In this document: in pieces, positions 1 to 64,000 of the stretch
Numbering within the stretch: the first letter of the stretch is position 1
Layout of the letters: each line of letters starts with the position of its first letter
Source: Cenococcum geophilum 1.58
Lineage: Eukaryota > Ascomycota > Dothideomycetes > Gloniales > Gloniaceae
DNA length: 64,000 nt
Assembly (NCBI GenBank): GCA_001692895.1
Contig: KV748187.1
Location: 612,044-676,043 of the forward strand
Reading direction: 5' to 3'
Position numbers and translations under genes: made by a program
The notes under the pieces: generated by a model
What the model saw: only the letters and a program-made list of their open reading frames with translations
Database searches by the model: none
Told to the model about the DNA's origin: nothing

Positions 1-202
1 TCTTTATATATTTTAGCTAGATATTAGTTTTAGGCTATATCTTTAAATAAAGGGCCTCCTCCAGTACCTTCTACGCGTAAAGAAAAAAGTAGCCCTTTTC
101 TTCCTTTAGGAAGCTAGTAATTAACTATATAAATACGCAAGATAGATAGCTAAGATAGGCTCTTATTATTATATCTATATTCTAGCGTCTAGCCTATTTA
201 AT

Positions 203-545
203 TATAACGGGACTAGCCTAGTTATAGTAGGAATGTCTTAGTAAAACACTTAATAGATAAATTCCGACGCTTTAACCAAATTCTACTAAATTCTACTAGC
301 TTAATTAACTTCTACTAAATTCTACTAGATTAATTAAATTTTATTAAAGTCTGTTAAAGACCGCGTGTATATATACGCACGCATTAACCACTAAGCCCCT
401 AACTATTTAACTATATAATTTTCTTATTATTCCTTTCTCTTCTTTACGCAACGCCTTATTCTTAGCGAGAGCTATATACCTTAGATTTAGATAGAATTTA
501 TATTATTCCTTTAAATCTTCCCTAAAGTCTCTTCGCGCCCTTATA
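203..545 (+). repeat. 5' LTR of Gypsy A
   Basis: It matches 8604-8917 from TATAACGGGACTAGCC to the shared end CGCGCCCTTATA. This copy is about 29 bp longer because a TTCTACTAAATTCTACTAG-like stretch (about 280-335) is partly duplicated. The terminal CA appears as TA, as RIP would leave it. Bases 1-202, to the left, hold nothing I recognise. Confidence 0.88.
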
Positions 546-589
546 TTACGTTATATTAAAACAACCACCACTAAAATAGTAAACGAACT

Positions 590-1780
590 TAAACCTACCG
601 CGTTAACTATAAGTATTATAGCCCTAGTTAGGGAACAGTTAACTATAATACAACAGTCCTTTATAAATACCTTAGCCTAATAGCGAGCGATATTAAAAGC
701 TTAGTACTAGTAATTAATAGGAGCAATCCGCGAAGAACTCTATAACCTTAAAGTACTTACATTAAAAACCCTAATAGTAATACCTATAAACAAAATTAAA
801 ATAACTATATATAAACCTAGTCCGTTAAATATAAACCCTAAAATAGTAATAATAGCTTAACCTATACCTATAATAACCTAATACCTACTATAAAATCTAA
901 AAAGCTCCCTAACCCTTTAATGTTTAATAAAAATAAAAATAACCTATATCCCTTTATAACTAAGCTCTATCTTAAACTTTTAATAAACTATAACTAATAC
1001 CCTACTAAAGCTAGCAAGATTAGCCATAGAATATCTTATTTAAGTAAAGACGCTGTATAAACTATAGATCTATTCTTCCGTAATAGCACTTTTATTAATT
1101 TTAAAATCTTTATCTCTTTATTAGAATAAATATATAATAACGCCAGCCGTAAATATATAGCTATTACTAAACTTAAAAACCTATAACAATAGAACTAAGA
1201 CTTTATTAGCTTCTTTTTGGAATTTTTAGGCCTTATTAGTAAACTAGATTAGAATAAAGCCGCTAGAGTTACTACTCTCTATTAAACTATTTTAGATAAA
1301 TTAGAGTATAGTTAGTAGGTAGAGAACTGCTAAAAAATTTACCCAAATTTGCTATAATATATTAACAAATTAATAAAGACCTCCAATGTAATAAGTAGAC
1401 TTATTCTCTAAAGCTAACTATATCTTACGTTTAAAACTCTATAAAACTAATATATACCCTAAAGCGCAATCTATTTCTAAGACCTAAAAGCCTTATATAT
1501 AACCCTATAGACCTTAACGCCACTTAATCTTATATACCCTTAGGAATTAATAAATAAAAAATATAAGCTATAAATAGAGAATATTTTAAATATGGAAAAA
1601 AGGGATATATTTAAAGGGATTGCTAAACTTACCCTTTTAAAAAGGTCCACCGTAGCTCCTTTTAGTCCTTAAGTTATACTTATTTTACAAATTATACTTA
1701 TTTTATAAATTATACTTAGTCGCTATAAAGTATCTTACCTTCGGTTAATTTAAAAAATAAATTATCCTAGGGCCAAGTTG
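590..1780 (+). pseudogene. Gag pseudogene of Gypsy A
   Basis: This is the remnant of the capsid-type Gag protein, which would package the element's RNA. Near 960-1320 one frame gives a Gag-like helical segment (for example SKDAV, IDLFFRNSTFINF, DFISFFLEFLGLISKLD) crossed by many TAA/TAG codons where Gln or Trp is expected. An earlier Gln-rich and Lys-rich segment lies at 560-900. I cannot read a clear zinc knuckle between this region and the protease. It follows the 5' LTR directly, as expected for gag. It cannot be translated. Confidence 0.7.
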
Positions 1781-1889
1781 CGCCTTAGGATAAAAAGTAG
1801 AAGAGTATAAGTATTTAGGCTCTTCTAGCGCTAATATATAACATAACTCCCTTAATATACTTAGTAAAATTTAAATACTTAGAAAATAG

Positions 1890-4835
1890 AAAGAAGTATA
1901 AATCCTTATAGATAGTGGAGCTACTAGTATAGGCTTTATTAATACAAACTACGTAAAAACTTAACGCTTAAATTTAAGGAAACTTAATAAGCCCTAAGGC
2001 CTATAAGGCTTTAATAGTAAGCCTTTAATATATAGCAAACTAACGTACTATACTTTTATAAAGATATAAATAGGTAAATACCTTAAATACGTTTCCTTAT
2101 TTATAATACCCTTAAAGCATTATAAGGTAATACTTAAATATAAATAGCTAAAATAACATAACCCTTTAATTAGCTGGGTTAAAGAAATACTAAAATTCTA
2201 TATAACCTACTGCCAAAGTTATTACTTAAAATATTACTTACCCTATAAACATGCATATAACTATTTAAATTTAATATAATATAAATTGCCCTTACTATAA
2301 ACCTTAAACTAATATTATAAAGTTATAACTACTAATTATAGTAAAGAATGCGAAGATAATATATTAAACCCCTTTAAAATTTATATAGTATAAGCCGCAC
2401 CCTTTTATTTATTAGTAAGAAAAAAAGACTATAAGATCTTTATTATAACACTAGAAGATATTAAAAAGCGTTAAAACTAAAGTAATATATTAACCCCTAA
2501 CCTCTTATACCTAAAAAATATTATAATCTAATTAATATATTTAAGAAATAATTTATAAACTAACTACCCCCGCATTAAGACCAGTATAATTTTAAGATAA
2601 AACTTAAACCTAGTATAATGCTAAAGTTTAGCCTATTATATAGTATATTATAAAAAGAGCTGCTTATAATATAATAATACCTTAAAGAATACCTAAAGAA
2701 AGGATTTATTTACCCTAGTTAATTACTATTTGCCTTACCTATACTATTTATTAAGAAACTTAGAGGAGGCTTAAGATTCTATATTAATTATTAAACCCTA
2801 AATATAATTATAATTTAAAACTAATATCTAATTTCTCTACTTTAAGAAACGCTTAACTACTTAGTAAAAGTATAATACTTTATAAAGCTTAACGTAGTTA
2901 CTGCCTTTAATTAAATCCGTGTTTGTAAAGGAGATAAGAAGTATATAGCTTTTTGTATATAATAGGGACTTTTTAAATACCTAGTAATGCCATTTAGTAT
3001 AAAAAACAGTCCTAGTATATTTTAGTAATACGTTAATAATACACTTCGCGAATTCCTTAATATATTTATTACTACGTATATTAATAATATTTTTATTTAT
3101 TTATCTTTACTTTTTAAGCATTAAAAGCATATTTAAATAGTCCTTAAACGCCTATAAGACGCGGGCTTATAATACAATATTAAGAAATATAAGTTCTATA
3201 CGTCTAAAGTTACGTACTTAGGCCTAATTATATCCTATAACAGAATTAAAATAGACCCTAAAAAAATTGCTATAATTATAAACTAGGAAAGTCCTAGTAG
3301 TATATAAAATATCTAAGGATTTTTAAAATTTGTAAATTTCTACTATTAATTTATTAATTACTTCTTAAAAATTATTTAGCTATTAGTAAACTTAATAAGG
3401 AAGAATATAAGATTTAAATAGACTACTAAATATAAATAAGCTTTTAATTATAATAAAGCCTTATAGCAGGAACTACGATAAACTTATTAATAGGCTAGGT
3501 ATATAGGTAAATAAGAAGTTAATAACGTAATAATAACTAGTAGATTAGTTGCCTAATAGATTAACTCTAATTATATTCTAAGATTTACTATAAGGAAAGA
3601 ACCATCTAAGTAGGGACTATAGTCCTTTAAATACACAACCGTACTTTTAAGAAATCCTTCTTATATATGATGTATGCGTAGTATATAAGGTATATAAGTT
3701 CCTCCTATTCCTCTTATTTAATATATAGCATATTATATAACCTTAACTACTATTCCTTATTATATAGCTTAACTAGTTCTATTTTAAACTATACCTATAT
3801 TAACTAACTAGCTTCTTTTAACTCCTCTCCTAGTAGTTATAATATTATACTTAAAGCGTCTATAACATTAATAACCTAAAATATTATTTTATAACTACTC
3901 TAATTCTTACCTGCTTTAATCCGGACCTTAAATATATCGTTAAAATAGACTTATCTAATTATGTACTAGGAGGAGTATTATCGCAATATAATAAGAACGG
4001 CAAGCTGCGCCTAGTAGCCTTTCTCTTCTAGAAACTTACCCCTACTAAATTAAACTATAAGAAATATAATAAGGAACTACTTATAATTATTAGATGCTTT
4101 AAATAATAGTGTTTAAAACTTAAAGGATTATTATTTTTAATACGCATATTAATAGACTATAAAAACCTATAGTACTTTATAACTATAAAGCAATTAATAT
4201 AGCACCAAATTTATTAGGCCGAATACCTTTTATAATTTAACTTTAAGATTATATACTAACCTAGCAAACTTAATTAAAAGCCTAACTTATTAATATAATA
4301 ATTATAGGACTTATAAACGCCTCTAATAAACGGATTATAAATTAATTACGAATTCTACTGCCCCCTAAACGCTTTAAGAAACTACGCCCTATATTTTTAA
4401 ACGCAGAGCTTAATAGGAATAAATTGGAAATTAATAAGTAGGATATAGAAATTAATAAATTAATAAAGCATAAATATAAGAATAACCCCTAAATAGTAAA
4501 TTTAATAAAAGCAATTTAAATAGAGAAACGGTAATATAAAAATATTATACTCGCTAAATATAAAATCCGTAATAATCGGTTATACTATTAATAGAAGATA
4601 GTAATCCTAAATTCCAAACCCTTATAATTTAAGATACTCGAATTTATATATAATTCCCTTATAGTAGGGCATCCTAGCTATATAAAGACCTATAAGATTA
4701 TCTAATAAGTATATTACTGGCCTATAATATATAACTATATACAAAAATACGTTTAAGTATATAGAATGTATATATATAAGAAGACCTCTTATATAAAGAA
4801 GTAAGGAGTACTTTAATTATTGCCAATTCTAATGC
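1890..4835 (+). pseudogene. Pol pseudogene of Gypsy A, first part (protease, RT, RNase H, start of integrase)
   Basis: The protease active site reads LIDSGATSIGF near 1905-1937. The reverse transcriptase runs from about 2540 to 3448, with its catalytic motif read as YINNIFIY at 3077-3100; the Asp-to-Asn changes fit RIP. A reversed solo LTR splits RT from RNase H. RNase H resumes after 3867 (KIDLSNYVLGGVLSQY, then KLTPTKLNYKKYNKELL). RT and RNase H share one frame once the insertion and one target copy are subtracted; the protease is in another frame. The integrase zinc-binding region starts near 4640 (LIVGHPSYIKTYKII) and is cut by B1 at 4836. Many in-frame stops make it non-functional. Confidence 0.85.
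3449..3867 (-). repeat. Solo LTR of Gypsy family C, reversed, inside Gypsy A
   Basis: This is the reverse complement of the family-C LTR seen at 10532-10957 and 30418-30843. It starts TATAATAAAGCC and ends TATAACA, the mutated ends of a TG...CA LTR. TTAAT lies on both sides (3444-3448 and 3868-3872), a 5-bp target duplication. A solo LTR arises when the two LTRs of a full element recombine and the inside is lost. It splits the RT and RNase H of Gypsy A. Confidence 0.93.
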
Positions 4836-5001
4836 TGTCGGGAATGAGGCAAGCGGTCATCACGTGACGCCGCGGCACTAGCGTGGCGAGGAGTCTTAAG
4901 CTCCTCGCCCTTCCTTATTCCAAGAAAGAAGCTTTATTAACCAACATCACTGTAACCTACTCGAGTAGTCGTTATTGGTGAGTCACCCTATATAACCAAC
5001 A
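4836..5001 (+). repeat. 5' LTR of B1
   Basis: 166 bp, starting TGTCGGGAATGAGG and ending ACCAACA. Against the 3' LTR I count eight differences, all transitions, with no indels. It carries a GC-rich inverted segment (GCGAGGAG ... CTCCTCGC) near its middle, which could fold as a hairpin. Confidence 0.95.
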
Positions 5002-5009
5002 CTAATTAG
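5002..5009 (+). promoter_or_regulatory. Palindromic primer-binding-site position of B1
   Basis: Directly after the 5' LTR lies CTAATTAG, a perfect palindrome. RIP of CTGATCAG would produce it, and CTGATCAG occupies the same position in Copia-1 (21868-21875) and at the centre of the inverted LTR dimer (39213-39220). This is the usual place for the reverse-transcription primer site. I recognise no matching tRNA. Confidence 0.5.
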
Positions 5010-5417
5010 TGGTTAAATACACAGTCAACCACAGAGCAGCTAGGTTTTCGAACAGAAGAGACAGTCTCATATAGGGGTGCCATATACGCTTATATGGAAT
5101 GGATTCCGGCGATACTGTGCTACCTTAGACTTGCGGAAAACTAGTAACAGAAGTGTTACTAAGTACTAGGAGATACCAAGTTGCGTCTATTACGCAGAAC
5201 AACCACGTTTACGAAGATTTGGTCGAGTACTTTAGGTCAGAAGTGTCACTAAACCTACAGTCCCAAGTTAACGTCCAAAACGCGTTAAACGACGTCCAAA
5301 ACACGTTGAACAACATCTCAAATTGCCTACCTCTTAACAGCAAACCTACGAGATCCTATAAAACCGAAAATCCTACCTACCTTTGACGTACGACACCCCG
5401 TCAATTCTATACCTACC

Positions 5418-6929
5418 ATGGCGTTAACCTATCCAAAGAAGTACGAGAAGGATATTAACCCGGAAACATGGAATACCAATATAATCGACTTTATAAATGC
5501 TAAGCAACAGGACCTAAATGGATTCTTATTACACCATATAGCGTACTATAAAGACAGCGAATATAACGGTACTATGCTATAGTACTATATAAGGGAGGAC
5601 TTTATTAGATAAATAAAGAAAATATAGGCTTATACAAAGAAGGATATCGTACAAAACTTCCGTAACTTCTTACGGGAGTACGCAGTGTTTATACCTATAG
5701 ATGGGGGTGCTATTAGAGACAATATTCAGGAGCAAGTCCTTAACGCAAAAAAAGAGCACAAATGGACTCTACAAGAGATTAAGATTAAGCACCAAATACG
5801 CGCTATAAAGAATAACTCTTAAGGGAATCCTAATAACGGACAGCCATAAGCAACACTACAGCAGCAACCTCCGCAGCAACTACCACAAACAACCTCAGGC
5901 TATCAAATGCCTCAAGCTGCTGTATCTCAACCCGTGCCTCAAGCTGCCGTATCTCAACCCGTACCTCAAGCTCCGCCCCACCCGAGATTCTCAACCCCAT
6001 TCAACTCAAGCGCCAAGACGTTTCCTCTAACCCCTACCGCGCCTGGACAACCAGCACAACAAGCCAGATCTATAAACGATATCCCAACCCACCAGCAACC
6101 TCCGCAAGAACCTCCGCAGCAATCTCTACAGCAATATCCGCAGTAATATCCGCAGCAATATCCGCAGCAATATCCGCAGCAACCTCCGCAGTAACCTCCG
6201 TAAAAGCTTCCGCAAAAGCCTCTATAACAACCCAGATCTACAAACAGTATCTTTAATCAGCAGCAATAGTTACCTATTCCTCCACAAAGATTCTAAGACT
6301 CCTGCGGTTCCCAAAGTAGCTATAGAGGTGGCTACCAGCGTAATTTAGACAGGGAGTTCTTATAGAGGGTACCGTAAAAAGAGAGTAATATAAGGGGGAA
6401 GCGGTTGGAACGGCACAGTTACGCTAGCAACGCTATAAGCATAAAGAAAGAACTGCTAGTATCTACGGCAGTTACGAACCCGATAACTATTGTAACTAAT
6501 ATACCTGCGAACTAACCCTATGACGAGACTTCGTGCCGATCTACCTACGGAACCGACCCTGCGCTGATACCGTACTGCTACCCAAACAACCTATCGCTGG
6601 CGCCGTACTGCTATTACAATAGACCCCGCTGCCCTGCCTACAGTTAACCAACCCTTGCTACTTTATCAGTAGCTAACCAACTAATAGACAAGCTCTACGA
6701 TTCTCTACTATTTCTATCCATTACGTAACGAGCTAAGGCTATCTGTAAGGCAATTTAAGGTCATAATAGTTTAAGATTTACCACTTGGTTAACCACCATT
6801 TCTTTAGGCAAATTTTAGGGCAGCGAGACTTATATTACAATGGCAATAGTAAGTAAGGAGGATTTATATTTGCTACGCTAGTTAAGCAGTATTTATATAT
6901 AGATAGCAACCATAAAAGAAGAGTTGCCA
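5418..6929 (+). pseudogene. Gag-like polyprotein pseudogene of B1, with Pro/Gln-rich repeats
   Basis: The frame opens with ATG at 5418 (MALTYPKKYEKDINPE) and stays in register to about 6929; the interruptions are TAG/TAA codons where Gln or Trp is expected. The first ~125 codons match the gag start of B2 (37782 onward). From about 5850 the protein becomes rich in Pro and Gln: PQAAVSQPV occurs twice in tandem (5910-5963) and QQYP-type units follow (6105-6200). A Cys/Tyr/Asn/Pro-rich part follows near 6500-6650. I recognise no enzymatic domain. The last ~130 bases match the 3' end of B2. The upstream part (5153-5386) is open but lacks an ATG and lies in another frame; it may be leader sequence. 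Confidence 0.75.
5910..6200 (+). repeat. In-frame minisatellites in B1 gag (27-bp and 12-bp units)
   Basis: Two 27-bp units encoding PQAAVSQPV (5910-5936 and 5937-5963), with the start of a third at 5964, are followed by a run of CCGCAGCAATAT-like 12-bp units at about 6105-6200. All unit lengths are multiples of three, so copy changes would keep the frame. RIP has turned some CAG/CAA units into TAG/TAA. Confidence 0.85.
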
Positions 6930-6930
6930 G

Positions 6931-7096
6931 TGTCGGGAATGAGGCAAGCGGTTGTCACGTGACGCCGCGGCACTAGCGTGGCGAGGAGTCTTAAGCTCCT
7001 CGCCCTTCCTCATTCTAAGAAAGAAGCTTTATTAACCAACATCACTGTAACCTACTCGAGTAGTTGTTATTGGTGAGTCACCCTGTGTGACCAACA
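6931..7096 (+). repeat. 3' LTR of B1
   Basis: 166 bp, starting TGTCGGGAATGAGG and ending GACCAACA, followed by the target duplication AATGC. A purine-rich stretch (AAAAGAAGAG, 6913-6922) lies just upstream and is the likely polypurine tract. Confidence 0.95.
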
Positions 7097-7101
7097 AATG
7101 C

Positions 7102-8330
7102 AAAGATAGTAAGATATTTTAATTAACTTTGTAATCGACCTGCCTAATAGTAATAGGTTTATAAATATTATAGTAGTTATTAACTATCTTACAAAAATGC
7201 AATATATAATTCCTATAGACTTAATTAATGCAATATTAGTAGCCGAATGCTTTATTAAGTATATCTTTAAGCTATATAGACTTCCTAATTTAATAATATC
7301 TAACTATAGAAGCTAGTTTGTTTTAGACTTTTAGCAAGCCCTATATAAATAATTAAGTATATAAACATAACTCTTAACTATATTTTATCTAAAGACAGAT
7401 AGTTAAATTAAAATTGCGAACGCGATTATAGAACAATACCTATAAATATACTACTCCTACCTATAAAATAACTAGGAAAAGTAGCTATCTTTAGCTAAGT
7501 TTACTGCAAATAATATAAGAAATAAATTAATAGGCGTAACGCCGTTCTACGCAACCTATAGATAAAACCCTTAACTTAAATTTAAACTATAACCTAAAAT
7601 TAATATAATAGGACCTATAATTAAGAGGATTTAACTAATTAATATATATAACTTTGCTAATTAAATAAAGCAGTTAACGGAACTATTTAAAGTAAATTAG
7701 CGTACGCTTAAATAGTATAGGAATAGTATATAAATAAAGAACGAGCTTCGGCGTAGGACTTTAGGGAAAGTAATATAGTTTACCTAAATATATAAAACCT
7801 AAAGACTTAATAACCCTTAAAGAAACTAGACTAGAAGTTTATGGGCCTATACTAAATTAAGAAGAAACTAAGCCTATACGCTTATAAGCTTAAACTACTA
7901 ACTAAAATAAAAATATATCTAACGTTTTATATAAACTTACTATAACCTTTAAAAGGTAAACCTTTAACTTACAAAGTGCCGCCGCTATCTCCTATAATTA
8001 TTAATAACAGTAATAGTTCTTACTTTATTAACTTAATTAATAATATATAATAAAAAACATAATTTAAATAATTTAAACTTTTTATTAAATAAAAAGGATA
8101 TAAAATATAAACCTAGGAAACCTATAACTAGATTAAGGCTAATACGCCTTCCTTAATAAAAGAATTTTATAAGAATTATCCTTTATAGCCTACTCTAGCT
8201 AGATAGATATATTATAAAGGTAAATAACTACTACCTAATATAAATATATAAAACACGATAGCAGAAAGCTTAAAATTAAAAAGAACTTAAAATACGTTAT
8301 AACGTTTATAATATAATTACGTAATATATA
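7102..8330 (+). pseudogene. Pol pseudogene of Gypsy A, second part (integrase core and chromodomain)
   Basis: This continues the integrase cut by B1. Readable pieces are INFVIDLPNSNRFINIIVVI near 7120-7180 (first Asp region), RLPNLIISNYRS near 7278-7315 where the second Asp would lie (Asp now Asn), and TDSQIK-like sequence near 7395. Near 8015-8180 a chromodomain-like stretch reads FKLFIK, KGYKI, then NTPSLIKEFYKNYP, the usual end of a chromovirus integrase. In living relatives this domain guides insertion into heterochromatin. Stops are frequent throughout. Confidence 0.75.
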
Positions 8331-8341
8331 AAATATTAAGG

Positions 8342-8364
8342 AACTTTAACCGCCAGTTAAAGTT
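8342..8364 (+). repeat. Conserved 23-bp palindrome in the 3' region of Gypsy A
   Basis: Arms AACTTTAACCG and CAGTTAAAGTT around one base; a single RIP-type change breaks perfect symmetry. The same motif with shared right-hand flank occurs in D (20533-20555), E (43720-43742) and F (56740-56762). In A it lies after the chromodomain and before the purine tract. Confidence 0.85.
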
Positions 8365-8590
8365 GTTTAATTAGTTAGATCTGCCTTACTAAGACCTACT
8401 ATAAAGATATTAGTTCTGCTTACCGCCTTAACTAAGCTAATAGNNATTTTNTANCNTNGGGATAGAAAATCCNAATTNGCCNATTTAATAATANAATTAG
8501 TAAAACNCTATACTGCTACCTAACGCGAAAATATAATACGTAATAAGTTATAAGTTTTAACTAAAATTAAATTATTTAGACCTTTAGCTA

Positions 8591-8600
8591 AAAGGGGGGG
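8591..8600 (+). promoter_or_regulatory. Polypurine tract of Gypsy A
   Basis: AAAGGGGGGG lies three bases before the 3' LTR, the standard position for the primer of plus-strand DNA synthesis. It supports the plus orientation of A. Confidence 0.85.
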
Positions 8601-8603
8601 TAC

Positions 8604-8917
8604 TATAATAGGACTAGCCTAATTATAGTAGGAATGTCTTAGTAAAATACTTAATAGATAAATTCTAACGCTTTAACCAAATTCTACCAAATTCTACTAG
8701 ATTAATTAAATTCTACTAAAGTCCGTTAAAGACTGCGTGTATATATACGCACGCATTAACTACTAAGCCCCTAACTATTTAACTATATAATTCTCTTGTT
8801 ATTCCTTTCTCTTCTTTACGCAACGTCTTATTCTTAGCAAGAGCTATATACTTTAGATTTAGATAGAATTTATATTATTCCTTTAAATCTTCTCTAAAGT
8901 CTCTTCGCGCCCTTATA
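8604..8917 (+). repeat. 3' LTR of Gypsy A
   Basis: It starts TATAATAGGACTAGCC and ends CGCGCCCTTATA, matching the 5' LTR at 203-545 but lacking that copy's partial internal duplication. Cytosines kept here but lost there, and the reverse, are transitions. Confidence 0.88.
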
Positions 8918-10030
8918 TCTATTTAATTTAGGTCTCCTTAACCCTGCTAAGCTTAATATACTAGACGCTTTACTTATAGACATTATAGGTTTTCTCTTTT
9001 AAGTAAATTCCTACCCCATAAAATATCTCCTTATTTTATTTAAACTGCGTATAATAGCTTAACAGCTATTACAGTACTCTAATACTACTAAAAAAGACAT
9101 ATAGGTTATAGCAGTTCTTTAGCTACTAAAAGAATAAAAAGCTCTTAGTGCTATTTTTACCCTAGTGATTAAAGAAGTAAAAGGCTATTATAGAGAGAGG
9201 GTAGAGAATAGGGTTAGTATTATATATATAGCCTATATACTTAACCTTACCATATTAATTCTACTTCTTTTATATTATTAATATAATTATATATAGCGCT
9301 AGCTTATCTAGTTTAGGCCCTTTATTCTTTAATTTAATAAGAATAAGGTTAGTAAGCTAAACGTCCTATCTACTTTTACCCTAAGTAATAGTAGTATAGC
9401 CTAAGGAATAAGTTAAAATAGTAGCTATATAGACCGGATATAAACCTAATAAATACTTAGCCGTAGTTTAAAAGTAAGATTTAACTAAACCTAGTATTTT
9501 AGAGCCCGTCTCTTAGTACTAAGTAATTGCCCTTTTAAGCCCTTTTACGTTATAGCTGCTAGTAATTATAAATAGGCCTTAATTAATAAAGTTAACACGT
9601 TAAATCTAGTCCTTATTATAGTAGAAGCTATCTAGTACTGTTAAGAGCTTTGCCCCTATAGCGGCTATAAGGCCTTACTTTCTAATTACTATATATAAAG
9701 CTCGGTAGTAGCGGAGATATAGCTATTTATAACTAGGTATTGGACTATTTTATTAAATAAAGTGTTTAAGGCCTTCTTATTCTATATATCCCCTTCCTTC
9801 TTTATAGCTTTCTCCCCTATAATCGCGGCTGCCCCTATAGCTGCCCTTATAGCTATCCTTACGGCTACCTTTTCTTTTACCTACTTAGCTGTTTTCTACC
9901 TCTTTTTTACTCGCTTCCTATTTTTCTATATCTCTTTCTATTTTAACTTATATTTTTAATAGCTAACGGCCTATAATTCTTAGTTAATAACTTACTACTC
10001 TAAAAATAGGTAAAGCTTATCTTCTATTAC
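8918..10030 (+). other. Degraded sequence right of Gypsy A, not identified
   Basis: RIP-degraded, TpA-rich sequence. In six frames I find no stretch I can assign to a known family. A short open frame at 9762-9959 encodes a low-complexity Phe/Ile/Ala protein and is probably chance. On the minus strand a Lys/Arg/Gln-rich stretch is visible near 9790-9960, without a recognisable domain. Confidence 0.6.
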
Positions 10031-10280
10031 TGTTACGGAAGTGGGCATAAACTAGAATACAATGTACTAAACAGGGTAGTAATTAAAGAAGGCTACGTAT
10101 ATATAACTATACGTAGTTAATACAAAGACATTTAGATAAAGAAGAAGAGTCTTTATATACTAGGTATAAATATAAATAGAGATTATAAGGGTACGTGCGT
10201 AGGTGTCTTAAGACGAATGTAAGTATAGGCTAAGAACGTTAAAGCGCGTAAGGACATAAGAACGGGTAAGTCCCGTAACA
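10031..10280. repeat. 250-bp solo LTR with target duplication
   Basis: It starts TGTTACGGAA and ends CCCGTAACA, so the ends are inverted copies of TGTTACGG. ATTAC lies on both sides (10026-10030 and 10281-10285). It resembles the start of the family-C LTR (TGTTACGGAC) but not its body. It has kept more CA and TG than its surroundings. An inverted repeat CTACGTATA/TATACGTAG lies at 10093-10116. With no internal sequence, the orientation cannot be decided; a small DNA element is a less likely alternative. Confidence 0.8.
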
Positions 10281-10531
10281 ATTACCTAGGCACCATCTAT
10301 ATTACCTTCTAATATTATATATTAATCTTTTTACTTTTTCTATTTTAGCTTATACGCCCTTATTATATTCTTTAAGCACTAGGCCTTATAAATATTATAT
10401 AGCCGCGCTATTTAGGCCTTAAATCCGCTCTAGGGGCTATAGGAGTAAAAGGAGGAGGTTAGAAAGGCTTCTCTTAACCATAAAATAGACCGTAGGGTAA
10501 GGAGATTCTTAAAAGATTTTATATCCGTAAG
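10281..10531 (+). pseudogene. Left part of an unidentified host frame split by Gypsy C1
   Basis: Sequence between the 250-bp solo LTR and C1. Near 10440-10526 a plus-strand frame reads VRKASLNHKIDRRVRRFLKDF with few stops. It should join 30849-31420 once C1 and one GTAAG copy are removed. I do not recognise the product, and the frame across the junction is uncertain. Confidence 0.35.
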
Positions 10532-10957
10532 TGTTACGGACGCTTTAAGTACGATATTACGACTACTTGGAGAAGAGTTAAAAGAAGCTAGTTAGTTAAT
10601 ACAAGCACGGTCTAGAATGGAGCTGATAGAACTATGTAATGAGAAATGGTAGTATAAGTTATATAAGGTAATCTGTATAATCTGTGTAATCTATAAGATC
10701 TGCGACAAAGCAGATAGAGCACACGTACATTACGTATAAGAAGGATTTCTTAGGAGTACGGTTGTGTATTTAAGGACCCTTAATCCCTACCTAGATAGTT
10801 CCTTCCTTATAGTAATTTTTAGAATACAATTGGAGTTAATCTATTAGGCAACTACTCTACCAGTTATTATTACGTTGTTAACTTAAGTATTGCATTACCT
10901 ATATACCTAGCCCATTAATAGAACCCATCATAGTACTTACTATAAGGTTCCGTTATA
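10532..10957 (+). repeat. 5' LTR of Gypsy C1
   Basis: 426 bp, starting TGTTACGGACGC and ending GGTTCCGTTATA. It matches 30418-30843 with only scattered transitions visible, and its reverse complement matches the solo LTR at 3449-3867. Confidence 0.95.
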
Positions 10958-10989
10958 CAATTACTACCTGGTTATAGTATTAAATACGG

Positions 10990-13560
10990 AAAAGTTAAAT
11001 AATATACCACTAAAAGCAGCCACCATAACGCCATTGACAGTGGCAACTACTTTAAGGTCAGGAGGTGACACTAGTATAGTAGATATTGACTTATAACAAC
11101 CTATAACGGTTAGATAACTACAAGAGATAGTTAACTAGTTAATAGAGAATAATGCGATACTTAAATAAAGGATTAATAGGATAGGGGCAGTAAAGATTAA
11201 GTTACCTTTAATTAAGAGATTCTTAGGAGAGAGATTAAAGCTTAAAGGATTCCTTACGTAAATGCACTTTAAGGTTACGCAAGAAGGAGTAAAACTGCTA
11301 ATATTTATGGATCGAATAGCATATGCAGGACTATTCCTATTAGGAAGAGTACTTAAGTGGTTTAAGCCTTGCCTTATAGAAATACAAGCAAACGGAATAA
11401 CAACTACTAACTAAGAGGTGCGGTTTATATTCTTAAGTTAGAAGGGGTTTATAGAGCAACTTATATAAACATTCGAAGACCTAGAGGCAGTGACTATAGC
11501 GGAAAGAAAACACCAAAACATTACGTAATAAACTTTAGTAATTAAGTATATAATATAGTTCTAAACGCTAGCTATATAAGTTAAGTGGAATAATAAGGCG
11601 CTTATAGTATAGTATAAACAGGGACTTAAGGCTAAAGTCTAGGACGTAATTATCCTAATAGAAGATGCGGATACTCTAAGGGATTTAATAGATTAAGCGA
11701 TTAAGATTAACAATTAGATCTACTAAAGAGAGTAGGCTAAGAGAGGTTAGGATAGAGTTCTATAGTTATATAAAACGTAGAATATATAATAACTAAAGCT
11801 AAGCTAAAAACTATGGTATAGCGCAGAGCTAATAAACCTAAGTGGTACTAAAGAAACCTATAAGAGATAAAGTAAGAAACTATAAAAACCTAGAGGTTAA
11901 GGATCTAGTAATTATAGGACTAAGGAGCAGAGGCTAAACCAGGGATCTTAGCAGTAAAAGACGTTTAGGCGAACTCTATAGCAAAGTTAGTAGTTTAAAG
12001 ATAGAGCTTATATAAATTACGGAAAATAAGGTTACTTTATAAGGGACTGCAAAGATAGTTAGAGTTATTATGTAATAAAGGGGACTGGGCTAGTAAAAGA
12101 CACACACGTATAGACGAATAATAGTGTACTACAAAGAACAAAAGAGTATTTAATTAGAAGTTTCGCGTTTTGTTATAATAACACATACCAAATTTATAAA
12201 GACGCTAAGTATGGCGTAAGCTATTGGCCGTAAGAGCTAGAGTTAGGAGGACTTAAAGGAACTAAAGAGTTAGATAAAGAATAAGATTAACTCTATAAGC
12301 TAGATTAGGATGTCATAGTAACGTACAGATAATAATTAGTAACAATAACAATGGAGTTGGAGTACTTATTAATTAACAGTAATAAGAATACTAGGAGAAC
12401 TAACTGGGGGTATCTAAATCTTAATGACGCAATAACAGAAGCAGAGACTAAGACCGCTATAAAGCAAGGTTTAGTAACGGGCATTATAATACCGTTAGAT
12501 ACGGCATCTATCGCTTTATAAGATAGAAGGAGTAATATCTATAAGGGATTAAGTAAGCAGACGACTACTAGTGCTAGCTTACTACTTAATAAAGGTAAAA
12601 GGCTAAAGGCTTAAGATTCTTAAGACGAGATAAGAGATGACTAAGATTATTAAGATAAGATAAGGTATACCTAAGGACCCACAATAAACAAAAACCGATA
12701 GAGTAGGGCAGTGGCTTAGTTTAAAGATATACGAATAAGCTCAGGACAGAGTTTCCCATAGACACAAGATTCTCAAGATAAAATAAGTAAGATTTAAGAT
12801 TCTTAAGATAAGATGAGAACACTATAGACGCCTAATTAAACTAAGGTAGGAGCTAAGCTTAAGATAGAAGCAAGCTTAGAATTAAGGATCTTATAGAACT
12901 AAGATTTTAACGCATAAATAAGGACTACTAACAAGATTAAGAAGCAAGAAGACTTTAAGAATCTACTTATAAGACGCAAAAGAAAAGAAACTATGGAGGA
13001 ATTCAGAGTAAGAATTACCTCATAGTAAGGGCAGAAACTAGATAAGAGATCTAGCATGCTAGGACGTATAAGGGATAGGGCACCTATATAAAGAATTACT
13101 AATAGACCTAGAATAGGTATACTAAGAGCTAAATAGCTTACTAAACTAGAGTAAGAAGAGAATCTAGGGATTCTAACTAGATTTAAGGAACGATATATAA
13201 AGGGCTGTTACGACACAATAATAAGAAGATATTTTCTTATAAATACGCCGTATATACTTAAAGGGTTATACTAAAAGTGGTATAGACAACGACACAATAA
13301 TAAGTGGGAAGATTTCTATATGTAGTTAAACGAGAAAGTTATCTAAGACCACCCAATTATAGAGAAGGCTATAACTTATATTAAAGGAGCCTTAATTATA
13401 ATATTAAAAGATCTAGAGAAGTAATTAGAGGACTAAAGAAGTAAGAGGTAAATCTTAGTACCTGCGAACGAAGTCATAACGCTTAAATTAATACGTAAAA
13501 GGTTTAAACTTAAGGGCGAAGACGAGCTAAGAGTTAACCCAAAACACTAAGCGTATTACA
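10990..13560 (+). pseudogene. Gag pseudogene of Gypsy C1 with zinc knuckle and acidic repeats
   Basis: The leader is followed by a Gag domain at about 11190-11540 (IKRFLGERLKLKGFLT, LLIFMDRIAYAGLFLLGR, LKWFKPCLIEI). A CCHC-type zinc knuckle lies at about 12006-12050, read as YINYGK then GYFIRDC, with the first two cysteines mutated to Tyr. An acidic Asp/Gln/Ser/Lys-rich repeat follows (QDSQDK-like units, 12600-12830). After it comes a region of unknown role (13130-13560, for example YIKGCYDTIIRRYFLI) that is longer than usual between Gag and protease. Stops occur throughout. A homologous reversed copy is Y (32993-35086). Confidence 0.75.
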
Positions 13561-13979
13561 CATTAGCATGGATTATATATATAGATGACGTGTATAATAT
13601 ATATAGAGTACTCAAGGATAAGCACTAAAAGTACCTAGTAAAAATATATTAGGCACTAAACGAGGCGAAATATTAAAACGCTAGGTATATACATGGTTAG
13701 CACCCTATAGAAGTTTAAGGACAAGGGAACTTAATACTTTAACTAGGAAGATTCCTTACGGAAGAATGCCTAGACGGATAATAATAGTAGGAATGTCTAG
13801 AGAATACCTGTCTATAGTATATTAAAGACAAAAAACAAACTAAGTATTGGCTAAAGGTAGACTAAGTATAAACAGGATTAAGCAGCTAATAATTAGGAAA
13901 AGTGGAGGCCTATAAAACCAGAGGGAACTAGTAGTAGAGCTTTAGACCCTTAAAGGAATTTAAGGACGACACCTAAATT

Positions 13980-14579
13980 TATAAATTAAGTGGCACGATT
14001 AATAGTTTAAGGCATTAATAGATAGTGGGGCAATAAAAAACTATATCTTGCTAGTAGCGGTTAAAAGAATGGGGTTACCATATAGGAAAAAGAAGCACCC
14101 TTACCTATTAGTAATAATTTTAAAAGATCCGATAGCCTATAGAGGAGGCATTATTAATTTTAAGATAGGACCTATTTAGCTAACTATTAAAGGAAGATAA
14201 GTTGAGATATCTTTTAATATATTACTATTAGGGAATAATAAGGCAGTATTAGGAATGCCTTAGTTACANAAATACAATCTAANNATTAATTNGGTTATAG
14301 GNNANGTNAATATTAGNGATACTTAATAACANAAGATNTAANAATAAGCTAAGTTAGTATAGTACTAAGTAGGAGCGACCTATAAAGAAATAGAAAAAGG
14401 ACTGAGTTATATACCAAAGAAATACCATAAATATAGTAAGAAACTTTGGTTACCAGAAAGTAAAAAGCTGTTAAAGTACGCAGCATAGGACTATAAGATA
14501 GAGTTAGAACTAGAAATAAGTCTAAGGTTTTTTCTAATCTATAAGCTTACTAAAGAAGAAGGTAGAGTACTAAAAGAGT
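13980..14579 (+). pseudogene. Protease and pol linker pseudogene of Gypsy C1
   Basis: A retroviral-type aspartic protease remnant: an active-site region reading SGAIKNYIL near 14020-14050, followed by KRMGLPYRKKKHPYLLV and a C-terminal AVLGMP motif near 14237-14262. The linker toward RT (ELEISLRFFLIYKLTKEE) is cut at 14579 by element D, whose target duplication is TTATC. Isolated N bases at 14270-14345 hide some residues. The frame continues after D, at 20917. Confidence 0.8.
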
Positions 14580-14584
14580 TTATC

Positions 14585-14776
14585 TGTCACGGAACCCCAC
14601 CGCAGGGGCCTCCATAGGAGAGCCCCGTGCTCTCGCGTACACCTCGCGTACAGCTTATGTCAGCTACGCGTAGGTATATCACCTCCTTACGCCCTTAACC
14701 CTTACGATCGATCGCGCAACGTCTTGTAGACTCCTTAAATACATACGTCTTATAGCCACTGCCCCGTCCCATGACA
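14585..14776 (+). repeat. 5' LTR of Gypsy D
   Basis: 192 bp, starting TGTCACGGAACC and ending CCCATGACA. It has GC-rich segments with CpG kept, and a CGATCGATCG core near 14706-14715. Confidence 0.95.
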
Positions 14777-14899
14777 TTACGTTACGCCTTTTTACCACCG
14801 ATACCCAGCCTACGACCAATTCTACGTCTCTGCAATACTACAGGCGCTGCCAAAAGTAGCGTACCTATAAGTTACCTTACTTTATACTTCTAAGGAACC

Positions 14900-16510
14900 T
14901 ATAATAGTAAGACAATATTTCTTACTAGCCACTATATTAAACCCAAAGAACAATCCAATATCTATACTTAACCTACGACGCTAATTAATCCCAGGAGAAT
15001 TCGATTTATTAGCCCTAGCCTTAACCCCTAAGGAGATAGACACCAATAATGTCTTATTTTTTATTAACTATATAACTACGGATAAGTAAGCGGAAGGGCT
15101 ATTACCTATTAAAATCAAAATACGAGACGCCGAGACGTTTATAAAAATAATAGCATAAGAACCCAATAAATACTACCGCCTTTTATAGAACTACTACCTA
15201 AAGCTTATACAAGCTAAGATGCGTACTGCCTAAGATCGCGATATTATCCAAGACCTATAAGCTTGTAAGGCGCTTGCCGACAACACGCGTTAAGAAACTA
15301 AAGATAACCTCTACGTATCTAAACGCGACGTCTAATAGTTAAAGAAGGCTAAGATTATACTTATTGCTATAGTTACTAAAAGAGAAGGTATAATTAAATA
15401 CCTATAATCTTAGCTTAATAAGTATATTTATAATAACGCCAAACACCTCTCTACTGCATATAACGCCACTAGTAACTTCACCTACTTAATGCTTAACGGA
15501 GGGTCAGCGCCGAGCAGCCTTACCTAACGGGAACCCCTACTAAAGCGACGACGAAAGCTATAATGACCAAACCTAAGCTGCTACCGTAGGGTCTAATATA
15601 TATTACCCTAATCCCCTAGTTTTCTAGGGAGACCGTAAAGAATACAGCTATTAGAAGATATAAATCCGCGAGAAACTAACTTAAAACGCCTGCCTTTTTC
15701 CTATAAAAGACATTAAGATTAGCTATATCATCGGGCAAATAAAGGGTATACTATTTAATAGACTCTTTGCCTAATAGGAGACCAATAGCCCCTAAAAGTA
15801 GCAGTCCCACTAAGAAGTCCTTAACGATCTTAACCTAATATACCGCGACTATAACCTACTAGCCACTAACCAAGCTAAACTATATACCCTAAAGATAAGC
15901 CCTACTAAATTATTTGATGAGTTCTATATTAAATTCCAGGAATATACTAGAGCCCTCACCTAAGACAATACTAAAGACTAGGAAGATCTCCTTAAAAAAG
16001 TTACTTATTGCCTTAGTTATACAGCCGCTAGCCATAACTATAATAATATTTATAATATAGTAGCAGCCATATAGAAGATTAAACGACGACTGAATTAGAT
16101 TGCTACTATAAACCCCTACCTAAAGACCTCCTTATAGAAGCCCTCCGGACCTACTAAACTACTAACGCCTACTACCCTAAGTAATACTACTGGTCCTAAT
16201 ATCGACCTTTTTATACTAACCTTCCTGTAAAAGCTACTAGATGGAGAACATAAGCTACTCTAAAAGCTAAAGCGTTACTATAGATGTTGTTAAAAAGGCT
16301 ATTATAGCTATAGCCTAAACTACCTAATAGCTAGGTTTAGTAGCCGCCGCCTAATACCTAACCTAGTACCTTAAATACTAAATACGTTACTATATACCAC
16401 TACCGTATAAGACGAAGACGTAGTAATAGTAGTAGAGTTAGATATAGAAACGGAAAACGCTAAGTCCTAGCCCTAAGTCGTAGGTTGGGACGCCCTAATA
16501 ATAAGGGGAT
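14900..16510 (+). pseudogene. Gag pseudogene of Gypsy D
   Basis: A Gag-like segment lies at about 15900-16120 (LFDEFYIKFQEYTRALT, DWEDLLKKVTYCLSY). A degraded zinc knuckle lies near 16273-16320, read YYRCC then KGYYSYS, with a Cys and His lost. This frame is one base off the pol frame that starts near 16510 (forward frames 1 and 0 counted from position 0), which implies a -1 shift between Gag and Pol, as in many Gypsy elements. The overlap is probably within 16440-16520; no slippery heptamer can be assigned safely after mutation. Confidence 0.75.
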
Positions 16511-19500
16511 CTATATATTGGCCTGCTTAATAGATAACTTAGTAAAGATAAATAGACGGAAATAGATAGTTTTACCTATAATAGAAACTACTGCTAAAAA
16601 ACAATATAAAAGCCGTTCTATAATTAATTGCGGAGCTATTAATAAATTTATAGATACCTAATTTATGCGCACTTATAACCTACCTACCTTACCCCTTACT
16701 AAAGCCCGCGCCCTATAACTTGCCAACAGTAGTTATACCGCATAGAAGATTACCTATATGGTATAACTCCACCTAGATATAAATAGGCACTAGAAAGAAC
16801 TCTAGGCCTATATTATACCACTTACTAACTACCCTATTATCCTTAGAATAAACTAGCTTAAATAACACAACCCCGCCATTAACTAGAAAAAGAGAGAAGT
16901 AACCTTTAACTCTAAATACTATAAAGAGACCTGCCTAGGATATAGCCTAGCCGCCTCTATCTACTCCCTAGGATACCAACCTAAGGAACCCCTTATTACC
17001 CTACCTACAACCAACTACTACTATATAAGTGCCGCGGCCTTCTACCGCATAGTATATAAGAAAGGCTGGACCGTTACTACAGCCTCCTAATTATAACTAT
17101 ATAAGCTTAATAAAGAACAGGATTACGTCCTCTATAGTAATAGGATAGACATAGTCAACCTCCTAAAAAATGATGCCCCCGCAGAACTTTACGGACTTTT
17201 ACCTTTAGACTTTAAGAAGTTTATAAAGCTTAAAAAAGGACTTACTAACGAGGAACTCCGTAAGCTCCTCCCTAAGAGGTACCATAACTTTATTAACGTA
17301 TACTTATAAAAGAGCGTAGATATACTCCCCCTATATCAACCTAATAACCATGCCATTAATATTAAATAAGGAAAAACGCTACTCTACAAGAGACCCTACC
17401 TAATGTCAAAAGATGAACTTCTAGTTGTTAAAAAGTATATCGACGAACACCTTAATAAAGGGTTTATTCGCCCCAGTATATCCCTAGCAGCCGCCCTTAT
17501 CCTCCTTACTAAGAAGCCAGAAGGAGGTATTTAATTCTACGTTAACTATAGAGGACTTAACGCTATTACGATTAAGAACTAATACCCTATACCACTTATA
17601 CGTAAGACTCTTAAGCGGCTTAGCTAAGCTAAAATCTATACCAAGCTTAATATTATTACCGCCTTTAACCGCCTTTAAATATAAGAAGGTAATAAATAGA
17701 AAACCGCATTCGCATTGCGCTTTAGCCAATTCGAATATACTATTATGCCCTTTAGTATATATAACGGCCCAGGCAGCTTCTAAAGCTATATTAATAACGC
17801 CTTATAGGACTACCTTAACGACTTCTACTCTGCGTACCTAGACGATATACTTATTTATAGCAATAACCCTTCTAAGCATACCAAGCACGTTTAAAAGGTC
17901 CTATAGCGCCTTAGGGACGCAGGACTTTATATTAATTTAAAGAAGTGCGAATTCTTAGTTATAGAAGTAAAATACCTTAGACTAATTATTACTACTAAGG
18001 GTATCCGTATGGACCCCAAGAAGGTACGTACAATTACTAAATAGCAAACCCCTAACTGTATTAAAGACGTACAAGCTTTCCTTAGTTTTGCTAACTTCTA
18101 TTAAAAATTTATATATAACTTCTTAGGTGTTATAGCACTACTTATAGCAATAATGCGAATAAAGGGCCTTTCTACAAAAGGAAGAAAAATATATTTATGT
18201 TTTATCTGGACGCCTAAATACAAGAAGGTATTTTAAGACCTTAAAGATGCTTTTACTAAAGCACCTATCCTAGCTTACTTTATACCAGGACAATAACTCT
18301 ATCTTAAGACTAACTCCTCAGACCATGTTAATGCAGGCGTCCTCTTCTAGATAGGCGATAACGGTTTCCTCTACCTAGTCGCATTTTATTTATCTAAGCT
18401 TATACTATAAGAATATAACTATAAGATCTATAATAAGGAACTTCTTACAATTATATAAGCGTTTAAGGAATTCTAACTGGAACTCTCCTTAGTAGAACCT
18501 AACTAGCTAACTAAAGTCCTTACGGATTATCGTAACCTTAAGTACTTTATAACTATAAAATAGCTAAACTAACGCTAAGCACGCTAGAACGAGTTCCTCT
18601 CTAGTTTTAACTTTAAAATTATATACAGGCCAGGAGTATAAGGTACTAAGCCTAATAGCCTAATACGCCGCTTATAAGACCTTCCTTAGTCTAAAGATAA
18701 CCCCTATAACCAGTTCCAACAACAGATAATCCTAAAAGCACGGAATTTGGCCCTAGGTATACTACTTATAATAGAGCCAACTATACCTTAGCTCTATACT
18801 ATAAAACTAAAATTACCTCCTAAAATTAATAAGCTTATTACCACGGCATATAACACCTCTATTAACCTATTACTGCATTAACTTATTGCCGTAAAGACCG
18901 CCAGCGCCCGTACGCTGCTAACTAAACTCTAAAGCTTAGGCCAGATTAATATAGCAGCCTTAGAAGTAAAAGAGAATAGGCTCTATTATAGAGGCCGTCT
19001 ATTTATCCCCAACTTAGAAAATCTATAACGGCAACTAATCCAAATGGCCCACGACCTCTGATTAAGCGGCCACCTAAGTAGAGGAGGAACCTATAAGCTT
19101 CTTAGCCAATACTACTTCTAGCCTAAAATAATAGACTTAGTTAAACGCTTTATAGGCGCCTGCTACGGTTATAAGCGCGCTAAGGCCTTTAATATAAAGT
19201 ACTAAGGACTACTACACCCTCTACCAGTACCTATATAACAATAGGCAGATATCGCTATAGATTTCGTTATTAACCTACTACCCTATAAGCGATATAGCCG
19301 TACCTATAAGAACATCCTTATGATAATATACCGACTTATAAAAGAGCGCCACTACGTCCCAACCGAAGGCGTAGCCGTTAGCAACGTTACTAACGCCTTT
19401 TTTCGCGAAATCTACTGATTATATAGGTTACCTAACTTAATTACGTCCGACTAAGGCATATAGTTCGGCTCTAATATATAGAGACGAATCTGCTAACGCC

Positions 19501-20432
19501 TTNGCATCTCNATTAAGATATCTATATCCTTNTACTANAAAACTGCTNGGNAACNNGAAAACGCTAATGCTAGNATAAAAGCGTACCTACNANAGGTAGT
19601 CGCCTATAGTTAAGATAACTAGGTAGATCACCTCCTACTAGGTAAATTCGCAGCGAATAACTACGTCTTAACTACTATAGGACTTACCCCGTTCTTCGCG
19701 AACAAGGGATATTACCCCTAATCCGGCATAAAACCACCAGAACCTATTAATAAGAAACTGCCATATAAAAAACACCTTAAGATGTTACTTGCCGACTAGT
19801 ATATAGACTATATAAAAAATCTACTCAACTACTGTAAGGGAGAAATGGCCTAGGCTTAAGTAAAGCAGGCTTACTTCGCTAATTGTTATAAAACGCCACC
19901 ACTAGAGATGCGTGTTGGCGACTAGATATAGCTAGATATACGTAATATCTCTACGCAGAGGCCTATAAAGTCACTTAATTATAAGAACCTCAGCCCCTAC
20001 CTAATTAAACGAGTTATTGACAGGGGAGCCGTATATAAGCTAGAGCTCCCACCTACCCTAGCCACCCGCGGGATATAGCCTGTATTTCACCCATAGCTAC
20101 TACACCTTTACTAGCCTAACCCCTTACCGGGGTAGATATAGCCTAAACCCCTACTAGTACTAATCCAAGACGAGAACGAAGACAAGAACCACGAGGAGTG
20201 GACCATTAAACGAATTATTAACTCTAAATACTTTAGCAAAGGCAGAGGACGACGGCTTTACTACAGAGCTATATACACAGGATTCGATATAAATTAGCCA
20301 GAATGGCAACTATAGGAAGACTTTAAAAATGCAAAGGATCTAATCAGCGACTTTCACTACGCGAACCTATAGAAACTGGGCCTAAGCAGAGATTTTATAC
20401 CTAATCCTCTATAGGAGCCCTTATAGAGTTAA
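16510..20432 (+). pseudogene. Pol pseudogene of Gypsy D (protease, RT, RNase H, integrase, chromodomain)
   Basis: One reading frame, broken only by point stops and N bases, runs through the whole region. The protease starts near 16620 (INCGAINKFID; the usual Asp-Ser/Thr-Gly is changed). RT spans about 17370-18120 and keeps its catalytic YLDDILIYS at 17835-17861. RNase H follows (SSDHVNAGVLF near 18320). The integrase has its zinc-binding start near 19050 (HLSRGGTYKLLSQYY) and catalytic parts DIAIDFVINLLPYKR (about 19250) and TSDQGI with Gln as a stop (about 19445). The third acidic residue lies in a region with N bases. A chromodomain ends the protein (WTIKRIINSKYFSKGRGRR, then ALYTGFD-like sequence, 20200-20390). 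Confidence 0.9.
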
Positions 20433-20532
20433 ACCGTTGTACATTACCACGTAGGGGCAAATTGCCGTTAAATTGCCGTTAGATTACGGTAAAGTACGAT
20501 TATATAACCGGAATATCGTTAAGATGTTTAGG

Positions 20533-20555
20533 AACTTTAACCGGTGGTTAAAGTT
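20533..20555 (+). repeat. Conserved 23-bp palindrome in the 3' region of Gypsy D
   Basis: Arms AACTTTAACCG and TGGTTAAAGTT around a single G; one RIP-type change separates it from perfect symmetry. It is followed by ATCTAATTGGTCGGATTCTTA, minus its last base still shared with the flank seen in A, E and F. Confidence 0.88.
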
Positions 20556-20706
20556 ATCTAATTGGTCGGATTCTTAGATGCCAAGCCTTATTACATAACA
20601 TTATTTTAAGCCTTTAGCGATACCCCCCTTTCTTCTTTTCTATACCCTAAGTGTCCCTTTTATATATATATAGTAACCACAGCGTCGCCGGAGCTCCGCC
20701 TCTATA

Positions 20707-20716
20707 GGAGGGGGGG
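20707..20716 (+). promoter_or_regulatory. Polypurine tract of Gypsy D
   Basis: AGGAGGGGGG lies four bases upstream of the 3' LTR, in the expected position for plus-strand priming. Confidence 0.85.
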
Positions 20717-20719
20717 TAG

Positions 20720-20911
20720 TATTACGGAACCCCACCGCAGGGGCCTCCATAGGAGAGCCCCGTGCTCTCGCGTACACCTCGCGTACAGCTTATGTCAGCT
20801 ACGCGTAGGTATATTACCTCCTTACGCCCTTAACCCTTACGATCGATCGCGCAATGTCTTATAGACTCCTTAAATACATACGTCTTATAGCCACTACCCC
20901 GTCCCGTGACA
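20720..20911 (+). repeat. 3' LTR of Gypsy D
   Basis: 192 bp, starting TATTACGGAACC and ending CCCGTGACA, followed by the target duplication TTATC. Confidence 0.95.
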
Positions 20912-20916
20912 TTATC

Positions 20917-21643
20917 TAAGAAAACCTACGAAAGGGATATATTAGACTATTATAGTTATTAGTAGGTTATCCAGTACTGTTTGTACTAAAGAAAAATAGT
21001 AAACTAAGGCTGTATATTAACTATAGACAGTTAAACAGCATTACTAGGAAGGGTAGGTATTCTTTACCCTTAATTAGTAAAATCTAAGACAGAATAGGTA
21101 ATACACAAATCTTTATAAAGATAGATCTAAGATGGGCGTACTATTAGATTAGAATTAAGGAAGGCAATAAATAGAAAGCAGCCTTTAGGTTAAAGGAAGG
21201 ACTATATAAGCTATTAGTTATGCAATTTAGGCTTATAAACGCATTAGCAACGTTCTAAAAGCGAATTAACAATATATTAGGAGAACACTTAGATGAATTT
21301 ATTATGGTATACCTTAACGATATTATTATCTACTTAATAATTAAGGAAGAATATAGAGAATATGTTAAATGGGTCTTAAAGAGACTATAAGAGGAATAGA
21401 TGCTAGTAGTAATTAAGAAATGCGAGTTCTTTACTAGAAAGACCGATTTTGTTAAATTTATTATTAAACTAGGCCAACTTAGTATAGATCTAAAAAAGAT
21501 TAAGGTTATAGTAAATTAGTAAGAACTAGAGAATGTTATACAGTTAAGATCGTTTCTAGGGTTTTGCAATTATTGTAGAAGGTTTATAGCGCAATAGTTA
21601 AAGGATATTAAGCTATTTACGCGACTAATAAAGAAAGAAGAAC
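20917..21643 (+). pseudogene. RT pseudogene of Gypsy C1
   Basis: This continues the C1 pol frame after element D. Readable pieces in order are [42 protein letters not shown], then VYLNDIIIYL near 21309-21340. That last piece is the RT catalytic motif with the first Asp changed to Asn. The end of RT (SFLGFCNYCRRFI) is reached before Copia-1 interrupts at 21649. Fewer stops are present here than in the homologous copy Z at 35494-37138, so C1 is less mutated. Confidence 0.85.
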
Positions 21644-21648
21644 TATAG

Positions 21649-21867
21649 TGTATGATTACAGCACGTGGTATACCAAACGCGTAGTTACGCGTTTGGTGCA
21701 CCAACCACTTAGGTGCTAACTAATCAGGGGGAGGCGCGTCAGTATATAGACCACGTAGTCTACCTCGATAGAATCGACAGTCACCACCATCCAAAAGAGC
21801 ATATAATACTATACGTATTTCGTGCCCCTGGATATGACTCAATTGTATCATTAAGTTGATACAAACA
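21649..21867 (+). repeat. 5' LTR of Copia-1
   Basis: 219 bp, starting TGTATGATTACAGC and ending GATACAAACA. About four transitions and no transversions separate it from the 3' LTR. CpG-rich ACGCG motifs remain intact. Confidence 0.97.
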
Positions 21868-21875
21868 CTGATCAG
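21868..21875 (+). promoter_or_regulatory. CTGATCAG palindrome at the primer-binding position of Copia-1
   Basis: This perfect 8-bp palindrome follows the 5' LTR directly and is partly repeated as GATCAG at 21889-21894. The same eight bases form the exact centre of the inverted LTR dimer at 38944-39444. No tRNA match is recognised; its self-complementarity would allow a strand end to fold back on itself. Confidence 0.6.
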
Positions 21876-22150
21876 TGAGCGCGCACAGATCAGCAATCAC
21901 TTAACACCTCCCCCGAGCGATACACGACAGCGACCACCCGTTCAATCCTAGTACGACCTGCTAGAAGGTCGGAAGTTGGGGATTACGGACCTATCACCAA
22001 CTCTGTATACTTATTTAAGTCTTAGTACGGTTTACCGGAAGTATAATAGACGCGAACATAGACCTGTATAGAACCCCCTACTCTTAAACCTTGAACCCCT
22101 ATTCCTACTACACCCTCCTTTAATACCCCCAACCTCTCTTTAGACCCCTT

Positions 22151-25100
22151 ATGGAGACCTCTTACCCTCCTATAAAGCGTTACGGACCCGTTAATTACCT
22201 TTACGGACCGTTACGGAGACCTCTTACCCTTCCGCGAACTGTTATAGACCCGCTAACTGCCCTTACGGACTCTATAAGACCTCTACCACCCGCTATGTAC
22301 TATACTATACTACACAGTATAGCAGATATTAGTAAGCAAGTTAGTAAAGGCTAAAAGAAGTGGAGCCAGGGAGTTAACCTTACGTCCGCAAATAACATTA
22401 ATAACTATATTAAATTTAAAATCCTTAAATACAGATATTATAATTTTATAAATGACGATATATGGGAATAGTATAAAGAATACTTTGCGGACTTTACGGA
22501 AGCTATCTTTAAGACCTATAAACTTATAACTATCCGTAACCTACAAACCTTCCTCTGTAATTAAGGTGTATAGGTTAAAAAAGATAAGCGGGTTACTATC
22601 GCACAGTCTCTATATAATATATTATATAAAGAGGACTAAACAAAGTAGACTAAAGAGGAAATTTTAGACTAGGTTAAAGCCATTAAAGAACTCTTTGCTT
22701 CTTCCAAACTTAATAGGATCGCTAGCCTTATACCTAACCTACTTAACTAAATTTGTCTTATAAACCTAAGTAGTTTTAGAATTAATCTTACTAGCTAAAG
22801 TATACCTAGTACTTAAGTTACGGACCGTAATACCCCCGTAACCCAAATTACGGACTAAACCCCTCCCATTATTTAAGTTATAGACCTGCAAACCACCTAA
22901 GTAAAGACCTATAGTAAGGAGCTAGCTAACCTAGCTAAGCTCTATACCGACGAATCTAAGTATAGCGGTGAAAATGATAACTTTAACTTTAAACTAACTA
23001 TCTTTATGGACCTTTATTAGAAGGCTGATATTCCTAAACAGGAGTTTAGCTAAGCCTACTCTACCATACTACGCGGCCTAGCACTTAACTACTACTACAC
23101 TAACCTTAAGAGTAACCCCCTTGGTGTTCCCTTTAATAAGCTATACAAAGCCATATATAACTACTTTAAAGGACTAGAATATAAGCGTAATATCCTTACC
23201 TAATAAAATGCGACTAAGTTACGGACCGTAATAGATAAGAATACTGAAAAATCGACTATAGAGTGCCTGTAAATCCTTATTAAAGACCTCCGCCACCTAT
23301 AGTATAGTCTTAATATTAAGCTTTAAACGGACGACTTCCTGCACAATAAACTTATTACGGCTTACTAGGAAATAAAACCCTATAAATACGCCTATTATAA
23401 GCCCGCAGACACTATAGCTGGCCTTATTAACAATTTACGGTCCTTTATTATAACGTACAAAGCCTTAAACCCGCTAGGCAGTACTTAAGCCTTTATTACG
23501 GACCTATAAAATCCGCAAACTAACTTAGATACCTACTTTACGGACCGCCGCTACCGCTAGCAGTACCCGCATTGACTAGGTCCTACCCGCAACCCCCATA
23601 ATAACTCCCGTACAAAAGCATACCCCCGCAGATAAACTAGCTAAAAGTGCTTTATGTGTAGCAAGGAAGGATATTAGTCTATAAGGCATACCTAGAAAGA
23701 ACGTAATAAGTCTAAGAAGAGATTTAATAGACGGATTAACTAGTTTATCTTAGACTACGAAGGAGAGGAAGTAGAAGAGTCTCTTAATAAGTTAATAAAA
23801 GCCCTTACAATTAATTTTAACTCAGATATTTAGGAACAGGAGACCTTAGAGACATTCTTAACTACTTTTAGACCTTTTACGGACAGCTAAGCCTTTAATA
23901 TTACGACCGTATTAGCCGACCGCTCCTTTACACACTTAATTGCACCTAAAAACTGGCCCGTAAGCATATATATTAGACCCGTTACGGACGTTACGGACCA
24001 CGAACAGGACCTATTTGTATATATTATTATAGAACGCTATACCCCTAAAGAATTCTACGGCGTTATAATTAATATAGGTGCCTCTAAGAAGTCTACTATA
24101 GGTTACGGATAATACCTTATATATAAGACCACTATAAAGGATAATACGGACATTAATACTATGCAAACTGGGGCCGTAAATGTCCAATTTGGCATTGGCT
24201 TAACCGTATTAATTAGATTAGTTAAAGTCAAGACTCTAATTGGCCCAGTTAACTTCTATATAGTAAAAGCGGACACCCCTTTCCTACTCTACCTTGCGGA
24301 CATAGATAGACTATAGGTTTACTATAATAATGTTACGGATACCCTAATTGGCCCCGTAACTGCCCTAAGAAGTAAGAATATTACCCTACTAATTATACGA
24401 CGATTTGGACACCCGTTCCTTATATAGGGAGAGACTTTACGGACCTATATTTAGGAATCTTTTGACTATAACCCGTGCTACCTCACCAGTACAGAAATCC
24501 ACCGCCTATACCGCTGTTTCGGCCACCCATTAGCCGAAAAGCTGTATAGAGTCCTTAAACGTTCTAGATATAACGACGTTAATAGGAAGGCAATTAACCA
24601 CCTAACCAAATACTGCTCCTTCTGCCAGAAATACAGACGTTCCCTGGGCCAATTTAAGTTTACTCTTTATAAAGACTTTAATTTTAACTACTTAGTGTAC
24701 GTAGATATTATGTATATTAACGGCAGCCTAGTATTATATATAATTAACGAGGCAACCCGCTATTAAGCCGCCCGTTGGTTGCAAAATATATCTATAAAAC
24801 ATACTAGGGATATTTTACGGACCTGCTAGATTAACACATACGTTGGACCCCCTAAGTATATTACCTATAACGCTAGTAGGAACTTTATTAGTAAGGAATT
24901 CCAACAGTATGCTACGGCTATGGCTATTTTAATAAAAGCCGTTTTAGTTAAGGCATACTGGTCCGTTAGGCTTATTAAGCGAGCCTACCTAGCTCTACGG
25001 AGAGCTTACTAGATTATTACGGATGAGTGTAAGGATATCTAAAAGGAACTGGCTTTATAGATGGCCGTAAAAGCCGTTAACGACACTGCTGGCCCTAATG

Positions 25101-27241
25101 GGCTAGTACCCACCCTCTTGGTTTACGGAGCCTACCTAAGGATAAGCAACCTAGGCCCTCCTACCCCATCTATTACGGAACGAGCAGCTATAATACGGAA
25201 GGCAATAGCCGAAATAGTTAAATTACGGGCTAAATAAACTGTTAATAACGCTCTATACTACCGCAACGGACCTAATATAACCTTAGTATACAACCTCCCG
25301 CTTAATTCTATAGTCTTCGTATAGTGTAAGAGCGGCAATTAAACTGGACCTTACCGTTTACTAGCTGTAGAAGACGAAACGTACTACGTATAACTCCCTA
25401 GCAGACCAACTAGCTTTAGAAGCACGTCCATAAAACCCTATTTTTGGCCCGAATATACCTATAACGTTAAACCAGACGAACTAGAAGCACCCGCCAAACT
25501 AGATAAACTAGAAGCACCCTTACCTACTCTAGAAGTCCCCTATAAACTTACTAAACCTACTAAACCTGCCGTAAAGCGTGGTTAAGGACGCCCCTAAAAG
25601 CACCCCGTAACTAAAAACCCCGTAATAAAAAACCACCTAACCTCCGCAGACACATCCGCAAGGCAACCTCCGCCTGCGGATATATCAGTTCTAGTACAGA
25701 AAACCCCTTTTACGGACTTACAACGTAAAGAGATTAACGAACTACTTAAAAAAGGCGTCTTTGCGGTTATAATGGAGAAAGACGTTCCGCAAGGCGTCCG
25801 TATATTTAACTCGCGCTTTATTAATAAAATTAAGCACCCTGGCACTAATAAAGCCTTTAAAAAGTTAAGGCTTATTATATAAGCTTATAACGACTAGGGA
25901 AAGGACTTAGTCCTTACGCAATCGCCTATAATTTAACGAGTTAGTTAACGGATTATACTTACACTTACGCCTAGACTATAGCAAACTAAACCCATAGCCC
26001 TCTACTTACGGGATATCTTATAAGCCTACGTGCAGTCTAATACCTACCTAAGTAGGAACATTTTTATACGACTACCCCTTAAGCTTAACCTGCAACTAGG
26101 AACAATTTTATAGGTTATAAAACCCCTTTACGGAGTGCCAGAAGCTAGAAACCACTGGTTTAAGACGTACCACCAGCATTACGTCCGTAAACTTAAAACG
26201 GAACAGTTAACCTACGACCCCTGCCTTCTATACACACTATTAAACGGCCTTGGTATTATTGGACTCCAAATAGACAATACCCTCTTCTTAGCGGACCGGA
26301 CTTTTATGGACGCTAAAGAGACTAAATTATAAAGGGCTAAGTTCCTAGCAAAGCCGTAAGAGTAGTTAACTAAGTAGACCCCAATTAAGTTTAATAGAGG
26401 CTTAATTATATAAAAGGGCAACTTAATCTAGCTAACTTAGGAACGCCAAGCTTAAAACCTAAGGCTTGTTACAGCAAAGCCTATGGACCTTACTAGTTCC
26501 TATAGAGAGACCCGTAAAACCGTAAATATAAAGGACCAATACATTGTATAGCGTGTAAGAGGCGCCTATATTGCCACAGTCTGTTAACCCAAATCTGCCT
26601 ACAATTTATCCTTTACGGCCTAGGTAATAGATCTATAAGAGGAAAATACTAAGCAGCTAAATAAGCGTATTTAGTGGTAAATTGATAATGCAATAAGAGG
26701 ACTTACTTTCGTACTACTAGACCTAAATTCCCTTAGCGTACTAGTATTTACGGACGCCTCCTTTACTAATAATAAAGACCTATTATTATAAATTGGCTTT
26801 GTAATTATACTTATGGACCGTAATTAAGACGCAAATATACTGCACTGGTCTTTAATTAAATGTAAATGAGTAACCCGCAGTATACTAGCTTCTAAATTAT
26901 ACGCACTAGCCTATAGCTTTAATATAGGAGCCGCAATTAAGTTAATAATCCAGAAGATCCTATAATTAGAGCAGTTACCCCTGGTTTTATATACCGATTT
27001 AAAGTCCCTCTACGACTACCTAGTCAAACTAGGTACAACATAAGAGAAGAGGCTCATGGTCGACCTAATGTGCTTACGTCAGGCCTATAAACGACGTGAG
27101 ATTACGGAGGTTAAATGGATTAGCAGCGGAGACAACCCAGCGGACGCTATGACTAAGGTAAAGCTGTGCTAAGCTCTTAAAACCCTAATTAACACAAATA
27201 GGCTTAACCTAAGGGTTATAGAATGGGTGGAACGAGACTAA
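22151..27241 (+). pseudogene. Gag-Pol polyprotein pseudogene of Copia-1
   Basis: One frame of 1697 codons, including the stop, holds the whole polyprotein. I chose the ATG at 22151 because it opens the frame after the leader; 22295 is an in-frame alternative. Gag comes first, with a zinc knuckle near codon 500 (CFMCSKEG). A protease-like NIGASKKS follows near 24068. A pre-integrase segment (LYRCFGHPLAEKLYRV) comes next. Integrase has Asp at codon 852, but Asn at 907 and Lys at 943 where the D,D-35-E motif needs Asp and Glu. RT reads QIDN near codons 1374-1376, where the active site should have two Asp. RNase H keeps Asp at codon 1535 (TDASF). Stops are almost all Gln or Trp codons converted by transitions. 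Confidence 0.93.
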
Positions 27242-27253
27242 CGGAGCACTTAT

Positions 27254-27345
27254 GGTTCATTTACGGCCCGTCAGAAGGCCGTACGGTTTATTTACGGCCC
27301 GTTAGAAGGCCGCACGGTTTATTTTACGGACCGTAAGCAGGACTT
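27254..27345 (+). repeat. 31-bp tandem repeat at the 3' end of Copia-1
   Basis: Three units begin at 27254, 27285 and 27316 (GGTTCATTTACGGCCCG, GGTTTATTTACGGCCCG, then a diverged GGTTTATTTTACGGACCG). They lie after the stop codon and before the 3' LTR. Each contains the TTACGG core that is abundant throughout this element. Confidence 0.85.
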
Positions 27346-27488
27346 ACGGCTAGCTTAGAGCACCGTTTGGAAGGCAGCCCGGAAGGCACCTTAGGAGGGA
27401 TTTCCTATGTATTTCTTTTGTGTTTTACGGCTCTATTAAAGCAATTACAGAGGTTAGATACAAGCGAGTTATTTTCAAGTGCCGCCAG

Positions 27489-27707
27489 TGTATGATTACA
27501 GCACGTGGTATACCAAACGCGTAGTTACGCGTTTAGTGCACCAACCACTTAGGTGCTAACTAATCAGGGGGAGGCGCGTCAGTATATAGACCACGTAGTC
27601 TACCTCGATAGAATCGACAGTCACCACCATCCAAAAGAGCATACAATACTATACGTATTTCGTGCCCCTGGATATGACTCAATTGTATTATTAAGTTAAT
27701 ACAAACA
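27489..27707 (+). repeat. 3' LTR of Copia-1
   Basis: 219 bp, starting TGTATGATTACAGC and ending AATACAAACA, followed by the target duplication TATAG. No clear purine tract precedes it. Confidence 0.97.
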
Positions 27708-27712
27708 TATAG

Positions 27713-29660
27713 ATATAGGGAAAAGAATAATAAGAACTGTTTAAGAAAGTTAAGAGGTTGTTTACCTAGGAGCTAGTTCTTAAAATCTATTAACTAGGAC
27801 TAGAGACGGTTATAGAAATAGATATATTAGACTTTATACTAGGAGTATACTTTATATAAAAGCATCTAGATAGATAGCATCCAGTGGCATACTATAGTTA
27901 AAAGATAACACTACTAGAACTAAACTATAACATCTATAACAAGGAGTTATTAGGTATAGTTATAACACTAAAAAAATAAAGAGCATTCTTATAAGGTATA
28001 GAGAAACCATTTATAGTTAAAACGGATTATAAAAACCTAACGGGATTTCTAATAATAAAGGAACTTAACTAAAGACAGGTTAAATAGGCAGAGATACTTA
28101 CAAAATACTATTTTAAGATTTAGTATACTAAGGGCACAAATAACACGTAAGCTAATGCGTTAAGTAGAAAAACTAAATTACAAAATAACAAAAAGCTATT
28201 AGGGGCTTTACTATAAAAGGATATAAATAAACTAATTAGATACAATTATCCAAAAATTACAGTAACTTAGGAAGATAAGTTAGAAAGAATTTACGAGATA
28301 CTGGAAAGCTTTTAGGTATAAAGAATTCTAGAAGTATAGCTAGAAGATCTATAAGTGGATATATATAAAAACCAAAAAGTAAAGTATATCCTAAGAAGTA
28401 TAGCAGAGTACTTTATAGAAGATTTCTATAAGGGACCAACCTAAGGATATAATGGAGCTATGGGCTTAGTATTAAGACTCTAAGAGGAGTATATTATTAA
28501 TGGAATTTAGAGGATAGCTAGGAAAGTTACTAAGGAATGCTTAGATTGCTAAAGGAATAAACTAATAAGGCATAAGCTGTACAGAGGGCTATAACCTATT
28601 AAAATACTAGAGAGACCATAGGAGGTTATATTATAGGACTTTATTGTTAAGTTACTAAAGTTAAGAGACCCTATTACTGGACAAGATTATAACGCGATTT
28701 TAGTAATAGTAGATAAGCTTACAAAGTGGGGATACTTTATAGTATGCATAGAAGAAATATCAGCAGAAGATATCGCTAGAATCTATATTAAAGAAGTATT
28801 TATAAGATATAAAGTATTAAGTAAGATTATATTAGATAGAGATCTAAGATTTATAGTAGCATTCTAAGAGGTATTCTTAGCGGAATAAGGAGTTAGAGTA
28901 GTAACTTTTACTATATATTATCCGCAAACAGACGGTTAAATAGAGAGATTAAATTAGACACTAGAATAGTATCTAAGATATTATATTAATCACGCATAGA
29001 ATAATTAGGTATCGCTATTACTAGTTATATAGTTTATATATAACGCGACACCATAAGAGGGAATAGGCACTTTACTATTTAAGGCGAATTATAGATATAA
29101 GCTAAAAACATTATTATCGCCACGTTAAGTAAAGAAGACGAGTAGTACAGCTAAATAAAGAATGGAGACTTTAATAAATCTTTATATAAACCTTATAGAA
29201 ACAGCTAAGGTAGTATAGCAAAGAATAAAAAAATACTACGATGCTAGGAGATCTAAGGGACCAGATCTTAAGGAGGGAGATAAAGTGTAGCTACTATATA
29301 AGAATTTCAAAAGTTGATAACTAAGTAAGAAGTTAGACTACGTCAAACTAGGACCTTTTAAAATCATGCAGAAGTTTTTATCGGTTACGTTTAAGTTAAA
29401 ACTACTAGCTAAAATAAAAATCTACCCTATACAGCATATTATAATGCTAGAGCCAGTATACGGGAATGTTAAGCCACTAATCTATAAAGAAGACACGTAT
29501 AGAGGATAGAAAGAGAATAAATGGTAAGTTTTAAGGATTATTAGTTATAAGGATATAGATAATGAAATATAGTATAAAGTAAAGTAGATAGGCTATACTA
29601 AGACTACCTAGGAGCTATTAAAGAATCTAAAGAACGCTATAGGAAAGGTATAGGAGTATT
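27713..29660 (+). pseudogene. RNase H, integrase and chromodomain pseudogene of Gypsy C1
   Basis: This continues C1 after Copia-1. RNase H remnants cover about 27790-28160. The integrase core is readable: DFIVKLLKLRDPITGQDYN near 28639 (first Asp), SKIILDRDLRFIVAF near 28819 (second Asp) and TDG-IERLN near 28931 (Glu present, a stop in between). DARRSKGPDLKEGDKV marks the C-terminal part (about 29243-29290). A chromodomain follows at about 29535-29640 (YKDIDNEIQYKVK, then IGYTKTTQELLK with Gln/Trp codons as stops). The rest to 30400 is 3' non-coding sequence without recognisable content. Confidence 0.85.
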
Positions 29661-30400
29661 AGAAGAAAATAGGTTAGGTAATATTAATAAAGAAGGATTG
29701 CTAAAGAATAAGTTACTTAAGGGGGACCTAGGAAAAGCAACTGCCGAACTACTTAGAGTTGTTCCCTTTACTATAGGAGGAGAGTCGGTTCTCTTATTAC
29801 CAAGTTCCTATAAACCTTATTTTATAAGTTTCCACTCCTTAAAATAAACCTTCTTACGCACTTTCTTAAGGCGGATTAACCAAGTAGACGCAGTAAGGCG
29901 GGAGTTAAGGGCTCGCTATTAAGCATTAGCAGCCTCTCTCTTAGCATTATAAGAATGACGAAGTTTAGCCAGGGCTACTAAGAGCTTATTATTAAGCTTT
30001 GCAGCGATAGATTAAACATAAAACCCTATAACAAATTACTTAGGGAACTTAGAGACTATTAAGAGTTATAAGACGTATATATTTAGCGTTAGAAATAGAG
30101 CAAACGTCATAGGACGAATAAATATTCGCTTTAGTGCACTCTAAATATAAAGAGGGTTACTAGGAGGAAGGACTTACTAATATAACATAAACTAACCCCT
30201 CTTTCGCATAATAAGAACACGAAGATAGCATAATCTTACCTAACGATAATATTATAGCAACGGTACGAGACCGACGGGCTGTAGAGGAAGGAGAATTTAC
30301 TTTAGGTATAATAAGTAACGATATTAACCAAATTAATTAGACGGATATTACACCTCTAGTAAACAACTTAGAGATATTAAGGATCTTTAAGGACGAAGAT

Positions 30401-30414
30401 AAAGAGGAGGGAGA
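30401..30414 (+). promoter_or_regulatory. Polypurine tract of Gypsy C1
   Basis: AAAGAGGAGGGAGA lies three bases upstream of the 3' LTR, the expected plus-strand priming site. Confidence 0.8.
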
Positions 30415-30417
30415 TAG

Positions 30418-30843
30418 TATTACGGACGCTTTAAGTACGATATTATAACTACTTGGAGAAGAGTTAGAAGAAGCTAGTTAGTTAATATAAGTATAGTTTA
30501 GGATAGAGCCGATAGAACCATGTGACGAGGAATAGTAGTACAAGTTACGTGAGGTAATCTGTGTAATCTGTATGATCTGTAGGATCTGCGACAGAGTAGA
30601 TAGAGTACACGTATATTACGTATAAGAAGGATTTCTTAGGAGTACGGTTATGTATTTAAGGACGCTTAATCCCTACCTAGATAGTTCCTTCCTTATAGTA
30701 ATTCTTAGAATACAATTAGAGTTAATCTATTAGGCAACTACTCCACTAGTTGTTATTACGTTGTTGACTTAAGTATTGCATCACCTATATACCTAGCCCA
30801 TTAATAGAACCTATCGTAGTACTTGCTACAAGGTTCCGTTATA
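30418..30843 (+). repeat. 3' LTR of Gypsy C1
   Basis: 426 bp, starting TATTACGGACGC and ending GGTTCCGTTATA, followed by the target duplication GTAAG. Confidence 0.95.
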
Positions 30844-30848
30844 GTAAG

Positions 30849-31420
30849 ACGTAAATAAAGCTACTAAACGCGTAAATATTAAAGAAGAAGAAGAAGAAGA
30901 AGAAGAAGAAGAAGAGGGCTCTATATTATATAATTACGGTAGGCCTTTTTATATAAAATTAGAAGCCCTATATACGCTAACATAGATATAAGAGTAGGAG
31001 AGGGTTAAAAAACGGATTATTAAGGTAACGGTAAGGTTAAAGGCGCGCTAAGGCCCTCTATATTAACCTAGTACTAACCTAGGCCTTAAAGACGCGTCTA
31101 AAAAGTAGGAGCTACTACTAAAGGGGGAGGTAATATATGGACGATATATTGCGGACCTTAGGGGGTTACACGTAACCTAAGGTTATGCTAAGCTTAACCC
31201 GGACCTCCAATACCTAGGTATATAGACTTAGAAAATATTTATTAAATTATACCCTATTAGATCTCCTCTATAGGCCCTTAGCGCGAGCTTATTTAAGAGG
31301 ATAGGCTCTATAGCTATAGACCCATAGGTAAGCTATATTAGATTTTAATAGTAATGAGTTTATTACTAACTAGACTTTCTTAAATAGTGTTTACTACCTA
31401 AGTCTTCTACTAGGCGTTTA
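30849..31420 (+). pseudogene. Right part of an unidentified acidic-tract reading frame split by C1
   Basis: Right after C1 a plus-strand frame reads DVNKATKRVNIKEEEE, with about eleven Glu encoded by a GAA run, then RPFYIKLEALYTLT, KGEVIYGRYIADLRGLHVT and FKRIGSIAIDP. The few stops are TAA/TAG codons of the Gln or Trp type. It ends where the C-type fragment X begins. I do not recognise the family. It could be a captured host gene or an unknown transposon protein. Its left part should lie before C1 (10281-10526), giving a gene broken by insertion. Confidence 0.45.
30882..30915 (+). repeat. GAA trinucleotide microsatellite
   Basis: About ten to eleven uninterrupted GAA units. In the plus-strand frame of the surrounding pseudogene they encode poly-Glu. 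GAA has no CpA or TpG, so RIP cannot mutate it, which may explain its purity. Confidence 0.95.
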
Positions 31421-31429
31421 ATTAAGTAG

Positions 31430-32560
31430 ATAAGTAGCTACTTTATTAAAAAATTTTCAAGTTAATAACTAAGTAAGAAGTTAGACCACGTTAGACTAGG
31501 ACTATTTAAAATCGTAGCTAAAATTTTAGAAGTTATATATAGACTTAACTTACTAGCAAAGATAAAGATCTACCCTATATAGTATATCGCGATGCTAGAG
31601 CTAGCGTATAGAGACGTAAAGCTATTAGAAGCAGATATATATAAGGGATAAAAAGAGGACAAATAGTAGGTTTTAAAGATTGTTAATTATAAGGATATTA
31701 ATAATAAAAATATAGTATAAAGTAAAGTAGATAGGCTATAATAAGACTACTTAGTAACTACTATAAAACCTAGAGAACGCTATAGAAAAGGTATAGAAGT
31801 ATTAGAGGAGAACAGGTTAGGTAATATTAAAAAGGAGCTAAAGATAAAGGGATTGGTTAAAGGTAATAGACGAGCTAGATTATCTAGAGGATCTACTACT
31901 AGCGTATAAACTATTTCCGCCTCTTTATAATTAGAATAATTTTTAGCCTCTTTAGCCTTAAGCTTATAGAGACCTTACTTAGTAAGACGCTACTCTTTAG
32001 AGCGCACTTTCTTACAGACCTTTTTAAGGCGGATAAGACGAGTATAAGTGGTCTGTTAAGCCTTAAACACTTTTTACTCTTTAGTATAAATCCGCTCCCT
32101 ATTATTACAAAGCTTTTATACTTTAGTAAGAGTAGTAGTAAGTTTATCCTTAAGGTAGGATGCCTTAGATTAAATACGGGACCCTATAACAAATTAGATA
32201 AAGAAGTTAAAGACTTTAAATACTAATAAGGTATGTATACTTAGCGTTAGAAATAAACTAAATATTATAAAACAACCGTATATTCGCTCGCGTATATTTA
32301 GTATAAAAGGAAGATTAGCAACTAAATAGAGCCGTAATTATAATATATACTAACTTTCTTTCCTTATAATAAGAATAGGACGGTATAACTTTACTAAGTA
32401 AAAGGATAATAGTTACTAGCTAATTATAATAATTAGACGTAAAGGATTTAATAAAAGGCATTAAAAATAATAAAGGCTATTAAATTAGAAATAGGAATAC
32501 TATACCTTTAATAAACGACTTAGAGATAGGAGATATCTCTAAGGACAAAGATAAAAAGGA
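31430..32560 (+). pseudogene. Integrase C-terminus and chromodomain pseudogene of X
   Basis: Sequence from about 31440 aligns with C1 29290 onward: the integrase tail (FKV, RLNLLAKIKIYPI) and then a chromodomain around 31680-31790 that includes the IGY core. Downstream sequence (31900-32560) is 3' non-coding and resembles the same part of Z (51560-52200) more than C1, so X and Z form one subfamily. A purine tract (AAAAAGGAGGGGGA, 32553-32566) precedes the LTR. Confidence 0.7.
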
Positions 32561-32569
32561 GGGGGATAG

Positions 32570-32992
32570 TATTACGGACCTTATATTAGCAGTAGTATAA
32601 CTACTAAGAAGAGATATAAATAGGTTAGTTAAGATAGTATAGGAGGCGCTAGAACTAATTAAGCTATAGAATAAGGGGTAACTAAGTTATATAGCTAGTT
32701 ATGTTATAAGTTTAGTACGTAGAAATATAGAAACGTAGGAACGTAGAACGTATTAACGTACTAATATACTAATATACTTAGTATATTTCTTAGGCGCAGT
32801 ATTATATATTTAAAGGACTATAGTCCCTACCTAGATAGTTTTCTTCTTTATAGTAAATCTTAAAATATAATTAGAGTTAATTTATTAGGCAACTACTCCA
32901 CTAGTTATTATTACATTATTAACTTCTTATTTACCTATACACCTAGCCTATTAACGAGTTTACCGTAGTATTTCCTACAAGGCTTTATTACA
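32570..32992 (+). repeat. 3' LTR of fragment X
   Basis: 423 bp, starting TATTACGGACC and ending GGCTTTATTACA. It belongs to the same subfamily as the LTRs at 35087-35493 and 52215-52633, and is a relative of the C1 LTR. Confidence 0.9.
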
Positions 32993-35086
32993 CTAGATTC
33001 TCTTCTTACTTTAGTTCTTTAAGCTATTTTACTCTTAGCGTGCCTACTTTAGGCCTATTAGTAACCTTCTATATTAGTGGTCTATTTTATAGTCTACCTA
33101 GCATTTTTAATCCTTAATAACCTCTTTATTCTTACTATACTTTAATTTAATTCTTAAATCCTTTTAGTTTTCTCCTAGTTTGCGCCTAGTTATTAATTCT
33201 ATTAAATCCTTAAATTTTATAAATCTAATATTAATTGTTTGACTTTAAGGCTAAATATCTTATTTACCTATTATAGGTATCCTTATTTATTCGCTAAAGT
33301 CTTAGTTCCCTAAAACTCCTAGTCTAAAGCTTACTTCTTTCTTAAGTCTTATTTTGGCCTTAGTTTAATTAGGCTTTTATAGTATTCTTATCTTTTGCTT
33401 TAATCTATCCTTATAGATAACTAGCTTAGGTTTTTATCCTTTCTTTAAAGTCTTAAACTTTTTTCCTTATCTCGTTTTAAAAATCTTAGTTCTATAGCCT
33501 TTTGCCTTTATTAAGTGCCAAAGTAGCTCGCTGTTATATTTCTCTTATATCTTATAAAGTAATAAACATCGTATTTAATAGAGTCTTAATCCCTATTACT
33601 AATCCTTTCTCTATAGTAGATTTAACCTCTACCTCTATTATTGCGTCCTTAAGGTCTATATACTTCTAGTAAGCTACTCTTATTTCCTTATTATTACTAC
33701 TAATAGTCTAATTATCTTGATACTTAGATTTTATTGCCTTTTAATAAAACTAGTACGTAAAAAACTTCTCCGCTAACTACTAGCTAAACGTGCCGTCCTA
33801 GTCCTAATTTAGTTTATAGAGTTAATCTTATTCTTTATCTAAATCTCTTATACCCTAGAGTCCTCTTAACTTAGGCTCTTATAGCTAATAGCTTGCGCCG
33901 TACTTAGCGTCCTTATAAACTTAGTATGCATTATTATACCAAAATGCAAAGCTATTAATTAAACACTCTTTTATTCCTTGTAGTATATTATTATCCCTTT
34001 ACTATATAGTTACTCTAACTATCTTTATAGTTTCTAGTTAAATAACCCTATTTTCTGCAGTTTATATAAGCTCCTTTTTACACCACTTTTTTTGCTATAA
34101 ATTCCGCCGAAACGTCTTCTACTACTAAGATCCCTAGTTTAGCCTCTACTCCTTAGACCTTTAATCTCTTAATTCTTATCCTTTAGGTTTTTATAGTTAT
34201 CTATTACATCTTTTATTTTCTCTAGTATTACTTAGATCTATTAGCTCTGTGCTATACTATAGTTTAGATACCTGCTATGTCCTTTATATATGTGTTAGTC
34301 CTTACTATATTTGTCCTAACTTTTCGCTTTAGTATAACTGGTTATCTACCTTAATAGCTTATTTAATTAGCTCCCTTATATTGCTTAGGTCGTCTATTAA
34401 TATTATAGTTAAACTTTGGCCTTTAGCCCCCCCCTATACTAAGCCATTAACGCCCCTTAGCTCTACTTAGTCTACGCTACTAGTGTCTAGAACTGCGTTA
34501 TATAGTCTATAGCTAATACCCTCTATATAAGTTAATATAGCTTCCCTTTAGCTATTGCTACTAATTCTAGGTCTCTATATATCTATATAAGTCTACTAAG
34601 TAAATCCATCCTAGCTTAAGAATATGTACCGCGCCTCTAAGTTAGTAGTTGCTAATTTATTAGCTTATATCTCTATAAGATAAGATTTAAACCAGTCTAA
34701 TGCCTAACCCGTTAAGAATAGTCCTGCGTACGCTACTTAATCCACTACCTATTTTAACTTAGTCCCTTTATATTAGATTTTTAGCTCTATCTAAGTAAGA
34801 AATCCCTTTAACTTATACTTCTCTTCTAAAAATCTTTTAATTAATAGCATCTTAATCTTTTCTCTTTTTATATTTTATAGTTGTTAAAGTAATGCCTAGC
34901 AATTAGCATTATCCTACTCTATAACGCTTCTAAGCTAATTTATTATAACCACTACTAAGTCGTTATTATGTATGCTAGTATCTCCTCCCAATTCTAAAGT
35001 AGTTGCTACTATAAATAGCGTTATAAGTAGTGCTTTAGGTGGTATATTATTTGACTTTATTAATACTGTAACCTTAGTAGTAAATA
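32993..35086 (-). pseudogene. Gag pseudogene of fragment Y
   Basis: The reverse complement aligns with C1 from about 10958 to 13160, through the leader, Gag domain, zinc knuckle and acidic linker. The knuckle is readable near 34020-34070 on the minus strand (YINCRK, then GYLTRNYKDS), again with Cys and His changed. RIP is heavier than in C1. Nothing beyond Gag is present because X cuts the element here. Confidence 0.75.
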
Positions 35087-35493
35087 TATAATAAAGCCTT
35101 ATAGGAAATACTATAGTGGACTTATTATTAAGCCAGGTATATAGGTAAACAGAAAGTTAAATAATAATATAACTGGTAAAGTAGGTTACTTAATAGATTA
35201 ACTCTAATTATATTTTAAATTTTACTATAAAGAAGAGAACTATCTAGGCAGGGACTGTGGTCCTTTAAATATATAATACTGCACCTAAGAAATATACTAA
35301 ATACGTTAGTACATTAGTGCGTTTTTACGTTCCTATATTTTTACGTTTTAAACTTATAACGTAACTAGCTATATAACTCGGCTACCCCTTATCCTATAGC
35401 TTGATTAATTCCAGCGCCCCTTATACTATCTTAACTAACCCGTTTATATCTATCCTTAATAGCGCTACTACTATTAATATAAGGTCCGTAACA
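35087..35493 (-). repeat. 5' LTR of fragment Y, reversed
   Basis: 407 bp; on the plus strand it starts TATAATAAAGCC and ends GGTCCGTAACA. It is the reverse complement of the X and Z LTR type. Confidence 0.9.
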
Positions 35494-37138
35494 AATATCT
35501 AGTGCTCTTTATATCTAAGAAAAACAAAAAGCTTAGGTTATATATTAACTATAAATAGTTAAATAGCATTACTAGGAAGGATAGTTATCCTTTACCCTTA
35601 ATTAGTAAAATCTAGGATAGAATAAGTAATATATAAATCTTTATAAAGATAGATCTAAAATAGACGTATTATTAGATTAGGATTAAAAAGGGTAATAAAT
35701 AAAAGGTAGCCTTTAGGTTAAAGGAAGGACTATATATACTATTAGTTATATAATTTAGGCTTATAAATATACTAGTAACGTTTTAAAAGTAAATTAATAA
35801 TATATTAGGAGAATACTTAGATAAGTTTATTATAGCATACCCTAATATTATTATTATCTATTTAATAACCAAGGAAGAGTACGGAGAATATATTAAATGG
35901 GGTTTAAAGAGACTATAAAAGAAACAAATACTAGTAGTAATTAAAAAATATAAGTTCTTTATAAAAAAGACCAATTTTATTATTAAATTAGGTTATATTA
36001 ATATAAACCTAAAAAAAGTAAAAGCTATAGTAAGTTAGCAAGAACTAGAGAATAATATATAATTAAAATTATTTTTAGGGTTTTATAACTACTATAAAAG
36101 GTTTATTATATAATGGTTAAAGAATATTAAACTATTTATAAGGCTTATAAAAAAGAAGTAAAATAGTTATTTAAAGAACTTAAGGAATTGTTTACCTAAG
36201 ATCTAATCCTTAAGATTTACTAACTAAAGTTAGAAACGGTTATGGAAATAAATTAATTAGACTTTATACTAGGAGTATACCTATTGTGGAAGTATTAGAA
36301 TATATAGCACCTAGTAATATATTATAGTTAGAAAATAACACTATTAGAGTTAAACTACGATATCTATAATAAGGAGTTATTAGGTATAGTTATAGCACTT
36401 AAAAAATAAAGAGCATTCTTATAAGGTATAGAAAAACTATTTAAAGTTAAAATAGATTATAAGAACCTAGCGGGGTTCCTAATAATAAAAGAACTTAATT
36501 AAAGATAAGTTAGATAGGTAGAAATGCTTATAAAATACCATTTCAAGATTTAATATACTAAAGGTATAGAAAATATAAGAGTAGACGTACTTATTAAAAA
36601 GGCTAAATTACAAAATAATAAGAAACTATTAGAAGTAATACTACGCAAAGATTAAAATAGATTAATTAGGTATAATTATTTAAAGATTATAGTAATTTAG
36701 ACAATGCAGATCTATAAGTGACAAAAAAAAAATTTAATATAATAGATTTAAAAAGCATAGCTTAAAGACCTAAACTTAAAATAGTATAAAAATAGAAAAG
36801 TAATATATATTCTAAGGTTAATTACAAAGTAGTTTATTAATAAATTTTATAAGGGAATAATATAAAGATATAATAGAGCTACGAGCTTAGTGTTAAAACT
36901 CTAAAAGGAGTATATTATTAATAAAATCTAAGGTTTAGCAAGATAAACTAATAAAAATATTTAAATTACTAAAGGAATAAACTAATAAGACATAAGCTAT
37001 ATAACGGGCTATAACCTATTAAAATACTAGAGAGACCCTAGGAGGTTATATTATAAAACTTTATTTATAAAGTTGCTAAAGTTAAAAAATCTTATTACTA
37101 GATAGGAGTATAACGCGATTTTAGTAATAGTAGATAAG
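35494..37138 (+). pseudogene. RT and RNase H pseudogene of Z
   Basis: It aligns with C1 20960-21643 and 27713-28700 without the Copia-1 break. RT pieces read YLVLFISKKNKKLRLYIN, then the catalytic region near 35840-35870 read AYPNIIIIYL, with Asp lost. RNase H and the integrase start follow (DYNAIL-like sequence near 37105-37138), where B2 interrupts. Frame shifts and dense stops are present. Confidence 0.75.
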
Positions 37139-37143
37139 CTAAT

Positions 37144-37309
37144 TGTTGGGAATAAGGCAAGCGATAGTCACGTGCCGCTACGGTACTAGCGTAGCGAGGA
37201 GCCTTAAGCTTATCGCCCTCCCTTATTTTAATTAATAAGCTTTATTAACCAACATCACTATAACCTACTTAAGTAGTTGTTATTAGTGAGTCGCGCTATA
37301 TAACTAATA
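37144..37309 (+). repeat. 5' LTR of B2
   Basis: 166 bp, starting TGTTGGGAATAAGG and ending AACTAATA (mutated AACCAACA). CTAATTAG follows at 37310-37317, the same palindromic primer-site position as in B1. Confidence 0.94.
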
Positions 37310-37781
37310 CTAATTAGTAGTTAAATACACAGTTAACTATAGAGCAGCTAGGTTTTTAAATAGAAGAGATAGTCTTATATAGGGGTGCTATATGCGCTTA
37401 TATGGAATAGATCCCGGCAATACTATACTACCTTAAACTTGCGGAAAACTAGTAATAAAAGTGTTACTAAGTACTAGGAGATACTAAGTTGCGTCTATTA
37501 CGTAGAATAACCGCGTTTATAAAGATTTGGTTAAGTACTTTAGGTTAGAAGTATTACTAAACCTAAGGTCCTAAGTTAACGTCTAAAACGCGTTAAACAA
37601 CTGTCTTAATACCCTCTGTGTACCTTTGCAGACTATAGGATTATAATTACTACCTAACTATACGTTAAACAACCTTTATTTTCCTTATTCTTCCCACAAT
37701 TAACGAGATTTATATAAAAACCCACTATCTTAATCTACTTCCTACTGGCCGCTAAATACACCTACGCACGTCTGCTATTAT

Positions 37782-38943
37782 GGCGTTAACCTATCTAAAG
37801 AAGTACGAGAAGGATATTAACCCGGAAATATAGAATACTAATATAATTAACTTTACAAACGGTAAGTAATAAGACTTAAATGGATTCTTATTATACCATA
37901 TAGTATACTATAAAGACAGCGAATACAATAACACTATGCTATAGTACTATATAAGGGAGGATTTTATTAAATAGATAAAGGGAACATAGACTCCTATAAA
38001 GAAGGATATTATATAAGACTTCCGTAACTTCTTATAGGAGTATAAAGTGTTTATACCTATAGACGGGGGTACTATTAGAGACAATATTTAGGAGTAGGTT
38101 ATTAATATAAAAGAAGAGCATAAATAGACTCTATAAGAGATTAAGCACCAACTACGCACTATAAGGAAGCTTAACTTATAATAGAATCTAAATATTACAC
38201 CTCTAAAGACAAATCTACCTCCGCCTTTAACTCCTCTATATCTAATTTAACCTATAACTTTAACGTCAAATACTATATCCTAATAAGAGCAGGCACAGGA
38301 TCCTATTACTTTACAATTTAATAACCTTTAGACTCTACTAATTAGACCTACGTCTTTACTACAGCCTACAATGTAACTCTTATCTCCTCTATCTTAATCT
38401 TAAATTGGAGGTAGTTTAAAATTACTTATAGAGCTCGCGAAGCTCTATTTAGATTAGGAGAAGAAGTTTAGCGGGGAACTATATAATGTTCTTAATTTAA
38501 AACTATATATCTTCTATAACTATTACTAAAAAGTAGAAATAGAGTCTAACTAATACTACAACGCCTATTCTGTTATGCTTAAAGGTTAAGCTAGTACCTT
38601 CTATTATAATTATTTAGCAGGAAAAGATATAATTTTAACCATATAATATATAAGTTAAGATANNACTTTAAAATANAAGAGAATAANTAGNAGTATATAT
38701 TAGAATANAGAGAGACTACCTTNNTAAGGATTATTNCTANAAACCTAGGTATCCCTCGGCTTAATTATCTTTAAAAGCTCTTTAATTAACTTTAGACGAT
38801 TTAGCGTAGTTTATCCAAATTATATTAAGAGGATTTCAGCCTACGTAATTAAGTTATTAGCGTATATTAAGGTATTAAAGAATATAACCTTACTCTCTTT
38901 AATCCTATAAATACTTATAAAGGTATATATACTTAATTAAGAT
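37782..38943 (+). pseudogene. Gag pseudogene of B2
   Basis: It starts near ATGGCGTTAACCTATC (37782) and matches B1 Gag for roughly 125 codons (KKYEKDIN, LNGFLL, KDSEYNNT, FIPIDGGTI). Unlike B1 it has no Pro/Gln minisatellites. It continues with a Copia-type Gag segment (for example KYYILIRAGTGSYYF and YVSTTAYNV-like pieces, 38260-38380). N bases lie at 38660-38740. The frame is cut at 38943 by the inverted LTR dimer and resumes after 39449. Many stops are present. Confidence 0.75.
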
Positions 38944-39444
38944 TGTATAATTACAGCACCTGTCGTACTAACCGCGTGCTTACGCGTTCGGTACGCCGAG
39001 TACGCGTTTACGCGTTTGGTGCACCAACCACCCGCTTACGCGTCTGGTGCACTTCTGAAGCACTAACTAATCAGGGGGGAAGGCGCATCAGTATATAGAC
39101 TACGTAGTCTGCTTTATACAATCGACAGTCACCATCTAAACAAGCATACGATACTACATGTATTTCGTGCCCGTGGATACGACTCACTCGTGCTATTAAG
39201 TTAGTACGAACACTGATCAGTGTTCGTACTAACTTAATAGCACGAGTGAGTCGTGGTGACTGTCGATTGTATAAAGCAGACTACGTAGTCTATATACTGA
39301 TGCGCCTTCCCCCCTGATTAGTTAGTGCTTTAGAAGTGCACCAGACGCGTAAGCGGGTGGTTGGTGCACCAAACGCGTAAACGCGTACTCGGCGTACCGA
39401 ACGCGTAAGCACGCGGTTGGTACGACAGGTGCTGTAATTATACA
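38944..39444. mobile_element. Palindromic inverted LTR dimer inserted as one unit
   Basis: Left arm 38944-39212 (269 bp, TGTATAATTACAGC to GTACGAACA), centre CTGATCAG (39213-39220), right arm 39221-39444, which is the reverse complement of the left arm minus 45 bp. AAGAT flanks it on both sides (38939-38943 and 39445-39449). Both outer ends are the same LTR terminus. Apart from the 45-bp gap I see only about two differences between the arms, both transitions. The arms are related to the Copia-1 LTR. There is no coding sequence. RIP is light compared with the surrounding B2. Confidence 0.95.
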
Positions 39445-39449
39445 AAGAT

Positions 39450-41560
39450 CTTCTATTAGCACCACTCTACGCTCTTAAAAAGTATAGTAATTTAACGCCT
39501 AACTTTAACCTACTTTAATCAACCTGCCTAACCAATATAATTATAACTAAACTAATTAAATATATAGTGGCCGTAGTAGGCAATACGGTAAAGGGTATAA
39601 TTAACAATTATAAGATAAAGGTGGAGGTCCTTATAGAGGCTCATTTTAAAGTAATTACTAGAAGAAGTGCTATCTTTGTAAGAAACCGAATTACTAATTA
39701 ACTAGGCATTTTCTTAATAAACAAAAGGAGGTATATAATAAGTTTCGCTAAAGTATAAGAAATATTAGAAATTATAAGGTTACTACGGCCTACTTTTAAA
39801 GCTTCCTAGTTTAATATAAAGGCGTAGAAGATCTTAAGGATAAGGTTAATAAGGCTAAACAGCTCCTTATAGATATAGAAATTAAGGACTACTTACCCAA
39901 CCAATACTTTACTAAGTATAGTAAGGTAGATAGTATATAAACTATTACTATTCTTAATAACTAATCTATACTCTATTCTATTACGAAGTTAAATATCTTT
40001 AATAAGCTAAAGGAGAGCTCCATGTTCTCCTTTAACAATAGATACTCAGTAAATATCTTTTATAGTATTATACCAGATACTAGAGCCGTAGGAGTATTTA
40101 TAGTAGGAGAACCTTAAGTTCGAGCCCTTTAATAACTTAATACCTCTATCTAAATTAACTAATTAACGGTAGGCTAATATATAATACGTTTTAGCAAGGG
40201 TACCGTAATCTCTTTTAGCATAATTAGGGTCCAAACCCCCTTAGGGCGCATTACTTTCTATATTATTCCTATAAATACCCTATTTTTATTTTATATCAGA
40301 GATATAAACAAATTAAGTATTAAGCTTAATAACCTTAAGAATATACTCGTATAGGGAGATAATTAGGTACCTATTATACGCAAATAGGATTACCCTTAGT
40401 TACTCCTTTATTAACTAAAAAAGAGTATTGCTTAAAGCTACCTAACTAAGTTAGAGTTACGTTAACTATACCGTTAATTTAGCCACCTATCTGTTTATTA
40501 ATTACTTAGGGTTCTTTAGTAAGTAGGCTATAAAGTTAAGGTTAAGGCAATTAAGCATCTTATAAAATACTACTATCACTACTAAATAAACTAGAAGTCC
40601 CCTAGCCGATTTAAGTTCACCCTTAAAGATAACTATAACTTTAACTTCTATATTATTGTTAACGTTATATATCTTAGCGGCAAGCCAGTACTCTAAGTTA
40701 TTAACTTTTTAACCTTCTTCTAAGCTGTATAATTCTTAAAGGATATATTAGCTAGGAACGTATGGGATACCCTTTAATTATACTAGATTAATATCTACTT
40801 AGGACCCCCTAATTAAATCGTCTATAACGTAGAAAAGAACTTCTTATTTATAGAGTTTTAATAATAGATAAAGGCAATAGCAATTAAGGTTAAGGAAGTC
40901 CCTATTAAGGTATATAATAGCGTTAGAAAAATAGAGCAATATTATATACCATTACGCCGCGTATATAAGATTATCTCTTTAGAACTAAAGGACGCTAGCG
41001 AAAAACTTACCTTATAAATAGCTATTAAAGCCATTAATAATTCTATTAGCCCAGATAGACTTATATCCATATTACTAGTCTTTAGCACCTACCCTTAAAT
41101 AACTAATAATTCTTTACTATCTCCCTCCATTATATAATAAGCTAAGGCTATTTATAAGGTAATAAAGAAGGTGCGATATCTCTACGCTATACGTTAGGTT
41201 AATAACGCACTAGGAATAAGAAATGGCCCAAATACCTTAACTACGCTCGATCTGCCACTTTAGTTTAAGGTACGCATATAGCGTAAAAAGGGAGGATAGT
41301 TAGGCCTATATTAACTTATTATAATTAATAGTTAAACTTATACTATTTAGATACCTTACAGACCCACTTAATTCCATTTAACTATTATTAAGCCTTATTA
41401 TAAAGATAATAGTCTTAAGCCTTTATAGGATGCCCTAGATAATGCCTTAAAGGAAAACCATAATTAACGTGCTTTAGAAGGCGACTACAATTCTAATATA
41501 ATTATAGTAGATATGCCGCAACTATAACGCGGTAAAGGTCGCCCAAAAGGATTATAAAAT
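39450..41560 (+). pseudogene. Gag end, protease and integrase pseudogene of B2
   Basis: A zinc-knuckle remnant lies near 39662-39700 (CYLCKKPNY). A degraded protease region follows near 40060-40090 (SIIPDTRAVGVF). A pre-integrase segment lies near 40440-40510 (KLELRQLYR-like with stops, then HLSVY). The integrase core spans about 40640-41060: the first catalytic Asp reads Asn (IVNVIYLSGKPVL), the second also reads Asn or is lost (IVYNVEKNF), and the Glu region reads RKIEQYY. The Copia integrase C-terminus follows (INNSISPDRLISILLVF, then VNNALGIRNGPNT). Stops are mostly Gln/Trp type. Confidence 0.83.
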
Positions 41561-41579
41561 TGCTAATATCTTATTAATT

Positions 41580-43328
41580 TTAAAGAGTAATTTATTACCG
41601 CTATTAAGAATAAAGTTAAGTTATTAATGGCCTTTATAACAGCTAAGGAGAAGGCTAACTTTAAGCTCGTAAAATAGCTCTAAAAAGAAGGTTATATTAT
41701 AACTCCCTAGAGCTCCTTTCTAAGCATCTAAAAAGCAGGAGATCGATAGTCTTATTATAAAAGAAGTCTTTAAATTTAAGAAGTATAACCCTACTAAGTT
41801 TAATAAAGTTTGCATCTTTAAGTTAATAATAGTTAATAAGATTAAAAGCAAAGCTATTAACGCCCTATTTAAGAAATTAAGGCTTATTATCTAAGGTTAC
41901 AACGATAATAGTAAGGAGGTAATTTTTATGTAATCCCCTATAATTTAACGAGCTAGTTAGCGAGTTATTATTACGCTAGCTCCCTCCTTAATAAAGAATA
42001 GAATGGCGGTTTATTTATAAGATATTACTTAAGCCTATACCTAATTAGAGATGTACCTTTAGCGCTTAATATTAGTATACCTTTTAGAGCAAATTTGCTA
42101 CTAATATCCCGAAGATACAATTATAGTTATACTTAAGCCACTATATAGAATTGTAGAGGTAGGAACTTATTAGTAGGCTACCTATAGCAAGCACTATAAA
42201 GAGAAACTTTAATAACTACTTTTATATTTAATTTATACTTTCTTATTATAACTATAGGAACCCTATTCGGAATTATCGGTATATAAACTAATAATATAAT
42301 TATCTTAGAAGACGGCCAATTCTTAGCTCTTAAAGAAGATAAGCTAGTAAAGGCAAATTTTATAGCAAAGCTAAAGGAAAAGCTTAATTTAATAACACTA
42401 TTACTNTTTAATANATGTATCCTCTCCCTAANTAAGGATTCTATTACTTTACGCCAGAAGGGTTAAGGTAAGAAGATTAACGTTATTAATGTTAACTCTT
42501 TAAAATAAGGATATATGGAGCAACGCGCTTGCGAAGCTTATATTACTTCTATCTATTAACCTAAGGCTTTATTTAATCTCTCTATTACCGCCTAATACTA
42601 GGAAATAACTAAGGATAACATTCTTACCCTAAATAAGCGTCTCTTTTAGTAAATAAACCATCTTAATTGGGGACTATTTTATGTACCTATTAATCTTCCT
42701 ACCGCTAAGCTCTTTATATTTATCAATAGATCGTTTATAAATAATAAAGATTTTAGCTTCTAGCTAGGATATAAAATTATTATTACAAACGAATCTACTA
42801 GAGAGAATAACTTTATAATCTATAGTAATCTTATCTATTAGAGCTTAACTAAGAGTAAGCGCATTACTTAAAGCATTTTAGCGTTAGAGATATATAAAAT
42901 GGTTAGCGGAGTTAATATAGTAATTGCAATTAGAACTACCCTAAAGATAATTATAGATTAACTTAAACTTCTTATTATCCCTATAATCGTATATACCGAC
43001 TTATATTCCCTCTATAAGTATTTAGTTAAGCTTAGTATTATAAAGGAGAAGCGCCTTATAATTAACATTATGGCACTTTGTTAATCCTATAAACAGCAAA
43101 ACTCTTTAAGATTTAATAAATTAACGGTTAAGATAACCTAGTAGATATAATAATAAAGGCAAACCTAAATAAGGCTCTAGAAACGTTTATTAATACAAAT
43201 ACTCTATATATATAAGTTAAAGGTTAGGTTAAGAGGGAGTAAGAGTATAATATTTTATAGACCCTAATTTTAGCTAGCTAATTAGGATTTTCTATACCTA
43301 GTATAGAAATTGCTATTAGCTCGCTTAT
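41580..43328 (+). pseudogene. RT and RNase H pseudogene of B2, first part
   Basis: Copia RT begins near 41700 and includes KLRLIIQ-like and SPIIQRAS-like stretches (41878-41960). The catalytic region (42265-42300) is Asn-rich where Asp is expected. RNase H starts near 42680: FIFINRSFINNKDFSF has lost its Asp, followed by TRSILALEIYKMVSGVN-like sequence with stops, then VYTDLYSLYKYLVKLS, EKRLIINIM and ITQQI-like tail. N bases at 42405-42432 obscure a few residues. Gypsy E interrupts near the RNase H end; the last part lies at 50130-50330. Confidence 0.83.
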
Positions 43329-43553
43329 TATAAGGTAAGGATATAAATAGGGAGTCCAATAATAGAATAATAGGTGTATTATATAGACAGAGACGAATTC
43401 TTAAGGGAAAAGGAGGAGTCTGTGTACGAGGTAGGAAGGGTTTTCCCTAGGCATATATAGAGCACGTGCCTTACGGGCGAGTCACCCCTAGGTTGCCCTA
43501 GGGTCGCCCGTACCTTGCGGCTATATAACTATTTACTTAGGTTTTACCTAATA
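43329..43553 (-). repeat. 3' LTR of Gypsy E
   Basis: 225 bp; on the plus strand it runs from TATAAGGTAAGGATA to TTTTACCTAATA. The inside holds ACCCCTAGGTTGCCCTAGGG near 43486-43505, which is largely symmetrical. Confidence 0.93.
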
Positions 43554-43556
43554 ATG

Positions 43557-43570
43557 CCCCCCCCTTTAAA
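43557..43570 (-). promoter_or_regulatory. Polypurine tract of Gypsy E
   Basis: On the plus strand CCCCCCCC then TTTAAA, so a purine tract on the minus strand next to the left LTR. It fixes the minus orientation. Confidence 0.8.
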
Positions 43571-43719
43571 AAGGGTNGTCCCCNATCCTTTATATACTTA
43601 AGCCTTAATAAAACCCNATAAAAAACCTTAGTAAGGAAAAAATTTNGAGGGGAAANAGCGTNTTNATTTTGTATATAGAGAGANAGGTAGTATATATACG
43701 CGGCGCGAAGATATTAAGG

Positions 43720-43742
43720 AACTTTAACCGGCGGTTAAAGTT
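43720..43742 (+). repeat. Conserved 23-bp palindrome near the 3' LTR of Gypsy E
   Basis: A perfect palindrome: AACTTTAACCG, one G, CGGTTAAAGTT. Similarity to Gypsy A (8337-8525) extends about 170 bp to the right, both on the plus strand, although E itself is on the minus strand. So the block is inverted relative to its element here. Confidence 0.9.
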
Positions 43743-43934
43743 GTTTAATTGGTTAGATTTACCTTACTAAGACTTCCCCGCATTTAACCGAGCTAGTAGC
43801 GATTTTATATACCCGGCATGGAAAATCCTAATTGGTCTATTTGATAGGTAGAGCTAGTAGAGCTTAATACTGTTACCTAAATTTGGTAGACTAGAAATAT
43901 TCTAAAGCTTACTTATATAGGTAGGTTGCTAGTA

Positions 43935-44175
43935 CCTTGCGGGTAGGTTATAGGTTATTTATATATAGCCAGATTTATAGACGGTAAGGCTATATACCTA
44001 TTAAATCCATTACTAACCCTACTTTGGCCTTACGCTATACTGGCGTAGCGCTATATATACTTTGCGGGTAGGTTATAGGTTATTTATATACAGCCGGATT
44101 AGGACGGTAAGGCTATATACCTATTAGACCCGCCGCTAACCCATACTTTAGCCTTATGCGTTATCTGCGTAGTAT
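43935..44175 (-). repeat. 125-bp tandem duplication in the 3' region of Gypsy E
   Basis: A unit beginning CTTGCGGGTAGGTTATAGG at 43935 recurs at 44060 as CTTTGCGGGTAGGTTATAGG. Both copies contain GACGGTAAGGCTATATACC. It lies between the integrase end and the 3' LTR and is non-coding. Confidence 0.85.
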
Positions 44176-44499
44176 ATACGTAGAATAGTGTATAAGTTAT
44201 TAGTATAGGTTACTACTAGTGGGTTACTAGTAGGTTATAGACCCCAATTATAGACGGGCCTATTTTTTAATATATAAATAATCTGCTTAGCTAGTATAGA
44301 GTAACGGACTAGGTTTAGGAAGGGTGCTTTCTAAATTAAGGCTGTAGTTCTTATAGCAATTGTTGCTTGTTCTTTAATCCCTTAGGACATTCTTTACTCC
44401 GCTTTAATACAGGTTATATTTTAATAGCGGCGCTTGTTTTTTGCCTACGCTTTAGCTATAAGGCTAGGGTGTCCCGCTTACGGTACTTATTTAATAGTT

Positions 44500-47400
44500 A
44501 TTAATAATTCTTAAGTTCTATCTTGTATTTCTATTTATTATACTTATTTAGCCATCCTAGCTATTTAATAAAGTACTNTAGTTGTCTANTANNATTCTAG
44601 TAGGTNATAATTNCTTTTACTTNCTAGCTGCCTTNCTTAAGCTCTTTTACTGCNAGGGGTTAAAACCTAGGGCGTGACCTATAAGGCTCTAGTAGGGAGA
44701 TATAGAAGACTAGGTGGAGCTATACTATAATAGGTAGGAGCTCTAGCTTATATACTTGCTACCCTACGCGCTTTAGGATCTAAAACGGTCCTATAAACTT
44801 ATAGTTAAGTTTTTTATAGGGACGTTTTGTGTGGATATTCTTAGAGGAGAGTAGGACTCGTTTACTAACGGCGAAGTGCTTAGCCAGGTAGTAATGATTG
44901 TAGTATTTTACCTAAAGCTTTTGGGCGTGTATTATTAACGCTGCTGCTACCTTATATATAAGGCGCAGGCGTTATAGATACGTCTTTATAAGTTGGATAT
45001 TTATTAACTCGGACCCCTCCCTAGCTTGCTAGGCGTTTTAGATACTGTCCAGAACTCTATTTAGGATATTTAGTAGCTAGCTATAGGCGAGCTTAATAGG
45101 GGAACGCTTTGTTATAGTATGGACCTTAGAGTTATAGGTAAAGGCTGCTTCTTTAAGTAGGGAGGCCTAATTAGACTATTCCTAGTTTGTAAATATATGT
45201 AAGTATACCTTAAGCTTTTAGTTTTAACGCTCTGTCTAACTATCTATCTATAGGTAAAATACGGTGCTAAGTTTACATTAAATGCGGAGATAGTAGTATA
45301 TAGTGCTCTAGTACTTGCTTATAAATATACTACCCTTATTAGAGATAATATCATCTAGAGGTCTTATTTGCGTAAAGACTCTAAATAAGAGTTCTGCAAG
45401 TTGCGTAGTATTAATTATCTTACATACTAGATAGTAGCGTACTAGCTTTATAAAACGGTCTATAAGGATAAGGATAGAGTTATACTCTACGCTATTAGGA
45501 GTCTTAAACTCTAGGAGATCCGTAATAAAGTTAAGTAAATAATGCCGTTAGGCTTGGGTGGGGACCTAGAGAGGCTGTAGCTTACTATAGGGTTTATAGC
45601 GGCGCGATTTAGAGCGTTAGTAGGTATTATAATTATCTAGGTATTTATAGAGGTCCTAGGTAAGGCCATTCTAAGTATACTTTCGCGCGATTACCTTAAA
45701 GGTACAGTTAAAACCATAGTGGCCGCCTATAGGATCGTTATAATTCTGCTTAAGGATCTTTTATTATAGTAGTATATAATTTAGCACTTAGACCTTATTG
45801 TTTTACCTTAGGAGTTCTTAATTATTAAGGGTATAGTCCTTATTACCAGTAGAAACTTATTTTTAGGTTAACTAATTATATATAAAGCGTATAAAGGCGT
45901 CCCTTTTTTATACTCTATAAATAAAATTAACTAGTGACTTAGGGGGGTGTTCCGTAAACGCCGTTTTAGCTAAAGCAGCTACTACTACCTCTTGCTGTGG
46001 CATAAGACTTTGCGTAAAGTTAGTGCTAGTAAAGTAACGTATAATATATAGGTAACTTACTAGGTTATTATAGGGGACTATAGCCTAGGCTAAGGGGTCT
46101 TCCCTAGGGTTAAGCGCTATTAGGTTAGTTAAAGTAGTCTTAAAGAGAATGGTAGGACGCTCTAGTCCGCCGGCGCTAAGTTTATAAGGGTTGCTTATAT
46201 ACTACACACATACTACTTACTGGTTTAGTATAGTAGTACTAGGGCCGCCTATAAGGCTTATAACCCGCAACTTTTGCTATAATATAGGTAGTATAATATT
46301 AAGGATTATCCTCTTACTACTATCTTTAAAGCCTTTAGTATAATCCGGGCGCTAAAATAATATATTAGTAGGATTTATCTTACCTAGCTTATATTTAATC
46401 TTAAAATTAAACTTAGCTAGTTCCTTGGCGTACTAGGCCTAGTAAGTAGATAAGCTTTTAGTGGTTATAAAGTACCTAAGATTATTATAATTATAGAGTA
46501 CGCGCGTTACATACGCGGCGTATTTAAGGTAATAGCGCTACGTCTTAAAGTATTATACTATAGTAAGTAGTTCTTTATTATATATATTATACCGTACTTT
46601 TAGGCTAATAAGCTTCTAACTATAATAGGTAATTAGGTGCTAGTAAAGTTAATCTTCCTACCCTAAAGGCTGTAGAAGTATACCGCTATAGGCATAGTTA
46701 GAAGCGTTAGTAATTACTATTAGGGGTAGATTAGGGTTAAAGTGGCGAAGTAGAGGAGCCTATATAAACGTAACGCGTAGCTTACAGAACGCTTACTACG
46801 CGTTATTAGGCTAGGACTAAGGTTAATGCCATTTAGTAGGCCCTTTTAACTTACGTTTTTTCTTCTTTTCCCTATCTAACGTTAGGTCGCGATGTGCCTA
46901 TATAAGATATGCGTGTAGGGGGTATGCGGTATCTAAGTAGTTCTAAATAAATTGCCTATAGAAGTTGGCAAAGCTAAGGAAAACCTGGATGTCCCTATAG
47001 GACTTAAGCTTAGGCTATTCCTTAATAGCTTTTACGCGGTCAGGGTCTATTATAATACCCCTAGGGGTGATAATAAAGCCTAGAAACTTAATATTCTTAG
47101 TATAAAAGATATATTTTAACAGTTTAGCGTATAGGCCTTAAGCACGGAGCTATTATAGTACCTACTTAACGTGCTTAACGTGCTTATCCTTATTATTTAA
47201 GTAGATAAGAATATTATCTAGGTAAATTATATAGATAGTATCTACTAGGGTTTCTAGAGCTTTATAAATATAGCTCTAAAAAGTTATAGGGGCGTTAGTA
47301 AGACTAAAGGGCATTACTAGGTACTTAAAGTGACCGTAGCGTGTCTTAAATGCGGTCTTCTATTCGTCTCCCTTTTTAATATAAATNNTATAGTACGNAT

Positions 47401-48600
47401 TANNAAGATCTAGCTTTATAAATATCTTCGCATAGCTAAGCCTATTAAAGAGTTCGCTAACTAGCAGTAGGGGGTACTAATTTTTAATTGTAATCTTGTT
47501 TAGGCGTCTGTAGTCAACATATAGCCGTATTATACCGTCTGCTTTCGGCATAAAGAGGATAGGCGCTCTAGTAGGCGACTTACTAGGCCTAATCTAGCCC
47601 TTTTTAAGAGCACTGTCTAGGTACTCTTATAAGATCTATAACTTTTTTTATAAGAGGTTATAGAGGGGTATTTACAGTGGCGTCTTACCTTTTTTTAAGT
47701 TAATTATATAGTCGTACTTAGAGTTCTGCGGTAGTATACTTACTAGCTTATTAGAGAAGATATTAATTTCCTCTTTATATATATCTGGTAGGCCAGGGGC
47801 CACGGAGGTTGAAGCAACTATTGCGTAGTAGTGTGCTTTTAGGAGCTAGTAAAGAAAAAGGTACAGCCGATATATATTTTGCAGGTGTACTTATATTAAG
47901 AGTATATATAGCTCTGCTATAGTATACTTAATAGTTTTAGGGTTTTAATTACCTCCCCCTTATATATAGGTAATCTGCGCCAGCACCGAAGGGTCTTTAT
48001 AGGTACTCGCTGCTAGTGACGGCAGGTCCTCTACTGTGTTTATAACCAGTGTCTCTATATCTAAAGGGTCTATATAAGTACTTACTACTAGTAACAATAG
48101 GTCCTCTATTATATTTATAACCGGCGTAAAGAAGGAGTCTTCTAGCTATAGCAAATAGACTATTTCGCTAGCCTTAATATCTGCTAGGAGAGTATTAAGG
48201 GTAACTATCTAGAGGCGTTTAGGGTTTAAAGTACCCTAGATAAACTGTCTAGAATAAAAGCTAATTAATAGATCTGCTTCCGTAAGCCAATCCTATCTAA
48301 GAACTATATTATAACTATTAAATAAGCCGCTCTAAAAGGTCTGTGGGCTAATAGTACAAGAGGTACCCTAGGAGTCGCTAGTAGTAACTGTTAGATTATA
48401 GGCATTCTAGATTATTATCTGGTTGCTATTAAGGAAACGTATAATAGGTTTATATAAACGTAGCGTATAGTATATAGGCAGGTTAAACCTATAGACGATA
48501 TCTTAATTAATAAGGTTAATTTAGTACCTATTATTGTATAAAGTATATAGGCGGACTTCGCCCTAGGGCGTATTTATTATAATATATACTACAATACATT
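44500..48600 (-). pseudogene. Pol pseudogene of Gypsy E (RT, RNase H, integrase)
   Basis: On the minus strand, RT carries YLDNILIYL at 47198-47224, with the second Asp changed to Asn. RNase H remnants lie at about 46330-46560 (LRYFITTKSLSTYQ-like). The integrase zinc-binding region is near 45665-45745 (NYNDPIGGHYGFNCTFKVI), and the core follows downstream (HYLLNFITDLLEF, LILIDRFIKLVRYY, then the Glu region). Its C-terminal part extends to about 44800. A chromodomain may lie near 44500-44600 but N bases and mutation prevent a firm reading. A protease is expected near 48400-48550 but its active site is unclear. Confidence 0.82.
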
Positions 48601-48699
48601 TCTTCTTTCCCTCTATATTAGGCCCTAGTTGCAGTTAAGAGAAATACGCTACTAGGGCTTTAGGTTTTCTAAAGGCCCAGCTAACTTCTCTCTATTAGC

Positions 48700-49860
48700 C
48701 TACTTCTAGTGTTCCTTATAGTGGCCGCCTACGGTCCTTTAACTCGCGTGCGTAGCACTAGCATCTAGGGGGTCCCCTAAGCTATTTAGCTTTTAGGTGG
48801 TCTCCCTAGGAGTTTACTTAGAAAAGCGTCGCCCTTTTTAGGTTCTGTTCCCTAAGCCTGAGTCTATAGAGCCTATGCTATGACCGCGCTTTGTACGTAA
48901 TAATTTGCTGCTGCCGCTTACGCGATCTTCCGCGAGCTTTGTGGTATCGAGTAATTGCTCTATACGGCGGATTTCGTTAAAGAGGTCTTTAGCGGTTCTT
49001 ACCCATTAGGCGAAGTTCTGGCGGAAGAGCTCTACTTATAGGTAGGCTGGGAGACGTAAGAACTAAAAGTCTACCTATTATTTAGGATTAATAAAAGGGG
49101 TATAAGAGAAGAGGTCCTCTAAGTTATGTATATAGGCTAGGAAGACGTTAAACTTCTAGTTCTTTTTTATAACAACCGTATAGTATATTATAGTGTTATT
49201 AAAGCGTCTTACTGTGGGGTTCCTAATCTGGTCTTAGACTATAGTTTTAAACTTATCCTATAGTAAAGGACCCTTATCCTTAGTGCCTAACCGGTAATAA
49301 ACTAGTTGGGTAATTATCTTTTCTTTTATAAGACCTTTAATGGCCTAGCGCGTGCGTTACTTACAGTTATAGTTAGCGTTATTAACCTTAAATTGGTTCT
49401 TAACTACGGCAATCCACCGGTTAAAATGCTGTTAAGTAGTACTGCTAATATTAGGTAGTAACTTCTTAACTAGGGCGTTGAGATTTAATTAGCGTATACG
49501 TTTACCACGTAACTTATACTCTTTATTAGAGAGGCAACGGGAGGGCTTTATTAAATTAATAATGCTCTATAAGTTGGCTATTTTCTTAACTAGCTCATCT
49601 AGCTCCTTTATATTAGCGGTATTAGGTAAGACGCTAGTAACCTTACTAAGCTTCTATTAAGCCTAGGTATATAAGTTAAACTAGTCTTTAGCGTTTGTAG
49701 ATATTTAATCGTTTTATGATTTAGAAAATGGCTTAGATACTACTAGTATGCTTTTAGCGGTTTTGTCTATACTAGATCCTAAAGCATTCTGTGGTTATAT
49801 CGCTAGCGTATTACCATCAGATATAGGCGTCGGTTTTCTTTTTAGAGGTATTATAAAAAA
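48700..49860 (-). pseudogene. Gag pseudogene of Gypsy E
   Basis: This is the first coding part after the 5' LTR on the minus strand. A start region near 49860 reads with Lys/Arg-rich sequence; a Gag-like helical segment lies around 49000-49560. I place it by position and composition; individual motifs are weak, and no clear zinc knuckle was read. Stops are frequent. Confidence 0.6.
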
Positions 49861-49904
49861 AATTAAACTAGCTATCCTCCTAAGGGGATTGGTAAGGATT
49901 TAAA

Positions 49905-50129
49905 TATAAGGTAAGGATGTAAATAGGGAGTCTAATAATAGAATAATAGGTGTATTGTATAGATAGAGACGAATCCTTAAGGGAAAAGGAGGAGTCTGTG
50001 TATAAGGTAGGAAGGGTTTTCCCTAGGTATGTGTAGAGCACGTGCCTTATAGGCGAGTCACCCCTAGGTTGCCCTAGGGTCGCCTATACCTTACGGCTAT
50101 ATAACTATCTACTTAGGTTTTACCTAACA
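49905..50129 (-). repeat. 5' LTR of Gypsy E
   Basis: 225 bp, the partner of 43329-43553; on the plus strand it runs from TATAAGGTAAGGATG to TTTTACCTAACA. Differences from the other copy are transitions. Confidence 0.93.
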
Positions 50130-50134
50130 CTTAT

Positions 50135-50329
50135 AAGTAGCGCCTTAGCAGCCCTAATATAATATCCACCTATAACTCTAAGCAAAAAAGCACCACGTGC
50201 TAAGAGGCAAATTTTAGAATAGTGAGACCTACATTATAATAGCAATAGTAAGTAAAGAGGATTGATATTTATTACGCTAGTTAAGCAGTATTTATATATA
50301 GATAGCAACTATAAAAGAAGAGTTGCTAG
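50135..50329 (+). pseudogene. RNase H tail and 3' region of B2
   Basis: The part of B2 after Gypsy E. It holds the last codons of the polyprotein and the 3' non-coding stretch, which aligns with B1 6800-6930 (CAAATTTTAG, then ATAGCAATAGTAAGTAA). A purine-rich AAAAGAAGAG (50312-50321) lies before the LTR. Confidence 0.8.
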
Positions 50330-50495
50330 TATTGGGAATAAGGCAAGTAATAGTTACGTGCCGCCGCGGCACTAGCGTGGCGAGGAGCCTTAAGCTCCTC
50401 GCCCTCCCTTATTTCAATTAATAAGCTTTATTAACTAACATCACTATAACCTACTCAAGTAGTTGTTATTAGTAAGTCACCCTATATGACCAATA
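50330..50495 (+). repeat. 3' LTR of B2
   Basis: 166 bp, starting TATTGGGAATAAGG and ending TGACCAATA, followed by target duplication CTAAT. Confidence 0.94.
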
Positions 50496-50500
50496 CTAAT

Positions 50501-51400
50501 AAAGTAGAAATACTTTATAGTATATATAGAAGAAATTTTAGTAGAAGATATTACTAGAATCTATATTAAGAAAGTATTTATAAGATATAGAGCACTAAGT
50601 AAAACTATATTAAATAGAGATCTAAAATTTATAGTGGTATTTTAAAAGGTACTTTTAGTGGAATAAGGGGTTTGCGTGGTAATATTAATAGTATATTATC
50701 CGCAAATAGACGGATAAATAGAAAGATTAAATTAGACGCCAAAGCAGTATTAAAGGTACTGTATTAATTATATATAGAATAATTATATATTATTATTACT
50801 AGCTATATAATTTATATATAATATAATAATATAAGAAGAAATAGGAATATTACTATTTAAGGCAAATTACGGATATAAGTTAAGAATATTATTATCGCTA
50901 TAATAAATAAAGAAGATAAGTAGTATAGCTAAAGAAAGAATAAAGATATTAAGAGATCTAAGGGACGAGATCTAAAAGAGGGGGATAAGTATAGCTACTA
51001 TATAAAAATTTTAAGAGTTAATAACTAAGTAAAAAAATAAACTATATTAGACTAGGACCTTTTAAAATTATCTAAAGGTTTTTATTAGTTATATTTAAAT
51101 TAAACCTACTAGCCAGAATAAAGATCTACTCTATGTAGTATATTATAATGCTAGAGCTAGTATATAAAAATATTAAGCCACTAGTTTATAAAGCAGATAT
51201 ATATACAGGGTAAGAAAAAGACAAATAGTAAGTTTAAAGATTATTAGTTATAAGGACATTAATAATAAAATATAGTATAAGGTAAAGTAGATATGCTATA
51301 ATAAGATTATTTAGGAACTATTATAAAATCTATAAAACGCTATAGAAAAGGTATAGAATTATTAAAAAGAAACTAAAAGAAAATAGATTAGTTAAAGGCG
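50501..51400 (+). pseudogene. Integrase and chromodomain pseudogene of Z
   Basis: This continues the Z integrase after B2: VEDITRIYIKKVFIRY near 50540, the second Asp now Asn (TILNRDLKFIV near 50607), and a Glu region with stops near 50715. The integrase tail and a degraded chromodomain (about 51245-51360, including a GY core) follow. It aligns with C1 28740-29650 but has far more stops and several frame shifts. Confidence 0.75.
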
Positions 51401-51412
51401 ATAGAAGATATT

Positions 51413-51540
51413 AAGTAACGACAAGGGGCAACGAATATACATATATTGGTTACCAAGCCCGTCAAACCATTCGGTTCAACACTGTACCTTTTTAACTAGT
51501 TGCGTTTGTTTGGCTTAGTGGGCGATCGTCACAAAAGACT
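51413..51540. mobile_element. Small un-RIPed insertion in the 3' region of Z
   Basis: About 128 bp with balanced base composition (CAACG, TGGTTACCAAGCCC, TTGCGTTTGTTTGGC) interrupts sequence that is otherwise continuous with fragment X (31850-31900). TA flanks both estimated ends. GTAACGA near the left end and TCGTCAC near the right end are nearly inverted. A MITE of a TA-inserting family is possible; the ends are not firmly set. Confidence 0.5.
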
Positions 51541-51559
51541 TATAGAACTAGAGGGATCT

Positions 51560-52210
51560 ACTACTAGCATATAAGTTATTTCCGCTTTAACTTAATTAGA
51601 ATCCTTTCTAGCCTTCTCTTACTTAAGCTTATAGAGACCTTACTTTACTAAATAGTACTTTTAGAACCGCACCCTTTTATAAACCTTTATAAGACGGTTT
51701 AACTAAGTATAAGTATTTAGAAATACCTTTAAGGCTTAAGATACTTTATTAGAGTAACGTTAAACCTTAGCAACGGCTAGAGATAGCTTACCCTTTAGTT
51801 TTTTAGCCGCTACTAATATATAAAATCCTAAGACAAATTAAATAAGGTACTAAACGTCTATATAAGATAATAAAATATATATACTTAGCGTTAGAGACGG
51901 ATTAAACATTATAGGATAATTATTTATTTACTTATATATACTTAGTATAGGAAGAAAGTTAGTAATTAGACGAAGCTATAATTATAATATATACTAACTT
52001 TCTCTCTATATAATAAGAATAGGATAGTATAACTATGCTAAATAATAGGATAATAGTTACTAGCTAGTTATAATAATTAAATAATAAGAATCTAATAAAA
52101 GGTATTAAAAATAATAAATGTTATTAAATTAAGGATAGAAATACTATACCTCTAATAAATAATTTAGAGATAGAGGATATCTTTAAGGAAAAAAAGAAAA
52201 AAAAGGGGGG
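51560..52210 (+). other. 3' non-coding region of Z
   Basis: It resembles the same region of X (31890-32560). No gene is recognised. It ends in a purine tract (AAAAAAGGGGGG, about 52198-52210) before the 3' LTR. Confidence 0.65.
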
Positions 52211-52214
52211 ATAG

Positions 52215-52633
52215 TGTTATAAACCTTATATTAGCAGTAGTAGTACTACTAAAAAGACATATAAATAGGTTAGCTAAGATAATATAGAAGGCGCTAGAGC
52301 CAATTAAGCTATAAAATAAAAGGTAGCTAAGTTATATAGCTAGTTATATTATAAGTTTAGAATATAAGAATATAGAAATATAGAAATATAATATACTAAT
52401 ATACTAATATATTAACGTACTTGGTACATTTCTTAGGCGCAGTATTAAATACTTAAAGGACTATAGTCCTTACCTAGATAGTTCCCCTTTTATAGTAAAT
52501 CTTAAAATATAATTAGAGTTAACCTATTAGGTAACCTACTCCACTAGCTATATTTATATTATTAACTATTTTATACCTATATACTTAGCCTATTAACAAG
52601 TCCACCGTAGTATTTCCTATAAAGCTTCGTTAT
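52215..52633 (+). repeat. 3' LTR of Z
   Basis: 419 bp, starting TGTTATAAACC and ending GCTTCGTTATA; the same subfamily as 32570-32992 and the reverse of 35087-35493. TTTAT follows; the left target copy is lost. Confidence 0.9.
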
Positions 52634-53460
52634 ATTTATATTGTAGGTAGCGGCTTAAAGCTTTAAGGCGTTATTAGTTAGAATAACTCTCTACTTAAGC
52701 AATACTAAGACATTATAAGCAGTACTATATTTAAAGGTATAGATAAGGTAGGAACGTAAGATAAAGCTTTAAATCTGGCTATATAATATTTTAAGAGCTA
52801 ATAGCTATTTCCTATATAACTTTAAGTTATCCCTATAGTCGTACTAGAGTATTTAAGGCTCCTTCTTATCTTTATCTAGCTCTATTTATTTTGTCTTCTA
52901 GCTATTAACATCTTTTAGTAAGGCTTAAATAGGTTCTTTAAGCTTTAGTAGATCGGTCTTAGGTATTAATAGGTCGATATACTTCTAGAGATAATTAATA
53001 TTGGCTTTTAACTTAATAACCTTAATCTATTTATCCCAATTGTTTAGGCTTACTAGAATTACGAATAAGACAGTAGCGGGTATAGTATCTTATTAGAGGT
53101 TATTATAGGTGTCTATAATTAAGATAATAATAGAAATTAATGGAAATAAACGCTTTAAATTAAAAATAATGTAGTAGACGCCCTGGGCTTATAACTATTA
53201 AACGGACGATTAGGAATAAGAACTTTATCTATTAAATATGGCTTTAGAAGCTCTCTATATAGGTAAGGTAGGTCTAGGCAACAGAAATAAATATTATAAA
53301 TAACTAAAACAAAATAGGTAATAGAAACAGGTAATAAGACATAGAGTGCTAAGCATTAAAGACAGTAGTAAGACAGTGGTAAGGAAGTCCGATTTAGGTC
53401 AACAAGATGCCTATAACATTACTAAAACCATAAGAGCAACATATATGATCACAATGACAC
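52634..53460. other. Unidentified degraded sequence before the hAT relic
   Basis: On the minus strand an interrupted frame rich in Lys, Gln and Leu can be followed (for example KILYPLLSYS, then RRQNKQ and IGNSYQLLKYYIARFKAL). It may be coiled-coil protein sequence from a transposon or a gene. I do not recognise a family. Confidence 0.4.
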
Positions 53461-53494
53461 ATTAGGGTTAGGTAAAATCTAATCTTATCTCAAT

Positions 53495-53516
53495 ACGATC
53501 GACGATCGACGATTGA
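53495..53516 (+). repeat. Tandem ACGATCG units upstream of the hAT relic
   Basis: ACGATCG and ACGATCG followed by ACGATTG. The surrounding 53400-53620 keeps CA and TG and is much less mutated than both flanks, so it may be the 5' end of the hAT element or a separate small insertion. Confidence 0.6.
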
Positions 53517-53622
53517 TATAATATCTCGTATCGATCAAAGTATTGTAATCTTCTCTTGGCATTCCTCACAAAATTTTCTTTTATTAAATTTACTACTTTT
53601 CTACTGCAGTATTGTACGAAAC

Positions 53623-55777
53623 ATGGCTTTAGAAGCGGATTCATCTCTTTTTAAAAACACTTCTAGCTTAATTAAGAGCTCTAGTATATAATAGGCGCAG
53701 CTTTAATCTCTAGTCCATAAATTTACTTGCCTACTATATAAGAACGAGCTAATATACAATAAAAAGAACCAAAAGCTTATATACTGTAATTAGTACGAAA
53801 TTTACTTAGCACTATTAACTATAAATATAAAAAGACACCTTAAGAAAGACTATGTAATCTCTATTAACTTAAAATAGCCTTATATAAAGGAGCAAGTATT
53901 TAAAAAGCTTTAGGAGCTTTAGGTATAAATAGTATTAGAATTTAAAATAGATAAAGTTAATTCTATAGTTTTTACGAAAGTTCTAAATAAGGAAGTTATC
54001 TAGTAAGCTTTTATTAACTTAGTTATTATATAAAACCTTTCATTCTAGATTATAGAGTAGGAAGAGTTTTATGTTTTTTATTAGGCTCTTAACCTAAAGT
54101 TATTTAATTTAATAATAATAATGTATAAAGAAATTTCTTAGATAATTACCTATTTCTTTTAGTTATAGAAAGACATTGTATAAAGATGAGTTTAATTAGC
54201 GTTAATAAGTATTTATCTTTCTATCAATATTTAAACGCCTCTAAATAACCACCTTCTTATAGTCTGCGCCTACTTTATTAATAGCTAGGAAAACTAGATA
54301 AAAGCTCTTTTTACCCTTTATACGGTACCTAGTTATAGTAGAGCTAAATAATAAAATATTCTTTTTTTAGTTTTAAAGGAGTATAGAATTATATAAAAGC
54401 TTAAAACTATTATTATAGATAATTCTATAATAAATAATACTCTCTATTATACGATCTATAAGTATCTTGCCAATAATAAGGATATTACTTAGGATCCTAT
54501 CTAATAACATATCCGCTGCTAGGAATATAGTATTAATCTTACCGTCCAGGCCTTCCTCTTTAAAGATACTCTTAAACTTAAAGCTATAAAGTTGTATAAA
54601 AGGAATAATATAAGTAAAAAGGAGTAAAGTTATAAGGAAGAGATTAAGTAAAAATAGGCTTTCCGAGCAATAGGCCTACTTAGTAGGCTTTATAATGTTA
54701 TAGTACATTTCTATACCTTAGTAAGTCGTATAAAGGAGTTTAAGACTTTAGTTAGAAGATGAGTTCCACTTAATAATTATATAAAATGGAATAGCTAGTA
54801 TTAAATGCTAAGCGTTTTACTTAAGCATAAGTTAGGAATTAATAACTATATTAAAAGCAACTTTAATATACTTAAGGAGGATTCTATCTCGCCGTAAGAC
54901 TGGAAGCTTCTTTATATAATTTATACCTTTCTAAAGCTATTCTACTGTGCAATATTAGAGACATAATGGGATTATACAATACTTAATTAAGTACTCTTTA
55001 TAATAGATATACTTATTAAACATATAGAGAATTCTCTTATATAATTCTTCTTCTAGATACTTTATTTAAGCTAAAGCTAATATTTTATAATAGGCACTCT
55101 TTAAATTAAATAAAGCTCTTTTACTTTAAGTAAAGAATATATAGGTAAAGTTTAATAAGTACTATTAGAGAACAGATAACTCCCCTCCTTACGCCGCTGT
55201 ACCTATTCTTTACCTAAATTGTTATATAAAGTATATTGAGACATTTTAAAAAAAGAAGTAGTAGAAAATAATACTTTTAAAGGTCTAATAGCTTTAGGAA
55301 ATATATTAAGAATTAGAGAAACCTATTACCTCTTTTTAAACAGTATTATATAATAAGCTATTATAAGATAAGTATAAGGAACTTAGTAAGTACAATTAAA
55401 TTATAAATAAATTAAATAAAAAGGTTACTTAACCAGTAAGCCAGGATAAGTATAATAACTACTACTTTAAAGTACTATATAAAATTAAAGTTTCTCTACT
55501 TTAGTAGTGGTCTTAAGAATAACAAATAAAGCGCTAGCTGCGGCTTTTACTCTTTATAAGAGAGGTACTTTTAATTCTAGCTATAAGTAACAAACTAAAG
55601 AGAGTATTTTTAGGAGGGCGTTATATAGTATTATAGGAGGGAATATAGCTTAGATTATAGAACCTTAAGAAGACGGAGTATATAAAGAGCTAGCACTAAA
55701 GTGGGATTTTAAAAGGAATATAGTAGTTATATAGAGAAAGGTATATAAGAGATATGTTGTATAACACTAAGTGGTAG
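53623..55777 (+). pseudogene. hAT-family transposase pseudogene
   Basis: From ATG at 53623 (MALEADSSLFKNTSSLIK) the plus strand encodes a hAT-like DNA transposase. A BED-type zinc-finger remnant comes first (LIYCN, then NIKRHLKKD near 53780-53850). The middle shows RNase-H-like core pieces (LFTLYTVPSYSRAK, TIIIDNSIINNTLYY, YKYLANN, near 54300-54470) and a helical insertion part. The C-terminal dimerisation motif reads LLILAISNKLKRVFLGG near 55565-55620, followed by LRLQNLKKTEYIKS and GILKGIQQLYRE. The total is about 718 codons, normal for the family. Stops are Gln/Trp type and at least one indel is implied. Neither terminal inverted repeats nor an 8-bp target duplication could be fixed. Confidence 0.83.
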
Positions 55778-55828
55778 GGGTATAAGATATATAAATAAAA
55801 TAATTTTAGGTAAAAGGTAACTACTAAA

Positions 55829-55904
55829 GGCGTATAGGTGGCATAGGTAAATATATACTAACTTTAAACTTAATAGATTATAAGTTTAAATCCTACTAAC
55901 GTCG
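55829..55904 (+). tRNA. tRNA-like relic
   Basis: 76 bases with a T-arm-like stretch (AAGTTTAAATCCTAC; CCTAC would pair with GTAGG, seen here as ATAAG after two G-to-A changes) and a 7-base anticodon-type loop CTTTAAA. Five of seven acceptor pairs can form. It could be a RIP-damaged tRNA gene or the head of a tRNA-derived SINE. It cannot be assigned to an amino acid and is probably inactive. Confidence 0.3.
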
Positions 55905-56092
55905 TCCTTTATTAAGAATTAGGAAATATAATTATCTAGTATACTTCCCGTCTTACTATATAAGAGATTCTTTAACAATATTACTATACTATAAGTAAAC
56001 TCTTCTCTCTGTATAATATACCTATATAACTAACTACTCTTAAAATAAGTAGGAGAGAGTAGAAGCTTTACCGGCGATTAATATAAAGGCTT

Positions 56093-56310
56093 AGGTGGGG
56101 GGAGTGTTAGAGAAGTAGGTATAGATATGGAGGCCCTTATATGTAAATACAATTCTAATTTAAAGCCGTAAATCTCTAAATATAATTGTAAGTAACCTAT
56201 ATTACTTATACGAGGTAGAGATCTAATTAATTCTAGCCCTATAAGGCCTATATAGCAACTCCGCGTTATCTAGTAGGCCCTTACTCCTTTACTAAGTATT
56301 AGAGTCTCCT
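56093..56310 (+). repeat. Polypurine tract and left part of an LTR, split by Gypsy F
   Basis: AGGTGGGGGGAG (56093-56104) is followed at once by TGTTAGAGAAG (56105), which looks like a purine tract plus LTR start. The sequence is cut at 56310 by F and should continue after 62696. The protein-like end just before it (AQVGGVLE in the plus strand) also suits a Copia polyprotein end. No partner LTR is in the window, so this is tentative. Confidence 0.45.
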
Positions 56311-56520
56311 TATAACGGCTTATATAAATACCCCTAAACTAAAGCTTATAGAGTGCTATTTTATAAAGATACTAAGCTAAGGAGAAGGAAAAGGGGTCTC
56401 TAGGACTAATATAAACAAATATATAAAGTAAGTCGCTAAGGCGCTAGCTTTGGGCGAGCTAATTATAAGTCGGTAGAATATAGCAGAATTTAGCAGGTAA
56501 CGTGCAATAGCGCCGTTATA
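56311..56520 (-). repeat. 3' LTR of Gypsy F
   Basis: 210 bp; on the plus strand it runs from TATAACGGCTTA to GCGCCGTTATA. More mutated than the 5' LTR. Confidence 0.95.
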
Positions 56521-56521
56521 T

Positions 56522-56536
56522 TACCCCCCTCTTTAA
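56522..56536 (-). promoter_or_regulatory. Polypurine tract of Gypsy F
   Basis: On the plus strand TACCCCCCTCTTT; read on the minus strand it is AAAGAGGGGGGTA next to the 3' LTR, which fixes the orientation. Confidence 0.85.
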
Positions 56537-56739
56537 AAGAAAGTCTACCCTTAGGCTTAGTTAAAATAAAATAGCACTAGGCTTATAAAATATAAGATTA
56601 TAAAATATAAGATAAGGAGAAAAAAAGAAAATATAAGTACGTCCAGACTAAGTACAAAAGGTAACTATAGGTTAAGTAGAAACACTAGGCTAGAAAGAGT
56701 AGCTGCTAAAAGTCTTAGTAAGAATCTAACTAATTAAAT

Positions 56740-56762
56740 AACTTTAACTAGCGGTTAAAGTT
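56740..56762 (-). repeat. Conserved 23-bp palindrome in the 3' region of Gypsy F
   Basis: Arms AACTTTAACTA and CGGTTAAAGTT around one G on the plus strand. Its shared flank (TTTAATTAGTTAGATTCTTA, then CTAAGAC) lies on the minus-strand side, so the block has the same orientation as F. Confidence 0.88.
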
Positions 56763-56859
56763 CCTAGATATTTAAAGTTTTATAGTACTAGCAGAAAACG
56801 GTAGAAAATAGCAGAAAATAGCAGACAGCTATATTAGGGCTCTAGGGCGTTCTTGTCCC

Positions 56860-59800
56860 TATACTCCTCTAGTAACTTATTGTCTTTATTATACTAGTAT
56901 TCTATCTACTTATCTAAGTGCTTTAGGGATCTAAGTGCGTTAGGGTATTAATTATAAAACTCTTTAAGCTTCTAGGGGTAGCTTATATAGTTTTATATAG
57001 GGTACTAGGTTAGGTCTAGGTTATAGCCCTTCTATTAAATATAGTATTTTAATATTCCCTATACTATCTTATAGGCTAATATTTTATTAACTTCCTATTT
57101 ATTATTACCATTTACTTAAATTAGTAGGGGAGGCTCGTTCTTTTATCTGGGTAATAGGTTATTTATAGCTTTCCGTAACTTATCTAGCGAGAAAATAAGG
57201 TGCACCCTAATTAAATCTAGGAGCTTTACCTTATATAAGTTGCCTATTTTCTTAAAAACCTTATATAGTCCTGCCATCTGGCAGTCTAGCTTATAGCTAG
57301 GTTATTTAGTTTTCTAATTCCTTATTATAACCTAGACTATATCGCTAATAGTAAAGTTAGGCTCTTAATAGTGTTTATTTACCTGCTATTCTATTAATCT
57401 TTAGGCTTTTTCTAGGTTCTTATAGGCTACCGTCTAAGCTTTCTCTAAGAGTTTAGCATACTATTAGGCCTTGCTATAGAATAGCCTTTTTCGTATATTT
57501 TAGGGGTTTTTTTGGCTTTTTCTAGTTAAAGCTTATATGGAGTAAGCATCCCATTTCTAGCTAAATTAGGACAAACCCTATAGAGTTATAGGGTAGGGTT
57601 GCTTAGGTATAGTCTATTAAAGGCTATAGTTTAAACCAGTTGTTTTAAAAGTAGTTAATAAAGGGCCTAAGCCTCTAGTCTAGGTTCTAATTTATAATCT
57701 CTATCTAACCGCCTATCTAGGGGTAGTAAGCTATAAAAAGCTTTAGCTTAATACCTAGAATCTAGGTAAACTTATTCTAGAAGGCTAATATAAACTAGGG
57801 CCTATAATTAAATATAATAGTATCTAGTAGTCTGTAAATTTAGTAGATATAGTAAACGTATAGCTAGGCTACCTCTTTAACATTAATATTTTTATGGCAG
57901 GAAATTAAAAACGGGCGTTTGATAAAGCGATTAACTATAACTATAACTATATAGTATCCGTTACGGTCTATAGGTAGTTTATAAAAGTCTAAAGAAATAT
58001 ACTACTAAGGGCACTCTAGTATTAGAAGTAGCTTAAGTAATCCTAGGGTTTTATCTTATAGAGTTATAGCTCTCTAATAGTCCTTGCAATTCTATATATA
58101 TTAATTAATATCTATAACCATTCTTGGCCAGTAGTAGCGGTAGTTAATAATTTTATAGGTCTTATTCTTGCTAGGGTATACTATAGAAACTTAGCAATAA
58201 GCTTCGCGGACTAGTTCCGTCTATAAATTGTTAATATTAGGGACTATAAGCTGCTCCTAATATAGGAGCAACCCTTCCTCTATTTTAAAATTGGAGTTTT
58301 CTTTTACGGCTTAATCGCGAAGGGCCTTTAAGGCGTTAGCCGTGCAGTTTATAGTTAAGAGGCGGTTAATTAGCCCTATTAGTTTATTCAAGGACTCCTC
58401 TATTAGCGCTAGCTTATTTTACTAAAAGTCTAACCTTTTAAGAATCTATAGGTTAAGCTATTTAAAATAGAGGAGGGCGCGTATCTAGTATTAGGTCTTT
58501 AGCTTATCCTAAGGTCCTATATCTTATTCTCTTTAGGTTAGGGCATTAGCCTTAAAGTTTTACTTACTAGAATAATATATAATTATAAAGAAGAATTATA
58601 AGAGTATTTTAGCCTACTAGGCTTATTATCTAGTAAGCTGCTTTATAGTTATAAAGTACTTTAGGGCTTTATAATCTATATATATCTTAATCCGGGAGTT
58701 CGTACCTTTAAGCTCTGCACGCTATTAGGATAGTAATTAAATAATAGCTAGCATTTCTTTATTATATACTTTATAGTTATACTTAGCTAGGTCTATTATT
58801 TTTAAAAAGAAGGTATAGCTATAATAGAACTTACACTATAACCCTATTATAAGCGTCCGTTTCTAATATTAATTTAAAGTCTAGCTATAGTAATAAAGAA
58901 TTAGGGAAGAGATAAGCCAATTCTTTATCTCTTTAAAGGCTTCTATATAGCTATTATTAAATATAAAAGGCGTATCCTTTTTAGTTAGGCGTATAAGGGG
59001 CTTCGCTATAATTCTATAATTATAGATATATTAATAGTAAAAGTTATAAAAGCTAAGGACTAGATCCCTTTTACTATATAAGGGGGCTTTTAGTTATAGA
59101 TTGCCTCTACCTTTTTAGGGTCGACCTTAATTCCTTTTATAGTTATAATAAACCTAAGGTATTTTATACATTTTACCCTAAACTCGTATTTCTTAATATT
59201 AACTATAAGCCCGCGTTCCGTAGTCTCTGTAGAACCTTTTTAATATAAACTTAATACTTAAGTTTATTATCTAAGTATATAAGAATGTCGTCTAGGTATA
59301 CTATGTAGAATTTATTAAGGTAGTTAAAAAGAACGTTATTTATATACCTTTAGTACATAGCCAGTCCGTTTATTAGTCTAAAAGGAAAAACTTTATATTT
59401 ATAGGAANTATAACGGGTATAGAATATTATTAAATCTTTAGATATAGGGTCTATCCTAATTTAGTAAAAAGCTTACCGGATATTAAGTTTAGTAAAGATC
59501 TTTACCTAGCTTAAACGTATAAGGGTTTTATTAATTAAAGGAATAGAATAATAATCCTTTTAAGTAATATCGTTTAGCTTTTAATAGTTAATATAAAAAT
59601 AAAGACCCCTATTAAGCTTTTTTATAAATAGGATAGGGGAAGTAAAAGGGGCTTAACTTAGCTTAATAAACCCTTTATCCAGGTTATTAATTAAGTGCTA
59701 CTTTATTACTTTTAGCTTATCTATTAATTATTAGTAAAGGGGGCTATAGCCTAATAAGTTATTAGCTTCTAATTAAATCTTATAATTATACGTTTAGTAA

Positions 59801-60770
59801 GGGGGTAACTTATCTAAAGCCGCTTTTAAAAATGCATTCTTATAGTTTCTATAGATAATAGGGAAGAGGTGTTTAACTAGTTCCTCGTTGGTTCCCTTAG
59901 CTAGCTCTTCCTCCCTATTATTAATAATTCGGTTAATCTTATATAAGCTTATTATAAAGACCTTGTTATCCTTTTAGTATATATTAAAGTAAAACGCTAT
60001 AGCGCTAATTACGGTAATGTCTACTATAGGGGCGTATATAACCTTAAGGGTTTCTAGAGTACTAGTATTAACATTACTCCTTTTAGCTCCTATTGCATCT
60101 TTTAAAGGTTATCCCTTATATCCTATTAATACGTTCTTTTCTATACCAGTTGGATCTATGCGATTTAGATATTATCTATATCGCTATTGTCCCTCTACTA
60201 TATATAGAGTCCTTTTTAAACATAGCACTTTAGGAGAGTATCTTTATTAGTATAGAGTTCTTTCTAGCTTTGTGGTAGGCGTCTTCTTAAATAAAGACTA
60301 GGTTATAGGCCTAGATATCCTACTAGTAGGTAGGGTTAGCCTTTATAGCTAGTGTCTTACGGTTAGTTTAGATTTCCCTAATAAAGGAGGGTACTTTTAG
60401 TCTATCCTCTGGCTAAACAAATTATCTTTATTATACGTTTATCTAAATATTAAAATAGGATATCTATTTTTGGCTAAAGATTATATTATAGGACCTTAGG
60501 TCTAAGATGCAAAAAGAGATACTATATTAGCGTTATCCGTTAAAAGTAATATATAACTTTAAGACGTAGGTAACCGGCTAACCGGCTTAGCTATTATAGC
60601 CTTTTACCTAGATAGGCTTCTCTAGTTAGGTAGCTTTTACATTTAGAAACTTAGCAATATTATTTATATAGGCAGTATTTATAAAGGTAAAGCTATTTGC
60701 TCTAGTATTAATAAGGGCGGTTAGATTAACTCTATATCTATTTTAAGATACTATACATAGAACTATAAAA
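56860..60770 (-). pseudogene. Pol pseudogene of Gypsy F (protease to chromodomain)
   Basis: On the minus strand: a protease reading LINTRANSFTFINT near 60680-60745 (active-site Asp changed to Asn); RT with an intact YLDDILIYL at 59272-59298; RNase H near 58650-58800; integrase near 57400-58200; and a chromodomain at about 56950-57100 (EVNKILACKIVQGILKYY, KGYNLDL, then PQKLKEFYNQYPN). This is the typical chromovirus order and length. A single N is at 59407. Stops are frequent, mostly Gln/Trp type. Confidence 0.87.
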
Positions 60771-60899
60771 TGCTTTCCACCTACTAACTAACTAAGATTA
60801 ATAGGGTACCCTAAGGGGGAGTTTTCCCTAGGGTTATTTTTTTCCTAACTTATTGGACGTTTCTTCTTCCTCTATCTCCTTAATATTACTTATATCCTT

Positions 60900-62470
60900 T
60901 AGCTCCAGGCAAAATAAGGTAAAGTAATCCTCCTTATTATAGTTATAGCACGTAGCTAAGGTAGGGTTAATTAGGGTATTATAATGAGTACCGGTTAATA
61001 GTATAGTATATAGCTGGTTGGGTAAGGCTCGCTAGTGCGTAGATATAACCGCTTTTAGTATAAGAGCTATTATAGCTTATCTTCCTACTCTAGCTTCTAT
61101 AGTTATAGTTAATAAGTTTTAACTACTATAGGCCCTTTTGTAAGGGTTATTTTGGCCCTTACTCGGCTGCATCGCCTAGGGGCTCTCAGGGGTCGCCAAG
61201 GCTAGCCTTCGGCTAGCCCTTGGCACCTCCTTATAAGCACCTCGGGCTTGCAGCCCTTCCCTCCTCATCGGTTCGTCTCAGTACGAGGCTATTGCCTACC
61301 CTCATTACCATATCGTCCTCTTCCATCGACTCCCTATGTAACTCATGCTCGGCTTGCCTGCTCCCTACCGTACACCCTAGCAATACTACCTCACACCTTT
61401 TTTATTAATTAGAACGGGTATTAATTCGCTTTAGTTCTAAGTCTAATAATAGATATTAGGCTATAAGTCTTTAGTAGGTTAGTAGGTTATCTAAGGCTAC
61501 CGCAATCTTCTCTTATAGTTAAACTATTAGCTTATTATAAAGGTCTAAACAGTAGTTCTTAAGGGGAACCTAGCCTTCACCTACTAGGTATAAAAATTAA
61601 GTCTAAAACTTAGTAAAGGATTAGTTTAACTTTATTATTAAGCTATTATAGTTATAACGCGTATCCTATACTTTGTTTAGGTTTATATATATAGCAGCTA
61701 AGTACTATAGTATTTTACTAACAAATATAAAGCGGATAGGGGAGTTGTCCTTAAATTTAGCTTAAAGGTAACGCTAGGTATCTCCTATAGTTTAACCGAA
61801 GAGGTAAAGCATCTTAGCTTTTTTAGAGGGGAAATAGTTATAGTTAATACGGAATTTTCCTTATACTTAAATCCTCTAATTTTTAAAGGTAGAGTTTATT
61901 CCATTAGATAGGGGTTAGAGGTTAAAAAGCTTAATAAACTTTAATTACTTTATTATTATATCTATACTCCCTAGTATATCGCATTTAGTAAAGTACATAG
62001 GTTAGCTAGGGCTTTAAGAAGGGGAAGCTAGGCTATTTTATAAGGCCGTAAGACTTTTTAGAATCTCTTATAGGGTCTCTTATATATTTCTTACTTTAAA
62101 ATAATTGGCTTTCTAGCTAGCTATAAGGGCGCGAATCTACTCGCGTACGTCTATAATATTATTATTATCTTTAATTTCTAATCCTAATTAAATCTTAGGT
62201 TCCTCTTAGGTAGAGGCAGCTCTCTTAAATAAGCTTGCTTTAGGTACCATTATTAGCTTCCTTAGGTTTATTAGTATTATACGCTATGGTTTTAATTCTA
62301 GGGATATAGGTCTAGTCCTGTCTAGCTTATAAAGTAGGATATTATTAAGGCCTTCCTAGGCAGTATAGTGTTGTTTAGTGTCTAAGTATAATATATTAAC
62401 GCGTTGTTGTAGATAAAGTTTCTTTTAGGGAAGAATATTAATTAAGGCCTTCCTAGGCAATATGAGGAGA
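60900..62470 (-). pseudogene. Gag pseudogene of Gypsy F
   Basis: On the minus strand a Gag domain is readable at about 61450-61850 (QYLAAIYINLNKVQDTRYNY-like, LNQSFTKFQ, LKNYCLDLYNKL, ELKRINTRSN). The CCHC knuckle lies at 60909-60950, read CYNYNKEDYFTLFC, with the second Cys now Tyr and the His now Tyr. Between them the un-RIPed island at about 61150-61400 breaks the frame. The stretch nearest the 5' LTR (62200-62480) holds leader and N-terminal sequence without clear motifs. Confidence 0.8.
61150..61400. mobile_element. Un-RIPed GC-rich island inside Gag of F
   Basis: About 250 bp of clearly higher GC with CA and TG kept, in a TpA-rich element. It has a stem-loop GGCTAGCC-TTC-GGCTAGCC (61200-61219), a B-box-like GGTTCGTCTC near 61270 and a T6 run near 61397, so a short Pol III-type SINE read on the plus strand is possible. 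A MITE is the alternative. No target duplication could be fixed. Frames open across it on both strands look incidental. Confidence 0.5.
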
Positions 62471-62481
62471 ACTTAGTATAA

Positions 62482-62691
62482 TATAACGGCTTGTATAAAT
62501 GCTTCTAAACTAAAGCTTATAGAGTGCTATCTTACAAAGATACTAAGCTAAGGAGAAGGAAAAGGGGTCGCTAGGACCGATGTAAACAAATATATAGGGT
62601 AAGTCGCTAAGGCGCTAGCTTTGGGCGAGCCAATTATAGGTCAGCAGAATTTGGCAGAATTTGGCAGGTAACGTGCGATAGCGCCGTTACA
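62482..62691 (-). repeat. 5' LTR of Gypsy F
   Basis: 210 bp; on the plus strand it runs from TATAACGGCTTG to GCGCCGTTACA. It keeps TTGGCAGAATTTGGCAG, where the 3' LTR has TA changes. Confidence 0.95.
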
Positions 62692-62790
62692 CTCCTAGGG
62701 TTCTGTGGTGAGTGCTATAGAAATTATAAGTGGCGGGATTATGGAGCTTAATGTTCGTTGTACGATAAAAATTCTTAGCCTATCCCTTAA

Positions 62791-64000
62791 CCCGTTGATT
62801 CGGGTCCTACGGTTATCGATAAGGGCCAGCCAATCAAATCAATAGAATCAAGACCCGTGCTTAGGAATACGAAGTTGGTGATATTACTTAATTCTTATAC
62901 AAAATTGATATATAAGTTTATTCTTTGGAGTTAAGTCGCTCGATATAAGGCCTCCAGCAGTCGTCGTTCCTGCAGAACGGTATTTTGCAGATGCTGCAGC
63001 CAAAAAGCGTCCTTGGAAGACGCCTGCGCCTATCCCATTCCTTACTATCGCGAGGCTTCCTTGTAGTATTTGGTGAAAGCTCTAATAGAGCTTTTTGATG
63101 TCTTATATGCTCTACCTAAGTATATCTGCTAGCCGTTGCGCAAGCCGAGCAGTGAATAGGTTTATGAGATATCTTAATCAGCTCGTGCAGCTGCGTAGGA
63201 ACCCATATAATATCGTCTATAGAGCGTTGAGGAAGGTGTTCGTGTTCGTGTGTAGGAGCCTTTCGCTTCCGAATCGAGTGTTTGAATAAGGCGTTGCGTA
63301 GATTAATTCGAAACTGCTTGTGGCCGTTGTGACGGCCTTCGCAACAATTGGTAGGACGGTAGGAAGATAGTAGGAAGTAATTTCCAATTACTGTATTAAG
63401 TAGGAAGTGTAATAGAGGCTTCTAAGTCTGCCTGTGGATCCTCTACGTTATAAAATACTGTCGTAATTAATCCGCAATATCTACACCGCATATATAGTAA
63501 TTGTAGTAGAAAATAAAGGTAGAAATAAGCAACTACTTTTATACCTTATTACCAAAAGACCTTCCAAGTCTGTTTGGCGCCGCTAGAGGTAAGGGTAGGT
63601 CGTTTTCATAAGTCCTTAATCTTCTATTAACCTGGCGATATATAACGTTATTAGCTTTTAAGCCTTATTGTAAAGGCGTTTAGCTTACCGTCGTTAACAG
63701 TACTTATAAAAAGCACTACATTGGCGTCTTTCTAAGCAAACTCCATTACCTAGCCGTCTTTAGAAAGCTCGCCATATAATTCTCCCTATAGAATTTAAGC
63801 CGTATAAGTTAATTTAAGCTCTGCAAGCCTCTGGCTAATTTGCTTAATAGGCACCTTCTTTTTCTTTTTTTCTTTTATAGTTGTAACTATCTTAATATTG
63901 CCTTTAAGGTCCCCCTACTCCTTACGTTGTATTTTAGTTGTTTAAACGGTTCCTGCGCCTCCAATACTAAGGCCTTATAGTCATCTAAGAAGCTTAACGC
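62791..64000 (-). mobile_element. piggyBac-like DNA transposon, 3' end, running off the window
   Basis: A piggyBac-type transposase remnant (62918-64000, minus) is followed by a putative terminus: TTAA at 62787-62790 and then CCC. piggyBac elements insert at TTAA and end in CCC. Close behind it CCCG-TTGATT-CGGG could form a hairpin. Mutation is light from 62700 to about 63350 and heavier beyond. The other terminus lies outside the window, so the exact ends are unproven. Confidence 0.6.
62918..64000 (-). pseudogene. piggyBac-like transposase pseudogene, C-terminal part
   Basis: On the minus strand the frame reads toward 62918. The core part includes KDANVVLFISTVNDG near 63710-63755 and YYNYYICGVDIADQ-like sequence (last residue a stop) near 63475-63520, which matches the family's conserved GVD-x-x-D region. 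After it, about 190 codons have only two stops, both Gln/Trp type. The C-terminus carries a cysteine-rich zinc-binding end (HCSACAT near 63135, then GCSICKIPFCRNDDCW near 62965-63010), typical for piggyBac transposases. The frame shifts at least once near 63550. The N-terminus lies beyond the window. Confidence 0.83.

What the first reader, a model, noticed from the sequence alone, without database searches (positions are those of the whole stretch)
38939..39449. Inverted LTR dimer joined at CTGATCAG and integrated with a 5-bp target duplication
Seen: an LTR, then CTGATCAG, then the same LTR in reverse (with a 45-bp deletion), flanked by AAGAT on both sides. Known: LTR integrases act on the outer LTR ends and leave short target duplications. 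Inference: the unit was integrated as linear DNA with two identical LTR ends. The eight central bases are exactly the first bases after the LTR in Copia-1. A DNA strand ending there could fold on its own palindrome and copy itself back, giving an LTR fold-back element with no internal genes. RIP is light, so the event is fairly recent.
Basis: partly seen in the sequence, partly recalled or inferred. Interest (0 to 1): 0.88.

Follow-up and report, generated by a model that had tools for sequence, protein, structure and literature searches.

The report
Palindromic double-LTR retrotransposon by-product
A fungal jumping gene left behind a mirror-image pair of its own end repeats, glued at an 8-base palindrome and inserted like a normal copy; at least four such units occur in this genome, and they look like physical traces of a copying step in these elements that has not been explained.

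Summary
Confirmed and extended. Window 38944-39444 is a complete 269-bp LTR, CTGATCAG, then the same LTR inverted (224 bp, one private 45-bp deletion), flanked by AAGAT on both sides. The flanks belong to a repeat: 40 of 40 scored paralogues (1234 candidates) align across the joined flanks, and 6 of 6 fetched ones carry one AAGAT, so the unit is a true insertion. CTGATCAG is the first 8 bases of palindromic CHSeq1 of fungal GalEa Copia elements, which are reported to lack a primer-binding site; the palindrome's role is unexplained there. A genome search for the RIP-tolerant palindromic centre gave 23 sites; 4 are inverted LTR dimers of four LTR families, all with perfect 5-bp target duplications. 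Two more were tested for and have empty paralogous sites. Best explanation: plus-strand strong-stop DNA ending in CHSeq1 pairs with a second copy, each 3' end copies the other, and integrase inserts the product with two U3 ends. This makes the open question of GalEa priming testable. Nine full-text searches with capped listings showed no earlier report. Dimers with other junctions could not be searched.

The parts
38939..38943 (.). left copy of the 5-bp target site duplication AAGAT
   Evidence: a single copy in 6 of 6 fetched empty paralogous sites
38944..39212 (+). complete LTR (269 bp, TGTATAAT...GAACA) of a GalEa-type Copia family; left arm
   Evidence: up to 97% identical to LTRs elsewhere, and one search lists several pairs of such LTRs 5.9-6.0 kb apart on one strand
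39213..39220 (.). centre CTGATCAG = first 8 nt of CHSeq1, the palindrome that follows the 5' LTR in ordinary copies
   Evidence: CHSeq1 defined in PMC5445492
39221..39444 (-). the same LTR inverted (224 bp); lacks 45 bp present in the left arm; two transitions
   Evidence: deletion junction at one place only in the genome
39445..39449 (.). right copy of the target site duplication AAGAT
38800..38938 (.). left flank: part of an unrelated multicopy repeat into which the unit inserted (stretch tested; the repeat may reach further)
   Evidence: 40 of 40 scored paralogues span the joined flanks (query 1-292 or 1-294 of 294, 92-95%)
39450..39599 (.). right flank: continuation of the same host repeat (stretch tested)
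21649..27707 (+). ordinary GalEa-type copy in the same window (two direct LTRs, TSD TATAG, CHSeq1 and CHSeq2 after the 5' LTR); comparison copy, not part of the dimer

Best explanation
The unit is an integrated inverted LTR dimer, a dead-end by-product of reverse transcription by a fungal GalEa Copia retrotransposon. SHOWN: two LTRs (U3 ends outward) joined at the CHSeq1 palindrome, inserted into an older repeat with a 5-bp duplication; the same architecture in four LTR families of this genome. INFERRED: plus-strand strong-stop DNA is made as LTR followed by a copy of CHSeq1 (about 8-10 nt). Because CHSeq1 plus the last bases of the LTR is self-complementary (CACTGATCAGTG), two such strands in one particle, or less likely one strand folding on itself, pair at their 3' ends instead of pairing with the minus strand. 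Each 3' end is then extended along the other LTR. The product is a linear duplex LTR-CTGATCAG-LTR' with an authentic U3 terminus at both ends, and the element's integrase inserts it as if it were a full copy. The right-arm deletion is a private slip during that copying or later.
For: Exact anatomy and TSD. Empty sites: 40 of 40 scored paralogues span the join, 6 of 6 fetched have one AAGAT. Three further dimers among the other 22 palindrome sites: L043 (C9, 178/178-bp arms, TSD ACCCC), L050 (C41, 174/174, TSD CTAAT), L051 (C56, 244/221, TSD GAACC). The four arms are different LTR families; only L043 and L051 share end segments. L043 and L050 also have empty paralogues, 3 of 3 fetched each. Outside the 8-bp centre the arms of a dimer differ only by transitions (2, 2, 11, 5) and by one indel in each of two dimers. 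Ordinary copies of three of the four families (window, L043, L050) carry CHSeq1 and CHSeq2 after the 5' LTR. As I read the lists (40 scored places each, of 474, 193 and 330 candidates), no dimer around the whole hairpin appears. Model pairing energies favour the duplex over the single-strand hairpin. Ordinary copies on C58, C47 and in the window also have 5-bp TSDs.
Against: No intermediate was observed; the strand that paired is inferred. The same final sequence could come from end joining of two cDNAs at the palindrome, from RNA-level priming at CHSeq1, or from a 6-nt tail (CTGATC) pairing over 4 bases. Model energies alone do not pick CHSeq1: a tail with the whole hairpin site pairs even better (-24.2 as dimer, -5.8 as hairpin), yet no such dimer was seen in the capped lists. 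The 45-bp and 23-bp arm differences are not explained by clean copying. RIP limits reading of single bases: the base after CHSeq1 in the L050 family (A in two ordinary copies, G in the dimer) suggests that the strand ended inside CHSeq1, but RIP could have made that A. Both searches with a variable gap did not complete, so dimers with other centres may exist, and the search that found these four was itself built on this palindrome.
Confidence: 0.72

Rival explanations
1. Palindrome-primed reverse transcription. CHSeq1 of one RNA pairs with CHSeq1 of a second RNA (or a cleaved leader) and primes minus-strand synthesis there; copying the leader primer later gives LTR-CTGATCAG-U5'-R', which snaps back and is completed to a full inverted dimer. 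The dimer would then be a direct signature of normal GalEa priming.
For: The palindrome is reported as conserved and no primer site was found in fungal GalEa. All four dimers keep A at CHSeq1 position 7, which disfavours seven or more bases copied from CHSeq2. The 45-bp deletion lies downstream of a TATA-like stretch, near where R might begin (TATA and R position are my inference).
Against: No primer or RNA end is known; needs an unproved cleavage after CHSeq1; the deletion position is a single case, and the 23-bp indel of L051 lies elsewhere, in a tandem repeat.
Confidence: 0.15
2. End joining or recombination. Two cDNAs (or two genomic copies in opposite orientation) broken in the hairpin site were joined head to head at the palindrome by microhomology.
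For: Microhomology of 8-12 bases exists; the hairpin could be a nuclease target (inference).
Against: For genomic copies the two outer flanks would come from two different insertions, but 4 of 4 dimers have matching 5-bp duplications and 3 of 3 tested have contiguous empty sites. Joining of two cDNAs before integration is not excluded.
Confidence: 0.08
3. Foldback DNA transposon or MITE that resembles an LTR.
For: Long terminal inverted repeats and a TSD.
Against: Arms are LTRs found elsewhere in ordinary copies; centre is CHSeq1; the window dimer's deletion junction is single copy, so this unit has not multiplied.
Confidence: 0.01
4. Assembly or library artefact (fold-back chimera).
For: Palindromes are known trouble for assembly; the window holds isolated N bases nearby; no reads were available.
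Against: An artefact would not create a 5-bp duplication, four times in four families, with single-copy targets in 12 of 12 fetched paralogous sites (one with a base changed).
Confidence: 0.01

Closest known systems
Fungal GalEa Copia retrotransposons with a Conserved Hairpin Site (PMC5445492; passages and one section read)
   Different: The dimer has no internal region, no CHSeq2, no second direct LTR; the parts of the paper that I read do not mention inverted LTR dimers
Solo LTR (general knowledge)
   Same: LTR-only remnant with TSD
   Different: Solo LTRs come from recombination between direct LTRs after insertion; here two LTRs lie inverted around CHSeq1 and must have been joined before insertion
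TRIM / other non-autonomous LTR elements (general knowledge; a TRIM paper, PMC6934838, seen in a listing only)
   Same: short, gene-less, mobilised by another element's enzymes
   Different: those have direct LTRs plus primer site and polypurine tract and can be copied again; the dimer has inverted LTRs and neither feature between them
2-LTR circle junctions with a palindrome (retroviruses; PMC1180852 and PMC1905944 seen in search listings only)
   Same: LTR-LTR palindromic DNA discussed as an integrase substrate
   Different: there, by general knowledge, the LTRs are in direct order with only the junction ends palindromic; here whole LTRs are inverted and the unit is chromosomal
Self-priming elements of the Tf1 type (as described in passages of PMC5445492)
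   Same: reverse transcription without a tRNA, guided by the element's own complementary sequence
   Different: Tf1 uses complementarity of the primer site to the mRNA 5' end; that paper detected none in fungal GalEa

Membership tests
Product of fungal GalEa Copia elements | LTRs bordered by TGT and CA, 138-311 bp | tested here: met
   left arms 269, 178, 174, 244 bp, all TGT...ACA
Product of fungal GalEa Copia elements | 5-bp target site duplication | tested here: met
   4 of 4 dimers; also the ordinary copies on C58, C47 and in the window
Product of fungal GalEa Copia elements | CHSeq1 palindrome after the 5' LTR and CHSeq2 downstream with A/A mismatch in ordinary copies | tested here: met
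   for the families of the window dimer, L043 and L050; the pattern used fixes the mismatch, so its strictness was not tested; no ordinary copy of the L051 family was examined
Product of fungal GalEa Copia elements | GalEa coding motifs (HHCC, RT motifs) in the parent element | tested here: inconclusive
   The piece of parent copy C69 read is broken by stops; one fragment matches GAG-pre-integrase (20.2 bits, cut-off 28.4) and Integrase_H2C2 (18.5, cut-off 25.5), both below cut-off; the other four fragments scanned gave no Pfam match; only degraded look-alikes of the published RT motifs were seen by eye
Solo LTR | a single LTR flanked by a TSD | tested here: not met
   two inverted LTRs around CHSeq1
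TRIM | two direct LTRs with primer site and polypurine tract | tested here: not met
   LTRs inverted, only 8 bp between them
MITE / foldback DNA transposon | multiple copies of the same unit moved by a transposase | tested here: not met
   for the window unit: deletion junction single copy, exact palindromic centre single copy; not tested separately for the other three

The most novel reading that the evidence does not exclude
Inverted LTR dimers are the signature of an undescribed, palindrome-based priming or strand-transfer mechanism of fungal GalEa retrotransposons: CHSeq1 acts as its own partner, element copies prime on or pair with each other at this palindrome, and mis-pairing of the same step yields LTR-CHSeq1-LTR' units that integrase spreads through the genome. 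Each unit also carries LTR promoters pointing inward, so it could be transcribed into a hairpin RNA against its parent LTRs.
Probability: 0.2. Interest if true: 0.9.

Novelty: new variant of a known kind. Interest (0 to 1): 0.72.

Why it matters
GalEa elements are reported to fill about a tenth of the Cenococcum geophilum genome, yet how they start reverse transcription without a primer-binding site is unexplained; the authors who described the palindrome say that, to their knowledge, no described model fits. The dimers look like chromosomal fossils of a DNA intermediate whose 3' end lay in or at that palindrome. They point to CHSeq1 as the functional equivalent of the primer-binding site and give a cheap readout: count CHSeq1-centred dimers in any GalEa-bearing fungus. 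They also suggest that a GalEa integrase accepts DNA with two U3 ends in vivo, and they define a kind of LTR-derived inverted repeat that LTR finders built on direct repeats would pass over (general knowledge).

Tried and rejected
Considered and rejected: assembly artefact, foldback DNA transposon, two independent solo LTRs, recombination between genomic copies (reasons under rivals). Tested whether the right arm came from a second genomic template that carries the 45-bp deletion: the junction was found nowhere else. Tested whether the two arm differences mark subfamilies: position 26 is C/T/N in 11/4/1 and position 114 G/A/gap in 8/8/1 of the aligned stretches of fetched LTRs, so RIP and standing variation cannot be told apart. 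A tRNA primer for CACTGATCAG was considered; I recalled none and the GalEa paper reports no primer site, so it was not searched. The related centre pattern AYACTSATSAGTRT gave 5 sites, 2 of them new and neither a dimer. One of the 19 non-dimer sites, L055, has an AT-rich inverted self-match (72-383, 65%) whose axis is not at the palindrome. The window's own Copia region has no stop-to-stop frame of 120 aa. The protein search with one fragment gave 72 relatives, unnamed or 'hypothetical', and no mechanism. One search was a script that stopped on an error of mine; one search is its repeat.

Not answered: TACGAAYAN{0,30}TRTTCGTA (8 tries) and CTRATYAGTN{3,33}AYAGATYAGTRT (3 tries); 'busy or cannot be reached' each time. 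I rely instead on what searches list, which is weaker. I spent the last two genome searches on empty sites.

Full report
What is there. The window holds AAGAT (38939-38943), a complete 269-bp LTR (38944-39212), CTGATCAG (39213-39220), the same LTR inverted and 45 bp shorter (39221-39444), and AAGAT again (39445-39449). Besides the 45-bp gap the arms differ by two transitions, one in a CpA and one in a TpG context, as repeat-induced point mutation (RIP) gives.

It is a real insertion. The joined flanks without the unit match other places in the 177-Mb genome: 40 of the 40 scored, out of 1234 first-look candidates, from base 1 to base 292 or 294 of 294, at 92-95%. Six were fetched; all six read AAGAT once at the join. 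The unit therefore entered an older repeat and duplicated five bases.

What the centre is. Ordinary copies of the family continue after the LTR with CTGATCAGTGAGCGCGCACAGATCAG or RIP variants of it. This is the Conserved Hairpin Site of fungal GalEa Copia elements: CHSeq1 (CTGATCAGT or CTAATTAGT in 85% of families), palindromic with the last A of the LTR, and CHSeq2, its inverse complement with an A/A mismatch. The paper (PMC5445492; I read the passages found and one section) states that these elements show no putative primer-binding site, that to the authors' knowledge no described model fits the site, and that the role of the palindrome is difficult to predict. It gives 10.40% GalEa in a 177.57-Mb Cenococcum geophilum genome; G000 has 177.19 Mb. 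That G000 is this fungus is my inference.

It is not alone. The exact centre ACACTGATCAGTGT occurs at one place. Allowing RIP changes (AYACTRATYAGTRT) gives 23 places and none for the reversed control. I fetched all 22 others. Over the first 40 bases outward from the centre, ungapped, three have arms 93-97% complementary and the other 19 have 28-47%. The three are L043 (arms 178/178, ACCCC twice), L050 (174/174, CTAAT twice) and L051 (244/221, GAACC twice). Their arms are different LTR families from the window's; L043 and L051 share only 18 bases at one end and about 36 (86%) at the other. Copies with the same LTR end as L043 (L052, L071) and L050 (L069, L070) have CHSeq1 and CHSeq2 after the LTR. 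Empty sites: for L050, 26 of 30 matches span the join (25 cover query 3-333 or more, one covers 2-256; 80-96%), and the other four are the dimer's own two flanks and two partial matches; for L043, 40 of 40 scored of 756 candidates. Three of each were fetched: all contiguous, five with the exact target, one (L077) with one base different. L051 was not tested in this way. Outside the 8-bp centres the arms of all four dimers differ by 20 transitions, no transversion, and one indel each in two dimers.

How it works. An LTR dimer with U3 ends outward and CHSeq1 in the middle must have been joined before integration. The simplest source is plus-strand strong-stop DNA, which by general knowledge of LTR retrotransposons runs through the LTR into the copied primer site. 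If that site is CHSeq1, the 3' end is self-complementary. In the model, two strands with tails of 8-10 nt pair with -8.9 to -15.7 kcal/mol, one strand on itself with 0 to -1.7; a tail carrying the whole hairpin site would pair better still (-24.2 as dimer, -5.8 alone), so energy alone does not choose CHSeq1. The sequences do suggest that the pairing end did not run far past it: bases after CHSeq1 in ordinary copies depart from the dimer at position 11 (window family), 11 or 13 (L043 family) and 10 (L050 family, if that A is not RIP). As I read the lists, no place among the 40 scored in each of the three centre searches shows a dimer around the whole hairpin, though those lists are truncated. 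All four centres keep A at CHSeq1 position 7, which speaks against a copy of seven or more bases of CHSeq2, not against a 6-base copy. These points favour CHSeq1 as the functional primer site, without naming the primer.

Limits. No reads, no cDNA, no second fungal genome were available. The two searches for dimers with other junctions did not complete (11 tries, listed under Tried and rejected), so four is a lower bound, the search was biased to this centre, and the link to the palindrome lacks its best control, the rate in families without one. The parent copy examined is broken by stops; the GalEa assignment rests on LTR, duplication and hairpin site more than on protein motifs.

Literature. 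Nine searches of the open-access library listed no paper whose title or abstract start reports integrated inverted LTR dimers. Several listings were capped (20 of 95, 15 of 37, 25 of 40,759, 30 of 71). Apart from parts of PMC5445492 I saw listings only. Subscription journals are not covered.

Verdict.

Noticed in passing
window 21649-27707: Ordinary GalEa-type Copia copy with direct LTRs, TSD TATAG, CHSeq1 and CHSeq2; its LTR is about 76-78% identical to the dimer LTR, and 21600-28400 has no stop-to-stop frame of 120 aa.
   Followed up: partly
window 4990-5030: CACTAATTAGTG preceded by ...ACCAA, possibly the end of another LTR with a CHSeq1 variant; no clear CHSeq2 follows.
   Followed up: no
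L026 (C62, match at contig 26307-26350): Copy with the usual LTR end, CHSeq1, loop and CHSeq2, but different sequence directly after CHSeq2, as if the leader were joined to another body.
   Followed up: no
L042 (C7:500412-501112): LTR end of the window family followed by a CHSeq1 variant but with no CHSeq2 match within 33 bases.
   Followed up: no
L051 (C56:299027-299727): Dimer arms differ by 23 bp inside a short tandem repeat of the LTR, a likely slippage.
   Followed up: partly
window 38663-38740: Isolated N bases about 200-280 bases left of the unit, suggesting uncertain consensus in this repeat.
   Followed up: no
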